Part shown: piece after piece, positions 1 through 64,000 of the stretch
How the letters are laid out: the number at the start of each line of letters is the position of its first letter
How positions within the stretch are numbered: position 1 is the first letter of the stretch
Source: Bacilli bacterium
GTDB taxonomy: Bacteria; Bacillota_I; Bacilli_A; ML615J-28; CAG-698
Direction of reading: 5' to 3'
DNA: 64,000 nucleotides
Assembly: GCA_017617065.1 (NCBI GenBank)
Contig: JAFZWP010000010.1
Coordinates: 1 to 64,000, forward strand
Notes under the pieces: generated by a model
The model's input: only the letters and a program-made list of their open reading frames with translations
The model's database searches: none
Told to the model about the DNA's origin: nothing
Made by a program: the position numbers and the translations under genes

Positions 1-1
1 C

Positions 2-160
2 GATGTAACTACAGATGGTAAAAGGAAAATAATTTTAGAAGAAGCAAAAGATAAATCTAAAAAGAAATCATCTAAATCTAAAGATGTATCTACATATGAT
101 TATGCTCATCATGGTAAAAGAGATAAATTAGAATCTAAATCTAAAAAGAAAAAGAAATAA
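2..160 (+). CDS. C-terminal end of an unidentified protein with a Lys/Ser-rich tail (partial)
   Basis: Reading frame 2 is open from the window edge to a TAA at 158-160, giving 52 residues. The end is strongly basic (runs such as KSKKKSSKSK and a final KSKKKKK). A short stretch before the tail (DGKRKIILEEA) could be the last strand of an S1-type RNA-binding domain. A lysine-rich tail after an S1 domain is seen in RNase R of Firmicutes, so RNase R is one possibility, but too little is present to name it. A terminator hairpin follows directly, which supports this being a real gene end. Confidence 0.55.
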   Translation, partial: DVTTDGKRKIILEEAKDKSKKKSSKSKDVSTYDYAHHGKRDKLESKSKKKKK

Positions 161-187
161 GCATAAGTTTAAAACTTATGCTTTTTT
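161..187. terminator. Bidirectional intrinsic terminator
   Basis: An inverted repeat (GCATAAGT pairing with ACTTATGC, 5-base AT loop) is followed on plus by TTTTTT. It begins one base after the stop of the partial plus-strand gene. On minus the same hairpin lies just past the stop of the RhuM-like gene and is followed by a T-rich stretch, so it probably serves both convergent genes. Confidence 0.8.
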
Positions 188-189
188 CT

Positions 190-1071
190 TTATATCTTTG
201 TTAATAAAATATCTATTAATTCTTTATCCAATTCATTAATCGAAAATATCTTCTTTCCTAAATCTTTTATCGATGCTCCTAAATGATATAGTTTATATTT
301 ATCTATTATTATAAATCTATCATGTACTTTAAATGTATTAATTATTTTTAAATTATTATATTGTTTATTAAATGTATTAATATCTATATCTTTTATTTTA
401 GATGTATTTATATTTGTATATATAATTACTTTAATATCTTTTTTCTTAAATACTAATCTATCTAAAATTGATCTATCTATATAATTATCTATAATTATTA
501 TTTCTTCTTTAGCTTTTTCAAAGATACTTTGTATTAATGTATATGCATCGTAAAATTGGCCGTTAAAAAATAGTTTATCTAATCCATATTCTTTATCAAA
601 TACTTTATCTTCTATCTTTAATAATCTATCATTTATACTTACTACTTCATTTCTTAGCTCTATATAGTTTTCATTAGATACTACTACTCTATTTTCATTG
701 ATGGCATAACCATTAAGCAAATATTGCTTTAAAGTAGAGTTTGCCCACCTTCTAAATATAATTCCTCGTTTTGATTTTACTCTATAGCCAACCGATATAA
801 TCATATCAAGGTTGTAAATCTTCACATTACGTGTAACTGTTCTGTTTCCTTCCTTTTGAACTTGTTCCAAAATGGAACAAGTTGAATTATCCAACTCTTT
901 TTCTTTTATAATATTAGCAATGTGTTTAATTATTGCAGGACGATTTACATCAAAAAGTAATGCCATTTCCTCGGGTCTAAGCCATATAGTATCTTCGTCA
1001 GGCGACACTCTAACATCCAATTCCAATCCCTCATCTTTAAACTTTACAATTTCATAATTCTTTTCATTCAT
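190..1071 (-). CDS. RhuM-family protein fused to a C-terminal PLD-like domain
   Basis: A 293-residue cytoplasmic protein. The N-terminal ~130 residues match the Virulence_RhuM family: a wHTH-like start (IWLRPEEMALLFDVNR) and the signature SVGYRVKSKRG followed by FRRWAN and LLNGYAIN. A short linker with coiled-coil potential follows. The C-terminal ~120 residues look like a half phospholipase-D fold: IIIIDNYID, then HDRFIIID (an HxRxxxxD version of HxKxxxxD), then YHLGASIKDLGKK. The start at 1071 is preferred over the ATG at 1092 because GGAG lies 11 bases upstream of it. The gene stands alone between two terminators. RhuM proteins are often found near mobile DNA, but their function is not established. 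A nuclease or nucleotide-binding role for the PLD-like part is an inference. A relative with the same C-terminus lies at 58509-59480. Confidence 0.85.
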   Translation of the reverse strand: MNEKNYEIVKFKDEGLELDVRVSPDEDTIWLRPEEMALLFDVNRPAIIKHIANIIKEKELDNSTCSILEQVQKEGNRTVTRNVKIYNLDMIISVGYRVKSKRGIIFRRWANSTLKQYLLNGYAINENRVVVSNENYIELRNEVVSINDRLLKIEDKVFDKEYGLDKLFFNGQFYDAYTLIQSIFEKAKEEIIIIDNYIDRSILDRLVFKKKDIKVIIYTNINTSKIKDIDINTFNKQYNNLKIINTFKVHDRFIIIDKYKLYHLGASIKDLGKKIFSINELDKELIDILLTKI

Positions 1072-1092
1072 TATTAATCCCACTCCTTCCAT

Positions 1093-1160
1093 AAAAAAAA
1101 GAAATTAATCGCATAAAGATCAATCATATATATAATTAACCTTCACGCAATTAATTTCTT
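1093..1160 (-). terminator. Intrinsic terminator of the nrdG2-threonine aldolase pair
   Basis: Positions 1147-1160 pair with 1099-1112 to give a 14-bp stem with one G-U pair and a ~34-base AT-rich loop. It is followed on minus by eight T. It lies 20 bases past the threonine aldolase stop. Confidence 0.85.
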
Positions 1161-1180
1161 ATTAATTTTAAAATTTTATA

Positions 1181-2200
1181 TTATTTAATATGTTTTAAAT
1201 AATTATAAACTTCATCTATATCTTCTATTTTAGTATTGAATGATGTCACAAATCTAACAACAGAGTAGCCACCTTGTTTACTCCATAGTTCGCATCCAAA
1301 TGCTTCAATTATTTTATTTGCTAAAGAATTATTAACCTTTACAAATAATTGATTAGTATAAACAGGATCAACATCTAATTTTAGGCTAACTAACTTTTCA
1401 TATAAAAGTTTTGCCATATTGTTAGCATTCTTAGCAATTTTAAAATACAAATTATCTTTTAGTATTGCTTCAAATTGAATACCACTAATAAATCCTTTAG
1501 CAAGCATTGCTCCTTTGTTTTTAATTTGGTATCTAAAATCAGCTTGTAAATCTTTATTAGTAATTACTAATGCTTCACCAAACATAAGCCCGTTTTTAGT
1601 TCCACCTAAATAAAAAGCATCACAGTTTTTAGCTAAATCTTGGCTAGTTAAATCATTATCATCACTCATAAGCGCACAAGCAAGTCTAGCTCCATCCACA
1701 AATAAATATAGGCCATTATCTTTACAATAATTGTAAATTGCTTCAATTTCAGATTTTGAATAGATTGTTCCAATCTCAGTTGAATTAGAAATATAAACTA
1801 GTTTAGGTTTTACCATATGCTCATCTGAGTGGTATTTAATAACTTTTTCGATATCATCAACTGATATTTTACCATCCCTACCGTCTACTGTATAAATTTT
1901 ATGCCCAGTAGCTTCAACCGCTCCCGTTTCATGAACATTAATATGACCAGTTTTAACTGCAACAGTCGCTTCATAATCTTTTAAGACATAAGATATAAAA
2001 GTTAGGTTAGTTTGCGTTCCGCCCACTAAAAAATGGACATCCGCATTAGGGCAGTTAAACATATCCTTAATCATCTTAGATGCATTAAGGCTATGTTCAT
2101 CAAGGCCGTATCCTACAAACTGTTGCTCTTTATTTTCAAGTAAAGCAGCCAATACAGCCTCATGAGCAACTTCACAATAATCATTTCTAAATTTATGCAT
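1181..2200 (-). CDS. Low-specificity L-threonine aldolase (PLP-dependent)
   Basis: A 339-residue fold-type I PLP enzyme of the beta-eliminating lyase/threonine aldolase family, which splits L-threonine or allo-threonine into glycine and acetaldehyde. Visible landmarks are the start FRNDYCEVAHEAVLAAL, the PLP-stacking region GHINVHETGAVE, the PLP-binding Asp in LFVDGARLACAL, and the Schiff-base lysine in YLGGTKNG. Length and motif order are normal for the family. It starts one base after the nrdG2-like gene ends, so the two are probably co-transcribed and stop at the strong terminator downstream. Other amino-acid lyases of the same fold are less likely because the FRNDY and GGTKNG motifs fit threonine aldolase closely. 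Confidence 0.92.
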   Translation of the reverse strand: MHKFRNDYCEVAHEAVLAALLENKEQQFVGYGLDEHSLNASKMIKDMFNCPNADVHFLVGGTQTNLTFISYVLKDYEATVAVKTGHINVHETGAVEATGHKIYTVDGRDGKISVDDIEKVIKYHSDEHMVKPKLVYISNSTEIGTIYSKSEIEAIYNYCKDNGLYLFVDGARLACALMSDDNDLTSQDLAKNCDAFYLGGTKNGLMFGEALVITNKDLQADFRYQIKNKGAMLAKGFISGIQFEAILKDNLYFKIAKNANNMAKLLYEKLVSLKLDVDPVYTNQLFVKVNNSLANKIIEAFGCELWSKQGGYSVVRFVTSFNTKIEDIDEVYNYLKHIK

Positions 2201-2201
2201 A

Positions 2202-2897
2202 TTAATAGCCTCTCAAATTTACATCATTTAAGTCTTTTCTTAATATTTCTAAGTACTTATTTGCGTCTTCTAATTTAACTTCGTGTAAACCTTGTTCTAT
2301 ACAATACTTTGAATCTTTAAACTTTTGTAAATAATACCTTCTAGCTCCTTTTAACATCTTAGCAATTTCTATAAAGTCAGCTTCTTGGTGTAACTCATTT
2401 ACAATTGTAGTTCTAAATTCGTAGTCCACATGGCCTTCAAGAAGATAATTAATGCTTTCCTTTACTTTATCTAATAATTTAGGATCATCTTTACCAATAG
2501 TTTTTGCGTAATTTGTATAAGAATTCTTAACATCCATCGCTACATAATCAACTAATCCTTCTTCAACTAGTTCTTTAAGCATCTTTGGATTAGTTCCATT
2601 AGTATCAAGTTTAGTAATAAAGCCCATATCTTTAAATAGTTTAAAATAGTCTTTTAAATCATTATAAAGAGTTGGTTCTCCTCCTGTTATACAAACAGCA
2701 TCAACCATTTTACGTCTTAGAGTCAAATAATCCACTACTTCACTAAAAGGTAATTCTTGATTTAAGCTAGCATTTAACACTAAGGAAGAATTATGACAAA
2801 ATGGGCATGCGAAATTACAACCACCTGTAAAGATTGTACAAGTGATTTTGCCATCAAAATCAACTAATGATAATTTTTCCATTCCATAAATTTTCAT
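2202..2897 (-). CDS. Anaerobic ribonucleotide reductase activating protein, NrdG2-type radical SAM
   Basis: A 231-residue radical SAM enzyme. The [4Fe-4S] motif is in GCNFACPFCHN (CxxxCxxC), followed by the SAM-binding ITGGEPT. The opening KIYGMEKLSLVDFDGKI is typical of the NrdG2 branch, which is longer than classical NrdG. It is expected to generate the glycyl radical on the anaerobic class III ribonucleotide reductase. The partner nrdD is not in this window. AGGAGG lies five bases before the ATG. Activation of another glycyl-radical enzyme is possible, but the motif set fits NrdG2 best. Confidence 0.88.
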   Translation of the reverse strand: MKIYGMEKLSLVDFDGKITCTIFTGGCNFACPFCHNSSLVLNASLNQELPFSEVVDYLTLRRKMVDAVCITGGEPTLYNDLKDYFKLFKDMGFITKLDTNGTNPKMLKELVEEGLVDYVAMDVKNSYTNYAKTIGKDDPKLLDKVKESINYLLEGHVDYEFRTTIVNELHQEADFIEIAKMLKGARRYYLQKFKDSKYCIEQGLHEVKLEDANKYLEILRKDLNDVNLRGY

Positions 2898-2913
2898 ATA
2901 TTCCTCCTAAAAC

Positions 2914-2941
2914 TATAAGACATTCCGAAGAATGTCTTATA
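2914..2941 (-). terminator. Hairpin with a UUCG loop between fba and nrdG2
   Basis: A perfect 12-bp stem pairs 2914-2925 with 2930-2941. Read on minus the loop is TTCG closed by C-G, an unusually stable tetraloop. It starts 9 bases after the fba stop. The T-tract on minus is weak (TAGTTTTA), so it may end only part of the fba transcripts and let the rest run into nrdG2. Confidence 0.7.
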
Positions 2942-2950
2942 AATCATCTA

Positions 2951-3934
2951 TTATGCTTTATTATCGCAACCAAGTACTGCTACGATCTTATGTTTAACAG
3001 TTTCACGAACATAATCTCTACCGTCTTTTAGATATTGACGTGGATCGAAATGATCTGGATGTTCATCGAAATGTTTTCTAATAGCAGCTGTCATTCCTAA
3101 ACGTAAATCTGAGTCGATATTGATCTTACATACACTACGTTTTGCAGCTTCTCTCAATTGATCTTCAGGAATTCCAATTGCATCTGGCATCTTTCCACCA
3201 TGTTCGTTAATAATCTTAACATATTCTTGAGGAACAGAGCTTGATCCATGTAATACGATAGGGAATCCAGGTAATCTTCTAGATACTTCTTCTAAGATAT
3301 CAAGTCTTAGTGCTGGAGGTACTAAGATACCATCTTTATTTCTTGTGCATTGTTCAGCTTTGAATTTATAAGCACCATGGCTAGTTCCAATAGCGATAGC
3401 TAGGCTATCAACACCAGTTCTAGTTACGAAATCTTGAACTTGTTCAGGATCAGTATAACTTGATTTACCAAATTCAACTTTTACATCATCTTCTACTCCG
3501 GCAAGTGTACCAAGTTCTGCTTCAACTGTAATATAACGGCCACGTGCTTTAACATCGTGAGCATATTCGCAAACTTTCTTAGTTACTTCTACGTTTTCTT
3601 CATATGGATGACCAGAATAGTCAATCATAACTGAAGTGAATCCATCATCGATACAAGCTTTACATAATTCAAAACTATCACCGTGGTCTAAATGCAAAGC
3701 GATTGGAAGATCTGGGAAGTTTTCGCAAGCAGCTTTAACCATATGGATTAAATAACGAGAGTTAGCATATTTTCTTGCTCCACTTGATACTTGTAGAATT
3801 ACTGGGGCATTTAAGCTTCCTGCAGCTTCAGTAATTGCTTGAACGATTTCCATATTGTTTACATTGAATGCACCAATGGCATAACCGCCTTTATAAGCTT
3901 TTTCAAACATTTCTTTTGTGTTTACTAATGGCAT
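2951..3934 (-). CDS. fba: Class II fructose-1,6-bisphosphate aldolase
   Basis: A 327-residue zinc-dependent glycolytic enzyme that splits fructose-1,6-bisphosphate into DHAP and glyceraldehyde-3-phosphate. Class II signs are the zinc/catalytic segment ALHLDHGDSFELC, the glutamate motif VEAELGTLAGVEDDV, the zinc-binding histidine region IGTSHGAYKF, the glycine/serine phosphate loop VLHGSSSVP, and KINIDSDLR. The extra loops and the C-terminal DPRQYLKDGRDYV place it in the longer class II subgroup. The second ATG (3934) is preferred because GAGG lies nine bases upstream of it and only three bases before the first ATG (3940). It has its own promoter at 3977-4005. Confidence 0.96.
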   Translation of the reverse strand: MPLVNTKEMFEKAYKGGYAIGAFNVNNMEIVQAITEAAGSLNAPVILQVSSGARKYANSRYLIHMVKAACENFPDLPIALHLDHGDSFELCKACIDDGFTSVMIDYSGHPYEENVEVTKKVCEYAHDVKARGRYITVEAELGTLAGVEDDVKVEFGKSSYTDPEQVQDFVTRTGVDSLAIAIGTSHGAYKFKAEQCTRNKDGILVPPALRLDILEEVSRRLPGFPIVLHGSSSVPQEYVKIINEHGGKMPDAIGIPEDQLREAAKRSVCKINIDSDLRLGMTAAIRKHFDEHPDHFDPRQYLKDGRDYVRETVKHKIVAVLGCDNKA

Positions 3935-3976
3935 AATCATTTACCTCTTTTCTTCATTAATATTCACTACTATTCC

Positions 3977-4005
3977 ATTATACATTAACAAATTTACAAA
4001 TTCAA
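3977..4005 (-). promoter_or_regulatory. Sigma-A-type promoter of fba
   Basis: On minus, TTGAAT (4000-4005) and TATAAT (3977-3982) are separated by exactly 17 bases and lie about 40 bases upstream of the start codon. Confidence 0.8.
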
Positions 4006-4017
4006 TTTATATGATAA

Positions 4018-4953
4018 TTATTTATTTTCTTCTTTTTCAGCTTTTAGAGCTTCACGATAAGATAATTCAAGTTGTTTGAATGGAACTTTAATACCATTTT
4101 CTTTAAAGGCTGCATATACTTGTTCGATTAGATCAAATCTAACACCCCAATAATCATCACCTTTAACCCAAACTCTACCTGTAACTTTTAAGCTAGCTTC
4201 ACCCCATTCAGTAACACGAGCAAATGGAGCTGGATCTTTTAATACAAGTTCGTGCTTGCTTGCTACTTCTTTAATAATCTCTTCAGCTTTCATAAAGTCA
4301 GCTTTATAATCAACCGAAAAATCAATATCCACACGACGTGTTGGAAGTTTTGAGTAATTGATAACATTTCCACCAATTAAAGCACCATTTGGGATCATTA
4401 CTTCTTTATTATCTACTGTTACTAACATTGTATAGAATAAATGAATATCATCAACTCTGCCCATTACGCCTTGACATTCAATAAAGTCATCAACTCTAAA
4501 TGGTCTCATAATTAAAATTAAGAATCCACCAGCAAAATTAGATAACGCTCCTTGAACCGCTAAGCCAATTCCTAGTCCAGCAGCTGTAAATAAACCTACA
4601 ATACTTGTTGTATCAATTCCTAAACATCCAACAGCAATGATTATTAATAAGACTTTAATACCTTTATTAGTTAAATGATATACAGTCTTAGTAACTGTTT
4701 TATCACGGTTCTTCTTTTCCATTCTTTTCTTTATTGTCTTAGTAATGATATCTACAATCTTACATAGAATGAATAGAATAATTAAAACAGCTAAGACTTC
4801 CATGGCTTTAATTAAGAAAATTTGCAGTCCACGTGACTCGATTTGTTGGATAAAGCCGAAATTAAACATCTCATCAATAGCATTAAGTTGGTAACCGCTT
4901 GCTACACTTTCTTCTAAAACTTCACCTTCTACTTCATCAGCTAAAAATAACAT
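4018..4953 (-). CDS. Small-conductance mechanosensitive channel, MscS family
   Basis: A 311-residue membrane channel that opens under membrane tension on osmotic downshock. Three membrane segments are visible, at about residues 45-68, 100-118 and 121-150. The last is the Gly/Ala-rich pore helix (GLFTAAGLGIGLAVQGALSN), followed by RPFRVDDFIE and the beta domain with VMIPNGALIGGNVINYS, both typical of MscS. The charged C-terminal tail is cytoplasmic. It lies 11 bases after rsmI and is probably expressed from the rsmI promoter. Confidence 0.93.
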   Translation of the reverse strand: MLFLADEVEGEVLEESVASGYQLNAIDEMFNFGFIQQIESRGLQIFLIKAMEVLAVLIILFILCKIVDIITKTIKKRMEKKNRDKTVTKTVYHLTNKGIKVLLIIIAVGCLGIDTTSIVGLFTAAGLGIGLAVQGALSNFAGGFLILIMRPFRVDDFIECQGVMGRVDDIHLFYTMLVTVDNKEVMIPNGALIGGNVINYSKLPTRRVDIDFSVDYKADFMKAEEIIKEVASKHELVLKDPAPFARVTEWGEASLKVTGRVWVKGDDYWGVRFDLIEQVYAAFKENGIKVPFKQLELSYREALKAEKEENK

Positions 4954-4964
4954 AATTTATCCTC

Positions 4965-5786
4965 CTATTTATTAATAACTTCTCTATATACATCACTTTT
5001 TGAAATACCCCGGTCACTAGCTACTTTTTTCATAGCCGTCTTTGATTCAATTCCTTGATCTAGATAATATTTATAATGATCAAAAATATCTAAACTATTT
5101 AAATTATTAGTAATTGTATCGATTTTAGCCCCTTCAATTATTAATACCATCTCACCTTTAAGTTCTAAATTTTGGTCAATAATTTCACTCACATGACCTC
5201 TAATATATTTTTCATATTTTTTAGTCAAGTCTTTAGCGATACACATATATCTATCACCAAATATATCAAGAATTACTTTTAAAGTCTCATCGATTCTATG
5301 AGGTGATTCATAAAAGATTAAAGTATTTTTAAAATCAACTAATTCTTCTAATTCTTTAATCTTTTGATTTAAATCATGATTTAAAAAGCCATAAAAATAA
5401 AACTTGTCACAAGGTAGGCCGCTACTTACTAGGGCAGTAAGGCTAGCTGTAGGACCTGGGATCGTAGTTACATCAATTCCTTCCTCTATCGCCCTTTTAC
5501 AAACCAAATATCCAGGATCAGAAATTCCTGGGTATCCTGCATCACTAACTAAAGCAATATTTAAGCCTTCTTTTATCTCTTTTATGATTTCTAAACTCTT
5601 TTTATCTTCATTAAACATATGATAACTTTTAAGAACTTTATGAATATCATAATGGCTAAGTAGAATCCTAGTGTTTCTTGTATCTTCACAATATATATGA
5701 TCTACATTTTTTAGCACTTCTAAAGCTCTTAAGTTCATATCATCTAGGTTACCAATCGGTGTTGGTATTAAATATAGTTTTCCCAT
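4965..5786 (-). CDS. rsmI: 16S rRNA (cytidine-1402-2'-O)-methyltransferase RsmI
   Basis: A 273-residue member of the tetrapyrrole methylase superfamily that 2'-O-methylates C1402 in the decoding centre of 16S rRNA. The landmark motifs are in order: LIPTPIGNLDDMNLRAL, CEDTRNTRILLSHY, SDAGYPGISDPGYLV, PGPTASLTALVSSGLP and FYESPHRI. Length is normal. The start has GAGGTAG about seven bases upstream, and a clear promoter precedes the gene. Confidence 0.96.
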   Translation of the reverse strand: MGKLYLIPTPIGNLDDMNLRALEVLKNVDHIYCEDTRNTRILLSHYDIHKVLKSYHMFNEDKKSLEIIKEIKEGLNIALVSDAGYPGISDPGYLVCKRAIEEGIDVTTIPGPTASLTALVSSGLPCDKFYFYGFLNHDLNQKIKELEELVDFKNTLIFYESPHRIDETLKVILDIFGDRYMCIAKDLTKKYEKYIRGHVSEIIDQNLELKGEMVLIIEGAKIDTITNNLNSLDIFDHYKYYLDQGIESKTAMKKVASDRGISKSDVYREVINK

Positions 5787-5806
5787 AAAACTACCTCTAC
5801 TTTTCG

Positions 5807-5835
5807 ATTATATCATACTATTTGCTTATCTTCAA
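5807..5835 (-). promoter_or_regulatory. Sigma-A-type promoter of rsmI-mscS
   Basis: TTGAAG (5830-5835) and TATAAT (5807-5812) on minus, with 17-base spacing. The predicted transcript starts about 15 bases before the rsmI start codon. Confidence 0.8.
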
Positions 5836-5974
5836 ACAAATATAGCCATTATAGTTCTTAATTTAAAACCTTGTTTTTAGAAAGCAGATTAATTACTAAT
5901 TTTACTAATCAAAAAGCATTATAGCCAAAATTTTACGGCAATTTAGGTATATTTTTGATGTATTAAAGCATAAA

Positions 5975-6004
5975 TATGACTTTTTTTTATAAACATGTTA
6001 TAAT
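5975..6004 (+). promoter_or_regulatory. Promoter of the YwaF-like gene
   Basis: TATAAT at 5999-6004 with TATGAC at 5975-5980 (18-base spacing), about 35 bases before the start codon. The rest of the 251-base gap between rsmI and this gene (5787-6037) holds AT-rich sequence and no gene that I can see. Confidence 0.65.
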
Positions 6005-6037
6005 GGCTTATCTAATTAGATTTTGAGGTAAATATTT

Positions 6038-6817
6038 ATGTTTAAAGAGTTTTTTGGATATGGTGGATACACTAGAGAACCTGAAGGAGCCTATTCTTGG
6101 CAACATCTACTATTTGTAGGGATAGTAACACTTATTATGATTGGGCTAGCAATCTTTTTAGGACTAAGGAACAGGCAAAAAGATGATGCCACTAAAAATA
6201 AAGTCTTAGTATACTCAGCAATATTAATTGATGGTTTTGAATTATTAAAACTAATAATATTCGCAACTCGTGCCCATTCAATTGCTACCCTTCGTACAAG
6301 TTTACCTTTATTCTTATGTAGCATCCAATTAATCACTATTCCAATTGCTGCTTTTTCTAAAGGTAGAATGAAAGAAGCGGCGATGGATTTTGTAGTATTA
6401 TTTGGAATATTAGGCGGAATCGCTGGAACCATTGGGGCAGCCCAAAACTATAATGCTTATCCAGTACTTGCCTTTGATAATATTGTTAGTGCTATCACTC
6501 ATAATATTTCGGCTTTCACTGGTTTATACATAATAATAGTAGGATTGCTTACTTTAAAGAAAGAAAATGCTTGGATTGTGGGAAGTATATTATTAATATT
6601 TGTTGCGCTAGCATTACTTTTCAATCAACTACTTGATTACAATTATATGTTCTTACGTAGCCATGATGGTACACCTTATGTAATTTTCTATAATATGGTT
6701 AAAGGAAACGAAACTTTATATCCATTAACTGTTATATTTGCATTTTATATTTATATGGCAATATTCTATGTAGTATTCCATTTAATAAAGAACAATAAAG
6801 AAAAGAAAGCTTCATAA
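6038..6817 (+). CDS. YwaF/TMEM164-like integral membrane protein
   Basis: A 259-residue protein with about seven hydrophobic helices and a short charged C-terminus (KNNKEKKAS). The start FGYGG..EPEGAYSWQHLLFVGIVT and the internal RTSLPLFLCSIQLITIP fit the YwaF family (TIGR02206-like; TMEM164 is the eukaryotic relative). The conserved LPLFLC helix and the later NYMFLRSHDGTP loop are typical of that family. The function in bacteria is unknown to me. GAGG lies nine bases before the ATG, and the gene ends in a strong terminator shared with the convergent toxin gene. Confidence 0.82.
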   Translation: MFKEFFGYGGYTREPEGAYSWQHLLFVGIVTLIMIGLAIFLGLRNRQKDDATKNKVLVYSAILIDGFELLKLIIFATRAHSIATLRTSLPLFLCSIQLITIPIAAFSKGRMKEAAMDFVVLFGILGGIAGTIGAAQNYNAYPVLAFDNIVSAITHNISAFTGLYIIIVGLLTLKKENAWIVGSILLIFVALALLFNQLLDYNYMFLRSHDGTPYVIFYNMVKGNETLYPLTVIFAFYIYMAIFYVVFHLIKNNKEKKAS

Positions 6818-6833
6818 GAAGCTTTCTTTTTTA
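6803..6833. terminator. Bidirectional terminator between the YwaF-like gene and the toxin gene
   Basis: AAGAAAGCTT (6803-6812) pairs with AAGCTTTCTT (6819-6828) over a six-base loop, with a T-run on plus and an equivalent T-rich run on minus. It overlaps the end of the plus gene and touches the stop codon of the minus gene at 6834. Confidence 0.85.
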
Positions 6834-7291
6834 TTATTTCAATCCTAATTCCTTTTTATAATAATTTAGTGTTGAAAAAATATATGGTTTTGATTGATAC
6901 TCATTTAACCCACCATTTAAATACTTTTTATAATTATCATAATACCTTATAAACTTTTTCCTGATGAAGTAATGCTTTTGAGACAATTCAAGATACTCTT
7001 TGTTATCAATAATTGCATCATCACCCAATAGTTTTTCATCATCAACTAAAACAACTTTAGTAAAGTCCAATCCAGCGCAAGTGTTAGTATCTCTACCTGA
7101 ATTAATAAACTTGTATCCATATTTATGATTCATATTAGTTCGAAATGGAATTGCAAAAGTATGATCATCTATTCTTAAAAAAGCACAACATATGGTCTAT
7201 TAATCTTTTGTTCAAATTCTGAATATTCTGTTTCAGGGTATCTATTTTTAAAAGAATCACTAAGATATTTAATACTATACTTCCTGGTCAT
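6834..7291 (-). CDS. Type III toxin (ToxN/AbiQ superfamily, CptN/TenpN-like), interrupted by a one-base frameshift
   Basis: A start at 7291 (GGAG four bases upstream) opens a frame MTRKYSIKYLSD...EQKINRPYVVLF that stops at TAA in a run of six T (plus 7177-7182 is AAAAAA). The next frame continues as LRIDDHTFAIPFRTNMNHKYGYKF and runs to 6834. One more T would join them into 152 residues, the usual size of these endoribonucleases. The joined protein has the order seen in the family: a charged N-terminal helix, RPYVVL, the FAIPF segment at the place of the ToxN active-site P-L-S-S strand, a GLDFTKVV strand, and the late helix YFIRKKFIRYYDNYKKYL. In type III systems the toxin is a sequence-specific RNase held inactive by a repeat RNA made just upstream, which is what is found here. 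The frameshift may be real loss, slippage or a sequencing error. The downstream piece alone (6834-7133) looks like an anonymous 99-residue ORF. Confidence 0.8.
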
Positions 7292-7302
7292 ATTTCTCCA
7301 TA

Positions 7303-7333
7303 AATAAAACTCTCGTCATCCGAGAGTTTTATT
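7303..7333 (-). terminator. Terminator between antitoxin RNA and toxin gene
   Basis: A perfect 13-bp stem (7303-7315 with 7321-7333) around a five-base loop, followed on minus by a T-rich tract. It ends 12 bases before the toxin start codon. Type III loci have a leaky terminator at this point that sets the antitoxin-to-toxin ratio. Confidence 0.9.
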
Positions 7334-7337
7334 CAAA

Positions 7338-7411
7338 CGGGATTTCTTTATAGTGTTACCCTCGCACTTAGTCTTCTATCGGGATTTCTTTATAGTGTTA
7401 CCCTCGCACTT
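7338..7411 (-). repeat. Two tandem antitoxin repeats, 42-base period
   Basis: A 32-base sequence at 7338-7369 is repeated without mismatch at 7380-7411. The 10 bases between copies (7370-7379) complete a 42-base unit. On minus each copy reads AAGTGCGAGGGTAACAC and continues to an A-rich AAAGAAAT and CCCG. With two copies of the A-rich site, exactly one full 42-nt unit lies between them. The spacing is far too short for CRISPR spacers. Confidence 0.9.
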
Positions 7412-7420
7412 TGTAATTCC

Positions 7421-7449
7421 ATTTTATTTTATATTTACTATTTTGTCAA
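7421..7449 (-). promoter_or_regulatory. Strong promoter of the antitoxin RNA
   Basis: On minus, TTGACA (7444-7449, perfect -35) and TAAAAT (7421-7426) are separated by 17 bases. The predicted start is near 7414, three bases before the first repeat. The 90 bases between here and the fRMsr stop at 7539 hold only a weak inverted repeat. Confidence 0.85.
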
Positions 7450-7538
7450 GTGATAAAAGGCACATTTTAAAGTTTCCTATTCAGAAAGAAAAAGAGTCAT
7501 TTTTGCTTAAATGAATAGTCGTAAAGATTCCATTTTTC

Positions 7539-7964
7539 CTAAAATAGTACTGCAACATCATTTGCAATTTCCTCTAAAACTTTCTTATCTTCTTCTTTAA
7601 ATCTAGAAAATGATGGTGAATCAATATCAATAACACCAACTACATTTCCATCTTTTATAATTGGGGTTACAATTTCTGATCTAGATTTAGCAGAACACGC
7701 AATATGACCTTTAAACTCTAATACGTTATCTACGATTAGAGTCTTTTTTTCTATTGCCGCAGTACCGCATACTCCTTTTCCAAATGGAATAGTTATGCAA
7801 GCTAGTTCCCCTTGGAATGGCCCTAAATATAATTTATTATCTTTAGCTAAATAAAACCCACACCAATTAATATCTTCCATCTCATTTAAAATAGCACTAA
7901 TGTTTGCTAGGTTTGATACAAGCGGTATATTTTTATCAATTATTGCTTTAACTTTACTAATCAT
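7539..7964 (-). CDS. Free methionine-(R)-sulfoxide reductase (GAF domain)
   Basis: A 141-residue single GAF-domain protein that reduces free Met-R-sulfoxide. The fRMsr signature is clear: WCGFYL, the cysteines in GPFQGELACI and GKGVCGTAA, and the catalytic-type cysteine in HIACSAKSRSEIV, then GVIDIDSPSFSRF. The start at 7964 is preferred over 7976 because GGAG lies six bases before it. It overlaps the end of the GH3 gene by eight bases, so it is translationally coupled as the last gene of a long operon. Confidence 0.93.
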   Translation of the reverse strand: MISKVKAIIDKNIPLVSNLANISAILNEMEDINWCGFYLAKDNKLYLGPFQGELACITIPFGKGVCGTAAIEKKTLIVDNVLEFKGHIACSAKSRSEIVTPIIKDGNVVGVIDIDSPSFSRFKEEDKKVLEEIANDVAVLF

Positions 7965-10407
7965 TTTTAGCTCCATCCATATAAACTTTAGATCTTAGCA
8001 TTTGTTCTATTATTAAACTTACTGCTCTATTTAAATCATTAATACTTAGCATGCCATTTTTAAGACCTTTTTTAATCATCTTCTTAGCACTTTTTGCTCC
8101 TGGCATAATTAGGTCAACGCCACTAGCTAGCGCTATTGCATCATTTGCTCTATCACCACCAGTTTCAAACCAGTCAGTCATGACTAAACCTTTATATCCC
8201 CATTCACATCTTAAGATTTGAGTATTAAGGTCATATCTGTTACCAGCATATGTACCATTAATTATATTGTAGCTAGACATTAAAGCATCTACCTTAGCGT
8301 TCTTGATACAAATCTCAAATCCTTTTAGATAGATTTCTCTTAACGCTCTTTCGGATACAATGCTATTTGAATGTTGACGATTATCTTCAGTATTATTGCA
8401 AGCAAAGTGCTTGATAGTGGCATAGTTACCTTCAATACTACTAACACCATTTGCAATTGAAGATGCAATCACTCCACTTACAAGTGGATCTTCTGAATAA
8501 TATTCAAAATTACGTCCACACAAAGGATTACGGTGAATATTTAAAGCTGGTCCTAAAAAGTAAGTAATTCCATATTCAGCCATCTCTAAACTAATAGCGT
8601 GACCTACTTCATAACATAAATCTTCATTAAATGTTTGCGCTAAAGACACTCCAACAGGAAAGGCTGTAGCATATTGATATAAGAATTTATGGCGAGGTTT
8701 AGCTAAGAAAGGAGTTAGGATCCATTTAGGCATTCTATTCATCATACCCACTGGAAAACTACCCATTATCATCTTTTGTTTGCCGGCTTTATTAATAGCT
8801 GATTCTCTTAAAATCCTAAGTCCTGCTGGTCCATCACATAAATTTAAGTTAATGATGCCTTTTTTAAATAATTTAGTAGTCGTTTTACCAACAGCTCCTG
8901 GTGTATAAATTCCAGCACTATCCATCATTCCTTTAATTCCCATACCAACACATAAATCTACTTTTTCGTTTATTGTCAGTTTATCTACTAATAAATCAAC
9001 ATCTTCACTAAATTTATATTTTGGTTGATTATAATTAATCTCTATTTCTTCTATATCATTAATAGTTAGAGTTTCTAAATTAGTAGGAATAATATAATCA
9101 TTATCAAATGATGGTTTAAGTAGATCTAAATCATAATCGCATTTAACTAAATTAGTTAATTTATATGGATAATATGTTTTATCTAAATTAATACCATATA
9201 TAATTTTAGATTCTTCTAAACTTGGACCTGCCCAAATTAAATATAAGCCTTTATCTAATACATAACTTGCTTTAGACTCTTGGAATGATGCGGCTTCTTT
9301 AATATCAAAACAAAAATGAAGCACTTCACTTTCACCAGCTTCTAATTCTTTAGTCTTTTTAAAGCAAATTAAGCGCCTATATTCTTTAGCTATCTGGCCT
9401 TTAGGCATTGAGACATAACACTGCACTACTTCTTTGGCTTTAAATACCCCAATATTAGTGACTTGTACATCAAAACTAATATTTGATTTATCTACTTTAA
9501 AATTAGAATAATTGTAACTAAACTTAGAATAAGATAATCCATATCCAAAAGAGAATCTAGTTTTAACTTTAAATGTATCAAAATATTTATAACCTACATA
9601 AATATCTTCTTTATATTCTTCTTTAGATAAATCACCTAAATAACTATATTCAGCCCCATTAGGGATGTCACTATAGCTTAATGGCCAAGTAGAAGTTAGA
9701 CGTGCAGATGGTGAAATATTTCCTTTTACTACGTCCGCAAAGGCATTTCCTCCTTCTTCACCTAAACCATTTACGTACAAAATTGCATTTAAATCAAGGT
9801 GGTCGATATTTGATAAATCCATGCCCGATCCAGAATTGATAACTAAAATAACTGACTGATAATGTCTTTTTAAAAATTCTAAGTTTTTAACTTCTTCATC
9901 TTTCAAACTATAATCGCCATTATCAAGTCTTTTATCTTTTCCTTCTCCTGCTTGGCGACTAGCTACATATATAGCAACATTAGTATTGCTATCTACATCA
10001 TCTTCTTCAATTAATCTACCAACTGGATAAGAAAATTGCTCAGTTGCATCATTAAGTAATGTAAATGGATTAAAACGTATGCTATTAAATAAATCTAGTG
10101 CTTCCTTAAATTCTAAATCATAATCGTCTAACCATTTATTAGATGTGATATTAAAACCTTTATTAAGTAAGCCACTATATATAGATACACTATATCTTTC
10201 GTTTACTTCACCAGATCCAGTTCCGCCTTTAATAGTCTTTCTAGCTCCACTACCAAATAGAGCAAGGCTGTCCTCTTTTAAAGGCAAAATGCCATCATTT
10301 TTTAATAAAACGATGGCTTCGCTTGCAGCTTTATATGCTATATAACGATTATCTAATTCTAATTTCGTTATATCTTTAGAAAAAGATGCATATATTACTT
10401 GTTTCAT
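7957..10407 (-). CDS. GH3-family beta-glucosidase with reversed domain order
   Basis: An 816-residue cytoplasmic enzyme without a signal peptide. The usual GH3 order is inverted. The alpha/beta sandwich domain comes first (about residues 20-300; SEAIVLLKNDGILPL, then KGGTGSGEVNERYSVS). A fibronectin-III-like domain follows (about 310-390; VVQCYVSMPKGQIAKEYRRL). The TIM-barrel domain comes last (about 470-805; LCDGPAGLR, KHFACNNTEDNR, nucleophile Asp in GLVMTDWF). The same inverted order is known from rumen Butyrivibrio/Ruminococcus GH3 enzymes, so it is a recognised subgroup. It likely removes beta-linked glucose or related sugars from short oligosaccharides. It sits between the phosphoesterase and fRMsr genes in one operon. 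Confidence 0.93.
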   Translation of the reverse strand: MKQVIYASFSKDITKLELDNRYIAYKAASEAIVLLKNDGILPLKEDSLALFGSGARKTIKGGTGSGEVNERYSVSIYSGLLNKGFNITSNKWLDDYDLEFKEALDLFNSIRFNPFTLLNDATEQFSYPVGRLIEEDDVDSNTNVAIYVASRQAGEGKDKRLDNGDYSLKDEEVKNLEFLKRHYQSVILVINSGSGMDLSNIDHLDLNAILYVNGLGEEGGNAFADVVKGNISPSARLTSTWPLSYSDIPNGAEYSYLGDLSKEEYKEDIYVGYKYFDTFKVKTRFSFGYGLSYSKFSYNYSNFKVDKSNISFDVQVTNIGVFKAKEVVQCYVSMPKGQIAKEYRRLICFKKTKELEAGESEVLHFCFDIKEAASFQESKASYVLDKGLYLIWAGPSLEESKIIYGINLDKTYYPYKLTNLVKCDYDLDLLKPSFDNDYIIPTNLETLTINDIEEIEINYNQPKYKFSEDVDLLVDKLTINEKVDLCVGMGIKGMMDSAGIYTPGAVGKTTTKLFKKGIINLNLCDGPAGLRILRESAINKAGKQKMIMGSFPVGMMNRMPKWILTPFLAKPRHKFLYQYATAFPVGVSLAQTFNEDLCYEVGHAISLEMAEYGITYFLGPALNIHRNPLCGRNFEYYSEDPLVSGVIASSIANGVSSIEGNYATIKHFACNNTEDNRQHSNSIVSERALREIYLKGFEICIKNAKVDALMSSYNIINGTYAGNRYDLNTQILRCEWGYKGLVMTDWFETGGDRANDAIALASGVDLIMPGAKSAKKMIKKGLKNGMLSINDLNRAVSLIIEQMLRSKVYMDGAKND

Positions 10408-10411
10408 TTTT

Positions 10412-11701
10412 TTACCTATTAGTTGGTGCGTAGTCTGGATATAGATATTTATCTAGATATACATCATAGAATTTATTTTGATCTACGCCATAATCAAGGT
10501 ATGCATTCTTATGTTCTACAGTAAATGTATTATCATTCTTAACTGTTACAACCATTGCTCCTCTTTGCAAGCCAGATTTATTGATGCCTTTATAAGCTGT
10601 ATTATCTAGTGACATACCATAAGCTAATATTACACCTTTATAATTTACCATTGCATTATTAACATGGTCATGACCGCAGAAAATGGCCTCTAGTGAATTA
10701 ATGCCATCAGGGCCTAACTGTTCGAATAATTTATCATTATCGTTAGGTGCTACTTCTAAGTTATGGCATCCACCATACCAAATTCTACCGCCCATATCTT
10801 CATCAACTAATTCATCCCAAACACCACTAATGTAATTAACATCAGCTGTATCATTAAAGTTATTATTCTTTAAATCACGATAAGCTTGTTCAAATTCACC
10901 TGTAGGGATATGGAAGAAGAATAATGATTTAGCAGGGTTAACTCCATCGCCTAAAGATAATAGTGTTTGTTTTGCCCATGCAACTTGCTCATCATGAATC
11001 ACATCATATAACCAGTTCATTGAAGCAGCAAATGATGTATCGATATAATCATTAGAATCAAATACCATAATCGCTTTTCTAACTGAATTATCTGTCCCTC
11101 TTAAAACGATACATTGATTAGATACACCATAGCCATTAAATTCAGATTGGAAAATACAATACTCATATTTATCTTTCATATATAAATCACCAATTTGTTT
11201 ACGATTGAAATAATCATATGCTTCTGTATCATGATTTCCAAATGCCACTGTATAATAAACGCCTAGTTTTTCGAATAAATCGATAACTCTCTTTGATGCC
11301 ATTCTGTTATTAAAACTAGAACCACCACCAAACATTGGTCCGGGAACACAAAATACACTATCACCATTTAAAACAATTAAGTCTGGTTTTTCCACTTGAA
11401 CCATTGTCATTACTTCATACATCGTCTTCTTATCTTTTTTAAGTGACCAATGTCCACCACCGATATGTAAGTCATTAAGTTGCATAATCTTAAAATCACC
11501 ATCAGTAGTAAATGTATAATGACCATCTTCACCAACAGTTGGAGTAAGCTGGTTAGCATATTCAACTTTATCAAATGAACGAATGTAATTTTTAAGTGTC
11601 AAGCTAGAAATAACATTTAACATAGCAAGTACTAAATAAATTGCTACAACTGTCCCAACAATAAATCCTAAAATTTTTAATATCTTTTTTAATACTTTCA
11701 T
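10412..11701 (-). CDS. Membrane-anchored calcineurin-like metallophosphoesterase
   Basis: A 429-residue protein with one N-terminal membrane helix (about residues 8-32) and an outside catalytic domain. The two-metal phosphoesterase motifs appear in order: DLHIGGGH, LNGDSV (for GDxV), FGNHDTE, and GHDHVN near the end. It resembles the purple-acid-phosphatase/DCR2-like branch. The substrate is not predictable from sequence. GGAG lies six bases before the start. It lies between the TldE-like and GH3 genes in the same operon. Confidence 0.88.
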   Translation of the reverse strand: MKVLKKILKILGFIVGTVVAIYLVLAMLNVISSLTLKNYIRSFDKVEYANQLTPTVGEDGHYTFTTDGDFKIMQLNDLHIGGGHWSLKKDKKTMYEVMTMVQVEKPDLIVLNGDSVFCVPGPMFGGGSSFNNRMASKRVIDLFEKLGVYYTVAFGNHDTEAYDYFNRKQIGDLYMKDKYEYCIFQSEFNGYGVSNQCIVLRGTDNSVRKAIMVFDSNDYIDTSFAASMNWLYDVIHDEQVAWAKQTLLSLGDGVNPAKSLFFFHIPTGEFEQAYRDLKNNNFNDTADVNYISGVWDELVDEDMGGRIWYGGCHNLEVAPNDNDKLFEQLGPDGINSLEAIFCGHDHVNNAMVNYKGVILAYGMSLDNTAYKGINKSGLQRGAMVVTVKNDNTFTVEHKNAYLDYGVDQNKFYDVYLDKYLYPDYAPTNR

Positions 11702-11711
11702 TTATAACTCC

Positions 11712-12974
11712 TTAATTAACTGTTACATCTTTAATTAGTGCATATTTAGCACCACTATAATTATTGATATTTGATACTTCTTTACTCAAAGACATTCCAT
11801 CTAGTGCTTCTTGTAAATTAGCACTGAAAGAGAATCCACTAACCGGAATTACATCTTTACCATCAAAATATAAAGCTAGTCTTACTTCGCCACCTAAATA
11901 ATTTTGATAAGCATCGACTTGAATTCCTGACATATCATATATTTCTAAATATGGTTTTGTTTTAAATGCATCAACTGATTTCTTACCTTTTGATAAGCAA
12001 ATCTTATTTAGATTACCAGTTGGGTTTTCGTTAATGTAACATGCATATCTATTATTTCCATAATATGACTTGACAATACCATTTTCTACTAAAGTTCTTT
12101 TAGCAAGTCTTACACCATCCACATCAAAATAATCATATTTAGTGTTAGCATCTAGGCTAATACTAATTTTATTAGAAGTTAAAACTTCCCCTAAATTCTT
12201 TAGATTTGAATGATTATAAACGTCTGCATAATGTAAGTTATCAATTACTTCATATGCTAATTCCATTAAATCTTTATCGCGTAAGATGATATTAGATTTA
12301 CTAACACCTTCAAGTCTAACTGCTTTTCCACGATTATAAACATCTCTAATAGCACCTTTAGCATCACTTGCTGCTTTTTCGTAGTTAAGTTCATTATATT
12401 CAAACATACGATATAGTTCTGTCTTTAGGTTTTCACCATAAAATGATGGAATTGCTTCAATACTAATCTTAAAAGTTTTCTTTTTATAATCTACACCGTT
12501 AGAGTTAACAATGTGAGTAGTTACATCATCAAAGAATAATTCTAATGAATTAAAACGAGCCACTTCATTAGACTGACTAAAGAATAATTTAGCCATCTTA
12601 GTTAAGATATCAAATGGAGCTTCTTCTAGTGCTTTATAAGCCATGCTCTTCTTTTTATCACCTTTAACTAGGCTATATTCTTGATTCTTAATGAAGCTTG
12701 CTTCATAGATTGCTTGATCAATTAGTTTTTCTAAATTAGCTTTAGATTCTTCATGGCTTACAATGAAACTAGCTTCACCCATTAATGTTTTACCTTCTAC
12801 ATTACTTTTAACATAAACTGTTACTTGGTCTTCGGTTGTAGAGACGCGACGAACAGTTTCTAATTTTTGTAAATCATAGAATTGTTGATAGGAATCTTCA
12901 ACTGTTTCAATAATACGATACTGGCTAACACCTTTAGATACTAGAGATTTAATTATTTTATTAATTCTTGACAT
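11712..12974 (-). CDS. TldE/PmbA-family protein
   Basis: A 420-residue partner-type subunit of the TldD/TldE metalloprotease. It shares the family fold, for example an N-terminal segment on misacylated-type strand motifs and a C-terminal GGEVRLALYFDGKDVIPVSG, but lacks the HExxxH zinc motif. That identifies it as the non-catalytic TldE/PmbA half. In E. coli the TldD-TldE heterodimer trims unstructured peptides such as microcin precursors. The gene follows the TldD-like gene by one base, so the pair is co-translated. A second pair lies at 60795-64000. Confidence 0.88.
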   Translation of the reverse strand: MSRINKIIKSLVSKGVSQYRIIETVEDSYQQFYDLQKLETVRRVSTTEDQVTVYVKSNVEGKTLMGEASFIVSHEESKANLEKLIDQAIYEASFIKNQEYSLVKGDKKKSMAYKALEEAPFDILTKMAKLFFSQSNEVARFNSLELFFDDVTTHIVNSNGVDYKKKTFKISIEAIPSFYGENLKTELYRMFEYNELNYEKAASDAKGAIRDVYNRGKAVRLEGVSKSNIILRDKDLMELAYEVIDNLHYADVYNHSNLKNLGEVLTSNKISISLDANTKYDYFDVDGVRLAKRTLVENGIVKSYYGNNRYACYINENPTGNLNKICLSKGKKSVDAFKTKPYLEIYDMSGIQVDAYQNYLGGEVRLALYFDGKDVIPVSGFSFSANLQEALDGMSLSKEVSNINNYSGAKYALIKDVTVN

Positions 12975-12975
12975 A

Positions 12976-14382
12976 TTAACCTATTTTAACCTCCGCTTTA
13001 ATACTAGCGCCACCATCAGATACTCTTACCCATTCTTTGTATCCTTTTCCACAAGATCCAGATCCAATAATATCGAATGTATCTTTAGCTACCATAGAAA
13101 TTGATTCAAGTAAATCGATAACATATCCACTCATTACAACTGGGGATACAATCTTACCGCTAAATTTACCATTAACGATTTCTCTACCATATAGGGCTGT
13201 ACATTGGATTCCCCAGTTTTTAGGGTCTTCCATACCATTATTAGTAATCGCAATATAGTATCCATAATCTACACTAGCAATCATTTCTTCTAAAGTCTTA
13301 TCCTTTTTATCAAAGAATGTGTTTGTCATTCTTGTATATGCTTTATGCTTATATGATTCGCGTCTACCATTTCCAGTTGGCTTAACTCCTAAAATTGAAG
13401 CAGAAACTGCATCACAAATACCGCTTTGAAGAATACCTTTTTTAATAATAACTGTATCTTGAGCTAGTGTTCCTTCATCATCAAAGAAATATGAAGCACT
13501 AGAAACAGTTGCTTTAGCTCCATCGTGCATTGTTACATGTTTACTTGCTACTCTTTTACCCATGTATTCTGCACCTTTTGCTCTATCCTTAACAAATTGG
13601 TCCATTTCTAGTCCATGGCCAAATGCTTCATGAGCGATTAAGCCTGTAATTGAAGGGTCAGTAATAATTGTATATTTACCAGGAGTAGGCATAGAGGCGC
13701 TGCATAATTCTAAAGCTAACTTAGCAACATCCACAATTGATTCTTTTAAATGACTAAATGCATAATCAGAATCATTAGTTCCAAATCCATCATATGCATA
13801 TTTAATGTTATCATCTTTACCTACTAATACAAATGTACGTGGATTAATCCATGTATAGAATTGTTCAAGGTCGCGATCAGCTGATATATACATCTTTGAA
13901 AATTCAGAAAATTCAATACTAGCACGAGCATTAATTACAGCTTTATCAAAGTTTGCACCAATTTTTACTACTTCATCTAGTTTAGCAAGGATTTGTTCGT
14001 CACTTAATTGTGTACCTTTTGTTAAACGTTTGAATTTCTTAGTTAACTTTTCTTCTGTAATTTTAGTAGCCTTTAAGTCTTCAATACCTTTATTTTGGTT
14101 AACCATTAATTCAATTTCACTAACGATTTTGTCGATTAGGTTAGCTTTAATTTCATTAAATGAATATTCATAATATTTATGATCTTTATAAACTCTAACT
14201 ACAAATCCAGCTTCTGTTATATTAGATGGAGAAATACCAGATATTTTTGTATCAACCATATAATTTTTACTAACTACATCAGTAGCTAGAACTGAAGCAA
14301 ATTCAAATTTTTCATCTAGTCTATTAATAAGTTCTTTTAATAATTTCTTTTTTTGTTTTAAATATGGAGAAAATTTATTCAT
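12976..14382 (-). CDS. TldD-family metalloprotease subunit
   Basis: A 468-residue protein of the modulator-of-DNA-gyrase/TldD family. It has the zinc motif HEAFGHGLEMD (HExxxH), then GKRVASKHVTMHDGA, YFFDDEGTLAQDTVIIKKG and RRESYKHKAYTRMTNTF, all typical of TldD. It should form the catalytic half of a heterodimeric peptidase with the next gene. The start codon overlaps the stop of the upstream small membrane protein as TAATG. Confidence 0.93.
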   Translation of the reverse strand: MNKFSPYLKQKKKLLKELINRLDEKFEFASVLATDVVSKNYMVDTKISGISPSNITEAGFVVRVYKDHKYYEYSFNEIKANLIDKIVSEIELMVNQNKGIEDLKATKITEEKLTKKFKRLTKGTQLSDEQILAKLDEVVKIGANFDKAVINARASIEFSEFSKMYISADRDLEQFYTWINPRTFVLVGKDDNIKYAYDGFGTNDSDYAFSHLKESIVDVAKLALELCSASMPTPGKYTIITDPSITGLIAHEAFGHGLEMDQFVKDRAKGAEYMGKRVASKHVTMHDGAKATVSSASYFFDDEGTLAQDTVIIKKGILQSGICDAVSASILGVKPTGNGRRESYKHKAYTRMTNTFFDKKDKTLEEMIASVDYGYYIAITNNGMEDPKNWGIQCTALYGREIVNGKFSGKIVSPVVMSGYVIDLLESISMVAKDTFDIIGSGSCGKGYKEWVRVSDGGASIKAEVKIG

Positions 14383-14807
14383 TATTTATCCTCTAAATCT
14401 CTAACTTTCTTTTCAAGAGATTCTATTCTTTCTTTTAATTCTTTATTTTCTTGTTCTAACATCTCTAGTTTTGTAGAGGCAGTGTAAGAATTCACATAAC
14501 CAAATCGGTTAACACTTTTTTTATATCTTTCGTAATTGCCTTTTTTTGGTAATACAAAGAATAAAGTAATACCTAATAATAAAAATAATAAGCCAATGCC
14601 ACCAAACACAAAACCAAATATATTAGTTTCCAAATCTTCACTAATAATTAGGGCGGCTATGCCAATTAATAAATAAGTGCCACCTAATCCACAAAATACC
14701 CCGCATATTACTCTTCTAGCAATACTGGCTTGCCTCTTAGATGCTTCTTCGTATAGTTCTTTTTCTTTTTGTTCAGCACTTTTTTCTTCAAAATCAAAAT
14801 CAAACAT
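14382..14807 (-). CDS. Small membrane protein with C-terminal coiled coil
   Basis: A 141-residue protein I cannot assign to a named family. It has an acidic/basic N-terminus, two membrane helices (about residues 36-55 and 65-88) and a C-terminal leucine-heptad coiled coil (LEMLEQENKELKERIESL). The ATG at 14807 is chosen because AGGTG lies six bases upstream; the GTG at 14816 lies inside that ribosome site. It overlaps the tldD start, so it could act as a membrane tether for the neighbouring peptidase, but that is only an inference from position. Confidence 0.7.
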   Translation of the reverse strand: MFDFDFEEKSAEQKEKELYEEASKRQASIARRVICGVFCGLGGTYLLIGIAALIISEDLETNIFGFVFGGIGLLFLLLGITLFFVLPKKGNYERYKKSVNRFGYVNSYTASTKLEMLEQENKELKERIESLEKKVRDLEDK

Positions 14808-14845
14808 TATATTCACCTTATATTTATTTAATAAATATTTCCTAT

Positions 14846-15550
14846 TTATTTTTTGTCCTTAAATACAAGTGTTGGCTTGCCAATTGTAACTTTTTGATCT
14901 GGCATCACGCTTTCAGTCAAAAATACGTTAGCCCCAATTGTACAGTTAGCCCCAATTGTTATATCACCTAATATTGAAGCACATGCATAAATCGTAACAT
15001 TATCTTCAATGGTAGGATGTCTTTTAACACCACGTAAGCTAGTAGCATTTTCTAGTGATAATGCTCCTAAAGTTACACCTTGGTAAATCTTTACACGTGA
15101 TCCAATGATTGTAGTTTCCCCTATTACTATACCAGTACCATGGTCAATAAAAAATGGTGTACCGATTTTAGCAGCTGGATGAATATCAATTCCTGTAGCC
15201 GAATGAGCTAGTTCACTAATTAATCTTGCTTGGACTTTTAAGCCAATCTCACGCAAAACATGGGCTATTCTATAACATGTAATTGCTTTATAACCAGGGT
15301 AAGCTAGCACTACTTCTTCAGATGAATCAATAGCTGGATCAGATATCATATAGAACTCTAAATCGTCTTTTAATTCTTTTTTTATTATGTCAATCTTGCT
15401 AATAAAACTATCTAAGTACTCTTTATCATCACTAATGTTAGCTAGAAATGACTTCTTAATTTCTTCTAAAGAAGTTTCACTACCTGTTAAGTAATTAGTA
15501 GTTTCTTTTAAAAAGCAAGAATAACAATCTTTATTATAAATACCTACCAT
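14846..15550 (-). CDS. cysE: Serine O-acetyltransferase
   Basis: A 234-residue left-handed beta-helix acetyltransferase that makes O-acetylserine from serine and acetyl-CoA. Signs are the alpha-helical N-terminus with DPAIDSSEEVVLAYPGYKA, the catalytic region GIDIHPAAKIGTPFFIDHGTG, and hexapeptide repeats such as IIGSRVKIYQGVTLGA. Its start overlaps the end of cysK by seven bases. It supplies the substrate of CysK directly, so the pair makes cysteine from serine and sulfide. Length is as expected. Confidence 0.94.
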   Translation of the reverse strand: MVGIYNKDCYSCFLKETTNYLTGSETSLEEIKKSFLANISDDKEYLDSFISKIDIIKKELKDDLEFYMISDPAIDSSEEVVLAYPGYKAITCYRIAHVLREIGLKVQARLISELAHSATGIDIHPAAKIGTPFFIDHGTGIVIGETTIIGSRVKIYQGVTLGALSLENATSLRGVKRHPTIEDNVTIYACASILGDITIGANCTIGANVFLTESVMPDQKVTIGKPTLVFKDKK

Positions 15551-16416
15551 GAATATCTATCACCTCGATCGGGGAATATTACAACTACATTTTTATTTTT
15601 AATACCTAGATTATTTAGATAACTGATAGCACCAGCTAACGCTGCTCCACTTGAGTATCCACAATCAATACCTTCTAAATCTCTAATCATTTTAGCCATC
15701 TTTATTGCTTCTTCACCTTTAACTAAAGTCACTTCATCAACTACTTTTAAATCTAAAATATCAGGAATAAAGTTGGCCCCAATTCCTTGAATTAGATGTG
15801 GATGCGCTTCACCTTTAGTAATTAGAGGGGATTCATTTGGCTCAATACCTACTATTTTTGTATCTAATTTATTATCTTTATAATATTTACCAATACCGCT
15901 AATTGTTCCACCCGTACCAATACCAGCAAATATATAATCAGCTTTTGCTTCCTTATCAATTTCGGGAGCGGTTGTATAAAAATGTGCTAAAGCATTATTT
16001 TTATCTTCAAATTGTCTAAACATTATAGCATTCTTTGTAGAGGCAACTATCTCACTTGCCCTTTGTTTACACTGTTGCATACCACCATCAACTAGTTCTA
16101 GCGTTGCTCCATACTTTTGAATCATGGCTCTACGCTCAACTGACATACTTGATGGCATCACAATAATTGCTTTATAGTTTAATTCTTTTTGAAAAAAAGC
16201 AAGGGATATTCCCATATTTCCACTAGTAGCCTCTACTACAGTTCCACCATCTTTTAATAAACCTAACTCTTTATCTTTTGATAGCATATAGAAGCAGGCT
16301 CTATCTTTAATTGATCCCGATGGGTTGGTAGCTTCTACCTTAGCATAGATATTATTTATACAATTATACTTTTTTAATATTTTATCTAATTTAACAAGTT
16401 TTGTGCTACCTACCAT
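15544..16416 (-). CDS. cysK: Cysteine synthase (O-acetylserine sulfhydrylase)
   Basis: A 290-residue PLP enzyme (fold type II) that makes cysteine from O-acetylserine and sulfide. The PLP lysine is in NPSGSIKDRA, the substrate loop in EATSGNMGISLAF, and the phosphate-binding loop in FAGIGTGGTISGIGKY; the C-terminal PLP-ring serine lies in GYSSGAALAG. It is about 15-20 residues shorter than typical CysK, mainly at both ends. It follows the ABC permease by ten bases and overlaps cysE. Confidence 0.94.
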   Translation of the reverse strand: MVGSTKLVKLDKILKKYNCINNIYAKVEATNPSGSIKDRACFYMLSKDKELGLLKDGGTVVEATSGNMGISLAFFQKELNYKAIIVMPSSMSVERRAMIQKYGATLELVDGGMQQCKQRASEIVASTKNAIMFRQFEDKNNALAHFYTTAPEIDKEAKADYIFAGIGTGGTISGIGKYYKDNKLDTKIVGIEPNESPLITKGEAHPHLIQGIGANFIPDILDLKVVDEVTLVKGEEAIKMAKMIRDLEGIDCGYSSGAALAGAISYLNNLGIKNKNVVVIFPDRGDRYSW

Positions 16417-16426
16417 TTTTTAACCT

Positions 16427-17245
16427 CTATTTTAAATCTTTTTTATTAAATGCTAGTACTCCTAAAAATACATTAAGACCGCCAAATAATACATATGATA
16501 TCATTCCTTCCAAGAATACCGTACTATTTACTTCCGTAGCAGCAAGGGTAGATCCATTAGCGAATAATGGAATGAAGTATAATACATATTTTAATGGTTC
16601 GAATTTTTCCATATCCTCAAACATACCAAATTGGAATACCACATAGAATATCATCGTAACAAAGGCGATTACCATTGTAAATGCTACTGTTAGGATAATT
16701 GATGGAGCAATTGATCCTAAAATCAAAGCTAAGAATGTAGTTACAGTTGCCATAAACACGTATGTAGCTATACCAATAATCACTGAATAAATTAAACCTT
16801 TTAGTTCTTCAGCTGAAAATGATGGTTGTTTAAATAACAATAATGTAAGTAAAATCGTAATTGAAGCATATACAGTAATCATTATTAGGTTATAAATAAC
16901 TGATGCTAATAAATGCGAACAGTATATTGTCGTTCTAGAGTGACCTGCTATTACTTTATTACGCAATGTTCCATTCACTATATCTAGTGAAACAAATATT
17001 ACAGAAAATATAACAATCACTAACCCAATATTATCAGAAACGGAAAAAGCACTTTTTATCATTGATGCTACACTGAATAGTCCCATACTAACATCTTCAC
17101 CATCAGCCATCGCTTTCATTGATAATTCAATGCCATAATACATTAAAACAATTACAACTGGTAAAGCAGTAGCAATGATTAAACCAATGCGAGCAAGCTT
17201 ACCCCTAAAAATTCTAAATAAGTCAGCTTTTAGTAAACTAAGCAT
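16427..17245 (-). CDS. ABC-2-type transporter permease
   Basis: A 272-residue membrane protein with about six helices: one near residues 15-35, then after a loop a block of five up to the C-terminus. It resembles ABC-2 permeases that pair with single-domain ATPases in bacitracin- or lantibiotic-resistance-type exporters. It overlaps the ATPase gene by eight bases, with GGAGG inside the overlap. The substrate cannot be told from sequence. Confidence 0.85.
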   Translation of the reverse strand: MLSLLKADLFRIFRGKLARIGLIIATALPVVIVLMYYGIELSMKAMADGEDVSMGLFSVASMIKSAFSVSDNIGLVIVIFSVIFVSLDIVNGTLRNKVIAGHSRTTIYCSHLLASVIYNLIMITVYASITILLTLLLFKQPSFSAEELKGLIYSVIIGIATYVFMATVTTFLALILGSIAPSIILTVAFTMVIAFVTMIFYVVFQFGMFEDMEKFEPLKYVLYFIPLFANGSTLAATEVNSTVFLEGMISYVLFGGLNVFLGVLAFNKKDLK

Positions 17246-18170
17246 GTTTACCTCCCACTACTAAATTAATGTAGTAGTCTTCAATTGTATCTTCTTTAAC
17301 GCATATATCTTTAACTAGTTTATTACCATTTACTAATGAAGACATTACTAAATTAATATCTACATCATCAAATATAAATAATGTTTCATTTTCAACTTCT
17401 ATTTCTTTTAAATCTAATTTAGATACTAAATAATCTTTAATATCTTCAATTTCGTTAGCTACAATTACTATTTTCTTTCTTGATTTTGCATGTAAATCAT
17501 CTATGCTTATTTCATCTAATAATTTACCATGAGATATAACACCAATTTTGTTACAAACTTTATCGAGTTCTGATAAGATGTGGCTAGAAATTAAAAATGT
17601 TACACCCTCTTTATTAAGTTTAATAATTGTTTCACGAACATCAATAAATCCTTGAGGATCTAGACCATTCATTGGTTCATCTAGTACAATGAATTTAGGA
17701 TCTGAAATCATGGCAATAGCAAGTCCTAATCTTTGGCGCATACCTAAAGAAAAGTCACCTGCTTTTTTCTTGGCGATTTCATTATAAACTAGGCCTACTC
17801 GATTAATTAAATTAATCAATTCTTCATCAGTCTTTTTAGTATCATTGATTAAACATTGTAGTTTTAGGTTATCTAAAGCATTCATTGACCTATTAACTGA
17901 TACCGCTTCTACAATTCCGCTCATTAATTTTCTTGCTTCGCCAATTCTCTTATCAGCGCTATTAATTCCAAACAAAGCATATCTACCGCTTGTTGGGTTA
18001 GCAAGTCCAGTGATAAGACGAATGATAGTAGTCTTACCAGCACCATTTTCCCCAACGAATCCATAAATATCGCCTTCTTCGATATGCATATTAACGCAAT
18101 CAACAGCAAGTTTATCTTTGTACTTTTTAGATAATGCATATGTTTCTAATACATATCTTTTTTCACTCAT
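17238..18170 (-). CDS. ABC transporter ATP-binding protein
   Basis: A 310-residue single nucleotide-binding-domain protein. Walker A is GENGAGKTTIIRL, the signature is FSLGMRQRLGLAIAMI, Walker B is FIVLDEPMNGLDPQG, and the switch histidine is in SSHILSEL. The ~90-residue extension after the ATPase core is usual for the CcmA/BcrA-type subgroup, which pairs with ABC-2 permeases. It is the first gene of the operon that continues into cysK, cysE and the TldD/E genes, and has a promoter just upstream. Confidence 0.93.
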   Translation of the reverse strand: MSEKRYVLETYALSKKYKDKLAVDCVNMHIEEGDIYGFVGENGAGKTTIIRLITGLANPTSGRYALFGINSADKRIGEARKLMSGIVEAVSVNRSMNALDNLKLQCLINDTKKTDEELINLINRVGLVYNEIAKKKAGDFSLGMRQRLGLAIAMISDPKFIVLDEPMNGLDPQGFIDVRETIIKLNKEGVTFLISSHILSELDKVCNKIGVISHGKLLDEISIDDLHAKSRKKIVIVANEIEDIKDYLVSKLDLKEIEVENETLFIFDDVDINLVMSSLVNGNKLVKDICVKEDTIEDYYINLVVGGKHA

Positions 18171-18233
18171 TATAGATTATTCACCTCTTTTTCTTATTAC
18201 ATAAAATAGTGCAAAATATCACTTATATAATAA

Positions 18234-18262
18234 ATTATATTATAAATTGCCTTTTTTTCCAA
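18234..18262 (-). promoter_or_regulatory. Promoter of the ABC-cysKE-tldDE-GH3 operon
   Basis: On minus, TTGGAA (18257-18262) and TATAAT (18234-18239) with 17-base spacing, about 65 bases before the ATPase start. No other promoter or terminator is obvious down to 7539, which supports one long transcript. Confidence 0.7.
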
Positions 18263-18289
18263 TGTTTTTGTATTATTTACAAATACTAA

Positions 18290-18319
18290 AAAGCTAGTAC
18301 GATATTTCGTGCTAGCTTT
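18290..18319 (-). terminator. Terminator of the feo operon
   Basis: A 12-bp stem with one G-U pair (18290-18301 with 18308-18319) and a six-base loop, followed on minus by TTTTT. It lies just past the stop of the small Cys-rich gene. Confidence 0.85.
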
Positions 18320-18331
18320 ATTTAATCAAAT

Positions 18332-18541
18332 TTATTCATTTAAATCATTGCAGTAGTTTTTAAACTCTTTTGAATTAATATATTTTTTGAAATTTTTAGC
18401 GCAGTCTTTAGAGCAACTGCTGCAATCACATCCACAAGAGCAACTTCCCTTACCGCTTCTTTTAGCTTTTATTTTTAGTATGATTGGTAGAATCACTGAA
18501 AATATAGCGGCAATCGCAATTAATGGTTCAAACCATTTCAT
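18332..18541 (-). CDS. FeoB-associated Cys-rich membrane protein
   Basis: A 69-residue protein with one N-terminal membrane helix (about residues 5-24) and a cytoplasmic cysteine cluster (GSCSCGCDCSSCSKDCAK). This is the usual form of the small proteins encoded after feoB in Firmicutes, thought to help ferrous iron handling. It follows feoB by 14 bases, with AGGAGG before the start, and is the last gene of the feo operon. Confidence 0.88.
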   Translation of the reverse strand: MKWFEPLIAIAAIFSVILPIILKIKAKRSGKGSCSCGCDCSSCSKDCAKNFKKYINSKEFKNYCNDLNE

Positions 18542-18555
18542 AACTTACCTCCTAA

Positions 18556-20778
18556 TTATGCATTTTGTAATCTTTTTCTTTTTGATACATAATATCCTGC
18601 TAAAACGATTGCACCAGCTATCATTAATACAACTAATAAGCCAAGCCACCATGCAGCCTCAAACACTAGACCAATTAAGAATATGAATAATGAAATTACA
18701 TATGATCCAAAGAACCAAAAAGCAAGAGTAATAGGGAATGCTTTCTTACTTGATTCACCTTTAGCAGTAGCAATAGCTGCAAAGCATGGGAATGTGAATA
18801 AGTTATAAGCAGCAAAAGCATATATTCTTGAATTACTCATCGCAAATAAGATTGATTCACCTGCTTCATCACATAATCCAAGTTGGGCCATTGTAGCTAC
18901 AACATCTTCTTTCGCTATCAAACCTGTTATTGTGGCAACAGTAAATTTCCAACCTTCTTCTCCTTGAGCCCAACCAAGTGGCCAGAAGAAATATTGTAAA
19001 ACCTTACCTAAAGATGCTAAAATCGAAGAATCAATATCATCAACCATTCCTTCCCAAAATGCCCAGCCAAAGCTTGACAAGAACCAAATTAAGATGATGG
19101 CAGCAGTAATTATAGTAGATGCCTTAACAATAAAGTGTTTTGCTTTTTCCCATAGATGTGCCATTAAGTTCTTAAATTGTGGAGCACGATAATTTGGTAG
19201 CTCCATAATAAATGGTGGAACTTCATAGTTCTTTGAGAATGCCTTCATGATAATAGCTGCTATTATTGCCACAACAATTCCTAGTAAATAAATACTAAAT
19301 ACAAATATATCACCTAAGAATGATCCAGCAACCGCAAAAGCTAGCATTGCCCAAATAGGTGCTTTAGCTCCACAGCTAAAGAATGGTGTAAGACGAATTG
19401 TCATATCACGTTCTCTTTCATCTTCAAGAGTTTTTGCACCCATCATAGCTGGTACTGAACAACCAAATCCCATTAAAAGTGGGATAAATGCTTTTCCACT
19501 TAAACCAAACTTTCTAAATGCTCTATCCATGATAAAGGCAACACGTGCCATATATCCACTATCTTCTAGAATTGATATAAATAAGAACAATAATAATATT
19601 TGCGGTAAGAAACTAAAAATAGAATCTAAACCTGTTAATAAACCATCACAAACTAATCCAGTATACCATGTACCTTCTGGCATAAAACTATTAAATAGAT
19701 CAATAATACTTCCGGTTAACCAACCCATCCAGCTTTGAAGAAATACACCAAGCGATGGAATACCAGCAAGTGGAATTAAAGCCCCACTTTCTTCATCAAA
19801 TTCAGCTCCCATTCCTGTTAAGAAATTAATAAATCCTTCATTTTTAATTTCTAAGCCAAATATGCCATTTAAAAATAGTAAATCTTCTGAGAATGTTAAA
19901 TGGAATACAATAAACATAATGGCAAGAAAAATAGGAATACCCCATATTCTATGTGTCAATACTTTATCAATCTTATCTGATTTAGTTAAGCCATCCTGAT
20001 TATTTGATTTTATAACTGTATTAGCGAAGTGTTCGCTAATATATTTATATCTTTGATCTGCTACGATTGCTTCATAATCACCATCAAATTCATCTTTAGG
20101 TTCTTGAGTTTTTAATTCTTCAACCCCTTTGGCAATCTCAGGATGCATATTGATTTCAATTTCATCATTTTCAATTAATTTAATAGCATGAAACAAAGGA
20201 CTTTCAATCTTTTTTTCATTTAGTTTATTAGTTGTTTGTTCAATTACTTGACTAATTCTACTACTTGAAAGTACGCTCATTCCACGTCTTGGACGTCTTG
20301 CTTCACTATATGCTACCTTCATCAATTCATCTAATCCTTGATTCTTTAAAGCTGATATTTCAACGCATCTAACTCCAAATGCTTTTTCAATATCACTTAC
20401 TTTAATCTTACTACCACTACTTCTTAGAGCGTCCATCATATTTAGAGCAATTACTACTGGAACATCAATTTCTAAAACTTGAGTAGTTAAGTATAGATTT
20501 CTTTCTAAATTTGTAGCATCAACTACATTGATGATACAATCAGGTTTTTCATCTAATATGAAATTACGTGATACTACTTCTTCAGGTGTATATGGCGATA
20601 AAGAATAAATACCAGGTAAGTCAATAATACTTACTCTTTCTTCTAACTTTTTATAAACGCCTTCTCTTTTATCTACAGTTACTCCAGGCCAGTTACCAAC
20701 ATGAGCTGTAGCACCTGTTAGTGAATTAAATAGTGTTGTTTTCCCACAGTTAGGATTTCCTGCTAATGCAAACTTCAT
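18556..20778 (-). CDS. feoB: Ferrous iron transporter B
   Basis: A 740-residue Fe(II) transporter. The N-terminal G domain has ALAGNPNCGKTTLFN (G1), VTVDKREG (G2), IDLPGIYSLSP (G3) and ALNMMDA (G4). A helical spacer follows, then the membrane domain with gate motifs (GCSVPAMMGAKTL, FFSCGAKAPIWAM). The ATG at 20778 is used because GGAGGTG precedes it and it overlaps the feoA stop as ATGA. Upstream residues are just feoA in another frame. Regulation is probably by iron through the paired operators upstream of the operon. Confidence 0.96.
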   Translation of the reverse strand: MKFALAGNPNCGKTTLFNSLTGATAHVGNWPGVTVDKREGVYKKLEERVSIIDLPGIYSLSPYTPEEVVSRNFILDEKPDCIINVVDATNLERNLYLTTQVLEIDVPVVIALNMMDALRSSGSKIKVSDIEKAFGVRCVEISALKNQGLDELMKVAYSEARRPRRGMSVLSSSRISQVIEQTTNKLNEKKIESPLFHAIKLIENDEIEINMHPEIAKGVEELKTQEPKDEFDGDYEAIVADQRYKYISEHFANTVIKSNNQDGLTKSDKIDKVLTHRIWGIPIFLAIMFIVFHLTFSEDLLFLNGIFGLEIKNEGFINFLTGMGAEFDEESGALIPLAGIPSLGVFLQSWMGWLTGSIIDLFNSFMPEGTWYTGLVCDGLLTGLDSIFSFLPQILLLFLFISILEDSGYMARVAFIMDRAFRKFGLSGKAFIPLLMGFGCSVPAMMGAKTLEDERERDMTIRLTPFFSCGAKAPIWAMLAFAVAGSFLGDIFVFSIYLLGIVVAIIAAIIMKAFSKNYEVPPFIMELPNYRAPQFKNLMAHLWEKAKHFIVKASTIITAAIILIWFLSSFGWAFWEGMVDDIDSSILASLGKVLQYFFWPLGWAQGEEGWKFTVATITGLIAKEDVVATMAQLGLCDEAGESILFAMSNSRIYAFAAYNLFTFPCFAAIATAKGESSKKAFPITLAFWFFGSYVISLFIFLIGLVFEAAWWLGLLVVLMIAGAIVLAGYYVSKRKRLQNA

Positions 20779-21008
20779 TTTATCACCTCCGCATATATAC
20801 ACTTGGCTTCATCTTTTCTTAAAGTTAATTCGTATCCTCTTAATGTAACTTCAATTGGATCACCAAGTGGTGCTACTTTCTTTAAAACGATACTAGCACC
20901 AGGTGTAACCCCCATATCAAATAATCTTCTTTTAATTTTACCTTCGGCTACTACTTTTACAATTTTACCTTCTTCACCGATTGCAAATTCATTAACCCAT
21001 TTATTCAT
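20775..21008 (-). CDS. feoA: FeoA-domain protein (second copy, adjoining feoB)
   Basis: A 77-residue SH3-like FeoA protein (AEGKIKRRLFDMGVTPGASIVLKKVAPLGDPIEVTLRGYELTLR, shown by its RRLFDMGVTPG and GDPIEV motifs). FeoA proteins bind the transport complex in the cytoplasm and modulate FeoB. It overlaps the feoB start by four bases (ATGA). This copy is the more complete and canonical of the two. Confidence 0.92.
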   Translation of the reverse strand: MNKWVNEFAIGEEGKIVKVVAEGKIKRRLFDMGVTPGASIVLKKVAPLGDPIEVTLRGYELTLRKDEAKCIYAEVIK

Positions 21009-21017
21009 AAAATCCTC

Positions 21018-21230
21018 CTAAGCAACAAATATTTTTAAGGCAGTTTCTTTATTTAATGCAAGTCTGCCATCTTTTATTTTTACAATTACATTTCCATCGT
21101 TTTTAGCAAGAACAGTAATATTAGCATTTACTAAAATGCCTAAGTTCTCTAAATGTCTTTTTGTCTTTTCATCAACCAAAACTTTAATGATCCTAAGCAA
21201 CGTATTTTCCGGTGCTACTACTATTGGCAT
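21018..21230 (-). CDS. FeoA-domain protein (first copy)
   Basis: A 70-residue protein with the same SH3-like fold (EKTKRHLENLGILVNANITVL, then GNVIVKIKDGRLALNKETALKIFV). It is the first gene of the feo operon, right after the operators, with AGGAGG before the start. Two tandem FeoA genes before feoB are common in Firmicutes. It is diverged from the second copy, for example it lacks the GDP motif. Confidence 0.85.
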   Translation of the reverse strand: MPIVVAPENTLLRIIKVLVDEKTKRHLENLGILVNANITVLAKNDGNVIVKIKDGRLALNKETALKIFVA

Positions 21231-21244
21231 AATATCCTCCTTTT

Positions 21245-21296
21245 AGTTAGCATATGCTAACTCATAATCATAAATATTAGTTAGCCACCGCTAACT
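21245..21296 (-). promoter_or_regulatory. Two palindromic operators for a DtxR-type iron regulator
   Basis: AGTTAGCATATGCTAACT at 21245-21262 is a perfect 18-bp palindrome. AGTTAGCCACCGCTAACT at 21279-21296 has the same arms around a different centre. Their centres are 34 bp apart, about three helix turns. The half-site TTAGC..GCTAA resembles the DtxR/IdeR box (TTAGG-TTAG-CTAACC-like). The second site covers the predicted transcription start, and the first lies between it and the feoA ribosome site, so binding would block feo transcription. The regulator at 21366 is the obvious candidate. Confidence 0.85.
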
Positions 21297-21302
21297 ATAT
21301 CC

Positions 21303-21331
21303 ATTTTATACCTATATTTAGTTATTGTCAA
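21303..21331 (-). promoter_or_regulatory. Promoter of the feo operon
   Basis: On minus, TTGACA (21326-21331) and TAAAAT (21303-21308) are exactly 17 bases apart. The start of transcription would fall near 21296, within the second operator. Confidence 0.85.
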
Positions 21332-21347
21332 GAAATATAATAAAAAT

Positions 21348-21367
21348 AATGCTTAAAAATAAGCATT
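21348..21367 (-). terminator. Terminator of the regulator gene
   Basis: AATGCTTA (21348-21355) pairs with TAAGCATT (21360-21367) over a four-base loop, followed on minus by ATTTTTATT. It overlaps the regulator stop codon and separates it from the feo promoter. Confidence 0.75.
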
Positions 21368-21740
21368 ATTTTTTGTTATATTGTTCGTTATGTCTTTTTA
21401 TTGCTTCAAATGTTTCTTCGCTTAAATCATGTTCAATTTTACATGCATCTCTTAAGGCTACTTCTTCACTAACTCCTATCATCATTAATACTTTTGATAT
21501 CATTTGATGACGCTCATATATTCTATTAGCAATATCTGCACCTTTAGGTGTTAGGTCAATCTCACCTAGGCTATTTACGCTAATATAGCCATTTTCTCTT
21601 AAGTTCTTCATTGCTCTAGATACGCTAGCTTTTGAATAATTCATAGAATTAGCGATATCTAAAGATATTACTTTACCTTGTTTTTCTTTTAGAATTAGTA
21701 TTCTTTCTAAATAATCTTCTGCTGATTCGTAAATATTCAT
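21366..21740 (-). CDS. DtxR/MntR-family metal-dependent regulator
   Basis: A 124-residue protein with an N-terminal winged helix-turn-helix (SAEDYLERILIL, then IANSMNYSKASVSRAMKNL, then LTPKGADIANRIYERH) and the metal-binding dimer region (ACKIEHDLSEETFEAI). There is no C-terminal SH3-like domain, so it resembles the short MntR type. Metal ligands likely include Cys/Glu/His in DACKIEHDL. Its place directly upstream of feo and the paired operators suggest it is an iron-responsive repressor; manganese control cannot be excluded. Confidence 0.92.
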   Translation of the reverse strand: MNIYESAEDYLERILILKEKQGKVISLDIANSMNYSKASVSRAMKNLRENGYISVNSLGEIDLTPKGADIANRIYERHQMISKVLMMIGVSEEVALRDACKIEHDLSEETFEAIKRHNEQYNKK

Positions 21741-21752
21741 AATTTTCTCCTA

Positions 21753-22421
21753 TCAATTGTTTAATACTTTCTTATTTAATAAATATAGTAGTACGCTAAT
21801 AAAGTATGTTGAGCCAAACATCATTAATACCGATGTGATAATGCCAACTGCTCCGCCTTGGGCAAACCCATACCAATCATGAACAAAATCTACTTTTCCA
21901 TTTTCCATATGGGCAAACACATTAATTGTATAATAAATTGCATATAGACCAGTTGGGATAATACCATACCATGTGTCTTTGAATATAATATTATTATCTT
22001 TTTCAAAAAAGCCAAAAATGATAATTGCTATAAAAGGACACAAAAAATGGAAAAACAAATTGCTATTCATAAATAACGAAAAGTATCCTTTTTGTGCTTG
22101 AGGAGCAAGTAATATTATTACTGTTAACATCGTTAAACTAACAGCTACTGTGGATACATATTTTAGTAAGTATACAAGTCTTGGAATATTATCTATTTTT
22201 TCTCTTAGCAATAATACTTCATATACAATAAACACTACAGTTACTATTCCTAAAAGTAAGTTTGAGTCAAATGTGAAGAACTGAAAAGCGCTCAAACTTG
22301 CTAGTTCTAGAATTGTGTCATCACTCATAAAGTGGAATCCACTCAGCATTGCAATACACGCAAATGCTACGAATGTCGCATTAATTATATTTAATATTAA
22401 AGATATTCTTATTCTTTTCAT
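21753..22421 (-). CDS. Pr6Pr/FAR-17a-like integral membrane protein
   Basis: A 222-residue protein with about six membrane helices. The layout FFTFDSNLLLGI, then a helix ending HFLCPFIAIIIFGFFE, then WYGIIPTGLYAIYYT resembles the Pr6Pr/AIG1-FAR-17a group. The conserved Asn of FDSN and the His of HFLCP match the two residues that act as the catalytic Thr/His pair region in mammalian AIG1/ADTRP, but the bacterial function is unknown. The ATG at 22421 is used because GGAG lies six bases upstream. It lies between the lysine-type transporter and the metal regulator. Confidence 0.65.
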   Translation of the reverse strand: MKRIRISLILNIINATFVAFACIAMLSGFHFMSDDTILELASLSAFQFFTFDSNLLLGIVTVVFIVYEVLLLREKIDNIPRLVYLLKYVSTVAVSLTMLTVIILLAPQAQKGYFSLFMNSNLFFHFLCPFIAIIIFGFFEKDNNIIFKDTWYGIIPTGLYAIYYTINVFAHMENGKVDFVHDWYGFAQGGAVGIITSVLMMFGSTYFISVLLYLLNKKVLNN

Positions 22422-22456
22422 AACAATCTCCATATATATTATAATTTAAAAACGAT

Positions 22457-22490
22457 TTAAAAAAAAGGAAAAGCACAAACTTTTCCTTTT
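22457..22490 (-). terminator. Terminator of the amino-acid ABC operon
   Basis: An 11-bp stem (22463-22473 with 22480-22490) and a six-base loop, followed on minus by a T-run. It overlaps the ATPase stop codon at 22489. Confidence 0.85.
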
Positions 22491-23217
22491 AGTTGTTTTC
22501 TAAATAGCGTTTTAAGAATTCTCTTGTACGGTCGTTTGCAGGATTTTCAAAGAAATCTTTAGTTGGTCTATCTTCTAATATTACACCATCATTCATAAAT
22601 ACAACTCTACTTGATACTTCTTTCGCAAATTGCATTTCATGAGTGACAATTATCATGGTAACTCCCGTATCTTTTACTTTCTTAATGACGTTTAATACTT
22701 CTCCAACCATCTCAGGATCTAAAGCACTAGTTGGTTCATCAAATAAAATAATATCTGGAGCCATGCATAAGCTTCTAGCAATAGCAACTCTTTGCTTTTG
22801 ACCACCGGATAGTTGTTTAACATTCTTGTTTACAAAATCACTCATACCAACTAAATCAAGTGTTTCTAATGCTTTGGCTTTAGCTTCTTCTTTAGATTTC
22901 TTTAAAACCTTGATTTGACCAACCATACAGTTTTTTAAAACATTTAAGTTGTTAAATAGATTGAAAGATTGAAATACCATGCCAATTTTACTTCTTAATT
23001 CGTTTACATTTTCATCTAATATGTTTTTACCATTAAATAAAATTGTTCCGCCATCATAATTATTAAGCAAATTTATGCATCTAAGAAGTGTTGATTTACC
23101 TGATCCAGATGAACCTAGGATGCATATTACTTCACCTTTATCAACATTTAAATTTATATCTTTTAATACTTCTTGGTTATCAAAACTCTTCTTTAAGTTT
23201 TCAATTTCTAGAATCAT
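22489..23217 (-). CDS. Amino-acid ABC transporter ATP-binding protein (probably lysine)
   Basis: A 242-residue ATPase of the polar amino-acid (GlnQ/ArtM-like) type. Walker A is [13 protein letters not shown], the signature is [16 protein letters not shown], Walker B is [14 protein letters not shown], and the switch is [10 protein letters not shown]. It is the last gene of a binding protein-permease-ATPase operon controlled by a lysine riboswitch, so it probably drives lysine uptake. Confidence 0.94.
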
Positions 23218-23225
23218 CTTTTACC

Positions 23226-23936
23226 TCAGTTTGAACTAGTTATTTCTTTAACTGGACTACCAATTCTTAATTCTAATTTCTTTAATAAGTATGAAGATGT
23301 TAAAGTCATAATTAAATAAATAACTGCCGCAATGCACATTGCTTCTACTACTTTATAATATTTATTACCTGCCATCAAGCAAGCATTATATACTTCAATT
23401 ACCCCAATTACATTTAATACTGATGTATCCTTGATGTTAACGATAAATTCGTTACCAATTGATGCCATTGAATTCTTAATAGCTTGAGGGTATACAATAA
23501 AAATCATCGATTTAAAACTGCTCATACCAATACTACGAGCCGCTTCATATTGTCCTTCATCAACACTTTCTATGCCACCCCTTAATACTTCAGTTAAGTA
23601 AGCAGTTGTGTTTACTGATACAGTAAATAACCCTGCTGTAAGTGGGTCCCAATTTACGCCCATCATCTTGAATGAATAATAAAATATCAATGCTTGAACC
23701 ATCATCGGTGTTCCACGAATGATAGTTACATACCCATTAACAAATCCTTTTAAGATTTTCCCAACAATGCCGACTTCTTTTTTAGTCTTAATATATGAAA
23801 ATAGGCAAGCAATGATAAAACCTACTATTGTACCAACTAGTGATAAAAGTAATGTTCTACCAATACCAAAAAGAATTTGTTTGGCATATTCATTAATAAT
23901 TCTAGCTATCCACCCAAAAAATCCTGTTAATAGCAT
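23226..23936 (-). CDS. Amino-acid ABC transporter permease
   Basis: A 236-residue permease of the His/Glu/Gln/Arg/opine family. It has about five helices, RGTPMMVQALIFYY after the first block, and the EAA loop (EAARSIGMSSFKSMIFIVYP) that contacts the ATPase. The start overlaps the binding-protein stop as TAATG. It works with the genes on both sides. Confidence 0.93.
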   Translation of the reverse strand: MLLTGFFGWIARIINEYAKQILFGIGRTLLLSLVGTIVGFIIACLFSYIKTKKEVGIVGKILKGFVNGYVTIIRGTPMMVQALIFYYSFKMMGVNWDPLTAGLFTVSVNTTAYLTEVLRGGIESVDEGQYEAARSIGMSSFKSMIFIVYPQAIKNSMASIGNEFIVNIKDTSVLNVIGVIEVYNACLMAGNKYYKVVEAMCIAAVIYLIMTLTSSYLLKKLELRIGSPVKEITSSN

Positions 23937-24763
23937 TATTCTGCACTAGCGTTAACGGCATTTAACATTAACGCTTCCCTATCAGCATCACTTATACTAG
24001 CTAAAGCATCATTAATTCTATCTAATAAATTAGTATCAACTTTTCTAACACCAATACTTACCACAACATCTGCTTCATCTACTTCAAATGCTTCTTCTAA
24101 CTTTATCCATTTTAGGCTAGGATTCGATGCACATACACCAAGGGCAACTGGCTTTTCTACAACCGTAACATCAGTACTATCCGCAAGTATTGAAGAAATA
24201 ATTAGTGGAACTGTACCAAGTGGAGCTTGAGCATTAGCTCCAGCACGAGTTGCAAGCTGACTAGCTAAATCTTCGTAAGCTGTTCCTTTTTGGCCAATCA
24301 CATTAGCACCAGCAAAATCCGCAAATCTAGTAGCATTAGCAAATCTACCACCATCTTTTACGATAACTACATGTTCACTTCTATAATATGGATTAGAAAA
24401 GTTAATTGATTCTTTTCTTTCTTCAGTTGGGCTCATACCAGCAATAATGGCATCGATATCGCCGCTTTGTAAAGCAGGGATTAATCCTTCCCAAGCAATC
24501 TTCTTAACAACAAGTTTTAAACCTAGACTATCTGCGACTCTTCTTGCAATTTGGATATCATATCCCTCTGCGTATAATCCGCTTTGTCCATAAATCTCTA
24601 CATTCGTTTCGCTCTTAGTAGTTTCAGTCCAGTTAAATGGAGAATATTCACACTCAAGGCCAATAACTAGTTCGCCTTTGCTTTCATTAAACTTCACTCC
24701 TCCACAAGCACTCAAAAATAAACCAAGTACTACTAACATCATTAATACAAATAGCTTTTTCAT
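23936..24763 (-). CDS. Amino-acid ABC transporter substrate-binding lipoprotein (probably lysine)
   Basis: A 275-residue family-3 extracellular solute-binding protein. The signal peptide ends in the lipobox LFLSACGG, so it is anchored to the membrane. The ligand core begins ELVIGLECEYSPFNW and includes GYDIQIARRVADSLGLK and AIIAGMSPTEERKESINFS. The ATG at 24763 is chosen because GGAGG lies seven bases upstream; the longer frame extends into the leader. Substrate assignment rests on the lysine riboswitch directly upstream. Confidence 0.92.
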   Translation of the reverse strand: MKKLFVLMMLVVLGLFLSACGGVKFNESKGELVIGLECEYSPFNWTETTKSETNVEIYGQSGLYAEGYDIQIARRVADSLGLKLVVKKIAWEGLIPALQSGDIDAIIAGMSPTEERKESINFSNPYYRSEHVVIVKDGGRFANATRFADFAGANVIGQKGTAYEDLASQLATRAGANAQAPLGTVPLIISSILADSTDVTVVEKPVALGVCASNPSLKWIKLEEAFEVDEADVVVSIGVRKVDTNLLDRINDALASISDADREALMLNAVNASAE

Positions 24764-24786
24764 AATATACCTCCTTAATTTGCAAT

Positions 24787-24812
24787 AAAAAAAGCATCTT
24801 GTATAAAGACGC
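24787..24812 (-). terminator. Riboswitch expression-platform terminator
   Basis: GCGTCTT pairs with AAGATGC (one G-U pair) over a five-base loop on minus, followed by seven T. The word ATACAAGA in it is also part of the aptamer, and ATCTTGTAT in the aptamer (plus 24941-24950) can pair with it, giving an antiterminator alternative. Confidence 0.75.
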
Positions 24813-24841
24813 ATCCATAAAAAAGTATTTGTATAACCTTT

Positions 24842-25006
24842 ACATAGCGCCTCTACTTAATAGTAGGAGTGTTATAGATCTTATCTATAACCCCACACTT
24901 AATTTATGCCTAAATTAAATGTTCGGCGATGATTACCTTTCATACAAGATCCAAACGAATGCCTTCTTTCTTGTATTACTAATTTGCATCGCTACCTCTA
25001 TTACCT
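24842..25006 (-). promoter_or_regulatory. Lysine riboswitch (L-box)
   Basis: On minus the leader has the L-box elements in order: AGAGGTAGCGATGC at the start, the AGTAATACAAG loop segment, CGCCGAACA, a GTGTGGGG segment, a GTTATAGAT/ATCTATAAC hairpin, and the closing GTAGAGGCGCTAT that pairs with the start. These match the known lysine aptamer layout. A -10 TATAAT lies at 25009-25014, so the transcript begins at the aptamer. With lysine bound, the downstream terminator should form and turn off the transporter. The 314 bases between the binding-protein gene and the next gene are fully explained by this leader and a terminator. Confidence 0.85.
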
Positions 25007-25061
25007 ACATTATACATTATTAGAAAATATAATAAACATATTTTTAAAAGAAAACGCTTTT

Positions 25062-25089
25062 AAAAAAAGAGGTATTCCTATACCTCTTT
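25062..25089 (-). terminator. Terminator of the M18-BioY-Dfx-ArsC-SemiSWEET operon
   Basis: A perfect 10-bp stem (AAAGAGGTAT with ATACCTCTTT) and a four-base loop, followed on minus by TTTTTTT. It overlaps the SemiSWEET stop codon. Confidence 0.85.
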
Positions 25090-25371
25090 AGCTTCAATTG
25101 CTTTATTTCTAAAATAAACAATGATATTTAAGCCAACTACTGTAAAATTAAAGAAATAAAAAATCAACACATACCATTTTTCATTAATACTAGCCATATA
25201 TGCTTCATTAGTGAACTTAGATATAATTCCCGCCACATATCCAAAAAGTATTAAGAAATAAAATAAGATGCTAACTCCTTTAGTAGATCTAGATTTAATG
25301 TTTTTAATCAAACTAATTGGCCATGACACGCCAAATGCTACTAACATTACTATTTCTAAAATTTCAGACAT
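25078..25371 (-). CDS. SemiSWEET-type PQ-loop sugar transporter
   Basis: A 97-residue protein with three membrane helices, the size of bacterial SemiSWEETs, which work as dimers and move sugars. The PQ-loop-like WPISLIKNIKSRSTKGVS after helix 1 and the helix-2 start ILFYFLILFGYVAG support the family. The Pro is in SWP rather than the classical PQ. It is the last gene of a five-gene operon. The cargo is not predictable. Confidence 0.75.
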   Translation of the reverse strand: MSEILEIVMLVAFGVSWPISLIKNIKSRSTKGVSILFYFLILFGYVAGIISKFTNEAYMASINEKWYVLIFYFFNFTVVGLNIIVYFRNKAIEAKEV

Positions 25372-25373
25372 AT

Positions 25374-25730
25374 CTACCTCTTAAGTAATTTAGCCATCCA
25401 CTCTTCTTGTTTAAAGCCAAACAAGACAAAGCTTTCTTCTACTATTATTGGCCTTTTAACCAACATACCATTGCTAGCTAGTAATTCTAGTTTTTCTTCA
25501 TCACTCATGTAATCAAGTTTGTCTTTTAAATTATATTCTTTATAAAGTAGACCGCTTGTATTAAATACTTTTCTAAATGGCAAATTAGATAACTTAATCC
25601 ACTTTCTTAACTCATCGATTGTTGGGTTATCTAATTTAATGTTACGATCTACGTATCTAATGTTATTATCATCTAACCATTTCTTGGCTTTAATACAAGT
25701 GCTGCATTTAGGATATTCAATAAATAGCAT
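25374..25730 (-). CDS. ArsC/Spx-family thioredoxin-fold protein
   Basis: A 118-residue protein with a CxxC near the N-terminus (YPKCSTCIKAKKWL) and the family segments LPFRKVFNTSGLLYKE and LVKRPIIV. These fit the ArsC/Spx/MgsR family. The second half (GFKQEEWMAKL) is close to the YffB/ArsC-like branch rather than to Spx, which also carries a regulatory Arg-Pro-Ile. It could be an arsenate-reductase-like oxidoreductase or a redox regulator. The ATG at 25730 has AAGGAT upstream. It lies next to desulfoferrodoxin, which suits a role in redox stress. Confidence 0.85.
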   Translation of the reverse strand: MLFIEYPKCSTCIKAKKWLDDNNIRYVDRNIKLDNPTIDELRKWIKLSNLPFRKVFNTSGLLYKEYNLKDKLDYMSDEEKLELLASNGMLVKRPIIVEESFVLFGFKQEEWMAKLLKR

Positions 25731-25735
25731 CAATA

Positions 25736-26110
25736 TTATCCTTTAAATAAACTATGTAAGTTGCAATAAGCATAAACTGCTAATACTTCATCACCAGGTA
25801 AAATTGCAAAATGAGCAACAGGAGCTTGATTTGGAGCAAGCTTTACTCTTTGGTTACCATTCTTAGTTTGAAGAGCAATCCATTCAATATAATGTTCTTC
25901 AATCATTGGATGAGCAATAGATCCTACTTTTACTTCTACCACATTATCCTTTATTTCCCATACTGGTACATGCTTTTCAACTGAAGCATCTACTTCACCA
26001 GGAACTATTTCTTCCATCATCTTTCCGCAGCACATTAGAGGCACTTTAGTTTGCTTAACTATTGCCACGATCTTTCCACACACTTTACAACGATAAAATT
26101 TCATTTCCAT
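25736..26110 (-). CDS. Desulfoferrodoxin (superoxide reductase)
   Basis: A 124-residue class I protein. The N-terminal desulforedoxin domain has CKVCG and MCCGKMM (four iron-binding cysteines). The C-terminal superoxide reductase domain has the iron-site histidines in KHVPVW, SIAHPMIEEHYIEWI and CNLHSLFKG. It reduces superoxide without making oxygen, which suits an anaerobe. The ATG at 26110 is used, with GGAG seven bases upstream, since the one at 26116 lies too near it. Confidence 0.95.
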   Translation of the reverse strand: MEMKFYRCKVCGKIVAIVKQTKVPLMCCGKMMEEIVPGEVDASVEKHVPVWEIKDNVVEVKVGSIAHPMIEEHYIEWIALQTKNGNQRVKLAPNQAPVAHFAILPGDEVLAVYAYCNLHSLFKG

Positions 26111-26126
26111 AACCATTCTCCTTCTT

Positions 26127-26639
26127 TTATTCGTTTCTATCTAATACTATTTTAATTCTTGAATATATAATGCAAGATACAATCGCTACTGCCACATCTT
26201 TTAAAATAAAAGGTAGCACTCCTATTTGGATAATTGCTAGTATACTCTTATTAGTATCCATATAAAAATTAAAGATAAAATACATATATGCGACACCAAT
26301 TATATTGATTAAAAGTAAGCCGCATAAAGATGTAACATATTTTAAATACTTTTTATCTGATTTGGATCCCAGCCCAATTATGATTGATGCTGGTATGAAG
26401 CTAATAATAAAACCAAAAGTTGGGGAGTATACATACGCAAATCCACCACCACTAGAAAATACTGGTAGGCCTACTAAGCCTAAGGCGGCATATACAAAAA
26501 ATACAATGCTAGCTTTCCAGCCTAAAATTAGTGAGCAAATAAACACCGCAAAAGTTTGCAATGTAATCGGTATTGCTCCTACCATAAAACTAATTTTTGA
26601 ACATATTATCATTAGTGCTAGGCCGATGCCCATAAACAC
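26127..26639 (-). CDS. bioY: Biotin transporter BioY (S component)
   Basis: A 170-residue membrane protein with about six helices. The BioY start region VGAIPITLQTFAVFICSLILGWK and the Gly-rich GLPVFSSGGGFAYVYSPTFGFIISF, typical of biotin binding, are clear. The GTG at 26639 or ATG at 26633 lacks a ribosome site and would remove the usual N-terminal segment. The frame stays open upstream as LTKSKKIRDLV with AGAGG at 26675-26679 and an ACG at 26666 at normal spacing, so translation may start there on a non-standard codon. It follows the M18 gene by few bases. The ECF ATPases are not in the window. Confidence 0.88.
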   Translation of the reverse strand: MFMGIGLALMIICSKISFMVGAIPITLQTFAVFICSLILGWKASIVFFVYAALGLVGLPVFSSGGGFAYVYSPTFGFIISFIPASIIIGLGSKSDKKYLKYVTSLCGLLLINIIGVAYMYFIFNFYMDTNKSILAIIQIGVLPFILKDVAVAIVSCIIYSRIKIVLDRNE

Positions 26640-26680
26640 TAAATCGCGAATCTTTTTGCTCTTCGTAAGACTACCTCTAA

Positions 26681-28045
26681 TTATAGCTTTGTAATGAATT
26701 CAATATATGCTTTATATGTTTCATATACATCTACTTTAGATACAATTTCCATTGGTGCATGCATATTAAGAACAGCAATACCAGCATCAATTACATTCAT
26801 ATTATAATTACCTAAAATGTAAGCTATTGTGCCACCACCACCTTGGTCAACACGACCAAGTTCTGATGTTTGGAAGTGGATATTAGCATTATCTAAGATA
26901 TTTCTAATCTTCGCAAAGTATTCTGGCATTGCATCATTAGCTCCACCTTTTCCACCACGACCAGTGAATTTATTGAAGCAAATACCATTTCCAAGGTAAG
27001 CAGCGTTTTTAGCATCATTAGCACCCGGATATAGTGGATCAAATCCGGCACTAACATCTGAACTTAACATCATTGTATTTTCAAATGCATGGCGAAGTTT
27101 TAAATCAGAGTATTCACCTTGCTTACTAATTAATTCTGCAATTACATTTTCAAAGAATTTAGATTGCGCACCTGTTGCTCCAACAGATCCAATTTCTTCT
27201 TTATCAACTAAAATCGCGCAACTTGTGTATTCTACAATAGGAGTATCAAGTACAGCCATTAAAGAAGTATAAGCACAAACTCTATCATCATGTCCATAAC
27301 CGGCTATCATGCTACGGTCTAGACCATAATCTCTAGCTTTACCAGCAGGAACCATTTCAAGTTCTGCGCTTAAAAAATCTTCTTCCTCAAATCCATATTT
27401 TTCTTTTAATATAGCTAGAATATTAGCTTTAACTTTATCTTTTTCGCTATCTTTAAGTGGCATATTACCAACTGTTACATCTAGGTCTTCACCTTCAATA
27501 ACTTTAGCACCAGTCTTTTGTAATTGATCAGCTGCTAAATGGATTAATAAATCACCAATTCCTAAAACTGGATCGTCATCATTTTCTCCAACATGTACTT
27601 CTATATTAGTGCCATCTTTTAAGAATACAACTCCATGCATTGCAAGAGGAATTGTAACCCATTGGTATTTCTTAACACCACCATAATAATGAGTATCAAG
27701 CAATGCAAAACCATTAGATTCATATAATGGGTTTTGTTTAATATCAAGTCTTGGCGAATCGATATGTGCACCAAGTACTCTTAAACCTTCTTCAACAAGC
27801 TTTTTACCAATTACAAAGCAAGCAATATTTTTACCTTTATTAATTGCATAAACTTTATCACCAGCTTTAAGAGTCTTAAAACTTTCAAGTGGTTTAAATC
27901 CTTTAGCTTCAGCTAGCCTTTTTGCTTCTTCAACGCATAATCTTTCTGTTTTGCCTACACTTATATAGTCTTTGTACCCTTCACAGAAATCAAAAACAAC
28001 TTTTGCGTTTCCTTCATATTTTTTCCAAGCATTTTTAGCGTACAT
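26681..28045 (-). CDS. M18-family aminopeptidase
   Basis: A 454-residue metallo-aminopeptidase of the aspartyl aminopeptidase family. Metal-site motifs are GAHIDSPRLD, VDKEEIGSVGATGA, SSDVSAGFDPLYP and the late HAPMEIVSK. Family members remove N-terminal acidic residues from peptides in the cytoplasm. Length is normal. It is the first gene of a five-gene operon, with GGAGG before its start and a -10 TATAAT at 28073-28078. Confidence 0.95.
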   Translation of the reverse strand: MYAKNAWKKYEGNAKVVFDFCEGYKDYISVGKTERLCVEEAKRLAEAKGFKPLESFKTLKAGDKVYAINKGKNIACFVIGKKLVEEGLRVLGAHIDSPRLDIKQNPLYESNGFALLDTHYYGGVKKYQWVTIPLAMHGVVFLKDGTNIEVHVGENDDDPVLGIGDLLIHLAADQLQKTGAKVIEGEDLDVTVGNMPLKDSEKDKVKANILAILKEKYGFEEEDFLSAELEMVPAGKARDYGLDRSMIAGYGHDDRVCAYTSLMAVLDTPIVEYTSCAILVDKEEIGSVGATGAQSKFFENVIAELISKQGEYSDLKLRHAFENTMMLSSDVSAGFDPLYPGANDAKNAAYLGNGICFNKFTGRGGKGGANDAMPEYFAKIRNILDNANIHFQTSELGRVDQGGGGTIAYILGNYNMNVIDAGIAVLNMHAPMEIVSKVDVYETYKAYIEFITKL

Positions 28046-28072
28046 ATTTTACCTCCATATATCTATATAACC

Positions 28073-28078
28073 ATTATA
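28073..28078 (-). promoter_or_regulatory. Possible -10 box of the M18 operon
   Basis: TATAAT on minus, about 28 bases before the start codon. The -35 is weak. It lies right after the terminator of the upstream glycan operon, which supports it being used. Confidence 0.5.
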
Positions 28079-28103
28079 CAACAACTATTTTTTTATTTCA
28101 TTA

Positions 28104-28140
28104 AAAAACAGCTTATAAGCATTCACTTTAAGCTGTTTTT
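28104..28140 (-). terminator. Terminator of the glycan-utilisation operon
   Basis: A perfect 12-bp stem (28104-28115 with 28129-28140) with a 13-base loop and a T-rich tail on minus. It lies six bases past the stop of the MBL-fold gene. Confidence 0.85.
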
Positions 28141-28145
28141 AAATA

Positions 28146-28955
28146 TTATTTTATTTTATCAGGATTAAATATAACTGCACTTGTTATATGTTCTTTATCT
28201 ATTGCTTCCGTATAACAATATGAATTATTTTCAAATCCTTCATAATTTACTTTAAATGATTTCTTAGGATCCACTCTTTTAGCTAATTCTAAAAAGCCTA
28301 CCATTTCTTCTTTTTTAAATAGTCTAGCATCATGACCTACTAGAAATTCCTCAAAGTCAAGTTTTATTACTCTCTCTAACATTTCTATATATTTAGATAG
28401 AGGTAGCGATTCATCTAAAAACATCCAAACGTAAGGACATGTGGCATCAGCTACTAATAATAGCCTCCACTTTTCTAATAAGATACCAATTGATCCAGGC
28501 GTGTGGCCTTCCATATTAATAACTTTAGCATGCAAGCCACCCAAATCAAATACATCGCCTGGATTAATGAATTCTAAATTACCTTCATTTTGGGCTAGAT
28601 AATTATTAACATCAAAAGATTCATCAATTGCACCTATCTCTTTTGCACGAGCTATATTAGTTTTACGCATAGCTAGACTATTATGTCTTACACAAAGATC
28701 GTAATCAAGTTTATTAATATAGACTTTATCGAAATGAAAATTTCCTGCTGTATGATCCATATGGCCATGTGAAGATACTACTATTAATTCTTTGTCAGTA
28801 ATAGTTTTTACTTCTTCTAAAAGATTCGCAAAGCCGTAACATGTATCAAATACTAAAGCTTTATTTTCTCCTATTACTAAAGTGGAAATAACGCCTAGTT
28901 TATCAATTAGTTGATACAAGTTATCATTATATTTTTTTATTTTAAAATAACCCAT
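28146..28955 (-). CDS. MBL-fold metallo-hydrolase
   Basis: A 269-residue metallo-beta-lactamase-fold hydrolase. The metal motif is SSHGHMDHTAGNFHF (HxHxDH), then MEGHTPGSIG for the next metal histidine and VADATCPYVW for the bridging Asp. The C-terminal LVGHD provides another ligand. It has no signal peptide. It is the last gene of the long glycan operon and follows the Gfo/Idh/MocA gene by one base. A role on a sugar lactone or ester is an inference from position. Confidence 0.85.
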   Translation of the reverse strand: MGYFKIKKYNDNLYQLIDKLGVISTLVIGENKALVFDTCYGFANLLEEVKTITDKELIVVSSHGHMDHTAGNFHFDKVYINKLDYDLCVRHNSLAMRKTNIARAKEIGAIDESFDVNNYLAQNEGNLEFINPGDVFDLGGLHAKVINMEGHTPGSIGILLEKWRLLLVADATCPYVWMFLDESLPLSKYIEMLERVIKLDFEEFLVGHDARLFKKEEMVGFLELAKRVDPKKSFKVNYEGFENNSYCYTEAIDKEHITSAVIFNPDKIK

Positions 28956-28956
28956 C

Positions 28957-30216
28957 TTAGTGAACTAGTTCCTTAGCGCCACCATTTAATCTTGACTTTT
29001 CAGCCGCAATTGCCATTAAGTGGCTTTCAATTGATTGTTCTAAAGTAGTCTTAGCATTATGGTTAGATATAGCATCATATAAGCTTTGAACAATCATGTA
29101 ATCGCCACCACCATGAGCCATTGAATCAGGGTTTACTAAATCATCAATCTTGATAACCTCTTTAGGTAAAGCAAATCTTTTGACTTCAATTACACTCTTT
29201 TCTTCGTCTAAGTCAATTTCACCGATTGTGCCGTAAAACTTCATAATACGGCCAACACATCCTGTAAAGCCCATCATAGTAAGACTAGCTGTTACGCCAT
29301 TTTCAAATTCCATCATAACTACTTGATTATCAACTGCATTGTTGTCACAATCAAATACGCATCTTCCATAATTAGTATTCTTGATGGCATCCAGTAGGGC
29401 ATCCTTTGTTAGCGGGTTAGCCTCAGTTATAACATTAAATGGCCACTGATTAGCTGGTTTACCTCTTGCAATCCAACCATCAATATAGATAATTTTTGCA
29501 CTATATGGACATTTATTAATACGCGGACAATCTATACACATATGGGTAGCATAGGATGGCATATTTTCTTTTTTAAAGAAACGCAAATCACCAATTGAAG
29601 AAATAGTTTTGCATCTAGATTTAGCATAGAATTGCAATAAATCTAAATCATGGCAACACTTAGCCATAATCATTGGTGTTGTATCAATTGTATCACGCCA
29701 ATTACCTCTTACAAAGCTATGAGCTTGGTGGAACCAACCTACTTGCTCTAATGCTTGAATGGAAACAAGGTTACCAATTACACCTTCTTCAATTAATTCA
29801 TTAACCTTTACAAAAGCATTAGCATATCTTAATACATGGCATACTATTACTTCTTTACCGCTCTTCTTTTTAGCTTCAAGCAAAGCCTTGCATTCATCTA
29901 TGTCAGCTGTGATTGGTTTTTCTAATAACAAATGATAGCCAAGATTTAGAGCTTTTATAGCAATACGTACATGATCTTTATCAAGGACACAAATAAATAA
30001 TACATCTGCTCTTCTTTCTTTAAAGAATTCATCTTCGCCTAAAAATGTATTCTTTTTATCAATGCCAAATTCAGCGCTATATTTATCTAGTCGATCTTGT
30101 CTAATGTCACATAAAGCTACTATTTCAAACTTATCAGGTAACTCTTTTACTAACCTACCATAAGTTTCGCATCCTCTAGATCCACATCCAATAATTGCTA
30201 CTTTAAACTTTTCCAT
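28957..30216 (-). CDS. Gfo/Idh/MocA-family oxidoreductase
   Basis: A 419-residue NAD(P)-dependent oxidoreductase. The Rossmann motif is VAIIGCGSRGCETYG. The EKP motif with catalytic Lys is in LLLEKPITADIDEC. The middle contains a cysteine cluster MCIDCPRINKCPYSA (CxxCxxxxxC), which probably binds a metal and is seen in a subset of the family. It likely oxidises a sugar released by the operon's glycosidases. Substrate unknown. Confidence 0.9.
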   Translation of the reverse strand: MEKFKVAIIGCGSRGCETYGRLVKELPDKFEIVALCDIRQDRLDKYSAEFGIDKKNTFLGEDEFFKERRADVLFICVLDKDHVRIAIKALNLGYHLLLEKPITADIDECKALLEAKKKSGKEVIVCHVLRYANAFVKVNELIEEGVIGNLVSIQALEQVGWFHQAHSFVRGNWRDTIDTTPMIMAKCCHDLDLLQFYAKSRCKTISSIGDLRFFKKENMPSYATHMCIDCPRINKCPYSAKIIYIDGWIARGKPANQWPFNVITEANPLTKDALLDAIKNTNYGRCVFDCDNNAVDNQVVMMEFENGVTASLTMMGFTGCVGRIMKFYGTIGEIDLDEEKSVIEVKRFALPKEVIKIDDLVNPDSMAHGGGDYMIVQSLYDAISNHNAKTTLEQSIESHLMAIAAEKSRLNGGAKELVH

Positions 30217-30217
30217 A

Positions 30218-32518
30218 TTATTCTCCTAATCCTACACTTAGTTCTTTAACTGTAATACGTGCACCACTGTTACCAGCAGCAAACACTTTTATACCGTTAA
30301 TAATTAATTTGCCATCTCTTAAATATGCTTTAGAAATATTAAAATCACTCAACTTAATACTACCAACTAAATGGCAAGGTCCTTCGATATCACCAACCGA
30401 ATTTACAGATTCTGATATATATGAATTAATAACTACATATTCCCCATTTTGATAAGCAGATGGTGTAGAACCATTAAAGAATATCAAAACGCTTGTATTA
30501 ACATTAGCTACTTCAATATCATAATACAAAACACCACTACTATAATCTACTACTACTGGGTGAGTAAGCGTATAGTGTGCTTCTGGCCAAAGCCCATTAG
30601 TATTATAAAAGTATACTGAATCTACACCACTTTCTATTTTCATTAGACTTGTATCAACTGTATACCAATCAGTACCATTTTTACTAATGATGCTTACACG
30701 CTCACTACTATCTACATATACATTTAAATCTTCTTCATTGACTTTTTGCGCATTTGGATCGTTTGCATATCTATTTCTAAAATAAGAAATTAGGGCATCT
30801 TTAAAGATTTCATTACCTCTAGCATTAAGGTGTATGCCATCAGATAAAGCATTACGATAATATTTTTCACTAAACTGTACGCGCATATCAACTAAATCGC
30901 ATTTAGTTTCCTGTGCTACAGTCCTAGTTACTTTATTATACTCATCTAACCAAGCTAGTGGATCACCACCAACTTCAGTATAGTTTTCTGGCTTTTGCCC
31001 TTGAGCAGTCCAAAAGATATCTGGGTTTAGAGGGTTAGTAGTAAGTAGAATCGGTATTGCCCCAATACTTCTTACCATCTCTACAATCCTTGTCATATTT
31101 GTTTTAAAATCAGCTAAACTTACTTTTGGCGTATTGTATGTATTCATAATTAAATCATTTTGGCCAAAACATATCGTTACAAAATCAGCACCAGATTCTT
31201 TTACCACTGCATTAAATCTATCAATTCCTTGAGCTGATGTAATTCCACCCATTGCGGCATTGAAAAAATACATGTTTAAGTCTGCAGCTGCGTCTTTTCC
31301 CCAAGTACCTAAGGCAGTAATTGAATCACCAAAAACAACTAACTTTTTGCCATCAATATATGGCTTTTCACTACTAGTTTCCTCAATTAAGCTTGTATCA
31401 ACTAAATTATTATCGATTATGAATTTATACAATTCTACACCTTGCTTGTAAGCCCCAGCCATTCCTGGATGGCTCCCTGCACCACTAAAGTCACTAGTTA
31501 CTGGGCACCAGTAGATATGATCATCACCATTTGATGATAAATCTGACACTACTTTTCTAATACCTTCTCTAATTTTAGAATTAACACCCATATGACCATA
31601 AATACAAATAATTTCTGCTTTTGGATTCTTCTCTCTAATTAGATTGACAAGTTCTAAATAATCATTAGCAAAATCATTTGCATATTCAGGATGACCTGCT
31701 AAATAATCTGCATCATTTGTTCCTAAATTAATAACTACAATATCATTAGTTCTACTAAAATCATATTTTGCATGATTATTTAATGAATAACTTTGATATA
31801 AATCAATACTTTGAGTCTTAACTGCTGTTGTTGCTTTAACGCATATACCTTCAGTAGCTGATATTGAAAAGTATGCACCAAGTAAATTTGCACAAACATA
31901 TGAATATGCTTTAGTTACATCATTATTATCAAATGAAGTAGTCGGAGTAGTATTATCAGCTAGTGTTCCTGCTCCACAAGTAATTGAATCCCCTACAAAT
32001 TCAATACTAATTTTATAATCTTTTTGGTATTTATTAATAACTCCATCAGTATTAATTTCACTAATTAATACTGGACCACTTGCAGTAGATGATGCTTTAA
32101 TAACTCTTACGATATGTTCTTTATCTTCTAAGTCTTTACAAACTTTAATAGTACCATTTCTAGTTACTCTAATAGTTTTATATTCCACCCCATCCACATA
32201 TACTACCATTAATGTGGTAGTACTAGCGGCTATTACTTCTAATGATAAACTTGTGCCTTTAAATGATGTCTCAAAACCAGTACCACAGTGATCTAGAGCA
32301 AGTCTACCTTGGCTAAAATAAGTTCTACCAAACAAAACTAAGTAATTTTTAAAAGAATCTTCTTCTCCTTGTTTAATACTGCTTATTGAGACTTGTTCTT
32401 CCTCCCCATTAGAAGTATTTCCATTATCACCATTTTCTTTATTATTGTTTTCTTTACAAGCGACCATCAAGATACATAAAGATATTATAAAAATGAATAA
32501 TAATTTTTTAAATTTCAT
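30218..32518 (-). CDS. Secreted lipoprotein with two SGNH/GDSL esterase domains
   Basis: A 766-residue lipoprotein (lipobox LMVAC, then an Asn/Glu/Gly linker). An N-terminal beta domain (about residues 50-155, CE2-like) precedes the first SGNH domain (IEFVGDSITCGAGTL, INLGTNDADYL, SHPGMAG). A second SGNH domain follows (about 390-595; LVVFGDSITALGTWG, ICFGQNDLIMN, DGIHLNARG). The C-terminal ~150 residues are beta-rich and may bind sugar. Both catalytic Ser and His sets are intact. It probably removes acetyl groups from an extracellular glycan before import. Confidence 0.85.
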   Translation of the reverse strand: MKFKKLLFIFIISLCILMVACKENNNKENGDNGNTSNGEEEQVSISSIKQGEEDSFKNYLVLFGRTYFSQGRLALDHCGTGFETSFKGTSLSLEVIAASTTTLMVVYVDGVEYKTIRVTRNGTIKVCKDLEDKEHIVRVIKASSTASGPVLISEINTDGVINKYQKDYKISIEFVGDSITCGAGTLADNTTPTTSFDNNDVTKAYSYVCANLLGAYFSISATEGICVKATTAVKTQSIDLYQSYSLNNHAKYDFSRTNDIVVINLGTNDADYLAGHPEYANDFANDYLELVNLIREKNPKAEIICIYGHMGVNSKIREGIRKVVSDLSSNGDDHIYWCPVTSDFSGAGSHPGMAGAYKQGVELYKFIIDNNLVDTSLIEETSSEKPYIDGKKLVVFGDSITALGTWGKDAAADLNMYFFNAAMGGITSAQGIDRFNAVVKESGADFVTICFGQNDLIMNTYNTPKVSLADFKTNMTRIVEMVRSIGAIPILLTTNPLNPDIFWTAQGQKPENYTEVGGDPLAWLDEYNKVTRTVAQETKCDLVDMRVQFSEKYYRNALSDGIHLNARGNEIFKDALISYFRNRYANDPNAQKVNEEDLNVYVDSSERVSIISKNGTDWYTVDTSLMKIESGVDSVYFYNTNGLWPEAHYTLTHPVVVDYSSGVLYYDIEVANVNTSVLIFFNGSTPSAYQNGEYVVINSYISESVNSVGDIEGPCHLVGSIKLSDFNISKAYLRDGKLIINGIKVFAAGNSGARITVKELSVGLGE

Positions 32519-32527
32519 TTTCTGCTC

Positions 32528-34567
32528 CTATAAGCTAATGCATTTTTTCTTAACCACATTATCTTCTTCAAAATACATTACATATTCTTTCTTATTATAT
32601 TTATTATTAATAAATACTAAATCATTATAATCAAGGCTTTCAATATTTTTAATATCATCAATACTTTCTATTTTTGTTAAAGGGAGGGCATGACCAGCAA
32701 GTAAGAAAAATACTACTTCCTCAATATCTACCCTAATATAATGATCGCCTTTAGATAGCTTCTTTGTTTCATATTCCTTACCATTTTTCATTCTGATTTC
32801 TAAAGCATCAGTTGGAAGATATACCATTCTACCACTAGCATTTTGTTTGTAAACTGGCGCAATTAATAAACTATCACCAAATATTAATTCATCTTCAATA
32901 TCAACGCATCTATTATCATCTCTAAATACAAATGATAAAGGTGTAAACAATAATAAATTATCGTTAACTGCTTTAATGTATTCAGTATAAATATAAGGAA
33001 GTAACGCATATCTAATTGATAATATGTTTCTTATTATATTAGTTCTTTGCATTAGATGATAATCTTTTGGCCTTACCCAGTTGCATGTATGATTTCTAAA
33101 TAAAGGCGTGAAGATACCAAGACTCATCCATCTAAGTAATAAATCTTCACTAGCATTATGACCAAATCCACCAATATCTGCCCCACTATATAAGTATCCG
33201 CACATATTTAAAGATGGCATCATCTTTAGATTTAATAATAAATGATCCCAATAAGCCGCATTATCACCAGTCCAAATACCGCTATAACGATGTGACCCAA
33301 TCATTGATGATCTACTAAATAATAAATAATTCTTGTTTATATTATTTTCTTTATTATATTTTTCAAAATAACGACTCGCTGCTTCTACCATTTTATATCC
33401 ATACATATTATGGACATCATAATGATTAACAATATTATTATCAGAATATGCTAAATCATATTTATGATAAAAGCCTTTATAATCTTCTATATTGTTTTTA
33501 ATCGCATTGACTTTATCACGGATAATATAAAAATCCATTTCATTAAATTTATCATAATCGATATTTCTTAAATGATTAGCAAATTTATTAATTTGGTCTT
33601 TGCCATAAAATAAAGCTGGCTCATTCATATCATTCCAAAAACCATCGATTCCTAAATCTAAGTATTTCTTATACCCTTTTCCAAATACCTCTTGACCATT
33701 TTTTGATAAATAATCAGGAAGTAAGCTATCTCCTGGCCATACCCCTACAATGTAAGGATTGCCATTTAAATCAAAACAATAAGCTTTATTTTTCATTAAT
33801 TCTTCATACAAGAAATATCCTTTTTTAACTTTAACAGCTGCGTCCACAATCGGAATAAAATGGATATTTTGTTTTTTCAAGTTATCAAAGAATGATTTAT
33901 CAATCTTACCATCTTTATAAAATGAATTATTGAAAGTAAAATCTTCAAATTCTTCTAAGCAATCAATATCACAAAATAGCATATCAAGGGGGATATTCTT
34001 TTCTTTAAAGCCATTAATTACTTCTTCTAAATCCTCTTTTGTTTTATATCCCCATCTAGATTGAGCCACTCCAAATGCCCAAAACGGAGCAATATAACTT
34101 TTACCAATCATTTCTCTAAATATAGATATTACATCAATTTCGCAACTTGCTTCAATTATATATAAATCAAAGCCTTTAATAGTTTTAATAGTTAACTTAT
34201 CTAGATTAGTAAATCCCAAATCATAATCTATAACTCTAGGTGTATCGATAAATACCCCAAATACTTTATCTAAACTAGATACAATTAAGAAATTATGAGA
34301 TGCATATAAACTGGTTCTATTTTCAGTAATGTCTGGATCATCTTCATTAAAAGATTTAAACATGCATCCTCTTTTGTTAATGCCCTTTACATTTTCCCCA
34401 AGTCCATAAATCTTATCATCTTTATTTAGACTTCTAGATAACATATAGTTATCATTATCAATTTGCACATCAAAATAATGATTTAATAATTTTAAATCAC
34501 TATATTGATATTCTTTTATAACTGAATCAGTTATAACTCTCTTACCTAATTCAAATCTATAAACCAT
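32528..34567 (-). CDS. GH31-family alpha-glycosidase
   Basis: A 679-residue cytoplasmic enzyme with the GH31 beta-sandwich start (KIYGLGENVKGINKRG) and (beta/alpha)8 barrel. The nucleophile Asp is in GFWNDMNEPALF, the acid/base Asp in IWTGDNAAYWDHL, and GADIGGFGHNASEDLLLRW and FRNHTC are typical of the alpha-glucosidase-like group. The distal part is beta-rich. The start has no good ribosome site and lies two bases after the GH20 stop, so it is probably translated by coupling. Confidence 0.93.
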   Translation of the reverse strand: MVYRFELGKRVITDSVIKEYQYSDLKLLNHYFDVQIDNDNYMLSRSLNKDDKIYGLGENVKGINKRGCMFKSFNEDDPDITENRTSLYASHNFLIVSSLDKVFGVFIDTPRVIDYDLGFTNLDKLTIKTIKGFDLYIIEASCEIDVISIFREMIGKSYIAPFWAFGVAQSRWGYKTKEDLEEVINGFKEKNIPLDMLFCDIDCLEEFEDFTFNNSFYKDGKIDKSFFDNLKKQNIHFIPIVDAAVKVKKGYFLYEELMKNKAYCFDLNGNPYIVGVWPGDSLLPDYLSKNGQEVFGKGYKKYLDLGIDGFWNDMNEPALFYGKDQINKFANHLRNIDYDKFNEMDFYIIRDKVNAIKNNIEDYKGFYHKYDLAYSDNNIVNHYDVHNMYGYKMVEAASRYFEKYNKENNINKNYLLFSRSSMIGSHRYSGIWTGDNAAYWDHLLLNLKMMPSLNMCGYLYSGADIGGFGHNASEDLLLRWMSLGIFTPLFRNHTCNWVRPKDYHLMQRTNIIRNILSIRYALLPYIYTEYIKAVNDNLLLFTPLSFVFRDDNRCVDIEDELIFGDSLLIAPVYKQNASGRMVYLPTDALEIRMKNGKEYETKKLSKGDHYIRVDIEEVVFFLLAGHALPLTKIESIDDIKNIESLDYNDLVFINNKYNKKEYVMYFEEDNVVKKKCISL

Positions 34568-34569
34568 AA

Positions 34570-36447
34570 TTAATCATTGACATTAACTGATGTCATTCTT
34601 CTCCATCTATATTCACAATTATCATAATCTTTTTCAAAATCTTCATTATGTCCATTAAAACATAATAATTTTTCTTCAAGTTCTTCTACTTTATCGCATC
34701 TACCCTCTAGGTAATCACTTATCTTTTTAATTGCCACTTTAATTCTTTTTTCTAAAGCACCAATTCTTATATCTTGTACATCAAACCCATTAGCTCTATT
34801 TTCTAGATGCCACTGGTAATTAAAGCTATTATAGAATTCTTCGATTAAAGGCAATAATTCTTTTAGTGATTTCAGATTCTCTTTTAATGCAACTTTATTA
34901 TTTGCTTGATAATTCTCTCTTAAATCAATGCCTAGATGTGCTTTCTTATTTAATACTTTGCATAGATTAATTTGAGTTGCAAATAAATAGGCAAATTTAG
35001 TATTTTGATATTTAATCTTATTAAACTCTTCTATATGTTCTAAATACATTTTTACGATATTATCGTCAATTATTGTATCTAGAGTTCCTAGCAATATATC
35101 ATTAAATAATAAATATTTATTAGCACTATTCTTCTCATTGAAATCATTATTATGAGTGATTCTATTAGCTAAATCAAGTTTCATAAAATCATCAAAACTA
35201 ATACCATCGCTTAATAATCTAAATTCATTATTAAATACTAATTTATTTACATCTTTATCTAAATCTAAATAATTATAACGAGTTAGGCTTGCATAAAAAA
35301 TAGCAGGTAATACGGCAAATGGACTAGTTTCTGCTCCATTATCACCCCAAGCAGTTAGAATATAATTATTAGTATTAGTTAGTTTACAAGCGCGCATTGA
35401 AGCATCTATTTCAATATTTGAATATCTATTATCAGGACTAAATCCTAACCACTTCCATGCTCCCCCCGCAAATCCAATTTCATTTCCTAATCTTTTATGA
35501 ATATTTAATACATTTTCGTAATGGGCAACACTTGTGTGATAATAATCCCAATAAATTAGTTCGATATCTTTAGGAATTGATGCAAGTTTTTCATTAGATA
35601 CATTAGCCTCACCTGTAGCTAGAGATACATACATGTCACTCCACATCATAGCATGTAGATTATATTTAGCACAAATATCTAAGACTCTCTTAACATGATA
35701 ATTCATTAATTCTCCACGTTCATGATAACCATTTTTATCTAGATATTTACCTCTACCTACCATATGAGCTTCATCCATACCGATGTGAATCTTTTTAGAT
35801 GAGAAAGCTTCGCTACATGTTTTAATTAATTCTTCGATAAACTCATAAGTCTTATCTTCCCCAATCATTAAAATATCATCACAATCAAATAAACCTGCCA
35901 TACTAGGGTGACGAACGATACTATTAAAATGGGCTAATGTTTGGATACAAGGAATTAATTCAATTCCAAATAATTTACAATAATTATCAATTTCTTTTAA
36001 ATCTTGCTTTGTATAAGGATTGCGTAAATATCCAAAATAAGGATATTTTTCTACTTTATATGTATCTTCTGTATAAAGCATTAGGCAGTTATATCCCATA
36101 CAAGCTAAATATCTAATTAGTTTTTTTAAACTACCTACTTTCATGATAGCGTTTCTTGAGCAATCTAGCATAAAAGTTAAGCTCTTAATGACTGGATCAA
36201 ATTCAAAATTGTAATCAAAATATCGATCAATTTTAAATCTAGTTAAGACATGAAAGAACATTCTATAAGCATATACTTCTTCTGTATATTTAATATGATA
36301 TGCTTCATCAATAAATTCAACTTTGTTAATATCAGCTTTTTCAATATAAATATTGATGTTTGATGCACCTATTTCAAAATCAAATTCTTTAGCTAGTTCT
36401 AATAAGCCATTATTAAGTTGTTTTGGACAATGAATATTAAGTATCAT
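34570..36447 (-). CDS. GH20-family beta-N-acetylhexosaminidase
   Basis: A 625-residue cytoplasmic enzyme. The catalytic pair Asp-Glu is in KIHIGMDEAHMVGRG, with the barrel segments YNCLMLYTEDTYK and GIELIPCIQTLAHF. It removes terminal beta-GlcNAc or GalNAc by substrate-assisted catalysis. The C-terminal ~200 residues are helical (coiled-coil-like, rich in Lys/Glu/Leu), as in some bacterial GH20s. It lies in the middle of the operon. Its product could feed the epimerase encoded three genes upstream. Confidence 0.92.
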   Translation of the reverse strand: MILNIHCPKQLNNGLLELAKEFDFEIGASNINIYIEKADINKVEFIDEAYHIKYTEEVYAYRMFFHVLTRFKIDRYFDYNFEFDPVIKSLTFMLDCSRNAIMKVGSLKKLIRYLACMGYNCLMLYTEDTYKVEKYPYFGYLRNPYTKQDLKEIDNYCKLFGIELIPCIQTLAHFNSIVRHPSMAGLFDCDDILMIGEDKTYEFIEELIKTCSEAFSSKKIHIGMDEAHMVGRGKYLDKNGYHERGELMNYHVKRVLDICAKYNLHAMMWSDMYVSLATGEANVSNEKLASIPKDIELIYWDYYHTSVAHYENVLNIHKRLGNEIGFAGGAWKWLGFSPDNRYSNIEIDASMRACKLTNTNNYILTAWGDNGAETSPFAVLPAIFYASLTRYNYLDLDKDVNKLVFNNEFRLLSDGISFDDFMKLDLANRITHNNDFNEKNSANKYLLFNDILLGTLDTIIDDNIVKMYLEHIEEFNKIKYQNTKFAYLFATQINLCKVLNKKAHLGIDLRENYQANNKVALKENLKSLKELLPLIEEFYNSFNYQWHLENRANGFDVQDIRIGALEKRIKVAIKKISDYLEGRCDKVEELEEKLLCFNGHNEDFEKDYDNCEYRWRRMTSVNVND

Positions 36448-36455
36448 AATTTCAC

Positions 36456-37961
36456 CTATTTATTTAGTATTATATCTAAATCACATTCAAACATTCTGTT
36501 CCAAGGCATATTTATTTTTATGTCTTTCACGTATTTTGTTAAGATGTTTAAATCATTATTAATTACTTTATTAATCTCTTCTTTAACATAGCTATTTATT
36601 AAATCGTTTTTATCTTCTAGATTAAATGGATCTAGTTTATAAGTAGGAAGTATGTTTTCAGTTACCCATTTTCTAGCATATACCATATAGCCATAATCTT
36701 CATAATATCGATAAATCAAAAATCTAATTTTTGATTCTTCATCGCGACTAAAAAAATATGCTACAGCTGATGCAAGGGTAGTACCAATTGTGTTTGAGGA
36801 AGTATTCCAGCCGGCATATGCATCTACCCTTAGTAATAAATCATTTTTAGCTAGCAATCTAACAAATTCAGGATCACTTCCATTACAAAATGCAGTATCA
36901 CCGATCGCTACAATTTTTCCAATACTTTTTACATATTTAATATAATCAATAAATTCGGCTAAGTTTCTTTCAATATCATATACGGCAATGTAATCTGCAT
37001 CATCTTTATGCAACATCTTAGATGTCATATTGATGGCAAGAACTATATCTGCTTCTTCTAATGAATATACTCTAATACCACCAACTGATATTATTTGATA
37101 TTTAATTGTTTCATCTTGCATTCTATCTTCAAACCATGGAATACAAAATGGGGCTTTTGGGCTTGAATACTTAACAAATATTTTTGGTTTATAATTATTT
37201 AACTCACTAATGGCTCTACCAATTAAAGATAAGCCTACATCATCAGCTGATGGATACATGCTAACACTCATATGAAGTAGATTAGTTTTAATAAATTCTC
37301 GCACCCTAATTTGATCCATGGCTGTATAGCCATAAACGGAAGCATCATCTTGAGGAACGATAAAATAATCAAAATAGCCATTCTTTACTAATTCTAGAGT
37401 CTGCATTAAAACTTCTAAATTAGTATTTCTTCTATCTAAATAATCATTTATATATTCTTCTTTAATGAAAGATTTTAATTCTTTCATCTCTTTAATTTCA
37501 TTTTCAGTTAGTTTATTTAAAGATTCTAAATGAGTTAGCTCTCCTAGTCTAAAGATTTCTTTACCGCACTGCCTATAATACGTAGGTTCTTCTGCGTCAC
37601 TACTGTAACTTGGGCAACGCATAATTAACTCAAATCCATAAATCTTAATATCTTTATTGATGTCTTTAATCTTTTTAATTATTTCTAATCTTTTTGTAAG
37701 GTTTGAAAAAGAATAGTGATGAAGCCTTGAAGGAACTAGACCACCAAATATTAAAGTATCCATCGACAAAACCAAACAATCAGCACCTTTCACATTATCT
37801 AGTAACCACTTAGATAATTTATCAAAGTCGGCTCCCTTTTTATGAAAGCACATTATATCTTTTGAAGGCATAATTATTTCAAAACCTTCTATTGGTAACA
37901 AAAGAGGATATTTATAATTACAAGGTCTATCATCTAGAGGTATCATCACTATTCTTTTCAT
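36456..37961 (-). CDS. DUF4127-family protein (first paralogue)
   Basis: A 501-residue cytoplasmic protein of unknown function. Family motifs are PLDDRPCNYKYPLLLP at the start, STDTLIFGGLVPSRLHH-like text (SMDTLIFGGLVPSRLHH), EEPTYYRQCGKEIFRLGEL, VPQDDASVYGYTAMDQIR and AYAGWNTSSNTIGTTLA. These fixed acidic and Asn/Gly sites suggest an enzyme. DUF4127 genes recur in Gram-positive glycan loci; no activity is known to me. A paralogue lies at 47007-48503 in the same operon. Confidence 0.88.
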   Translation of the reverse strand: MKRIVMIPLDDRPCNYKYPLLLPIEGFEIIMPSKDIMCFHKKGADFDKLSKWLLDNVKGADCLVLSMDTLIFGGLVPSRLHHYSFSNLTKRLEIIKKIKDINKDIKIYGFELIMRCPSYSSDAEEPTYYRQCGKEIFRLGELTHLESLNKLTENEIKEMKELKSFIKEEYINDYLDRRNTNLEVLMQTLELVKNGYFDYFIVPQDDASVYGYTAMDQIRVREFIKTNLLHMSVSMYPSADDVGLSLIGRAISELNNYKPKIFVKYSSPKAPFCIPWFEDRMQDETIKYQIISVGGIRVYSLEEADIVLAINMTSKMLHKDDADYIAVYDIERNLAEFIDYIKYVKSIGKIVAIGDTAFCNGSDPEFVRLLAKNDLLLRVDAYAGWNTSSNTIGTTLASAVAYFFSRDEESKIRFLIYRYYEDYGYMVYARKWVTENILPTYKLDPFNLEDKNDLINSYVKEEINKVINNDLNILTKYVKDIKINMPWNRMFECDLDIILNK

Positions 37962-37968
37962 AATTCAC

Positions 37969-39366
37969 CTATTTTTCTGTAACCATAATGACATTCATTA
38001 CGGCTCTTGTATTTGTAAGTTCAGTTGAAGCTGTATCGCTTGATCTAACCAAAACTGTATCTACGCCATCTATTTTACAAATTAGTTGTGTAGATCCGCC
38101 ACCATCAAAGTTGGCACCATTAACAATATTGTTATACATCATAAATTCAGCTAGCATGGCAAGGTTGCATCCATGGCTATCACCGTTAGCTGCTTTTTTA
38201 CCATAATAAAGTGATTCAACTGCATAAATGCAAACAATTCCATCCACATTTACGCCAACAGCTGATCTTGGGACTTCACCATTTTGCGCCCCATTTGTAT
38301 TTTCTAAAGCTACTGTTGAAGGTATGCCACCATTTATAACTAGCGCTTGTCTACAACCTAAAATTGTTTCATATCCATCCCATAAAGCATCCGGTGAAGC
38401 TACACTTAAGCTAATGCTAGATCCTACTGCTATTCTATTTAGAAAAGCAGCAGCTTCGCTGTTAGTACTAGCACAATATAAATATGCTTTGCCACTTGGA
38501 AGTGGGGATAGTGTAGTAGCCTTTGTGGCTACATTTAATTCAAGAACTTGGACTTCACTAGCACCTTTAGATAAATCTAAAGTAGCATACATATCATCAG
38601 GGTTTAAATACAAAGTAGTGTTAACAATCTTAAATGAATTAGATGTTTCAATACTTTTAATACCCGCATTAATTACATAATGTAAGCTAGCTCTAATTAG
38701 CGTTTTCTTAACTGGTACACTAGTTATATCGCCTTCATAATTAATAATTGGACCAACTTGAGCACTACTACCTTTCACACCAAATAACATTGGTGCAGAA
38801 GCTGGAACATCCGATGCATCAGACAAGTAATCATAATTATTATTATCATTGTGACTTGCCTTTACAATAAATCCATCCTTAACAAAAGCATTTACACAAA
38901 CTGATCCAAAGAAATCCGCATTTAATGTTGCATACACTTCTTTTCCGGTTGCTTCTTTGTAAGCAGCACCAGCCGCATAAGGTGTAGTTTTAGAATAATC
39001 AAAGCCAACCGAAGTATTATTTTTAGTACCTGCTTTAATATCTACTTTTGTTAAGTCTACTTCTAAAGATCTTATTACACATACATCACCATTAGCTTTA
39101 GTTAATGTATAAGTAAATAGATTTAGGCCATCTACTATTTCTTTTTGCTCGTATGTAACATTAGAGAATAATGTGGGTGTATAATCTTCTTTAAATCTTG
39201 GTGTCTCTTTTGGTGTATCATCACCTGGTGTTGTATTCCCACCTTGATTTTCTTCACCTGTATTATCATCTGGACTAGGTAGAGGTGGCATTTCTTTTAC
39301 ACAAGCTACTAAGAATAATGATACCAATAATATTAATATAAATATTATTTTCTTAAGCTTTTTCAT
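37969..39366 (-). CDS. Phosphodiester glycosidase (NAGPA-domain) lipoprotein
   Basis: A 465-residue lipoprotein (lipobox LFLVACV, then Pro/Glu/Asp/Gly linker). The C-terminal two-thirds match the NAGPA/phosphodiester glycosidase family, with the hallmark NFDGGGSTQLI and VFGVKGSSA-like strands and RSAVGVNVDGIVCI. In mammals this domain removes GlcNAc from GlcNAc-1-phospho-6-mannose; in bacteria it acts on phosphodiester-linked sugars of glycans and teichoic acids. The Asp-Gly-Gly-Gly-Ser motif is intact. It supports a phosphodiester-containing substrate for this operon. Confidence 0.87.
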   Translation of the reverse strand: MKKLKKIIFILILLVSLFLVACVKEMPPLPSPDDNTGEENQGGNTTPGDDTPKETPRFKEDYTPTLFSNVTYEQKEIVDGLNLFTYTLTKANGDVCVIRSLEVDLTKVDIKAGTKNNTSVGFDYSKTTPYAAGAAYKEATGKEVYATLNADFFGSVCVNAFVKDGFIVKASHNDNNNYDYLSDASDVPASAPMLFGVKGSSAQVGPIINYEGDITSVPVKKTLIRASLHYVINAGIKSIETSNSFKIVNTTLYLNPDDMYATLDLSKGASEVQVLELNVATKATTLSPLPSGKAYLYCASTNSEAAAFLNRIAVGSSISLSVASPDALWDGYETILGCRQALVINGGIPSTVALENTNGAQNGEVPRSAVGVNVDGIVCIYAVESLYYGKKAANGDSHGCNLAMLAEFMMYNNIVNGANFDGGGSTQLICKIDGVDTVLVRSSDTASTELTNTRAVMNVIMVTEK

Positions 39367-39370
39367 AATA

Positions 39371-40564
39371 TTAATCCATACTTTCTAATAATTTAATAAC
39401 AGTGGCAAGGCATCTCATAACATGGAATGGTCCTTTATAGGTATGACCTTTGCAAGGAGGCTCGGTAACACGTCCATCACGGCGTAAATATCCATACCAT
39501 TCACCATATTTATGCTCACTAAAATGGCTAAAAGCATAATCAGTTAATTTAATGAACCAATTTAAATAAAACTCATCATTAGTTTCTTTATACATAAATA
39601 AACTAGCATTTATTCCTTCATTATGTGTCCACCATAATTTCATATCATGTTCATATGCTTCTACAGGATAACCTAAAGCATCAACGAAATATTTAATGCC
39701 ACCAAACTCATTGTCCCATCCTCTTTTAATTGCATCTTTAAAAACAACTTCCGAAAAATCAAATAAATCTTTATTGTTTTCATATTTCGCTTCTTGTGCT
39801 AAGAAAAATGCACATTCAAAGTCATGACCTGGATTAATAATTCTTTCAGTAGATACTTCTAAATTGAATTTATTGTCTAGAGTAATACTTTCAAACATTC
39901 CATGATAATCTTTATTATAATGATACTTAATCTCTTCAATGCATCTAGCCGCATTTTCATTATAATAAGATAAGCGCGCTGGATCAGCATCACGCATAAT
40001 ATAATTAATATTTAGAATTATCATCGGACAAGCCATTGCTTTTGTAGATCTAGTATCTGGATATACTTTAGGGAAGATCTTAAATGGATCAGATTCTGGA
40101 TTAATAAATATATTCCATACTAAATCATAAACTCTTCTAGCTTTTTCTAAAAATTCTACCTCACCTGTTGCTTTATAATATTCAATAGCGGCCATGACAT
40201 AAAATGTTTCGCTAAAATAATATCTTCTTTTTCGAAGTGGCTTACCATCTCTAGTTACTAAGAAGAACATTCTTCCATCTTTATCGAAGCAATGATTATC
40301 TAAAAAATCTAAGCATGATTTGGAAAAAGCTAGATATTCTAAATTCTTACCAAAAGTATTTGATAAATATGCATACATCCAAGCACATCTACCTTGTAGC
40401 CATACGCTTTTATCAGATGAATACACTTCTCCTTTTTCATCTAAGCAATTAAGTAGGCCACCATACTTTTTATCCCATCCATGTTTAAGCCAAAATGGGA
40501 TACAGTAATCGAATAATTCCTCTTTATATTGTTTCAAATATTTTTCTTTTAATAATTTATCCAT
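39371..40564 (-). CDS. N-acylglucosamine 2-epimerase (AGE family)
   Basis: A 397-residue (alpha/alpha)6-barrel enzyme. It follows the vertebrate renin-binding-protein/GlcNAc 2-epimerase pattern closely: KSVWLQGRCAWMY, YYFSETFYVMA, PMIILNI, INPGHDFECAFF, MKLWWTHNEG, YGEWYGYLRRDG and FHVMRCLA. So it probably interconverts GlcNAc and ManNAc rather than disaccharides such as cellobiose. The ATG at 40564 is used; an upstream TTG at 40579 overlaps the intergenic hairpin. It suits GlcNAc released by the GH20. Confidence 0.87.
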   Translation of the reverse strand: MDKLLKEKYLKQYKEELFDYCIPFWLKHGWDKKYGGLLNCLDEKGEVYSSDKSVWLQGRCAWMYAYLSNTFGKNLEYLAFSKSCLDFLDNHCFDKDGRMFFLVTRDGKPLRKRRYYFSETFYVMAAIEYYKATGEVEFLEKARRVYDLVWNIFINPESDPFKIFPKVYPDTRSTKAMACPMIILNINYIMRDADPARLSYYNENAARCIEEIKYHYNKDYHGMFESITLDNKFNLEVSTERIINPGHDFECAFFLAQEAKYENNKDLFDFSEVVFKDAIKRGWDNEFGGIKYFVDALGYPVEAYEHDMKLWWTHNEGINASLFMYKETNDEFYLNWFIKLTDYAFSHFSEHKYGEWYGYLRRDGRVTEPPCKGHTYKGPFHVMRCLATVIKLLESMD

Positions 40565-40578
40565 ATGTTTAACCCACA

Positions 40579-40604
40579 AATAGCGCTTATAAATAAGCGC
40601 TATT
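40579..40604 (-). other. Perfect intercistronic hairpin before the epimerase gene
   Basis: AATAGCGCTTAT (40579-40590) pairs with ATAAGCGCTATT (40593-40604) with a two-base gap. The loop must open slightly, so the real stem is about 10-11 bp. There is no T-run on minus, so it is not a classical terminator in the direction of the operon. It may set mRNA stability or processing between the GH26-like and epimerase genes. Confidence 0.65.
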
Positions 40605-40609
40605 ATTTT

Positions 40610-42628
40610 TTATTTCTTTCCAATTCTTGCGTCTTGGTCAGCAAATCCTTTTTGGAATGCAGCCATTGTATCAGCTAAATCATCATATCTCTCAGAACTT
40701 CCTGGACGAGCAACAAGTTGCAATCTATTTAAGATTACATTGCCTACATAGTCATTAGCGTTAAACCATACAGCACCTCTGATTTGTTTGATGTAATCAG
40801 CAGGAGTTGGGGCGTTCATTTCTTCAAACATCTCTGCTACCCACTGTGCTTGAACTTTAGCATTTCTTCCTTCTACGCCACTATATGCTCCACCACTTCC
40901 GCAAGCAAATTCAGAAATGATTAATTTCCACTCAGTAGAGAATGACTTGCAGTTTTTAGTGAATAAATCTTGATATAAAGACTTAAATGATTTGATTTCG
41001 GCTGCTGCTGTTTGCGCTGAATAATTATTGAATTCATAACTTGTTCCACCAAGTAATTGAACATAATTTAGTCCAGGGAAGTAACATAAATCTTCACCCC
41101 AACTTGAATATGGACAACTTCTTGAAATTGGATTCCAAATCCAAATCATATTAGTACAGCCAACTTCTTCACAAATATCATAAAGTCTTTGCCATGTCAT
41201 AGTAAAGATATCTGGATCAAGTAGAGTCATCATTCCGCAATAACTTGTCCAGTCCGTATTCATTTCATTATTAAGACGGAATAATACAGGTTTACCATAT
41301 TCTTTAATACCTTGAGCTAGTTTTCTGAATGTTTCATCATAATCACCTCTCATAATATCAAACATCGGTGTTAATTCCTGAGCAACTAAGTTATTATTAG
41401 TTGTATATTGGAATGTGAATTGTAAAACTGGTTTATCATCAAATCCATTACCACCAGCAAGTTCAGTTGCCATATCAACTGGAAAGGCATGAACTAGATG
41501 CGTGTATGTAGGATAGATTTCGTATTTATGATTCCATGCTGTCTCAATTAGATTTTGAACGTATTTTGAGTTTCTTAGCACATTATCATAATTTGTTTGA
41601 CCTGCATGTAAGCCGTTAGCATCTCCTGGCATTGAATAAGTAAATACACCCCAGTTAACATATTCAGTGCTTAATAATTTATTGAAGAATGCTTGAGTTT
41701 CGCTGTCCCACTTAGGATTAGGAGTTGCCGCATCACTATAAAAATAATTTCTAGCTGTACCTTTAGAAGTGATTCTTGAATAACTTCTAACTAAATCATA
41801 CATTACTTCACTCTTTTCACTCTTTGATTTCATAACTAGTAAGATAAAGTTTTTAGGATCATTCTTTTGTCTTACTACTGCAATATTATAATATGGTCTT
41901 TCTATTTTATTATTAGGATCTTTAATCTTAACACCAAAGAAATAACAATCATATCCATCTTTAAATTCTAGGTCACCATATGGATTACTAGCAGAAAAAT
42001 GATAATTCATTGGAATAGTACGTTCTAGACCATTATTATTTATGAAATCTTCATTCATAATGTGTTCCATCAACCATTCAGATCCATAAGTATACCATGG
42101 AGTAGATAGTGATGTATATGGATTACTTGATTCAAAAGATAAAGATAAGATTGAATCATCAAATGCCATTTGAATACGGTACTTAGCAATGTTATAATCA
42201 ACACTTACTTCTTTAGATGGAATAGTTAAAGCATATCCATTAGCTAAATTAACAAAACGCATTTTGGCATCACTATATAATTCCATCTTAATATCATGAC
42301 GACTAGAGAAACTAGAAAACTCATCTACATAGTTACCATTTCTAAATACTTTTGCCATCTTAACATCGCTAGATGAATTAAAACCATTAGCAGCATCTTT
42401 TACTTCACCATTAGTATATACGCTATCAAAAACATAACTTAATGTCTTAGCATCATCTAATTCTACTTTTCCCATAGGTTTGTCTCCTCCTTGTTCTCCC
42501 CCTTGATTTTCACCACTTGGGTCATCACCTGGTTCATCACCATTATTTACTGGAGTAGTTTTGCACGCTACTAGAAATGAGCCCAAAATGAAAATTATTA
42601 AAAATAATAAAAATCCTCTAAATTTCAT
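40610..42628 (-). CDS. Secreted GH26-like glycoside hydrolase (lipoprotein)
   Basis: A 672-residue lipoprotein (lipobox SFLVACK, then a Gly/Asp/Glu/Gln linker). The N-terminal ~320 residues are beta-rich and unassigned. The C-terminal half is a clan GH-A TIM barrel. The acid/base Glu is in LFRLNNEMNTDW, with NMIWIWNP and the nucleophile Glu in IISEFACGSGG, the layout of GH26 beta-mannanases. It probably cuts a polysaccharide backbone outside the cell. GH26 is the best guess; a diverged neighbour family is possible. Confidence 0.72.
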   Translation of the reverse strand: MKFRGFLLFLIIFILGSFLVACKTTPVNNGDEPGDDPSGENQGGEQGGDKPMGKVELDDAKTLSYVFDSVYTNGEVKDAANGFNSSSDVKMAKVFRNGNYVDEFSSFSSRHDIKMELYSDAKMRFVNLANGYALTIPSKEVSVDYNIAKYRIQMAFDDSILSLSFESSNPYTSLSTPWYTYGSEWLMEHIMNEDFINNNGLERTIPMNYHFSASNPYGDLEFKDGYDCYFFGVKIKDPNNKIERPYYNIAVVRQKNDPKNFILLVMKSKSEKSEVMYDLVRSYSRITSKGTARNYFYSDAATPNPKWDSETQAFFNKLLSTEYVNWGVFTYSMPGDANGLHAGQTNYDNVLRNSKYVQNLIETAWNHKYEIYPTYTHLVHAFPVDMATELAGGNGFDDKPVLQFTFQYTTNNNLVAQELTPMFDIMRGDYDETFRKLAQGIKEYGKPVLFRLNNEMNTDWTSYCGMMTLLDPDIFTMTWQRLYDICEEVGCTNMIWIWNPISRSCPYSSWGEDLCYFPGLNYVQLLGGTSYEFNNYSAQTAAAEIKSFKSLYQDLFTKNCKSFSTEWKLIISEFACGSGGAYSGVEGRNAKVQAQWVAEMFEEMNAPTPADYIKQIRGAVWFNANDYVGNVILNRLQLVARPGSSERYDDLADTMAAFQKGFADQDARIGKK

Positions 42629-42648
42629 TTTCTTCTCCTTAAATATAC

Positions 42649-44424
42649 TTATTTAATAACTACATCTACGATATTACTATATAAGCCGTACTCGCCTGCT
42701 TCTTCATAATAATATAATAATACTTTCGCACGGCTCTCTTCTTTTTCTAACACAATAATATCGCATTCCTTAGTACTCATCCATCCATTATATGAATAAG
42801 TATTAACATTTACTTTACCACTTGATAGCACTTCACTAGTTAATTCTAATTTAGAATTATCTATTTTTTTAATTAAGTATGCAACCTCTTCAGCCGCATT
42901 AGATGTTGCTATGGAAGATTGCATTTTAAAATGAAGTATATCTTCATATGTCCAAGTATTTTGGACATATCCTCTTGCTAAATAAAAACTAGCTGTTAGG
43001 TTAGAATAATATTCACCATTTTTATTAGCATATACATAACTTTCATCTAAGCCAATGTTGTAATGTCTTAAGAACTTTATTTTATTAGCGTAATCATACA
43101 TTTCTTTATGACCACCGCCTGCTCCCCAGGCAGTTTGGTTTAGACTAGTCTCTTTACCGCTCCTAGCTCCGCCAATATAACCAAGAGGTACTTCTGGCAT
43201 CAGTTGCCTCATTCCTTCAGCTAGTGGGGCAAAGAAAGTAATAGCATAAAAATGCCCCATTGCATTAGGAATAGATTCCATTATGCGCTTAAAATTCTCA
43301 ATACATTTTAAGTTATCAACTGCTTCAATACTACCATTATCAAACTTAAGCTCAATAATCATAATAACATCAGTTTTAATCATCGCTTTTACTAATTCTT
43401 CTAACGTAGTATAAGTTTCCCCATAATTGATGTTATAATCATTCAATTTTGCTTTACGCAAATTATCGATTGTTAGGTTAGTGAAATACCAACCATTCTT
43501 ATCAGAATTAAAATTAGTTTGCGAATTATGACATAATACTATATTTTGATCAGCTAATACTTGTAAATCTACTTCAATATGAGTTGCGCCTTCAGAGTAT
43601 GCGGCAAGGCATCCCGTTAAGCTATTTTCATTACAATATTTTGTAATTCCACGATGGGCAGCAACGTATTGTGCATGATTCCATCCACTCTTTTCAAAAT
43701 AACTAATTGTCTGTTTTAGATTATTAGTAGATGATCCTACTACTCCATAACAGCCACTGGCAATAGTATTAACATTATCTATTAAGCTATCCCCTTTGGC
43801 CCAACATACTTTAGTCATCGCTTGAGCGTATTCAGTTAAAACTGCTAAATTTTCATCATTTGCATTAGCCATTAAGATGTTGCAACCAACATTGTTGCAG
43901 CTTGCAACATATTCCCAATTAGCAAATCTGCTAGAAGGCAGGCTAATATCTGTCATATCATAAACACTATTTAAAATATAAGTAGCATCATCTTGATAAA
44001 CTTTACCAATTACTTCTAAATCATTAGATAAAATCATCAGATCATAAATTGTATAAACATTTTTATAGAAGTTTATAAATCCATCTACATTCTTATTATC
44101 TAATCTAACAATTGGTATAAACTTACCTTTAATGTATTCCTCAAAGAATTCAGAGAAGTTATAACTATCAGCCCCTACAATAACCTTTAAATCTTTATCT
44201 AGATTAAGTATTACTGAAGTTACTAACTTGTTAGCATCTTCATTAAGCTCGCCTAAATCATTTAATTCTAAAACTAAAGTAGGCTCATAAACTAAGCCAC
44301 TATTTAGTTTTTTCGCTTCTAAATAATTACTATAAACACTTGTTGCTTTTGTTTTAATACTAAATAAACAAAGGATTAAAACACCTATAACTAATAATAT
44401 AGAAAACAATCTAACCCTCTTCAT
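42649..44424 (-). CDS. Membrane-anchored or secreted GDPD-family phosphodiesterase
   Basis: A 591-residue protein with an N-terminal signal/anchor (about residues 5-28). The glycerophosphodiester phosphodiesterase barrel begins at about residue 240: AAHRGITKYCNENSL (HRG, EN), ATHIEVDLQVLADQNIVLCH (ExD and later His). All catalytic residues are present. The N-terminal ~200 residues read like a second, degenerate GDPD barrel without the catalytic set. It starts on the stop codon of the Ig-like lipoprotein (TGATG). It could cut glycerol-phosphate polymers or lipid headgroups. Confidence 0.85.
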   Translation of the reverse strand: MKRVRLFSILLVIGVLILCLFSIKTKATSVYSNYLEAKKLNSGLVYEPTLVLELNDLGELNEDANKLVTSVILNLDKDLKVIVGADSYNFSEFFEEYIKGKFIPIVRLDNKNVDGFINFYKNVYTIYDLMILSNDLEVIGKVYQDDATYILNSVYDMTDISLPSSRFANWEYVASCNNVGCNILMANANDENLAVLTEYAQAMTKVCWAKGDSLIDNVNTIASGCYGVVGSSTNNLKQTISYFEKSGWNHAQYVAAHRGITKYCNENSLTGCLAAYSEGATHIEVDLQVLADQNIVLCHNSQTNFNSDKNGWYFTNLTIDNLRKAKLNDYNINYGETYTTLEELVKAMIKTDVIMIIELKFDNGSIEAVDNLKCIENFKRIMESIPNAMGHFYAITFFAPLAEGMRQLMPEVPLGYIGGARSGKETSLNQTAWGAGGGHKEMYDYANKIKFLRHYNIGLDESYVYANKNGEYYSNLTASFYLARGYVQNTWTYEDILHFKMQSSIATSNAAEEVAYLIKKIDNSKLELTSEVLSSGKVNVNTYSYNGWMSTKECDIIVLEKEESRAKVLLYYYEEAGEYGLYSNIVDVVIK

Positions 44425-45020
44425 CAGTCGATATCTCCTCTAATATTAGTTACGTATATTTCAAATGAATTCTCGTAGTCACCAACTCTAACTGTAACAG
44501 TTGCTTTTCCACGGGCAAGTGAATGAAAGTGTGCAATTCCACCTTGGTATTCTATACTAACTACATCACTATTATCAATTTCCCAAGTAGCGCTATTTAA
44601 ATCTAAGCCCTCTTTAGTTAGAATTATTTTTACTGAAGCTTCCTTATCTACCCCTTTAAGTAAAATCTTACCTGTAGGGATTGGTAAAAAGATTACTTCT
44701 TCAATAATACTTAAGGTAACTGAATCAATTATTTTCTCTTTGTAAATAACATTTAGTTTAGTAATGCCAGTATCATTCGCTTCAATTTTTAAAGCATTAT
44801 TTTCTATCTCAATACTAGCTAATTTGTCATTTTCTAGCGTAAATGTTAAGCTATCCATTACTTCTGTATTTACATTGATTGTATAGATTCTACCAATTTC
44901 TAGTTCTATTGATTCTTCAGAAATACTAGCTACATCATAATTCTCTTCATTTGTTTTACATCCTACATATAGAGGTATAACTAATAAAAATAATAAAATT
45001 AAAATTAAATTCTTTTTCAT
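44424..45020 (-). CDS. Small lipoprotein with two Ig-like (BIG2-type) domains
   Basis: A 198-residue lipoprotein with signal and lipobox (IPLYVGCK). Two beta-sandwich repeats follow: ISEESIELEIGRIYTINV...and a second with LDLNSATWEIDNSDVVSIEY and SLARGKATVTVRV, typical of bacterial Ig-like group 2. It overlaps the GDPD gene by one base. Probably a surface or adhesion/accessory protein for the GDPD enzyme. Confidence 0.8.
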   Translation of the reverse strand: MKKNLILILLFLLVIPLYVGCKTNEENYDVASISEESIELEIGRIYTINVNTEVMDSLTFTLENDKLASIEIENNALKIEANDTGITKLNVIYKEKIIDSVTLSIIEEVIFLPIPTGKILLKGVDKEASVKIILTKEGLDLNSATWEIDNSDVVSIEYQGGIAHFHSLARGKATVTVRVGDYENSFEIYVTNIRGDID

Positions 45021-45024
45021 TTAA

Positions 45025-46998
45025 TTAACCTCTATATATTTTATCCTTTTCAATATGTAAAACATTTATTTTTATGCCTAGCTTATTAGCTAATTCTTGA
45101 TGGTTATCTTTATCCCAACTAATTATAATTTGGTTACCTAAATCATCATTAAATTCATATTCACCATTACCACTTACTAAAAACGTAAGTTCATTATATG
45201 AATCCATCTTGTTACCTACACTAGATTCAATAACTCCACCATTTAGATTAAGCGGAATGCATGAATTATTACGCATATAAACTGGTATCACTTCATCGCT
45301 TAAAGTAATCATATGTTTTCCACCTGTAAGTACTTCATTAGTATAAATGTTATACCAAACATCTTCAGGTAAATATATTTCTAATTCATTTATATAATCA
45401 TCAAGTACCGGACAAATTAATAAGCTATCGCCTAACATAAACTCGTTATCAATATTATAAACATTAGAATCTTTTTCAAATTCTAAAGCTAAATGGCGCA
45501 TAGCAGGTATTCCTGTTTTACTTGATTCCATTTGGAGCATATATTGATATGGTAACAAATTATAATGCATATCAAATTTCTTACGTAGTAAGTCAATTAA
45601 TGCTTCATCTTTTAAATAGCCCGCCATATTCCATGGGCTTCTATCATTACATTTCCATGCACCCGAAAAATCGCATCTATTATTACTAACTGGATCTGAA
45701 TGCCATTGCATAATTGGAATAAAGCAAGCAAACTCTACACTTCTTAAATATAGGCTACGCGTTGGCAAGTATCCACTAAAGCCAGCTATATCATACCCCC
45801 ATGCGCTAATACCTGACAGACCACTCGACAGTCCTGCTTTTACCATTGCTCTAAATTCATCCCAAGTAGATTCTTGATCTCCTGCCCAAAGGATTGAATT
45901 AAGTGGTGTTTTAACTCCACCTGCTCTTGAATATATTATTCCTTTGTCCCCTATAAAACCACTAAATGCGGCTTCATACATCTCTGGATAAGCATTAATC
46001 CCTTCAAGTCCTGTCATACCATTAGCAAACACAGTATCAGTTTCGTGAACGAATTCGCCACCATCAGTTTTAAAACCATCAATGCCGATTTCTTTTAAAT
46101 AACTGAAGCGATCAAACCAGTATTTTTTAGCTTCCTTATTTGTGAAGTCTGGAATCATACTGCCAATACACCATACTTTAGGAATGATATATTCAGCCCC
46201 ATTTTGCTTCATCACTACATATTTTTGTTTCTTCACATATTCATTTTCTTTTAATGAAGAATCAACGTTACATCTAGTTTCTAGATTTTCATCTTGAGCA
46301 TAAATTGGTACTACCCATAATAATAATTTAATATTATCTTTATGAATATCTTCTACAAGTCCAGGAAAACTTGGCCAAATATCATTATTTTTAAAATCTA
46401 AATCAGAAAGGTGTGCATAATCACCATTTCCATTTAGTTCCACTTTGCATCCATTAACGATATAATGAGTAGTTAAATCACTCCACGGTTCTATTACTAA
46501 TACATTATGACTAAAACCATTATTTTTGTTTTCTTCTAATTGTTCTCTAACTTCTTTATCATTGTGCCATCTATTAGAGCTCATCCAAGCACCAAGTACC
46601 CACTTAGGGAATAATCTAGGAAGCCCAACTAGTTTTCTATATTCACTAATTATTTGTTTCATCGATCCTTCAAAATAATATACTTTAGCTACTTTACCAA
46701 AAGAATCAATGCTAAAATGAATATCAATATAATTATCATTTCTAAAATCAAAGTCCACTTCTACATATGTATCTACATATACCCCAAATCCATCAGGAGT
46801 AACAAAGAATGGAATTGGACAATATGTATATTCACCTTGCGCAAAGCATTTTTCCCTTACAACGCTTCTAACATTTAGTCCTTTTTGGTTTACCGAATCA
46901 AACTTTTCGCCCAACCCAAAAACTGCCTTGTAAGGTTTATTAATTCTAAGGCTACATATTCCATTATTAACTTTGATTTCATCTAATAATTTATACAT
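45025..46998 (-). CDS. GH31-family glycosidase (second)
   Basis: A 657-residue cytoplasmic enzyme. The nucleophile Asp is in GIDGFKTDGGEFV and the acid/base Asp in ILWAGDQESTWDEF; YDIAGFSG follows. The start AVFGLGEKFDSVNQKG is the GH31 N-domain. KTDGGE differs from the NDMNEP motif of the neighbouring GH31, so the two should act on different linkages; it is nearer the KTDFGE (YicI alpha-xylosidase-like) group. Ribosome site GGT seven bases upstream. Confidence 0.92.
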   Translation of the reverse strand: MYKLLDEIKVNNGICSLRINKPYKAVFGLGEKFDSVNQKGLNVRSVVREKCFAQGEYTYCPIPFFVTPDGFGVYVDTYVEVDFDFRNDNYIDIHFSIDSFGKVAKVYYFEGSMKQIISEYRKLVGLPRLFPKWVLGAWMSSNRWHNDKEVREQLEENKNNGFSHNVLVIEPWSDLTTHYIVNGCKVELNGNGDYAHLSDLDFKNNDIWPSFPGLVEDIHKDNIKLLLWVVPIYAQDENLETRCNVDSSLKENEYVKKQKYVVMKQNGAEYIIPKVWCIGSMIPDFTNKEAKKYWFDRFSYLKEIGIDGFKTDGGEFVHETDTVFANGMTGLEGINAYPEMYEAAFSGFIGDKGIIYSRAGGVKTPLNSILWAGDQESTWDEFRAMVKAGLSSGLSGISAWGYDIAGFSGYLPTRSLYLRSVEFACFIPIMQWHSDPVSNNRCDFSGAWKCNDRSPWNMAGYLKDEALIDLLRKKFDMHYNLLPYQYMLQMESSKTGIPAMRHLALEFEKDSNVYNIDNEFMLGDSLLICPVLDDYINELEIYLPEDVWYNIYTNEVLTGGKHMITLSDEVIPVYMRNNSCIPLNLNGGVIESSVGNKMDSYNELTFLVSGNGEYEFNDDLGNQIIISWDKDNHQELANKLGIKINVLHIEKDKIYRG

Positions 46999-47006
46999 AT
47001 ATTTAC

Positions 47007-48503
47007 CTATTTTATATTTTTATATTTAATAACAAATTGCATTTCAAAAGTTCTATTCCATGGACTTGATACTTTTACGTCTTTTACATATTTAGCAATG
47101 TCTGGATATGTCTTGCTCATATGACGCATTAGCTCCTCTTTTGTCATAGCTACACATGTGCCGTTTTTTCCATCAAGTTTTCCTTCATGATAGCCTCTTG
47201 CTAAAGCGGCATTAATATCAGTCCAAGTCCTAGCATAGCTACAATACCCAACATCATCAAAATATCTGTGAATTAAGAACTTCTTATTTGCTTTCTTATT
47301 CTTAGTGATATTTAAAATTGAAGTTTCCGCTAATACTGTCCCTACTGTATTACTAGCTGTATTCCAACCAGCATATCCATCAATTTCTAGTAACAAATTA
47401 TGTTTATAAAGTAAATTTACAAGCTCTAAATCCGAATACACGGGATCAGCCACATCAGCTACCCCTACTAATTTACCTAAACTTTTCGCATAATTTATAA
47501 AACTAATAAATTCAGCCAAATTACGATTAATATCATATGGAATAATTCTTTCTTCCTTGGTAGGAAAATATAACATTTGGCTACCAATATTAACCGCGAG
47601 TACTAAATCGGCGTCTTTTAGCGATTCTACCCTTATGCCACCAATGGATGCAATTTGGCAGTTTATCGTTAAGTCAATCATGCGGTCTTCAAAACTAGGT
47701 ATGACATATGCACCCATGCTAGATGCATAATGTACATATACTTTAGGGCTTACTTTATAATAATCATTTATCGCCCTAGCAATCATTACCATTCCCACTT
47801 CATCAGCTCCAGGGAATAATAATATATCTTTTTTCATATAACTTTTTATTTCTAATTGATCAATTCTTGTAAAGCCAAGGGGGCTTGAATCATCTTGAGG
47901 AATATAAAAATAATCAAATACACCATCAACATATAAATCATATGCATGGTGTAATACTTGCATATTTACTTTCCTTCTATCTATATAATCATTAATAACT
48001 TTAGATGGAATTTGCCTATTCAAAGTTATTAATTCACTGTTTTCCGCTTCATTAATAATATTTAATTCTTGTTTATTTAGTAATTGTCCTAATCTAAATA
48101 TTTGTTTACCATATTTAGCATAATATGTAGGTTCTTCTCCATTAAAATTAGAATTAGGTGTACGCATTATGGTAAGGTAGGCAAATACTTTTAGTTTAGG
48201 ATTTATAGTTTTGATTTCTTTTATGAAATCTAAATTAAATATTAGTTCCTCTAGTGGTGTATGATGAATCCTAGATGGAATTAATCCACCATAGATTAAT
48301 GTATCTAATGATATAACTAAATAATCGCAATCAGATAAATTATTCTTAATCCATATTTTCAACTTATCAATCTTAGCACTTTTCTTTTTATTACCCATGA
48401 TAGTCTTAGGAGTGATTAACACTTCTTGATTACTATATGGTAATATTTTAGGAAAATATAGATTACATGGTCTATCATCTAGAGGAACTAATAAAATTTT
48501 CAC
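47007..48503 (-). CDS. DUF4127-family protein (second paralogue, GTG start)
   Basis: A 498-residue paralogue of the protein at 36456-37961. It shares VPLDDRPCNLYFPKILP, SLDTLIYGGLIPSRIHH, EEPTYYAKYGKQIFRLGQL, YIPQDDSSPLGFTRIDQL, GADEVGMVMIARAI and GYAGWNTASNTVGTVLA. The start codon is GTG, with GAGG six bases upstream. It follows the importer permease gene, so it may act on the imported compound. Function unknown. Confidence 0.88.
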   Translation of the reverse strand: MKILLVPLDDRPCNLYFPKILPYSNQEVLITPKTIMGNKKKSAKIDKLKIWIKNNLSDCDYLVISLDTLIYGGLIPSRIHHTPLEELIFNLDFIKEIKTINPKLKVFAYLTIMRTPNSNFNGEEPTYYAKYGKQIFRLGQLLNKQELNIINEAENSELITLNRQIPSKVINDYIDRRKVNMQVLHHAYDLYVDGVFDYFYIPQDDSSPLGFTRIDQLEIKSYMKKDILLFPGADEVGMVMIARAINDYYKVSPKVYVHYASSMGAYVIPSFEDRMIDLTINCQIASIGGIRVESLKDADLVLAVNIGSQMLYFPTKEERIIPYDINRNLAEFISFINYAKSLGKLVGVADVADPVYSDLELVNLLYKHNLLLEIDGYAGWNTASNTVGTVLAETSILNITKNKKANKKFLIHRYFDDVGYCSYARTWTDINAALARGYHEGKLDGKNGTCVAMTKEELMRHMSKTYPDIAKYVKDVKVSSPWNRTFEMQFVIKYKNIK

Positions 48504-48516
48504 TTTTTACCTCTTT

Positions 48517-49449
48517 CTATCCTTTTACAGATCCTAAAGTGGCTCCGCTCTTAATGTATTTAATTACATATGGGTAAATTATTAAGATTGGAATAATTGA
48601 TATTAACATTGATGCCGCTTGAATATTTGGTAAATAATTTCTCAAGAAATCATCATACATTGTAGCAGCTTGGCCGTTAGTTAGGCTAATGTATAAATAA
48701 TATGCTAGTGGCATGGCTTCAGTTGCTTCTGAGTTAATAAATATTAACGCAGCTCCATATCCATTCCACATACCTACGATTGTAAAGAAGCAACAGCTAC
48801 CAAATACTGGTAGAGCCATTGGCACAATTATTCTAAAGAACATTTGAAGTGGGCTTGCTCCATCAATGATTGCTGCTTCTTGAATCTCTGATGGTACATT
48901 TTCAAAAAATGTCTTAAAGAATAAAAGGTTAGTAACATTGCTAATAGAGATCAATATAATTGCCCAAATAGTATTTAGTAATTTAAATGATCTCATTAAC
49001 AAGTAAATTGGTACAACACCAGCAGAGAATAACATTGTGATAATAAAGAACATTAAGATTCCTGATCTAAAAGGACAATTCTTTTTAGATAGAGGGTATG
49101 CGGCCATTGCTTCTACTAAATTCGACACAAATGTTACGATTAAAGTAATAATTACTGAATTTAGAAATGCACGCCAGAAATCTTTTGAGTTAGCACTAAA
49201 TACATATTTTAGTGGTGCTAAATCGAGTTTAGCTGGCCACAAAATGACTTTATCATTGAATGCATAATTATTAAATGCTAGTGAGAAATAGTTAAGTAAT
49301 GGAAAGACAATTAAGATTACAAATAAAACTAGTAATGTTACACTTACCGCATGAATTATTCTATCGCTAAGTGTTTCTTTAATTTTATTCGGATTCTTTT
49401 TAAATAGTCTTCTTTTAGTTATGTTAGCTTGATCAATACTTTTATTCAT
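48517..49449 (-). CDS. Carbohydrate ABC transporter permease, LplC-type
   Basis: A 310-residue CUT1-type permease with about six helices. The ATPase-contact loop is EIQEAAIIDGASPLQMFFRIIVP, and the C-terminus (YPYVIKYIKSGATLGSVKG) is the LplC signature. It pairs with the LplB-type permease just upstream. These importers have no ATPase gene nearby and use a shared MsmX/MsiK-type ATPase. Confidence 0.93.
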   Translation of the reverse strand: MNKSIDQANITKRRLFKKNPNKIKETLSDRIIHAVSVTLLVLFVILIVFPLLNYFSLAFNNYAFNDKVILWPAKLDLAPLKYVFSANSKDFWRAFLNSVIITLIVTFVSNLVEAMAAYPLSKKNCPFRSGILMFFIITMLFSAGVVPIYLLMRSFKLLNTIWAIILISISNVTNLLFFKTFFENVPSEIQEAAIIDGASPLQMFFRIIVPMALPVFGSCCFFTIVGMWNGYGAALIFINSEATEAMPLAYYLYISLTNGQAATMYDDFLRNYLPNIQAASMLISIIPILIIYPYVIKYIKSGATLGSVKG

Positions 49450-49458
49450 ATTATCCTC

Positions 49459-50463
49459 CTACCATAACCCTCTCTTTAATGTCTTGGTAGTTAAAGCATT
49501 ACCACCTAGTAGTAAAGCTAACCCCACTAAACCATTAAATACACCTAAAGCGGCAGCTTGGACATAGCTTACACCCGCTCCTTGGCCGATAGATAATTCA
49601 TAAATATAGTAGTCTAGAGTCTGCTGGCTCTCGATATAGTTTGTAGGGTCTAACATTAGTTTTAATTGCTCTAGACCTACACCTGTAAAACCACTAAACA
49701 TCATAACTAACATCAAAGCAATTGTTCCACCAATAGCTGGAATTGTTAGGTAAAATGCTTTTTGAATTTTATTAGCGCCTTCAATTGTGGCTGATTCATA
49801 ATATGATTTATCAATACTCATGATAGCTGCATAATATAGAATTGAGCCCCATCCAGCACCTTTCCAAGCTGAATAGAATACAAACAAAGGTTTAAATGAT
49901 GCTTCATAATAACTAATGATTTCACCTTTAGTTGCTTTGCTTAAAATCTTACCTAAAAATCCAATATCTGGATCAAAGAAACTTGTCCATGCTTTAATAA
50001 CAACTGTCCAACTCAAGAAATTAGGAATACAAATAATGATTAAGATTAATTTACTTAATTTTTGATTCTTCATTTCTGATAGTTGGATTGCTATTAAAAT
50101 TGACAAAGGAAATACAAATACTAGCTTTATTAAGTTAATTAGTACACTATTTTTAAGTGATAACCAGAAACTATCATTAAATATTGATTTAAAGGTTTCT
50201 AGTGTCCAATTAGAATACTTTAGTGCTCCAATGATATCAGCGCCTCGCCTCATCGCCGTATCGAATGCGGGATCTTTAAAAGCGAATAAAACACCAAACA
50301 TTGGAATGTATGAAAAGATTATCGTAAATAAAGCAGCGGGAACTACAAACCATAAAATACTTTTATTACGCTTTAGGTTTAGCTTTTGTTGCTCCCAGTA
50401 TTTCTTTCTTTTAGTTTTCTTTTCAGTTGTTTCTGGAACTAAAAACGCGTTATCTTGTTCCAT
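49459..50463 (-). CDS. Carbohydrate ABC transporter permease, LplB-type
   Basis: A 334-residue permease with a cytoplasmic N-terminus, a first helix at about residue 36 and about six helices in all. The ATPase loop is SYYESATIEGANKIQKAFYLTIP, and FSGFTGVGLEQ is typical of LplB. It follows the binding-protein gene by 13 bases. Together with the next gene it forms the importer channel. Confidence 0.93.
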   Translation of the reverse strand: MEQDNAFLVPETTEKKTKRKKYWEQQKLNLKRNKSILWFVVPAALFTIIFSYIPMFGVLFAFKDPAFDTAMRRGADIIGALKYSNWTLETFKSIFNDSFWLSLKNSVLINLIKLVFVFPLSILIAIQLSEMKNQKLSKLILIIICIPNFLSWTVVIKAWTSFFDPDIGFLGKILSKATKGEIISYYEASFKPLFVFYSAWKGAGWGSILYYAAIMSIDKSYYESATIEGANKIQKAFYLTIPAIGGTIALMLVMMFSGFTGVGLEQLKLMLDPTNYIESQQTLDYYIYELSIGQGAGVSYVQAAALGVFNGLVGLALLLGGNALTTKTLKRGLW

Positions 50464-50476
50464 AATCTACCTCGTT

Positions 50477-52471
50477 TTATTTTTCATCTCTTTTTAGTTT
50501 AACGTTTTTATACCATGTAGTCATTTCGTTAACGATATCATTTGACCAATAATAATATTTTGTTCCATCTAAGCCTTTTGAATACTTCTCATATAAAGAT
50601 TGACGTGTTAAGTTCAATGCTTTTTCTGGAGTTGTAGAATCAGGACAATCGATTGCACTAGCGATTCCACGTTTAGCAACAGTTCTTGAAAGAATTGAGA
50701 TTGGTGCCCAGTATTTCATAGGAGGCATCATTTCCATTGGACAAGTAATTATTGAATCATCCATCGGAACAGTTACTTGCCATGCATCAAATCCTGTTTC
50801 TCTTAAATGGAATAATACATTAGCAGCAATGCTATTTGTTCCGTTGCAATACTGTGAATTGTCAACGATTTGGTCCATATAACGGCTTGTTAATTGTACC
50901 CATTTGCCGCCACCAATAACTGATAGATGCATTGTATCACCAACTAAATGATATGTTATTTCTTGACAATTACTCTTAACTGTCTTAGTTTCTCCATCAG
51001 CAACTATATGAGATAGTTTAGGATCAATCTTATATTCAACCTCATAACTATAAGGTCTTAAATAAATAATTTTATCTGTATAGTTTTCGAATTGTTGATA
51101 AGAATAATCATCTTTTTCATAATATGCTTTTGCACCACTTGGAGCATCTACTTCCATCCAGTGAACATTATCTCTAATGAATGCATCATCAATAGTTATG
51201 CCTTCATTTGTCTTACCAGCAGCAATTTCTTCTTTAGATAAGCCAGTTCCACCATAATATTCTGCAAAATATAACATTTTCTTTGCTAAGTAGTCGATTA
51301 CATAAACTGCATCTTCTGCCATGTAGTATGGAATTGCTGTGTAATAAGATACACCTGCATCACCACCAATGTATCTAGCTTTTGCTTGGTTAACTGATCC
51401 ATTAGTGCCATCACCTCTAAGTCTAGTTGCCCAACAAATAACTTGATCATGAACTGTTTGATAATCATTAGCAACTCCGGCTTCACTTGCTAAATTGCCT
51501 TTAGCAACTATACTATTGATTAATGATTCAACCCACCAATAGGCAATAGCTGTAACTGAAGAGTTACCATTAGCAAAACTTGCAATGCAACTTGCTTGGT
51601 CTGTATTTTGCCAGTTTTTAGAAATAACACCTTTATTTCTTAAATCATGCATGTAATTAACATATTTTGTAACACCTTCATGGAAGATATACATTTGGAT
51701 GTTACCATCATCATCTAAATAATATGAATTAGGAACATCAAATGCAGACATAATAGTATTGATGTTACTCCAGTTAGATCCTGGAATTGTTAAGGCACGA
51801 TAACTATCATTACCAGCACCGTATTTAGTTTGTAATTTAACTAAAGCATCAGTAAATTCACCAATTGTAGATGGGATCTTTACACTACCATCTTCATTTA
51901 CATAGCCTATTTGTTTAAGATGATCTACATTCCAAACGAATGCGGAATCTTCCATTACACAATATCCAAAGTCAGGAACAGCATAAATACCTTTAGTTCC
52001 ATCTTCTTTTTCAAATGTAACAGCATCCCAACCATAATCCATCAAATCGATTAATGCATAAAGCATTCTACCTTGCTCTGTATTTTGAAGTAAGCTAGTT
52101 AAATCAAGTAATGTTCCTTCTTTAGCATTAGGATGATATTGAGCTTCTGTCAACTTAATGATGTGATATTTTTCTTGGTTTAAGAAAATATTTGATACAT
52201 CATTATCAGCATTAGCTTCTGATAATTCACTATATTTAGTTTTATAACCAGTTTTGGCTTCAATGATTTTCGCAGAATCATCAACACCAAAACCATTAAT
52301 TCCGGTTGCTGGGAACATCGCATTGATTGTTATTGGTTTAGATAAGTCTACATCCCATTTAATGTTATCTGTAGCATTTTCTACATCATCTGGCCCTTTT
52401 CCACAAGCCACAACCATTCCCAAAACGATTAATAATAAAAACAATAATAGAGTTTTACTCACTTTATGCAT
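50477..52471 (-). CDS. Oligosaccharide-binding lipoprotein of the LplA type
   Basis: A 664-residue lipoprotein (lipobox LGMVVACG). Family-1 solute-binding fold with an unusually large size, as in LplA-type partners of LplB/LplC. It has ITINAMFPATGINGFG at the start and WVQLTSRYMDQIVD later. The C-terminal ~170 residues (DGTKYYYWSND and others) form the second lobe. The size suggests a large ligand. It follows the internal terminator and leads the importer block. Confidence 0.87.
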   Translation of the reverse strand: MHKVSKTLLLFLLLIVLGMVVACGKGPDDVENATDNIKWDVDLSKPITINAMFPATGINGFGVDDSAKIIEAKTGYKTKYSELSEANADNDVSNIFLNQEKYHIIKLTEAQYHPNAKEGTLLDLTSLLQNTEQGRMLYALIDLMDYGWDAVTFEKEDGTKGIYAVPDFGYCVMEDSAFVWNVDHLKQIGYVNEDGSVKIPSTIGEFTDALVKLQTKYGAGNDSYRALTIPGSNWSNINTIMSAFDVPNSYYLDDDGNIQMYIFHEGVTKYVNYMHDLRNKGVISKNWQNTDQASCIASFANGNSSVTAIAYWWVESLINSIVAKGNLASEAGVANDYQTVHDQVICWATRLRGDGTNGSVNQAKARYIGGDAGVSYYTAIPYYMAEDAVYVIDYLAKKMLYFAEYYGGTGLSKEEIAAGKTNEGITIDDAFIRDNVHWMEVDAPSGAKAYYEKDDYSYQQFENYTDKIIYLRPYSYEVEYKIDPKLSHIVADGETKTVKSNCQEITYHLVGDTMHLSVIGGGKWVQLTSRYMDQIVDNSQYCNGTNSIAANVLFHLRETGFDAWQVTVPMDDSIITCPMEMMPPMKYWAPISILSRTVAKRGIASAIDCPDSTTPEKALNLTRQSLYEKYSKGLDGTKYYYWSNDIVNEMTTWYKNVKLKRDEK

Positions 52472-52536
52472 AATTATTTCTCCTTATAATTAATAATCTA
52501 TATTTATTCTAGTAAACTAGTAATTTTCTATTTAAA

Positions 52537-52565
52537 AATAATGGCAGGCAGAACCTGCCATTATT
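52537..52565 (-). terminator. Internal terminator inside the glycan locus
   Basis: A perfect 12-bp stem (52537-52548 with 52554-52565), a five-base loop and a T-rich tail on minus. It starts five bases after the stop of the 860-residue lipoprotein and lies before the binding-protein gene. The 98-base gap also holds no clear promoter, so it may lower, rather than stop, expression downstream. Confidence 0.85.
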
Positions 52566-52569
52566 ATGT

Positions 52570-55152
52570 TTATTGAATTGTAGGTGCTGTTACACCCCAG
52601 CCATTGCCTTGAACTGTGTAACCACAACCTTCTAAGAAATTAGCTACAATTGCAAAGTAGTCTTTAACTGCTACATTTACATCGCCACCAGCTTCTACTG
52701 ATATAGCTCTTGTTCTAGCATCATAGAACATCATGAATCTGTTACCAGAGTTCCAGTTCCATTGAATTTGATTGCTAATGAAATATGAGTTAACCCATAC
52801 TTCGTTTAGGAATGCTAATTCTTCGGCGCTTAAATCACTAATAGCAACCTTATTATTAGCTTGGATAGATACAGCTAATTTAACTGTATTGAAAATTGGA
52901 TAATAGAATCCAGTATAGAAATCTTCATATCCGATTGTTTCTAATAAATCTTTTTCATAATTTGGAAGTTCAATATTTAATTCTTCAAAGAATTCCACAA
53001 TTGCCACAATTCTCATTGATGGGAAGAAATGGTTATCACCATTCATAACACCAGTTAAGTGGCCACTGTTAGGGTCATCATTGATGCCATTATATTCATC
53101 ATTTTGATTGTATTGAACTTTATTAGCAATACCATTTGATAACCACATTAATTGCTTGAAGGCATCTTTAACCGTCATTGTCTTATTCTTTTCACAAGAT
53201 AAGCCTGATCCACCAACATAAACCATATATGGATAAGTAACAAACTCACCAGCAACATTATCTAAGCTCTTAACGAATGTAGATAAGCCTTGCAAATTAT
53301 CAAATGCACTAGCACCAAATACAAGTCTTACTACACCTTGTTCTTCTTCGCTTAAAGCAGCATATGATGAAGCAATGATTTCATCAAATCCTTCATAATC
53401 AGAAGAGCTTAATGCTTGAAGCTCGCCCACTACTGCTTTAGCAGCATTACTCATTGAAGTTGATTCAAATAATTCTTTAGCTGCGTAGTAAGCACTAAAG
53501 TCTAAGCATAAGAAGTATTTTTGAGGAATGATTGTTTGGTTTTCTACAAGCCAACTTCCAACTTCATCAAGTAGGCTTGAATCACTCAAAATATCATTTA
53601 CTTCTAAGTCAGCTAATGCATTAATCTTAGATTGATATGTACGTAGTTTAGTTCCAAGTTCACTAACACTAGCGTTATTTGCATCATATGAGAATGAATA
53701 AACATCGCAGCCATTAACTTTTTGATAACTTGCACATACACAAGTATTTATGATTGTGTAATCTAATACTTCAGCTGTATCTTCAGTGTTAGCCATTAGA
53801 ATATCATGCCATTTACCACGCCATGTAGCTTCAATTGGATAACCATATGTTACATCACTAATCTCATCGCTAGCCGGTACATATGCTTTTGCACTAGTAA
53901 CTTTTAAGCCTAAGAATTGACTACCATTAAAGTAATCTGTGCTTTCTGTAAATTGAGATTGAACAATCTTATTCTTAATATCTAAGCCTGCGATAAATAC
54001 ATATCCATTTTCCCAAGATAGAGGATAACCGCTAAAGAAGTTATTTAATACTGAATCAGTAATTTGTCTTTCATAAATAACTTTATCAGCTACACTAACT
54101 TTGAAATCATCTACTTGATAATATTCATCTTCTTCTTCATCAAGAAGTCTTAAAGTCTTAATCTCTAAATCAACACTTGCTACATCTGGTCTAAAATAAC
54201 CATCATTTGACCAAGTTGATGTGAATAAACATTTACCAATGTTATAAGTTACATCAGAGAATGAGTCATCACGAGATGTACCAATGAATGGATACCAATT
54301 ACCAGTTCTAGTATCACAAGCAATACCTATAGCAATTACATAATAATCTTGCCATGCATAAAAACCAATAAATGCATATGTAGAATCAGATCCATCATAT
54401 GGAGGAACAATTGATACTCCTGATAAATCAATAGAATATTTCATGCCAGTAATACCAGCAAGTCTTGCTGGGAATTGTAGTACTGCAGCATCCATTGTGC
54501 TAGATAATTCCCAAGATTGTGCACTTACATCATTAATTGCTTCTCCGAATGCATCAAGTAAACCATATGAATTCCATGTCTGTTGAGAAACAGTTCCATA
54601 GCCTGATACTTTATGAGCAATTAAGTTTGTATTACGTAAAGATAAAATTGAATCTGATCCATCCCAGCAGTTATAAGCTGCTAAAGATGTACCATTTTCG
54701 TAATACCAGAATTGGTCATCATTTGCTTCTGCGAATCCTTTTCTATTCACAAACATCTTAAACGATGCACCAAGTTTAGTAACATAACTGCCGTATACTT
54801 CTTCTTGTCCAGTCTTTAGGCTAGAATTGTATTCCACATCATAATCAACACATGTGTTGATAGCATCAGCGATTGTAATGTAATCACCAATCTTAGTTCC
54901 ATCAGGTGCATAAGCAGTGTAAGCTTTTTGTCTTACTTCAGCGCGTGTAGCTGTGAAGTCTTTAGCATCTACATAATCTGTATATAGGCCATCTTCTAGA
55001 TTACCAAAAGTCTTAGCGTCACCACCTTGGTTATTTCCACCAGGGTTATCATTTCCGCCGCCGTTTTCGTTTCCGCCTGATTTACATGCAACCATGAAGA
55101 ATGCAAAAACTAGAATAAAGCAACCAAGTATAAATCTAATTGTTTTTTTCAT
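52570..55152 (-). CDS. Large lipoprotein of unknown function
   Basis: An 860-residue lipoprotein (lipobox FFMVACK, then a Gly/Asn linker) that I do not recognise. After about residue 50 the first 400 residues are beta-rich with many aromatic residues (concanavalin-like or sugar-binding composition), with segments such as WDGSDSILSLRN and YAFIGFYAWQDYYVI. The C-terminal ~330 residues look more helical, with VGELQALSSSDYEGF and AISDLSAEELAFLNEV. There is no clear catalytic motif. The ATG at 55152 is used, as GGAG lies three bases before the one at 55158. It follows the 719-residue lipoprotein by few bases. Likely a surface glycan-binding protein. Confidence 0.7.
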   Translation of the reverse strand: MKKTIRFILGCFILVFAFFMVACKSGGNENGGGNDNPGGNNQGGDAKTFGNLEDGLYTDYVDAKDFTATRAEVRQKAYTAYAPDGTKIGDYITIADAINTCVDYDVEYNSSLKTGQEEVYGSYVTKLGASFKMFVNRKGFAEANDDQFWYYENGTSLAAYNCWDGSDSILSLRNTNLIAHKVSGYGTVSQQTWNSYGLLDAFGEAINDVSAQSWELSSTMDAAVLQFPARLAGITGMKYSIDLSGVSIVPPYDGSDSTYAFIGFYAWQDYYVIAIGIACDTRTGNWYPFIGTSRDDSFSDVTYNIGKCLFTSTWSNDGYFRPDVASVDLEIKTLRLLDEEEDEYYQVDDFKVSVADKVIYERQITDSVLNNFFSGYPLSWENGYVFIAGLDIKNKIVQSQFTESTDYFNGSQFLGLKVTSAKAYVPASDEISDVTYGYPIEATWRGKWHDILMANTEDTAEVLDYTIINTCVCASYQKVNGCDVYSFSYDANNASVSELGTKLRTYQSKINALADLEVNDILSDSSLLDEVGSWLVENQTIIPQKYFLCLDFSAYYAAKELFESTSMSNAAKAVVGELQALSSSDYEGFDEIIASSYAALSEEEQGVVRLVFGASAFDNLQGLSTFVKSLDNVAGEFVTYPYMVYVGGSGLSCEKNKTMTVKDAFKQLMWLSNGIANKVQYNQNDEYNGINDDPNSGHLTGVMNGDNHFFPSMRIVAIVEFFEELNIELPNYEKDLLETIGYEDFYTGFYYPIFNTVKLAVSIQANNKVAISDLSAEELAFLNEVWVNSYFISNQIQWNWNSGNRFMMFYDARTRAISVEAGGDVNVAVKDYFAIVANFLEGCGYTVQGNGWGVTAPTIQ

Positions 55153-55164
55153 TTTCATTTGCTC

Positions 55165-57324
55165 CTATTCTTTAAATTCAAATGTAATAGCTACTGTTAA
55201 TGTGCCATCTGCAATTGTAGATTCAAATAAAGCATTGCTTGTTTCATTGAATGTAGAAATATTGCAAATTGCTTTAATTAAATTAGACATTGCTGATTGG
55301 CTTCCAGTAATAATATGATAATTTTCAGGACATACTCTTGTATATAAAGACCATGGTTTTACTTCTTGGTTTCTTTCTTCTGGGCTACATTCATTCCAGC
55401 TCTTGAAACCTTCTTGAATATAGAATATTCCGCAAACTTGGCCAACAACTACTTGATATGTTCCGTCATGATAGAATCCATCTCCAGGTCCGCCATATCC
55501 AGAGCTTGTTCTTGAAGCAAAAATAATCTTGCCATCACCATCTACAGCAATTGTATATTCGCCAAAAGTAATATTTTGTGAAGTAGAATCATAAATTGTA
55601 ACGCCATCAGCAATTGCAATTTTAGTAGTTCCATCAAGTACAAATGAATCTTCAGTAACTGCTGCTTCTGGAACATATACTTCAATTACCATTGTATGTT
55701 CTTCAGGATCATAAGCTACTGTATAAGTTGTTTCTTTATCAATGCTGTACCAGAAATTACCTTCTGCTACTGCACCAGCACCTTCTGAATATAATGCAGC
55801 AGTCCAAGGAGCTGAAGATTGTTCACTTAAAACACCTGATCCAGAAAATGCTGTATTAGCATAAGTTAATCTGTATGTAGATCCATCAGCATATACTAAA
55901 TCAAAGAATATATTTTGCCAAATAGCAGTTAGTGTAAATCTACCTTCATATTTACCTGTTGTAGTATTTAAAGCAAATTCTGCTTCTGCACTACCTGTTA
56001 CTTTAACACAAGTAGTTGTACCTGCAGGTTGATCTTCAACATGTACATTAATTGTTAATGTGTTTGTTGCTTCATCATATGTAACATCATAAGTAGTTGA
56101 TTTATCTAAACTATAGAAGAATGTACCTGATGTAATTTGATCATCTTCATCAGCATATAATCTAACATCATATGGAGCACCTTCTAGTTTTACATTACTT
56201 ACTGCATTACCATTGATTGTAGAATTATTAACAGTTAATCTCTTAGCTGTTCCATCGCTATAAACTAAATCAAAGTTAACGCTACTCCAAATAGTACTTA
56301 GTGTAAATGTAGCCTCATACTTTCCTGTTGTAGCATTCTTTGTGAAATTAGCTTCGGCTGCACCAGTAACTCTGGCACCAGTTAATGTTACATCTTCAGG
56401 ATTTGATGAAGAAGTTACTGTGAAGGCAGCATTCTTAATACCTTTAGTAATAGTAAATACTACATTATTTAAAGCACCATCAACAATAGTTGATTCAAAT
56501 AAAGTATTGCCTGTTTCTTCTAATTCAGTAGCACCAGTTAAAGCTTTAATGAATTCATCAGCTGCACCACGTTTAACTGAGATTAAGTATCCACCAGCAG
56601 GAGCAACAACATCATATAATGTCCATGCATTAACTTGTTCACCATTTACAGTTGTTGTTGCAGGCCATGGTAAGAAAGCAGCACTTACATCAAAGATTCC
56701 GCAAACCTTACCTGTTTCTAATGCATAACTACCATCGTGATAGAATCCATCACTTGGTCCACCATATCCATCACCATAATATGAAGCGAAAATAATCTTG
56801 CCTTGTGCATTAATTCCAAATACATAACCAGCAATATCGCCTTTATCGATAGCAACTGTTCCATCATAGATTTGAATATCGCCATATGCATTTAAAACAC
56901 CAAGCACTGGGTTATATACATATGTGCCACTTACGCCATCAAATTCTAGACTAGCACTAGTTACTTCTTGTTTATTAGCATTAAATAATTTGTGACAAGC
57001 AGAACATTCATAATGTTCTTGTACACCTTTTGTTGTAGCGGTAGCTGGAACTAATTTAACAAGTTGATAGTTATGATCAACTTTGTCAATTTTACGAGTT
57101 TCGCTATCTCCACATTCACAAGTTCTAGTTTCTACACCTTCTTCAGTACATGTAGCATTTTTAGTAACTGTCCAGTTACCCCATGCATGTGTGTGATCAC
57201 CAGTTTGTTCTCCGCCTTGATCTCCATTATCTGGAGTAGGTTTTGGAGTGTTTTGGCAACCAGCAAATACTGCTAAGGCTAAAACTAAAACCAAAAATAC
57301 CCATAAATTTTTAAAAGATTTCAT
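55165..57324 (-). CDS. Large lipoprotein with internal domain duplication (A-B-B-A)
   Basis: A 719-residue lipoprotein (lipobox LAVFAGCQ) that opens the glycan locus. An N-terminal stretch carries two cysteine pairs (TCECGDS and HYECSACHKLF), the zinc-ribbon-like module seen on many Gram-positive surface proteins. Two A modules follow at about residues 140-290 and 580-715 (shared GYGGPSDGFYHDGSY / GYGGPGDGFYHDGTY, then a GIF strand and TNALFEST-type end). Between them lie two B modules (VTGAAEANFTKNATTGKYEA and VTGSAEAEFALNTTTGKYEG). No catalytic motif is seen. The ATG at 57324 has AGAGGTGG upstream. A -10 TATAAT lies at 57348-57353 with no clear -35. Confidence 0.75.
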   Translation of the reverse strand: MKSFKNLWVFLVLVLALAVFAGCQNTPKPTPDNGDQGGEQTGDHTHAWGNWTVTKNATCTEEGVETRTCECGDSETRKIDKVDHNYQLVKLVPATATTKGVQEHYECSACHKLFNANKQEVTSASLEFDGVSGTYVYNPVLGVLNAYGDIQIYDGTVAIDKGDIAGYVFGINAQGKIIFASYYGDGYGGPSDGFYHDGSYALETGKVCGIFDVSAAFLPWPATTTVNGEQVNAWTLYDVVAPAGGYLISVKRGAADEFIKALTGATELEETGNTLFESTIVDGALNNVVFTITKGIKNAAFTVTSSSNPEDVTLTGARVTGAAEANFTKNATTGKYEATFTLSTIWSSVNFDLVYSDGTAKRLTVNNSTINGNAVSNVKLEGAPYDVRLYADEDDQITSGTFFYSLDKSTTYDVTYDEATNTLTINVHVEDQPAGTTTCVKVTGSAEAEFALNTTTGKYEGRFTLTAIWQNIFFDLVYADGSTYRLTYANTAFSGSGVLSEQSSAPWTAALYSEGAGAVAEGNFWYSIDKETTYTVAYDPEEHTMVIEVYVPEAAVTEDSFVLDGTTKIAIADGVTIYDSTSQNITFGEYTIAVDGDGKIIFASRTSSGYGGPGDGFYHDGTYQVVVGQVCGIFYIQEGFKSWNECSPEERNQEVKPWSLYTRVCPENYHIITGSQSAMSNLIKAICNISTFNETSNALFESTIADGTLTVAITFEFKE

Positions 57325-57405
57325 TTTTTCCACCTCTTTTTCAAAAAATTATAAATCTATTTTTTTGTTTAAATATTTCAAGGAAAATCCATAATGAAAT
57401 ATATA

Positions 57406-57420
57406 TGGAAACGCTTTCCC
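57406..57420 (-). promoter_or_regulatory. LacI/CcpA-type operator
   Basis: TGGAAACGCTTTCCC has the central CG and the paired GGAAA/TTTCC arms of a LacI-family or cre site (consensus TGNAANCGNWNNCA, last base differs). It lies about 80 bases before the first gene of the glycan locus. The 238-base gap 57325-57562 otherwise holds the two start regions. Confidence 0.6.
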
Positions 57421-57562
57421 TATCATATTCATTTTAGTCCTTTTTCGCAAAAAAATCAAGTTATAAGGGGGATTAATGCAAGCACTTTATGGCTCTTTTA
57501 AGACATCAAAAATAATTGGTTGAATTTATCAATAATATGATAAAATTGATATAGGTGAAAAT

Positions 57563-58495
57563 ATGAATAAACAGCATAATTACAACACTTTAGATGATTA
57601 TCTAAAGAATAAATATAAACAAAAAGTCTTCAAAGTTGCCCTAAATGGTAACTTTACTTGCCCTAATCGTGATGGGACAGTTTCAAATGGGGGCTGTATT
57701 TTTTGTAGCGGAGAAGGCAGTGGCGAATTTGCTGGAAAACGTGGTGCTCCTTTAAAAGAGCAATTTGAAGAAGTTAAGAATATTATTTCTATTAAATGGC
57801 CAAATAGTTTATACATTGCTTATTTTCAAGCAAATACTAATACATATGGACCACTTGATAAGCTAAAGAGTCTATATTATGAAGCAATTAACTTAGATCC
57901 TAATATTGTAGCTTTGTCTGTTGCTACAAGACCAGATTGCTTATCAGATGAAGTAATTAGCCTACTAGATGAAATCAATAAGATTAAACCTGTATGGGTG
58001 GAATTAGGTCTTCAAACCACTAACGAAAAAACAGCTAAAATAATTAATCGTGGATATAAAAACGAAGTATTTTATGATGCTGTATCAAGACTAAGAAAAC
58101 GTAATATTGATTGTATTGTTCATATTATCAATGGTCTTCCTCATGAAACAAGTCAAGACATGTTAAATACGATTAAAGATTTAAATAATCTTGATATTCA
58201 AGGTATAAAGATCCATTCTTTATATGTATTAAAAAATACACCACTTGAAGTGATGTATAGCAACAACGAATTCTCTTTGCTGAGTTTAGAAGAATATATT
58301 GAAATAACTGCTAAACAATTAGAATTACTAAATCCAAACATCATCATTCATCGTATTAGCGGTGATGCCCCAAAAGATCAACTTGTTGCACCACTTTGGG
58401 GATTAAAGAAATTTGTGGTAATGAATGAACTTGATAAATATATGAGAAATAATAACATTCACCAAGGTGATGAATACTACAAAAAGCAAGAATAA
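57563..58495 (+). CDS. Radical SAM protein, YhcC/TIGR01212 type
   Basis: A 310-residue radical SAM protein. The cluster cysteines lie in FTCPNRDGTVSNGGCIFCSG (spaced widely, CxnCxxC), the family's own version, and are followed by IAYFQANTNTYGP and LSVATRPDCLSDEV. The late IHRISGDAPKDQLVAPLW is typical. Relatives are thought to act on tRNA or sulfur/radical chemistry, but the reaction is not settled. GGTG lies six bases before the ATG. It ends in a terminator shared with the next gene. Confidence 0.9.
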   Translation: MNKQHNYNTLDDYLKNKYKQKVFKVALNGNFTCPNRDGTVSNGGCIFCSGEGSGEFAGKRGAPLKEQFEEVKNIISIKWPNSLYIAYFQANTNTYGPLDKLKSLYYEAINLDPNIVALSVATRPDCLSDEVISLLDEINKIKPVWVELGLQTTNEKTAKIINRGYKNEVFYDAVSRLRKRNIDCIVHIINGLPHETSQDMLNTIKDLNNLDIQGIKIHSLYVLKNTPLEVMYSNNEFSLLSLEEYIEITAKQLELLNPNIIIHRISGDAPKDQLVAPLWGLKKFVVMNELDKYMRNNNIHQGDEYYKKQE

Positions 58496-58510
58496 ATATT
58501 CTTGCTTTTT
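58481..58510. terminator. Bidirectional terminator
   Basis: A 14-bp inverted repeat (58481-58494 with 58497-58510), part of which forms the loop, with A- and T-runs on both sides. It overlaps the stop codons of both convergent genes (plus at 58495, minus at 58509). Confidence 0.9.
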
Positions 58511-59480
58511 ATAATTTCAATTGTTCATTCCTTAATACTTTGCCAATTACTTCATTATACACAGCACTATCTTCTATTTTGGAGATAGTAGTTATTCTTT
58601 TTCCTCCATCTTTGCTTGACCCACCACAATGATAAATACAAAAAGAATCAAATCCATAATCTAAAACGATATATCTATCGTGAAATGACTTATTATTCTT
58701 AATAAGTGTTATGCTCATTCCAGTATCCAATATAAAGTCGTTTAATACTACGATGTTTAAACCATCATTAGCTAGATTGTCAGTAATAAGAATAATTGAT
58801 ACTGCCTTAGTACACGACTTTAATAAATATAGTGTTTTTATGTTAATGTAATCATCTATTATAAAAATTGTTCTTTTGGTCATTTTATATATAGTTTTAT
58901 ATGCTACATCTGATTCTATTCTCTCACCTTCTTTAATCAGAAAATGTTTATATTTTGATGAATCATAAAAATTATCCATAACTATCCCTAGTTTACTTTT
59001 AATGATTTCATTTTCTTTAACAACTTCATTTATAGCCTTAGTATTATCGCTAACTTGAATGGATAATTTCAAAACCTCGCTACTATTAGTTAATCCATCA
59101 TTACATATAATATAATCCTTCATTTGTTTAAAAGCATCAATTAAAGCAATGCTTTGTTTTGTGGCTAAATCCCCTTTTAAGACTGTCATAAGCATATAAA
59201 CACCTTGTTCAGTAAAAGCATATGGTAAATAAGCTCGGCCTCCGACTCCAGAAGACCAAAAACCTGAGGTCACAAATTGTGACCTCACGATATCTTTCAA
59301 TTCATCATATGTTAATTGAAATCTATATCTATTTGGAAATTTATCTTTATTTCTATTCACTTGTTGATTAAATGCCTTCGTTTCATATCCATATATTCGC
59401 GCCAAATCAAAATCCAACATTACTTTCATTCCTCTAATAAAATGAATCATTTCTTCAATACTTTTTTTATTCACTTCCAT
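58509..59480 (-). CDS. ORF6N-domain protein fused to a C-terminal PLD-like domain
   Basis: A 323-residue cytoplasmic protein. The N-terminal ORF6N DNA-binding domain has MKVMLDFDLARIYGYETK, FPNRYRFQLTYDEL, and LPYAFTEQGVYML. A short coiled-coil linker follows. The C-terminal ~130 residues match the one at 190-1071: IFIIDDYINI, then FHDRYIVLDY (HxRxxxxD) and IYHCGGSSKDGGKR. ORF6N domains are common in phage antirepressor-type genes, but no phage structural genes are nearby. Function not known; the shared C-terminus suggests both proteins do the same job with different DNA-binding ends. Confidence 0.87.
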   Translation of the reverse strand: MEVNKKSIEEMIHFIRGMKVMLDFDLARIYGYETKAFNQQVNRNKDKFPNRYRFQLTYDELKDIVRSQFVTSGFWSSGVGGRAYLPYAFTEQGVYMLMTVLKGDLATKQSIALIDAFKQMKDYIICNDGLTNSSEVLKLSIQVSDNTKAINEVVKENEIIKSKLGIVMDNFYDSSKYKHFLIKEGERIESDVAYKTIYKMTKRTIFIIDDYINIKTLYLLKSCTKAVSIILITDNLANDGLNIVVLNDFILDTGMSITLIKNNKSFHDRYIVLDYGFDSFCIYHCGGSSKDGGKRITTISKIEDSAVYNEVIGKVLRNEQLKL

Positions 59481-59619
59481 ATTATTTTTCCTTCTTTAGT
59501 ATATTTTTATTTTACCATAGTATTTTATAGTGAAAAATGACTATTTTTATTTTCCAAAATACAAGAAATTAAGTATTTATCTTTAAAAAATAATCTTGAA
59601 ACCCCATGTTTTTATGAAA

Positions 59620-59651
59620 AAATCTGAAATGCTTTTACACATTTCAGATTT
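59620..59651 (-). terminator. Terminator of the gltX-tldE-metK operon
   Basis: A 12-bp stem (59620-59631 with 59640-59651) over an eight-base loop, followed on minus by TTTTTT. It lies five bases past the metK stop. Confidence 0.88.
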
Positions 59652-59655
59652 TCAT

Positions 59656-60792
59656 TTATAGATATTTCTTTAAATCATTTACTTTGTTTAATTCTTCCCA
59701 AGGAAAACCATCTCTTCCAAAGTGGCCATAATTTGATGTTGCACGATAAATTGGTCTACGTAAATCAAATGTTTCAATAATTCCTTTAGGAGTTAAGTTA
59801 AAGTTTTCTTTAATTGCTTTTAAGATGATATCTTCTGCTACTTTACCCGTGCCAAATGTATTAACACCAATGCTTGTTGGGTCAGCTACACCAATTGCAT
59901 AACTTAAGCTTACTTCACATTTATCAGCCATACCAGCAGCAACAATATTCTTAGCAATATAACGAGCCATATAAGCAGCACTTCTATCAACTTTAGTTGG
60001 GTCTTTACCACTAAATGCCCCACCACCATGGTGAGCTACCCCACCATATGTATCTACGATTATCTTTCTACCTGTTAAGCCTGTATCTCCTTTTGGTCCA
60101 CCAATTACAAATCTTCCTGTTGGATTAACATAAAATACAGTCTTATCATCTAACAAGTTAGAAGGTATTACATATTTAATTACATTTTCAATAACAAAGT
60201 TTCTTAATTCTTCCATTGATACATTTTCATTGTGTTGAGTTGATACAACTACATTATCAATTCTTTTAACTTTGCCATTTACATACTCTACAGTTACTTG
60301 ACTCTTTCCATCAGGTCTTAAGTAATCAACCATTCCACTCTTTCTAACTTCAGTTAATCTTTTAGTTAGTTTATGAGCAAGAGATATTGATAGAGGCATA
60401 TAGTCATCACATTCATTTGATGCATATCCATACATCATACCTTGATCACCAGCTCCATCCTTGTCTACACCTAGCGCAATATCGCTAGATTGTTCATCTA
60501 GAGCAACCATTACAGCTAAGTTATCAGCATCAAAACCAATCTTACCACGGTTATAGCCAATATCGTTAACTACTTTTCTAACCACTCCTTGTACGTCCAC
60601 ATATGCTTCGGCTGTTACTTCACCCATAACAAATACTAGTCCTGTTGTAGCACATACTTCTACAGCGCTTCTAGCATTTTTGTCTTGAGCAAGTAATTCA
60701 TCAAGTATTGCATCAGCTATTTGGTCACATACTTTATCAGGATGGCCTTCAGTAACTGATTCACTAGTTACTAGTTTAATAATATCTGCCAT
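59656..60792 (-). CDS. metK: S-adenosylmethionine synthetase
   Basis: A 378-residue enzyme that makes SAM from ATP and methionine. Signature motifs are [16 protein letters not shown] at the start, [12 protein letters not shown] in the middle and [19 protein letters not shown]. Length is normal. It follows the tldE gene by two bases, so it is expressed with that operon. No SAM riboswitch is seen in the two-base gap. Confidence 0.97.
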
Positions 60793-60794
60793 TT

Positions 60795-62114
60795 TTATTC
60801 ACCTGATATTGCTACATTCTTAAATAGAATTGAAGGAGCGCCAGTTCCTCTTTCAAATGTTAAGTCAGAACCAATTTCAAAAATGTTATCATTTAACATC
60901 TTATAGAAATTACCAGCCATAACGATCAAAGTAACTGGACGGCCAATCTTACCATCTTCAACTACAAATCCAGCACACTTAAGGTTAAAATCACCACTGA
61001 TTGGATTAACACCTGCATGTAAGCCATCAAAATCAGTAATTAGTAAACCATTATTTAAATCTTTTAATAATTCATCTTTTGATTTCTTTCCTGGAACGAT
61101 ATATGTATTCATTCCTCTTACTCCTGTATCAGAAGCATTACCAGTAGACTCTGTGTTAAATGCTTTAGCAGTTTTTAAATTATGAATTAGTCCTTTAAAT
61201 ACACCATCTTTAACTAATTCTTTAGTGTAGCATGCTACGCCTTCAGAATCGAATGGTGTTTTATGTAAAACATCTTCATGATCAATTAGTGGATCATCAA
61301 TAATACTTACCATTTCATTAAATACTTTAGTATTTTCTTTACCAGCTAAAAATGCCATTTTACGTAGAGCAGCTTCGCCATTATACATTGTTTGGAATGT
61401 AGAGAATAGGGAATTCATTGCATCATTCTTAACAACTACATCATATGTTCCACTCTTGATTGATTTAGCGTTTAAGTGATCTAGAGCATCTTTAGATGCT
61501 TCTTTTATTACTTTATCAAAATCTAAATCTGCTAAGTTAACCTTTTGGACAATCTTAAAGCTTGTAGATGCTTGGCCATTTTCTGTTGCTACAACTTCAG
61601 CTACAATTGCACAGCCTGATCCTTTTCTACTTAAGTTTAATCCTTTAGAGTTAACTATTTTCAAAGCATTAACTTCTTCTACATACATACAGTATGGAAC
61701 TGCTACAATTCTCTTATCAACTGCTAGAATACTCTTTTCTAACTCAATTGCTTTTTCAATTTTATAAGATGTTGGATAATTGGCAATATCACTTTCTTTT
61801 TCTTCTACAGTTGGATATGATTTACTTCCACCAAATATTTCGCATACTTCTTTAGAAGTAATGAAACTTGCGTTTTGTTTTAATTCATTTAGGATTTTAT
61901 CAACGTCTTCATCTAAGTTTTCTAATTCTAAAGTAGCAAGTTTATCGTTATATATAGCTTTGATAACAGCTGAAGTTACATTAGATGAATTATTCTTTTC
62001 TACTGCACCATTAGCGATTTGAATAGTCAATTCTTCGCTAGTTGATTCATTAACTTGAATATCGCTAAAGCCATATTCTTTTGCTTTCTTAATTAGTTCT
62101 TGGTAGTTAAGCAT
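60795..62114 (-). CDS. TldE/PmbA-family protein (second pair)
   Basis: A 439-residue non-catalytic partner of the TldD/TldE peptidase. The start [20 protein letters not shown] and the C-terminal [29 protein letters not shown] are typical. There is no HExxxH. Its start overlaps the stop of the preceding TldD-fusion as TAATG. It differs from the pair at 11712-14382, which is closely spaced in another operon. Confidence 0.9.
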
Positions 62115-64000
62115 TATTTTCTACCTCCTACAGTAATATTTTGTACCCTTATTGTTGGTTGACCAACATTAGTTGGGATAGATCCGCTTAAAGATCCACA
62201 CATTCCTGTTGCCATTGCAAAGTTATCATTAGCAATCATATCTACATTCATTAATACTTCAGCACCAGATCCAATTAAAGTTGCGCCCTTAATTAGAGTA
62301 GTAAGTTTACCATCTTTAATTAAGTAGCCTTCTTGAACAGCAAAGTTGAATTCACCAGTTGAAGGATTAACACTTCCTCCACCCATCTTTGCTGCAAAGA
62401 ATCCATCTTTAACACTAGCGATGATTTCTTCTTTAGTATATTTACCAGGAGCAAAGAATGTGTTTGTCATACGTGAAGTTGGAGAATATTTGTATGATTC
62501 TCTTCTACCTGATCCTGTAATTGGATGATTCATTCTAAATGAATTACGATAATCTACTAAATATGATTTTAAAACACCATTTTCAATTAAAACATTACGA
62601 TGAGTTAGATTACCTTCATCATCACAATTTAATGATCCCCATTCACCATTCATTGTTCCATCATCAACTGCTGTTACGCAATCATTAGCAATCTTTTGAC
62701 CAAGTTTTCCGCAGAATACTGATAAGCCTCTTGCTACACTAGTTGCTTCTAGTGAGTGAACACATGCTTCGTGTAAAATAACACCACCAAATGCATTATC
62801 AATGACTACTGTCATCTTACCACCTGCAATATCTTCAGCGCTTAACATAGCAACAGCATTTTCCCCAACTTTCTTTCCTAAAGCAGTGAAGTTATAGTTA
62901 TCAAATAATTCATAACCTTGATTCATACCATATTGTTCACCAGCTTGTTGAGAATCGGTACCATTAGAAGCAATTGCCATTTGGGCAATACGAATGTTAC
63001 ATCTATTGTCATGAGCAAATGTACCATTTGAGTTAACAATTGTCACATCTTGAACGGCTTCAGTTAATCTAGTTATTGATTGAATAACTCCTTCTACCAT
63101 AGCTGCATCATTTGCTTTTTTCATTAATGCTACTTTTTCTTCTAACTTTACATCATTTGGATGTTTCTTTATCTCTACAATCTTAGGTAGTTTAGCTTGT
63201 TGTAGTGGAGCTACTTCAACCTTCTTTTCTCCATTAAAGCTTGAAGCTAACTTTTTAGCTAAAGCTAACATTTCTTCAAATGATGTATTATTAGTATAAC
63301 CATATACCTCTTCTACACCATTTAAGATTCTAATACCAACACCATGAATGTTTTCACTATTAGCATTAGCAAGTTCTCCATTAGCCATTTGATAAGTGCG
63401 ATGGAATGAATCTTCAATAAATAATTCTCCAAAGCTAGCACCAGTTGCTAAGCATGCTTCCAAAATAACTTTGTATTGTTCTTTTACTTTATCATTATCT
63501 TCTAACCAGTTAAGACTCTTATTTAATCTATCCATACTTTCCTCTTTTCCTAAAATATCAGCGATTTCTACGCTTCCACCAGGTGTAACTTCAACTCCGC
63601 TTAAAGCCACTCTAAGTACGCTATAAACTTGACCGCTTTTAGCACCTAGCATTTCTGCGACTTTCAAAGTTGCCGCATGTAAATTATCTTCTTTCCAATC
63701 TTTAATATCATTAAATACTGGAATAGAAGCTTTAATTACAGTTCTAGCTACATCTAAATCAATCTTAAATTTCTTGTTTAAATATAATACTGGATCAAAC
63801 TTCTTAAAGTTAACAATGAATTTAACTTTATCTTCAATTTCACTAAAGATTTCAATTCTACTTTGGAGAAGCTTACCAAACTTAACATAGTCATATTTAC
63901 CAGCTATACTGCTCGACTCAAAAAATGGAGTAGCATATTCCATAAATTTATCAAATGGTAATTCTTTGATGTATTCACCATTTAACCATCTCATCTTCTT
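62114..64000 (-). CDS. Glutamyl-tRNA synthetase (C-terminal part) fused in frame to TldD (partial at window end)
   Basis: The frame is open to the window edge. The ATG at 63994 is internal, with Lys-Lys before it. The first ~160 visible residues are the C-terminal anticodon-binding domain of GluRS: MRWLNGEYIKELPFDKF, FGKLLQSRIEIFSEIED, DNLHAATLKVAEMLGAKSGQ, LRVALSGVEVTPGGS and ILGKEESMDRLNKSL. Near residues 162-170 (about 63487-63511) it changes, without a stop or Met, to a TldD: KEQYKVILEACLATGASFGEL, the zinc site LHEACVHSLEA (HExxxH), RRESYKYSPTSRMTNTF. The TldD part is full length. The upstream GluRS catalytic part is off the window. The Gly-rich neighbours of HExxxH (usually HEACGHGLE) have changed to Val and Ser. 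Confidence 0.88.
   Translation of the reverse strand, partial: KKMRWLNGEYIKELPFDKFMEYATPFFESSSIAGKYDYVKFGKLLQSRIEIFSEIEDKVKFIVNFKKFDPVLYLNKKFKIDLDVARTVIKASIPVFNDIKDWKEDNLHAATLKVAEMLGAKSGQVYSVLRVALSGVEVTPGGSVEIADILGKEESMDRLNKSLNWLEDNDKVKEQYKVILEACLATGASFGELFIEDSFHRTYQMANGELANANSENIHGVGIRILNGVEEVYGYTNNTSFEEMLALAKKLASSFNGEKKVEVAPLQQAKLPKIVEIKKHPNDVKLEEKVALMKKANDAAMVEGVIQSITRLTEAVQDVTIVNSNGTFAHDNRCNIRIAQMAIASNGTDSQQAGEQYGMNQGYELFDNYNFTALGKKVGENAVAMLSAEDIAGGKMTVVIDNAFGGVILHEACVHSLEATSVARGLSVFCGKLGQKIANDCVTAVDDGTMNGEWGSLNCDDEGNLTHRNVLIENGVLKSYLVDYRNSFRMNHPITGSGRRESYKYSPTSRMTNTFFAPGKYTKEEIIASVKDGFFAAKMGGGSVNPSTGEFNFAVQEGYLIKDGKLTTLIKGATLIGSGAEVLMNVDMIANDNFAMATGMCGSLSGSIPTNVGQPTIRVQNITVGGRK

Follow-up and report, generated by a model that had tools for sequence, protein, structure and literature searches.

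Published work on TldD/TldE places the active site inside the shell of a heterodimer, which unfolded N-termini enter via a narrow channel (PMC5810440). The complex reportedly acts on such N-termini rather than on surface loops, and in E. coli it matures a modified peptide (PMC5810440). We analysed a 64,000-nucleotide window from a draft genome of the Bacilli (contig JAFZWP010000010.1; its genus is one of as yet uncultured bacteria of the gut), in which the reading frame of a glutamyl-tRNA synthetase (GluRS) gene, gltX, continues into that of a TldD metallopeptidase. To our knowledge, it is unusual in bacteria for an essential single-copy synthetase to be permanently joined to an unrelated enzyme, and a literature search found no paper describing a GluRS-TldD fusion. 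The reading we favour, at a probability of roughly 75%, is a genus-specific fusion of operon genes that would yield a ~105 kDa polypeptide in which both enzymes, made 1:1 and under predicted SAM control, perform their own jobs.

The fused gene and its operon

The gltX::tldD gene is a single 939-codon ORF on the minus strand (C13:64933-62114) of a 123,632-base contig that extends past the window edge; 628 of its codons lie within the window (62114-64000), without a stop. Its ATG, outside the window at C13:64933, is preceded by TTTAGGAGGAAGAT, and AGGAGG forms the Shine-Dalgarno (SD) sequence 5' of it. Coordinates of the features discussed are collected in the table.

Features of the gltX::tldD locus. 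Positions refer to the window unless a contig is given; residues are those of the fusion.
Feature	Position	Strand	Basis or remark
gltX::tldD, part in window	62114-64000	-	codons 312-939 plus stop; Pfam domains of both enzymes in a single chain
GluRS anticodon-binding domain, residues 330-473	63515-63946	-	Pfam PF19269, 100.9 bits
Linker EDNDKVKEQYKVI, residues 478-490	63464-63502	-	junction DNA compared with 13 relatives
TldD metallopeptidase part, residues about 491-939	62117-63463	-	Pfam PmbA_TldD 1st/2nd/3rd
HExxxH zinc motif as HEACVH, residues 721-726	62756-62773	-	sequence
tldE, PmbA-like partner, 439 aa	60795-62114	-	strong SD of its own
metK (presumed), S-adenosylmethionine synthetase, last gene of operon	59656-60792	-	2-bp gap to tldE
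Candidate internal start in GluRS end, TldD frame	63533-63544	-	GAGG 63544-63541; ATG codon 467, 63535-63533
SAM riboswitch with attenuator, source genome (G000)	C13:64978-65063	-	RF00162; just outside window
SAM riboswitch with attenuator, second species (G001)	C8:75105-75191		RF00162

Pfam domains of both enzymes are found along the one chain, as expected from the in-frame fusion proposed by the first-pass annotation. Following the contig past the window, as that annotation had advised, located the GluRS catalytic domain (tRNA-synt_1c, PF00749, residues 3-316) ahead of the anticodon-binding domain (Anticodon_2, PF19269, 330-473), and the GluRS half is complete (residues 1-477), with HVGG and KLSKR, read from the sequence, as its HIGH- and KMSKS-type class I motifs. 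An Anticodon_2 search of the genome returned the fusion as the only gltX; the GluRS half is therefore presumed to be active, there being no other GluRS in the genome. The TldD half was rightly called full-length, since all three PmbA_TldD domains (PF01523, PF19290 and PF19289, each above cut-off) are present at residues 503-563, 590-697 and 705-937. It matches E. coli TldD (5nj5_A) at E 7e-78 in phmmer and keeps the zinc ligands, in HEACVH and in the C-terminal Cys of GMCG. The altered glycine near HExxxH had been considered an oddity of the fusion; this did not hold, as HEACVH and G[MLF]CG are shared by the fusion and all 25 TldDs of the family, and HEACVH was accordingly rejected as a fusion-specific feature.

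The partner gene tldE does follow the fusion, with a one-base overlap at the fusion's stop in both species found to carry it. The next gene we take, from its sequence, to be metK, and the order gltX::tldD, tldE, metK is identical in both genomes. In both, the operon is directly preceded by a glutamate dehydrogenase gene (L003:7118-8488, minus strand). In the source genome an ORF6N-domain protein is encoded between metK and a 310-aa ORF (window 58509-59480, minus strand); the gene is absent from the corresponding place in the second species and is likely an insertion. The window also holds a second, unfused TldD/TldE-type pair (11712-14382, minus strand; one protein of 468 aa with HEAFGH and one of 420 aa), and TldD-type activity is therefore not necessarily tied to the fusion.

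A SAM riboswitch sits, in both fused genomes, between a promoter-like TTGACA-17-TAAAAT and the ATG of the fusion. The RF00162 aptamers score 45.0 and 45.8 bits, just above the gathering threshold of 44.4. The aptamer 3' strand ACGATGG is predicted to pair with the terminator-arm sequence CATCGTG before the 3' arm is made, and the competing terminator, GACTCATC-GTG-GATGAGTC-T7, ends just 5' of the SD (predicted -14.5/-13.6 kcal/mol), so that antiterminator and terminator are, by prediction, mutually exclusive. In the sister genus g5 (G005) the riboswitch instead lies directly 5' of metK, away from gltX, and no RF00162 match at threshold was found in the remaining gltX leaders examined. Hence this genus has also acquired or relocated SAM control at the front of its gltX::tldD-tldE-metK operon. 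A literature search found no paper on an S-box before GluRS. A second S-box match in the source genome (C24:13106) was set aside, having no recognisable metabolic gene just downstream; its contig is small, and the assembly is ~5% contaminated.

Distribution and origin of the fusion

The first-pass annotation had called for a related genome with the same fusion, and a second species of the genus carries it. A search of 28 family genomes found the fusion in these two only. At order level, Anticodon_2 was matched in 39 of 43 genomes, with an open frame of more than 600 aa only in the two fused ones. No third case was found in 395 class genomes at E <= 1e-190 or in 392 phylum genomes at E <= 1e-185, two samples that overlap and with E limits that a strongly diverged fusion could escape. 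Among the class Anticodon_2 matches listed, no other GluRS frame exceeded about 535 aa, and no plasmid record matched at least 80% of the fusion. An "open frame 1294" in G020, considered as a triple fusion, proved on reading to comprise three distinct ORFs, namely gltX, one for a 282-aa protein, and tldD. In two genomes of genus g7, a gene for a protein of 282-289 aa is located between gltX and tldD (L060:2711-3559 and L061:2462-3331).

Elsewhere in the family the two genes are unfused, and over half of the family genomes have gltX directly 5' of tldD and tldE. In G018 both genes share one frame, and the join reads WL-TAA-GAG-GTA-GTT-ATG where the fusion has WL-GAA/GAG-...; the TAA and three codons separate gltX from tldD. 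Both genes also share a frame in G005 and G016, with two stops between them. The junction stretch measures 93 bp in the fused genes as opposed to 96 in G018. We place the junction near codon 478 (window ~63502), in line with its initial placement; it contains neither stop nor start, is conserved in the relative, and no alternative frame gives back two genes, as had been stated. The fused genes lack both the gltX stop and the tldD start. The ribosome site is lost in the source genome, while the second species retains GAGG at the position of that of G018. Near the expected tldD start in the source genome there is neither an ATG nor an SD, the closest in-frame ATG being codon 467, in the GluRS end.

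In a GluRS tree the fused pair forms one clade (100/100), nested in a clade (98/95) with these unfused genera. Because gltX and tldD of the relatives are separate but usually adjacent, and in G018 share a frame, we infer that the stop, the tldD start and its ribosome site disappeared from a gltX-tldD-tldE operon once, in this genus. Both genes would already have been adjacent and in the same frame when the gltX stop was lost, by substitution or a 3-bp deletion, in the ancestor of the genus; decay of the start codon of tldD and of its ribosome site would have followed.

Junction, selection and alternative readings

AlphaFold joins the last helix of GluRS, the linker and the first helix of TldD into a single predicted helix without a break (residues 150-184 of the source-genome fragment, 463-497 of the fusion), with ten-residue mean pLDDT of 84-96, and the junction helix is likewise uninterrupted in a full-length model of the second species. 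Mean pLDDT of the models is 65 and 58: they are confident around the junction and in neighbouring domains and, owing to shallow alignments, weak elsewhere. Foldseek on the models re-finds only TldD and GluRS. An N-terminal extension on TldD is plausible, since the homologous part of E. coli TldD (5nj5_A) starts only at residue 42 of the crystallised chain, by analogy with which extra N-terminal residues would be tolerated.

Purifying selection acts on both halves. In the fused pair dN/dS is 0.057 for the GluRS part, 0.18 for the TldD part and 0.21 for tldE, compared with 0.086, 0.095 and 0.138 in the unfused sister genus g5; TldD is thus somewhat less constrained in the fused pair (0.18 vs 0.095). 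For TldD domain 1, adjoining the linker, the values are about 0.49 (fused) and 0.10 (g5), on small counts, which could reflect relaxed constraint. Decay of TldD was considered and rejected: despite the raised domain 1 rates, distances to outgroups rise only modestly and show no collapse.

That an assembly or base-calling error deleted the stop codon is scarcely credible, even though the source genome is a 24-contig draft with 5.11% estimated contamination. The second species, a Bacilli MAG from yak rumen (JAGCUR010000018.1) and the only other genome of the genus examined, has the same uninterrupted fusion (940 aa, 89% identical), separately assembled on a 227-kb contig. The two fused genes differ at 399 nucleotides (79/51/269 by codon position) with no frame-disrupting indel, at dS 0.61 and dN 0.072; moreover, the junction preserves the frame, and the start codon is gone as well as the stop. 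With a diverged species also carrying the uninterrupted fusion, a shared assembly error is not credible, and the observation is confirmed as more than chance or assembly error, on two carriers of which one is metagenome-assembled and the other a draft. A real fusion is compatible with dual products, in which a start at ATG467 also yields a free 473-aa TldD and loosens the 1:1 tie. GAGG lies five bases 5' of this ATG in both fused species, where close relatives mostly have GAAGAA followed by ATT/TTA-type codons, and GAG makes up only about 5% of the Glu codons of the gene. However, the SD duplex (-5.9 kcal/mol; median -6.9 for first ATGs of window ORFs) is equalled at 9% of internal ATGs, and Met at this position is also seen in unfused GluRS, the total being 6 of 71 distinct rows. 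Special synonymous constraint around the codon was sought and rejected, conservation there being within the ordinary range (permutation P 0.62). Some additional free TldD might be made in this way, although we consider it doubtful.

Two further readings concern what becomes of the chain. Cleavage by a protease near the linker, releasing two ordinary enzymes, would suit a charged and poorly conserved linker (59% identity between the fused pair over residues 479-495), but the predicted continuous helix offers no loop, and the reported substrates of TldD/E itself are unfolded N-termini (PMC5810440), making such cleavage unlikely. Alternatively, the fusion could be adaptive, bringing the peptidase to the site of Glu-tRNA synthesis, for example to serve a SAM-controlled, Glu-tRNA-dependent modification or turnover of peptides. 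Retention of both fusion and riboswitch across two species at dS about 0.6 speaks for this, as does the peptide maturation by E. coli TldD/E (PMC5810440). Yet no peptide-maturation genes were seen within the operon, no other sampled lineage has fused gltX and tldD, and the ancestral operon suffices to explain the juncture; we regard adaptive coupling as improbable. Equally improbable is a purpose-made bifunctional enzyme, whose synthetase half would position TldD/TldE at sites of Glu-tRNA use or tie its level to translation demand, with SAM setting both amounts. The functional tie between peptidase and translation raised in the first-pass annotation is not supported beyond shared synthesis.

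The genus-specific operon fusion remains our preferred reading. Its product would most likely be a single ~105 kDa chain in which a short helical linker connects GluRS and TldD, both of the ordinary kind, the TldD half pairing with separately encoded TldE. Both enzymes would keep their usual jobs while tethered, the change being 1:1 synthesis, and plentiful SAM should shut off gltX::tldD, tldE and metK through the riboswitch. One-chain translation, activity of both halves, TldE pairing and SAM control are here deduced from sequence and models, and the data demonstrate no function other than those of the two enzymes taken together.

Comparison with known systems

The fusion may not mean a new function; most likely it reflects simple stop loss between neighbours. 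It has outlasted at least one speciation, and represents a clean natural case of adjacent operon genes fusing, since both stop and start persist in sister genera. It also amounts to a test by nature of how well GluRS bears a C-terminal load of 450 residues, and a riboswitch 5' of GluRS would subject an enzyme essential for tRNA charging to control by SAM.

Residues 3-472 match the bacterial GluRS model TIGR00464 (gltX_bact) with 495.8 bits against a cut-off of 289.95; unlike bacterial GluRS, the chain runs from the anticodon domain into TldD without a stop. Like E. coli TldD (PDB 5nj5; PMC5810440), the TldD half has three PmbA_TldD domains, HExxxH, the C-terminal Cys and an adjoining tldE, but it carries GluRS on its N-terminus and HEACVH in place of the glycine form, and scores 290 bits with the equivalog model NF008006, below the 513-bit cut-off. 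The leader resembles S-box (SAM-I) attenuators (RF00162) in combining an aptamer with alternative antiterminator and terminator, and departs from their usual placement in preceding gltX::tldD rather than directly preceding a methionine or SAM gene. The nearest parallels are presumably the GlnRS/YqeY fusion (NF011291) and the eukaryotic glutamyl-prolyl-tRNA synthetase EPRS (PMC8511952). These likewise join a class I synthetase of the same subgroup to another domain, the partner there being a tRNA-related domain or another synthetase and here a metallopeptidase. The architecture is thus new, assembled from known enzymes, and is most simply regarded as a retained operon fusion.
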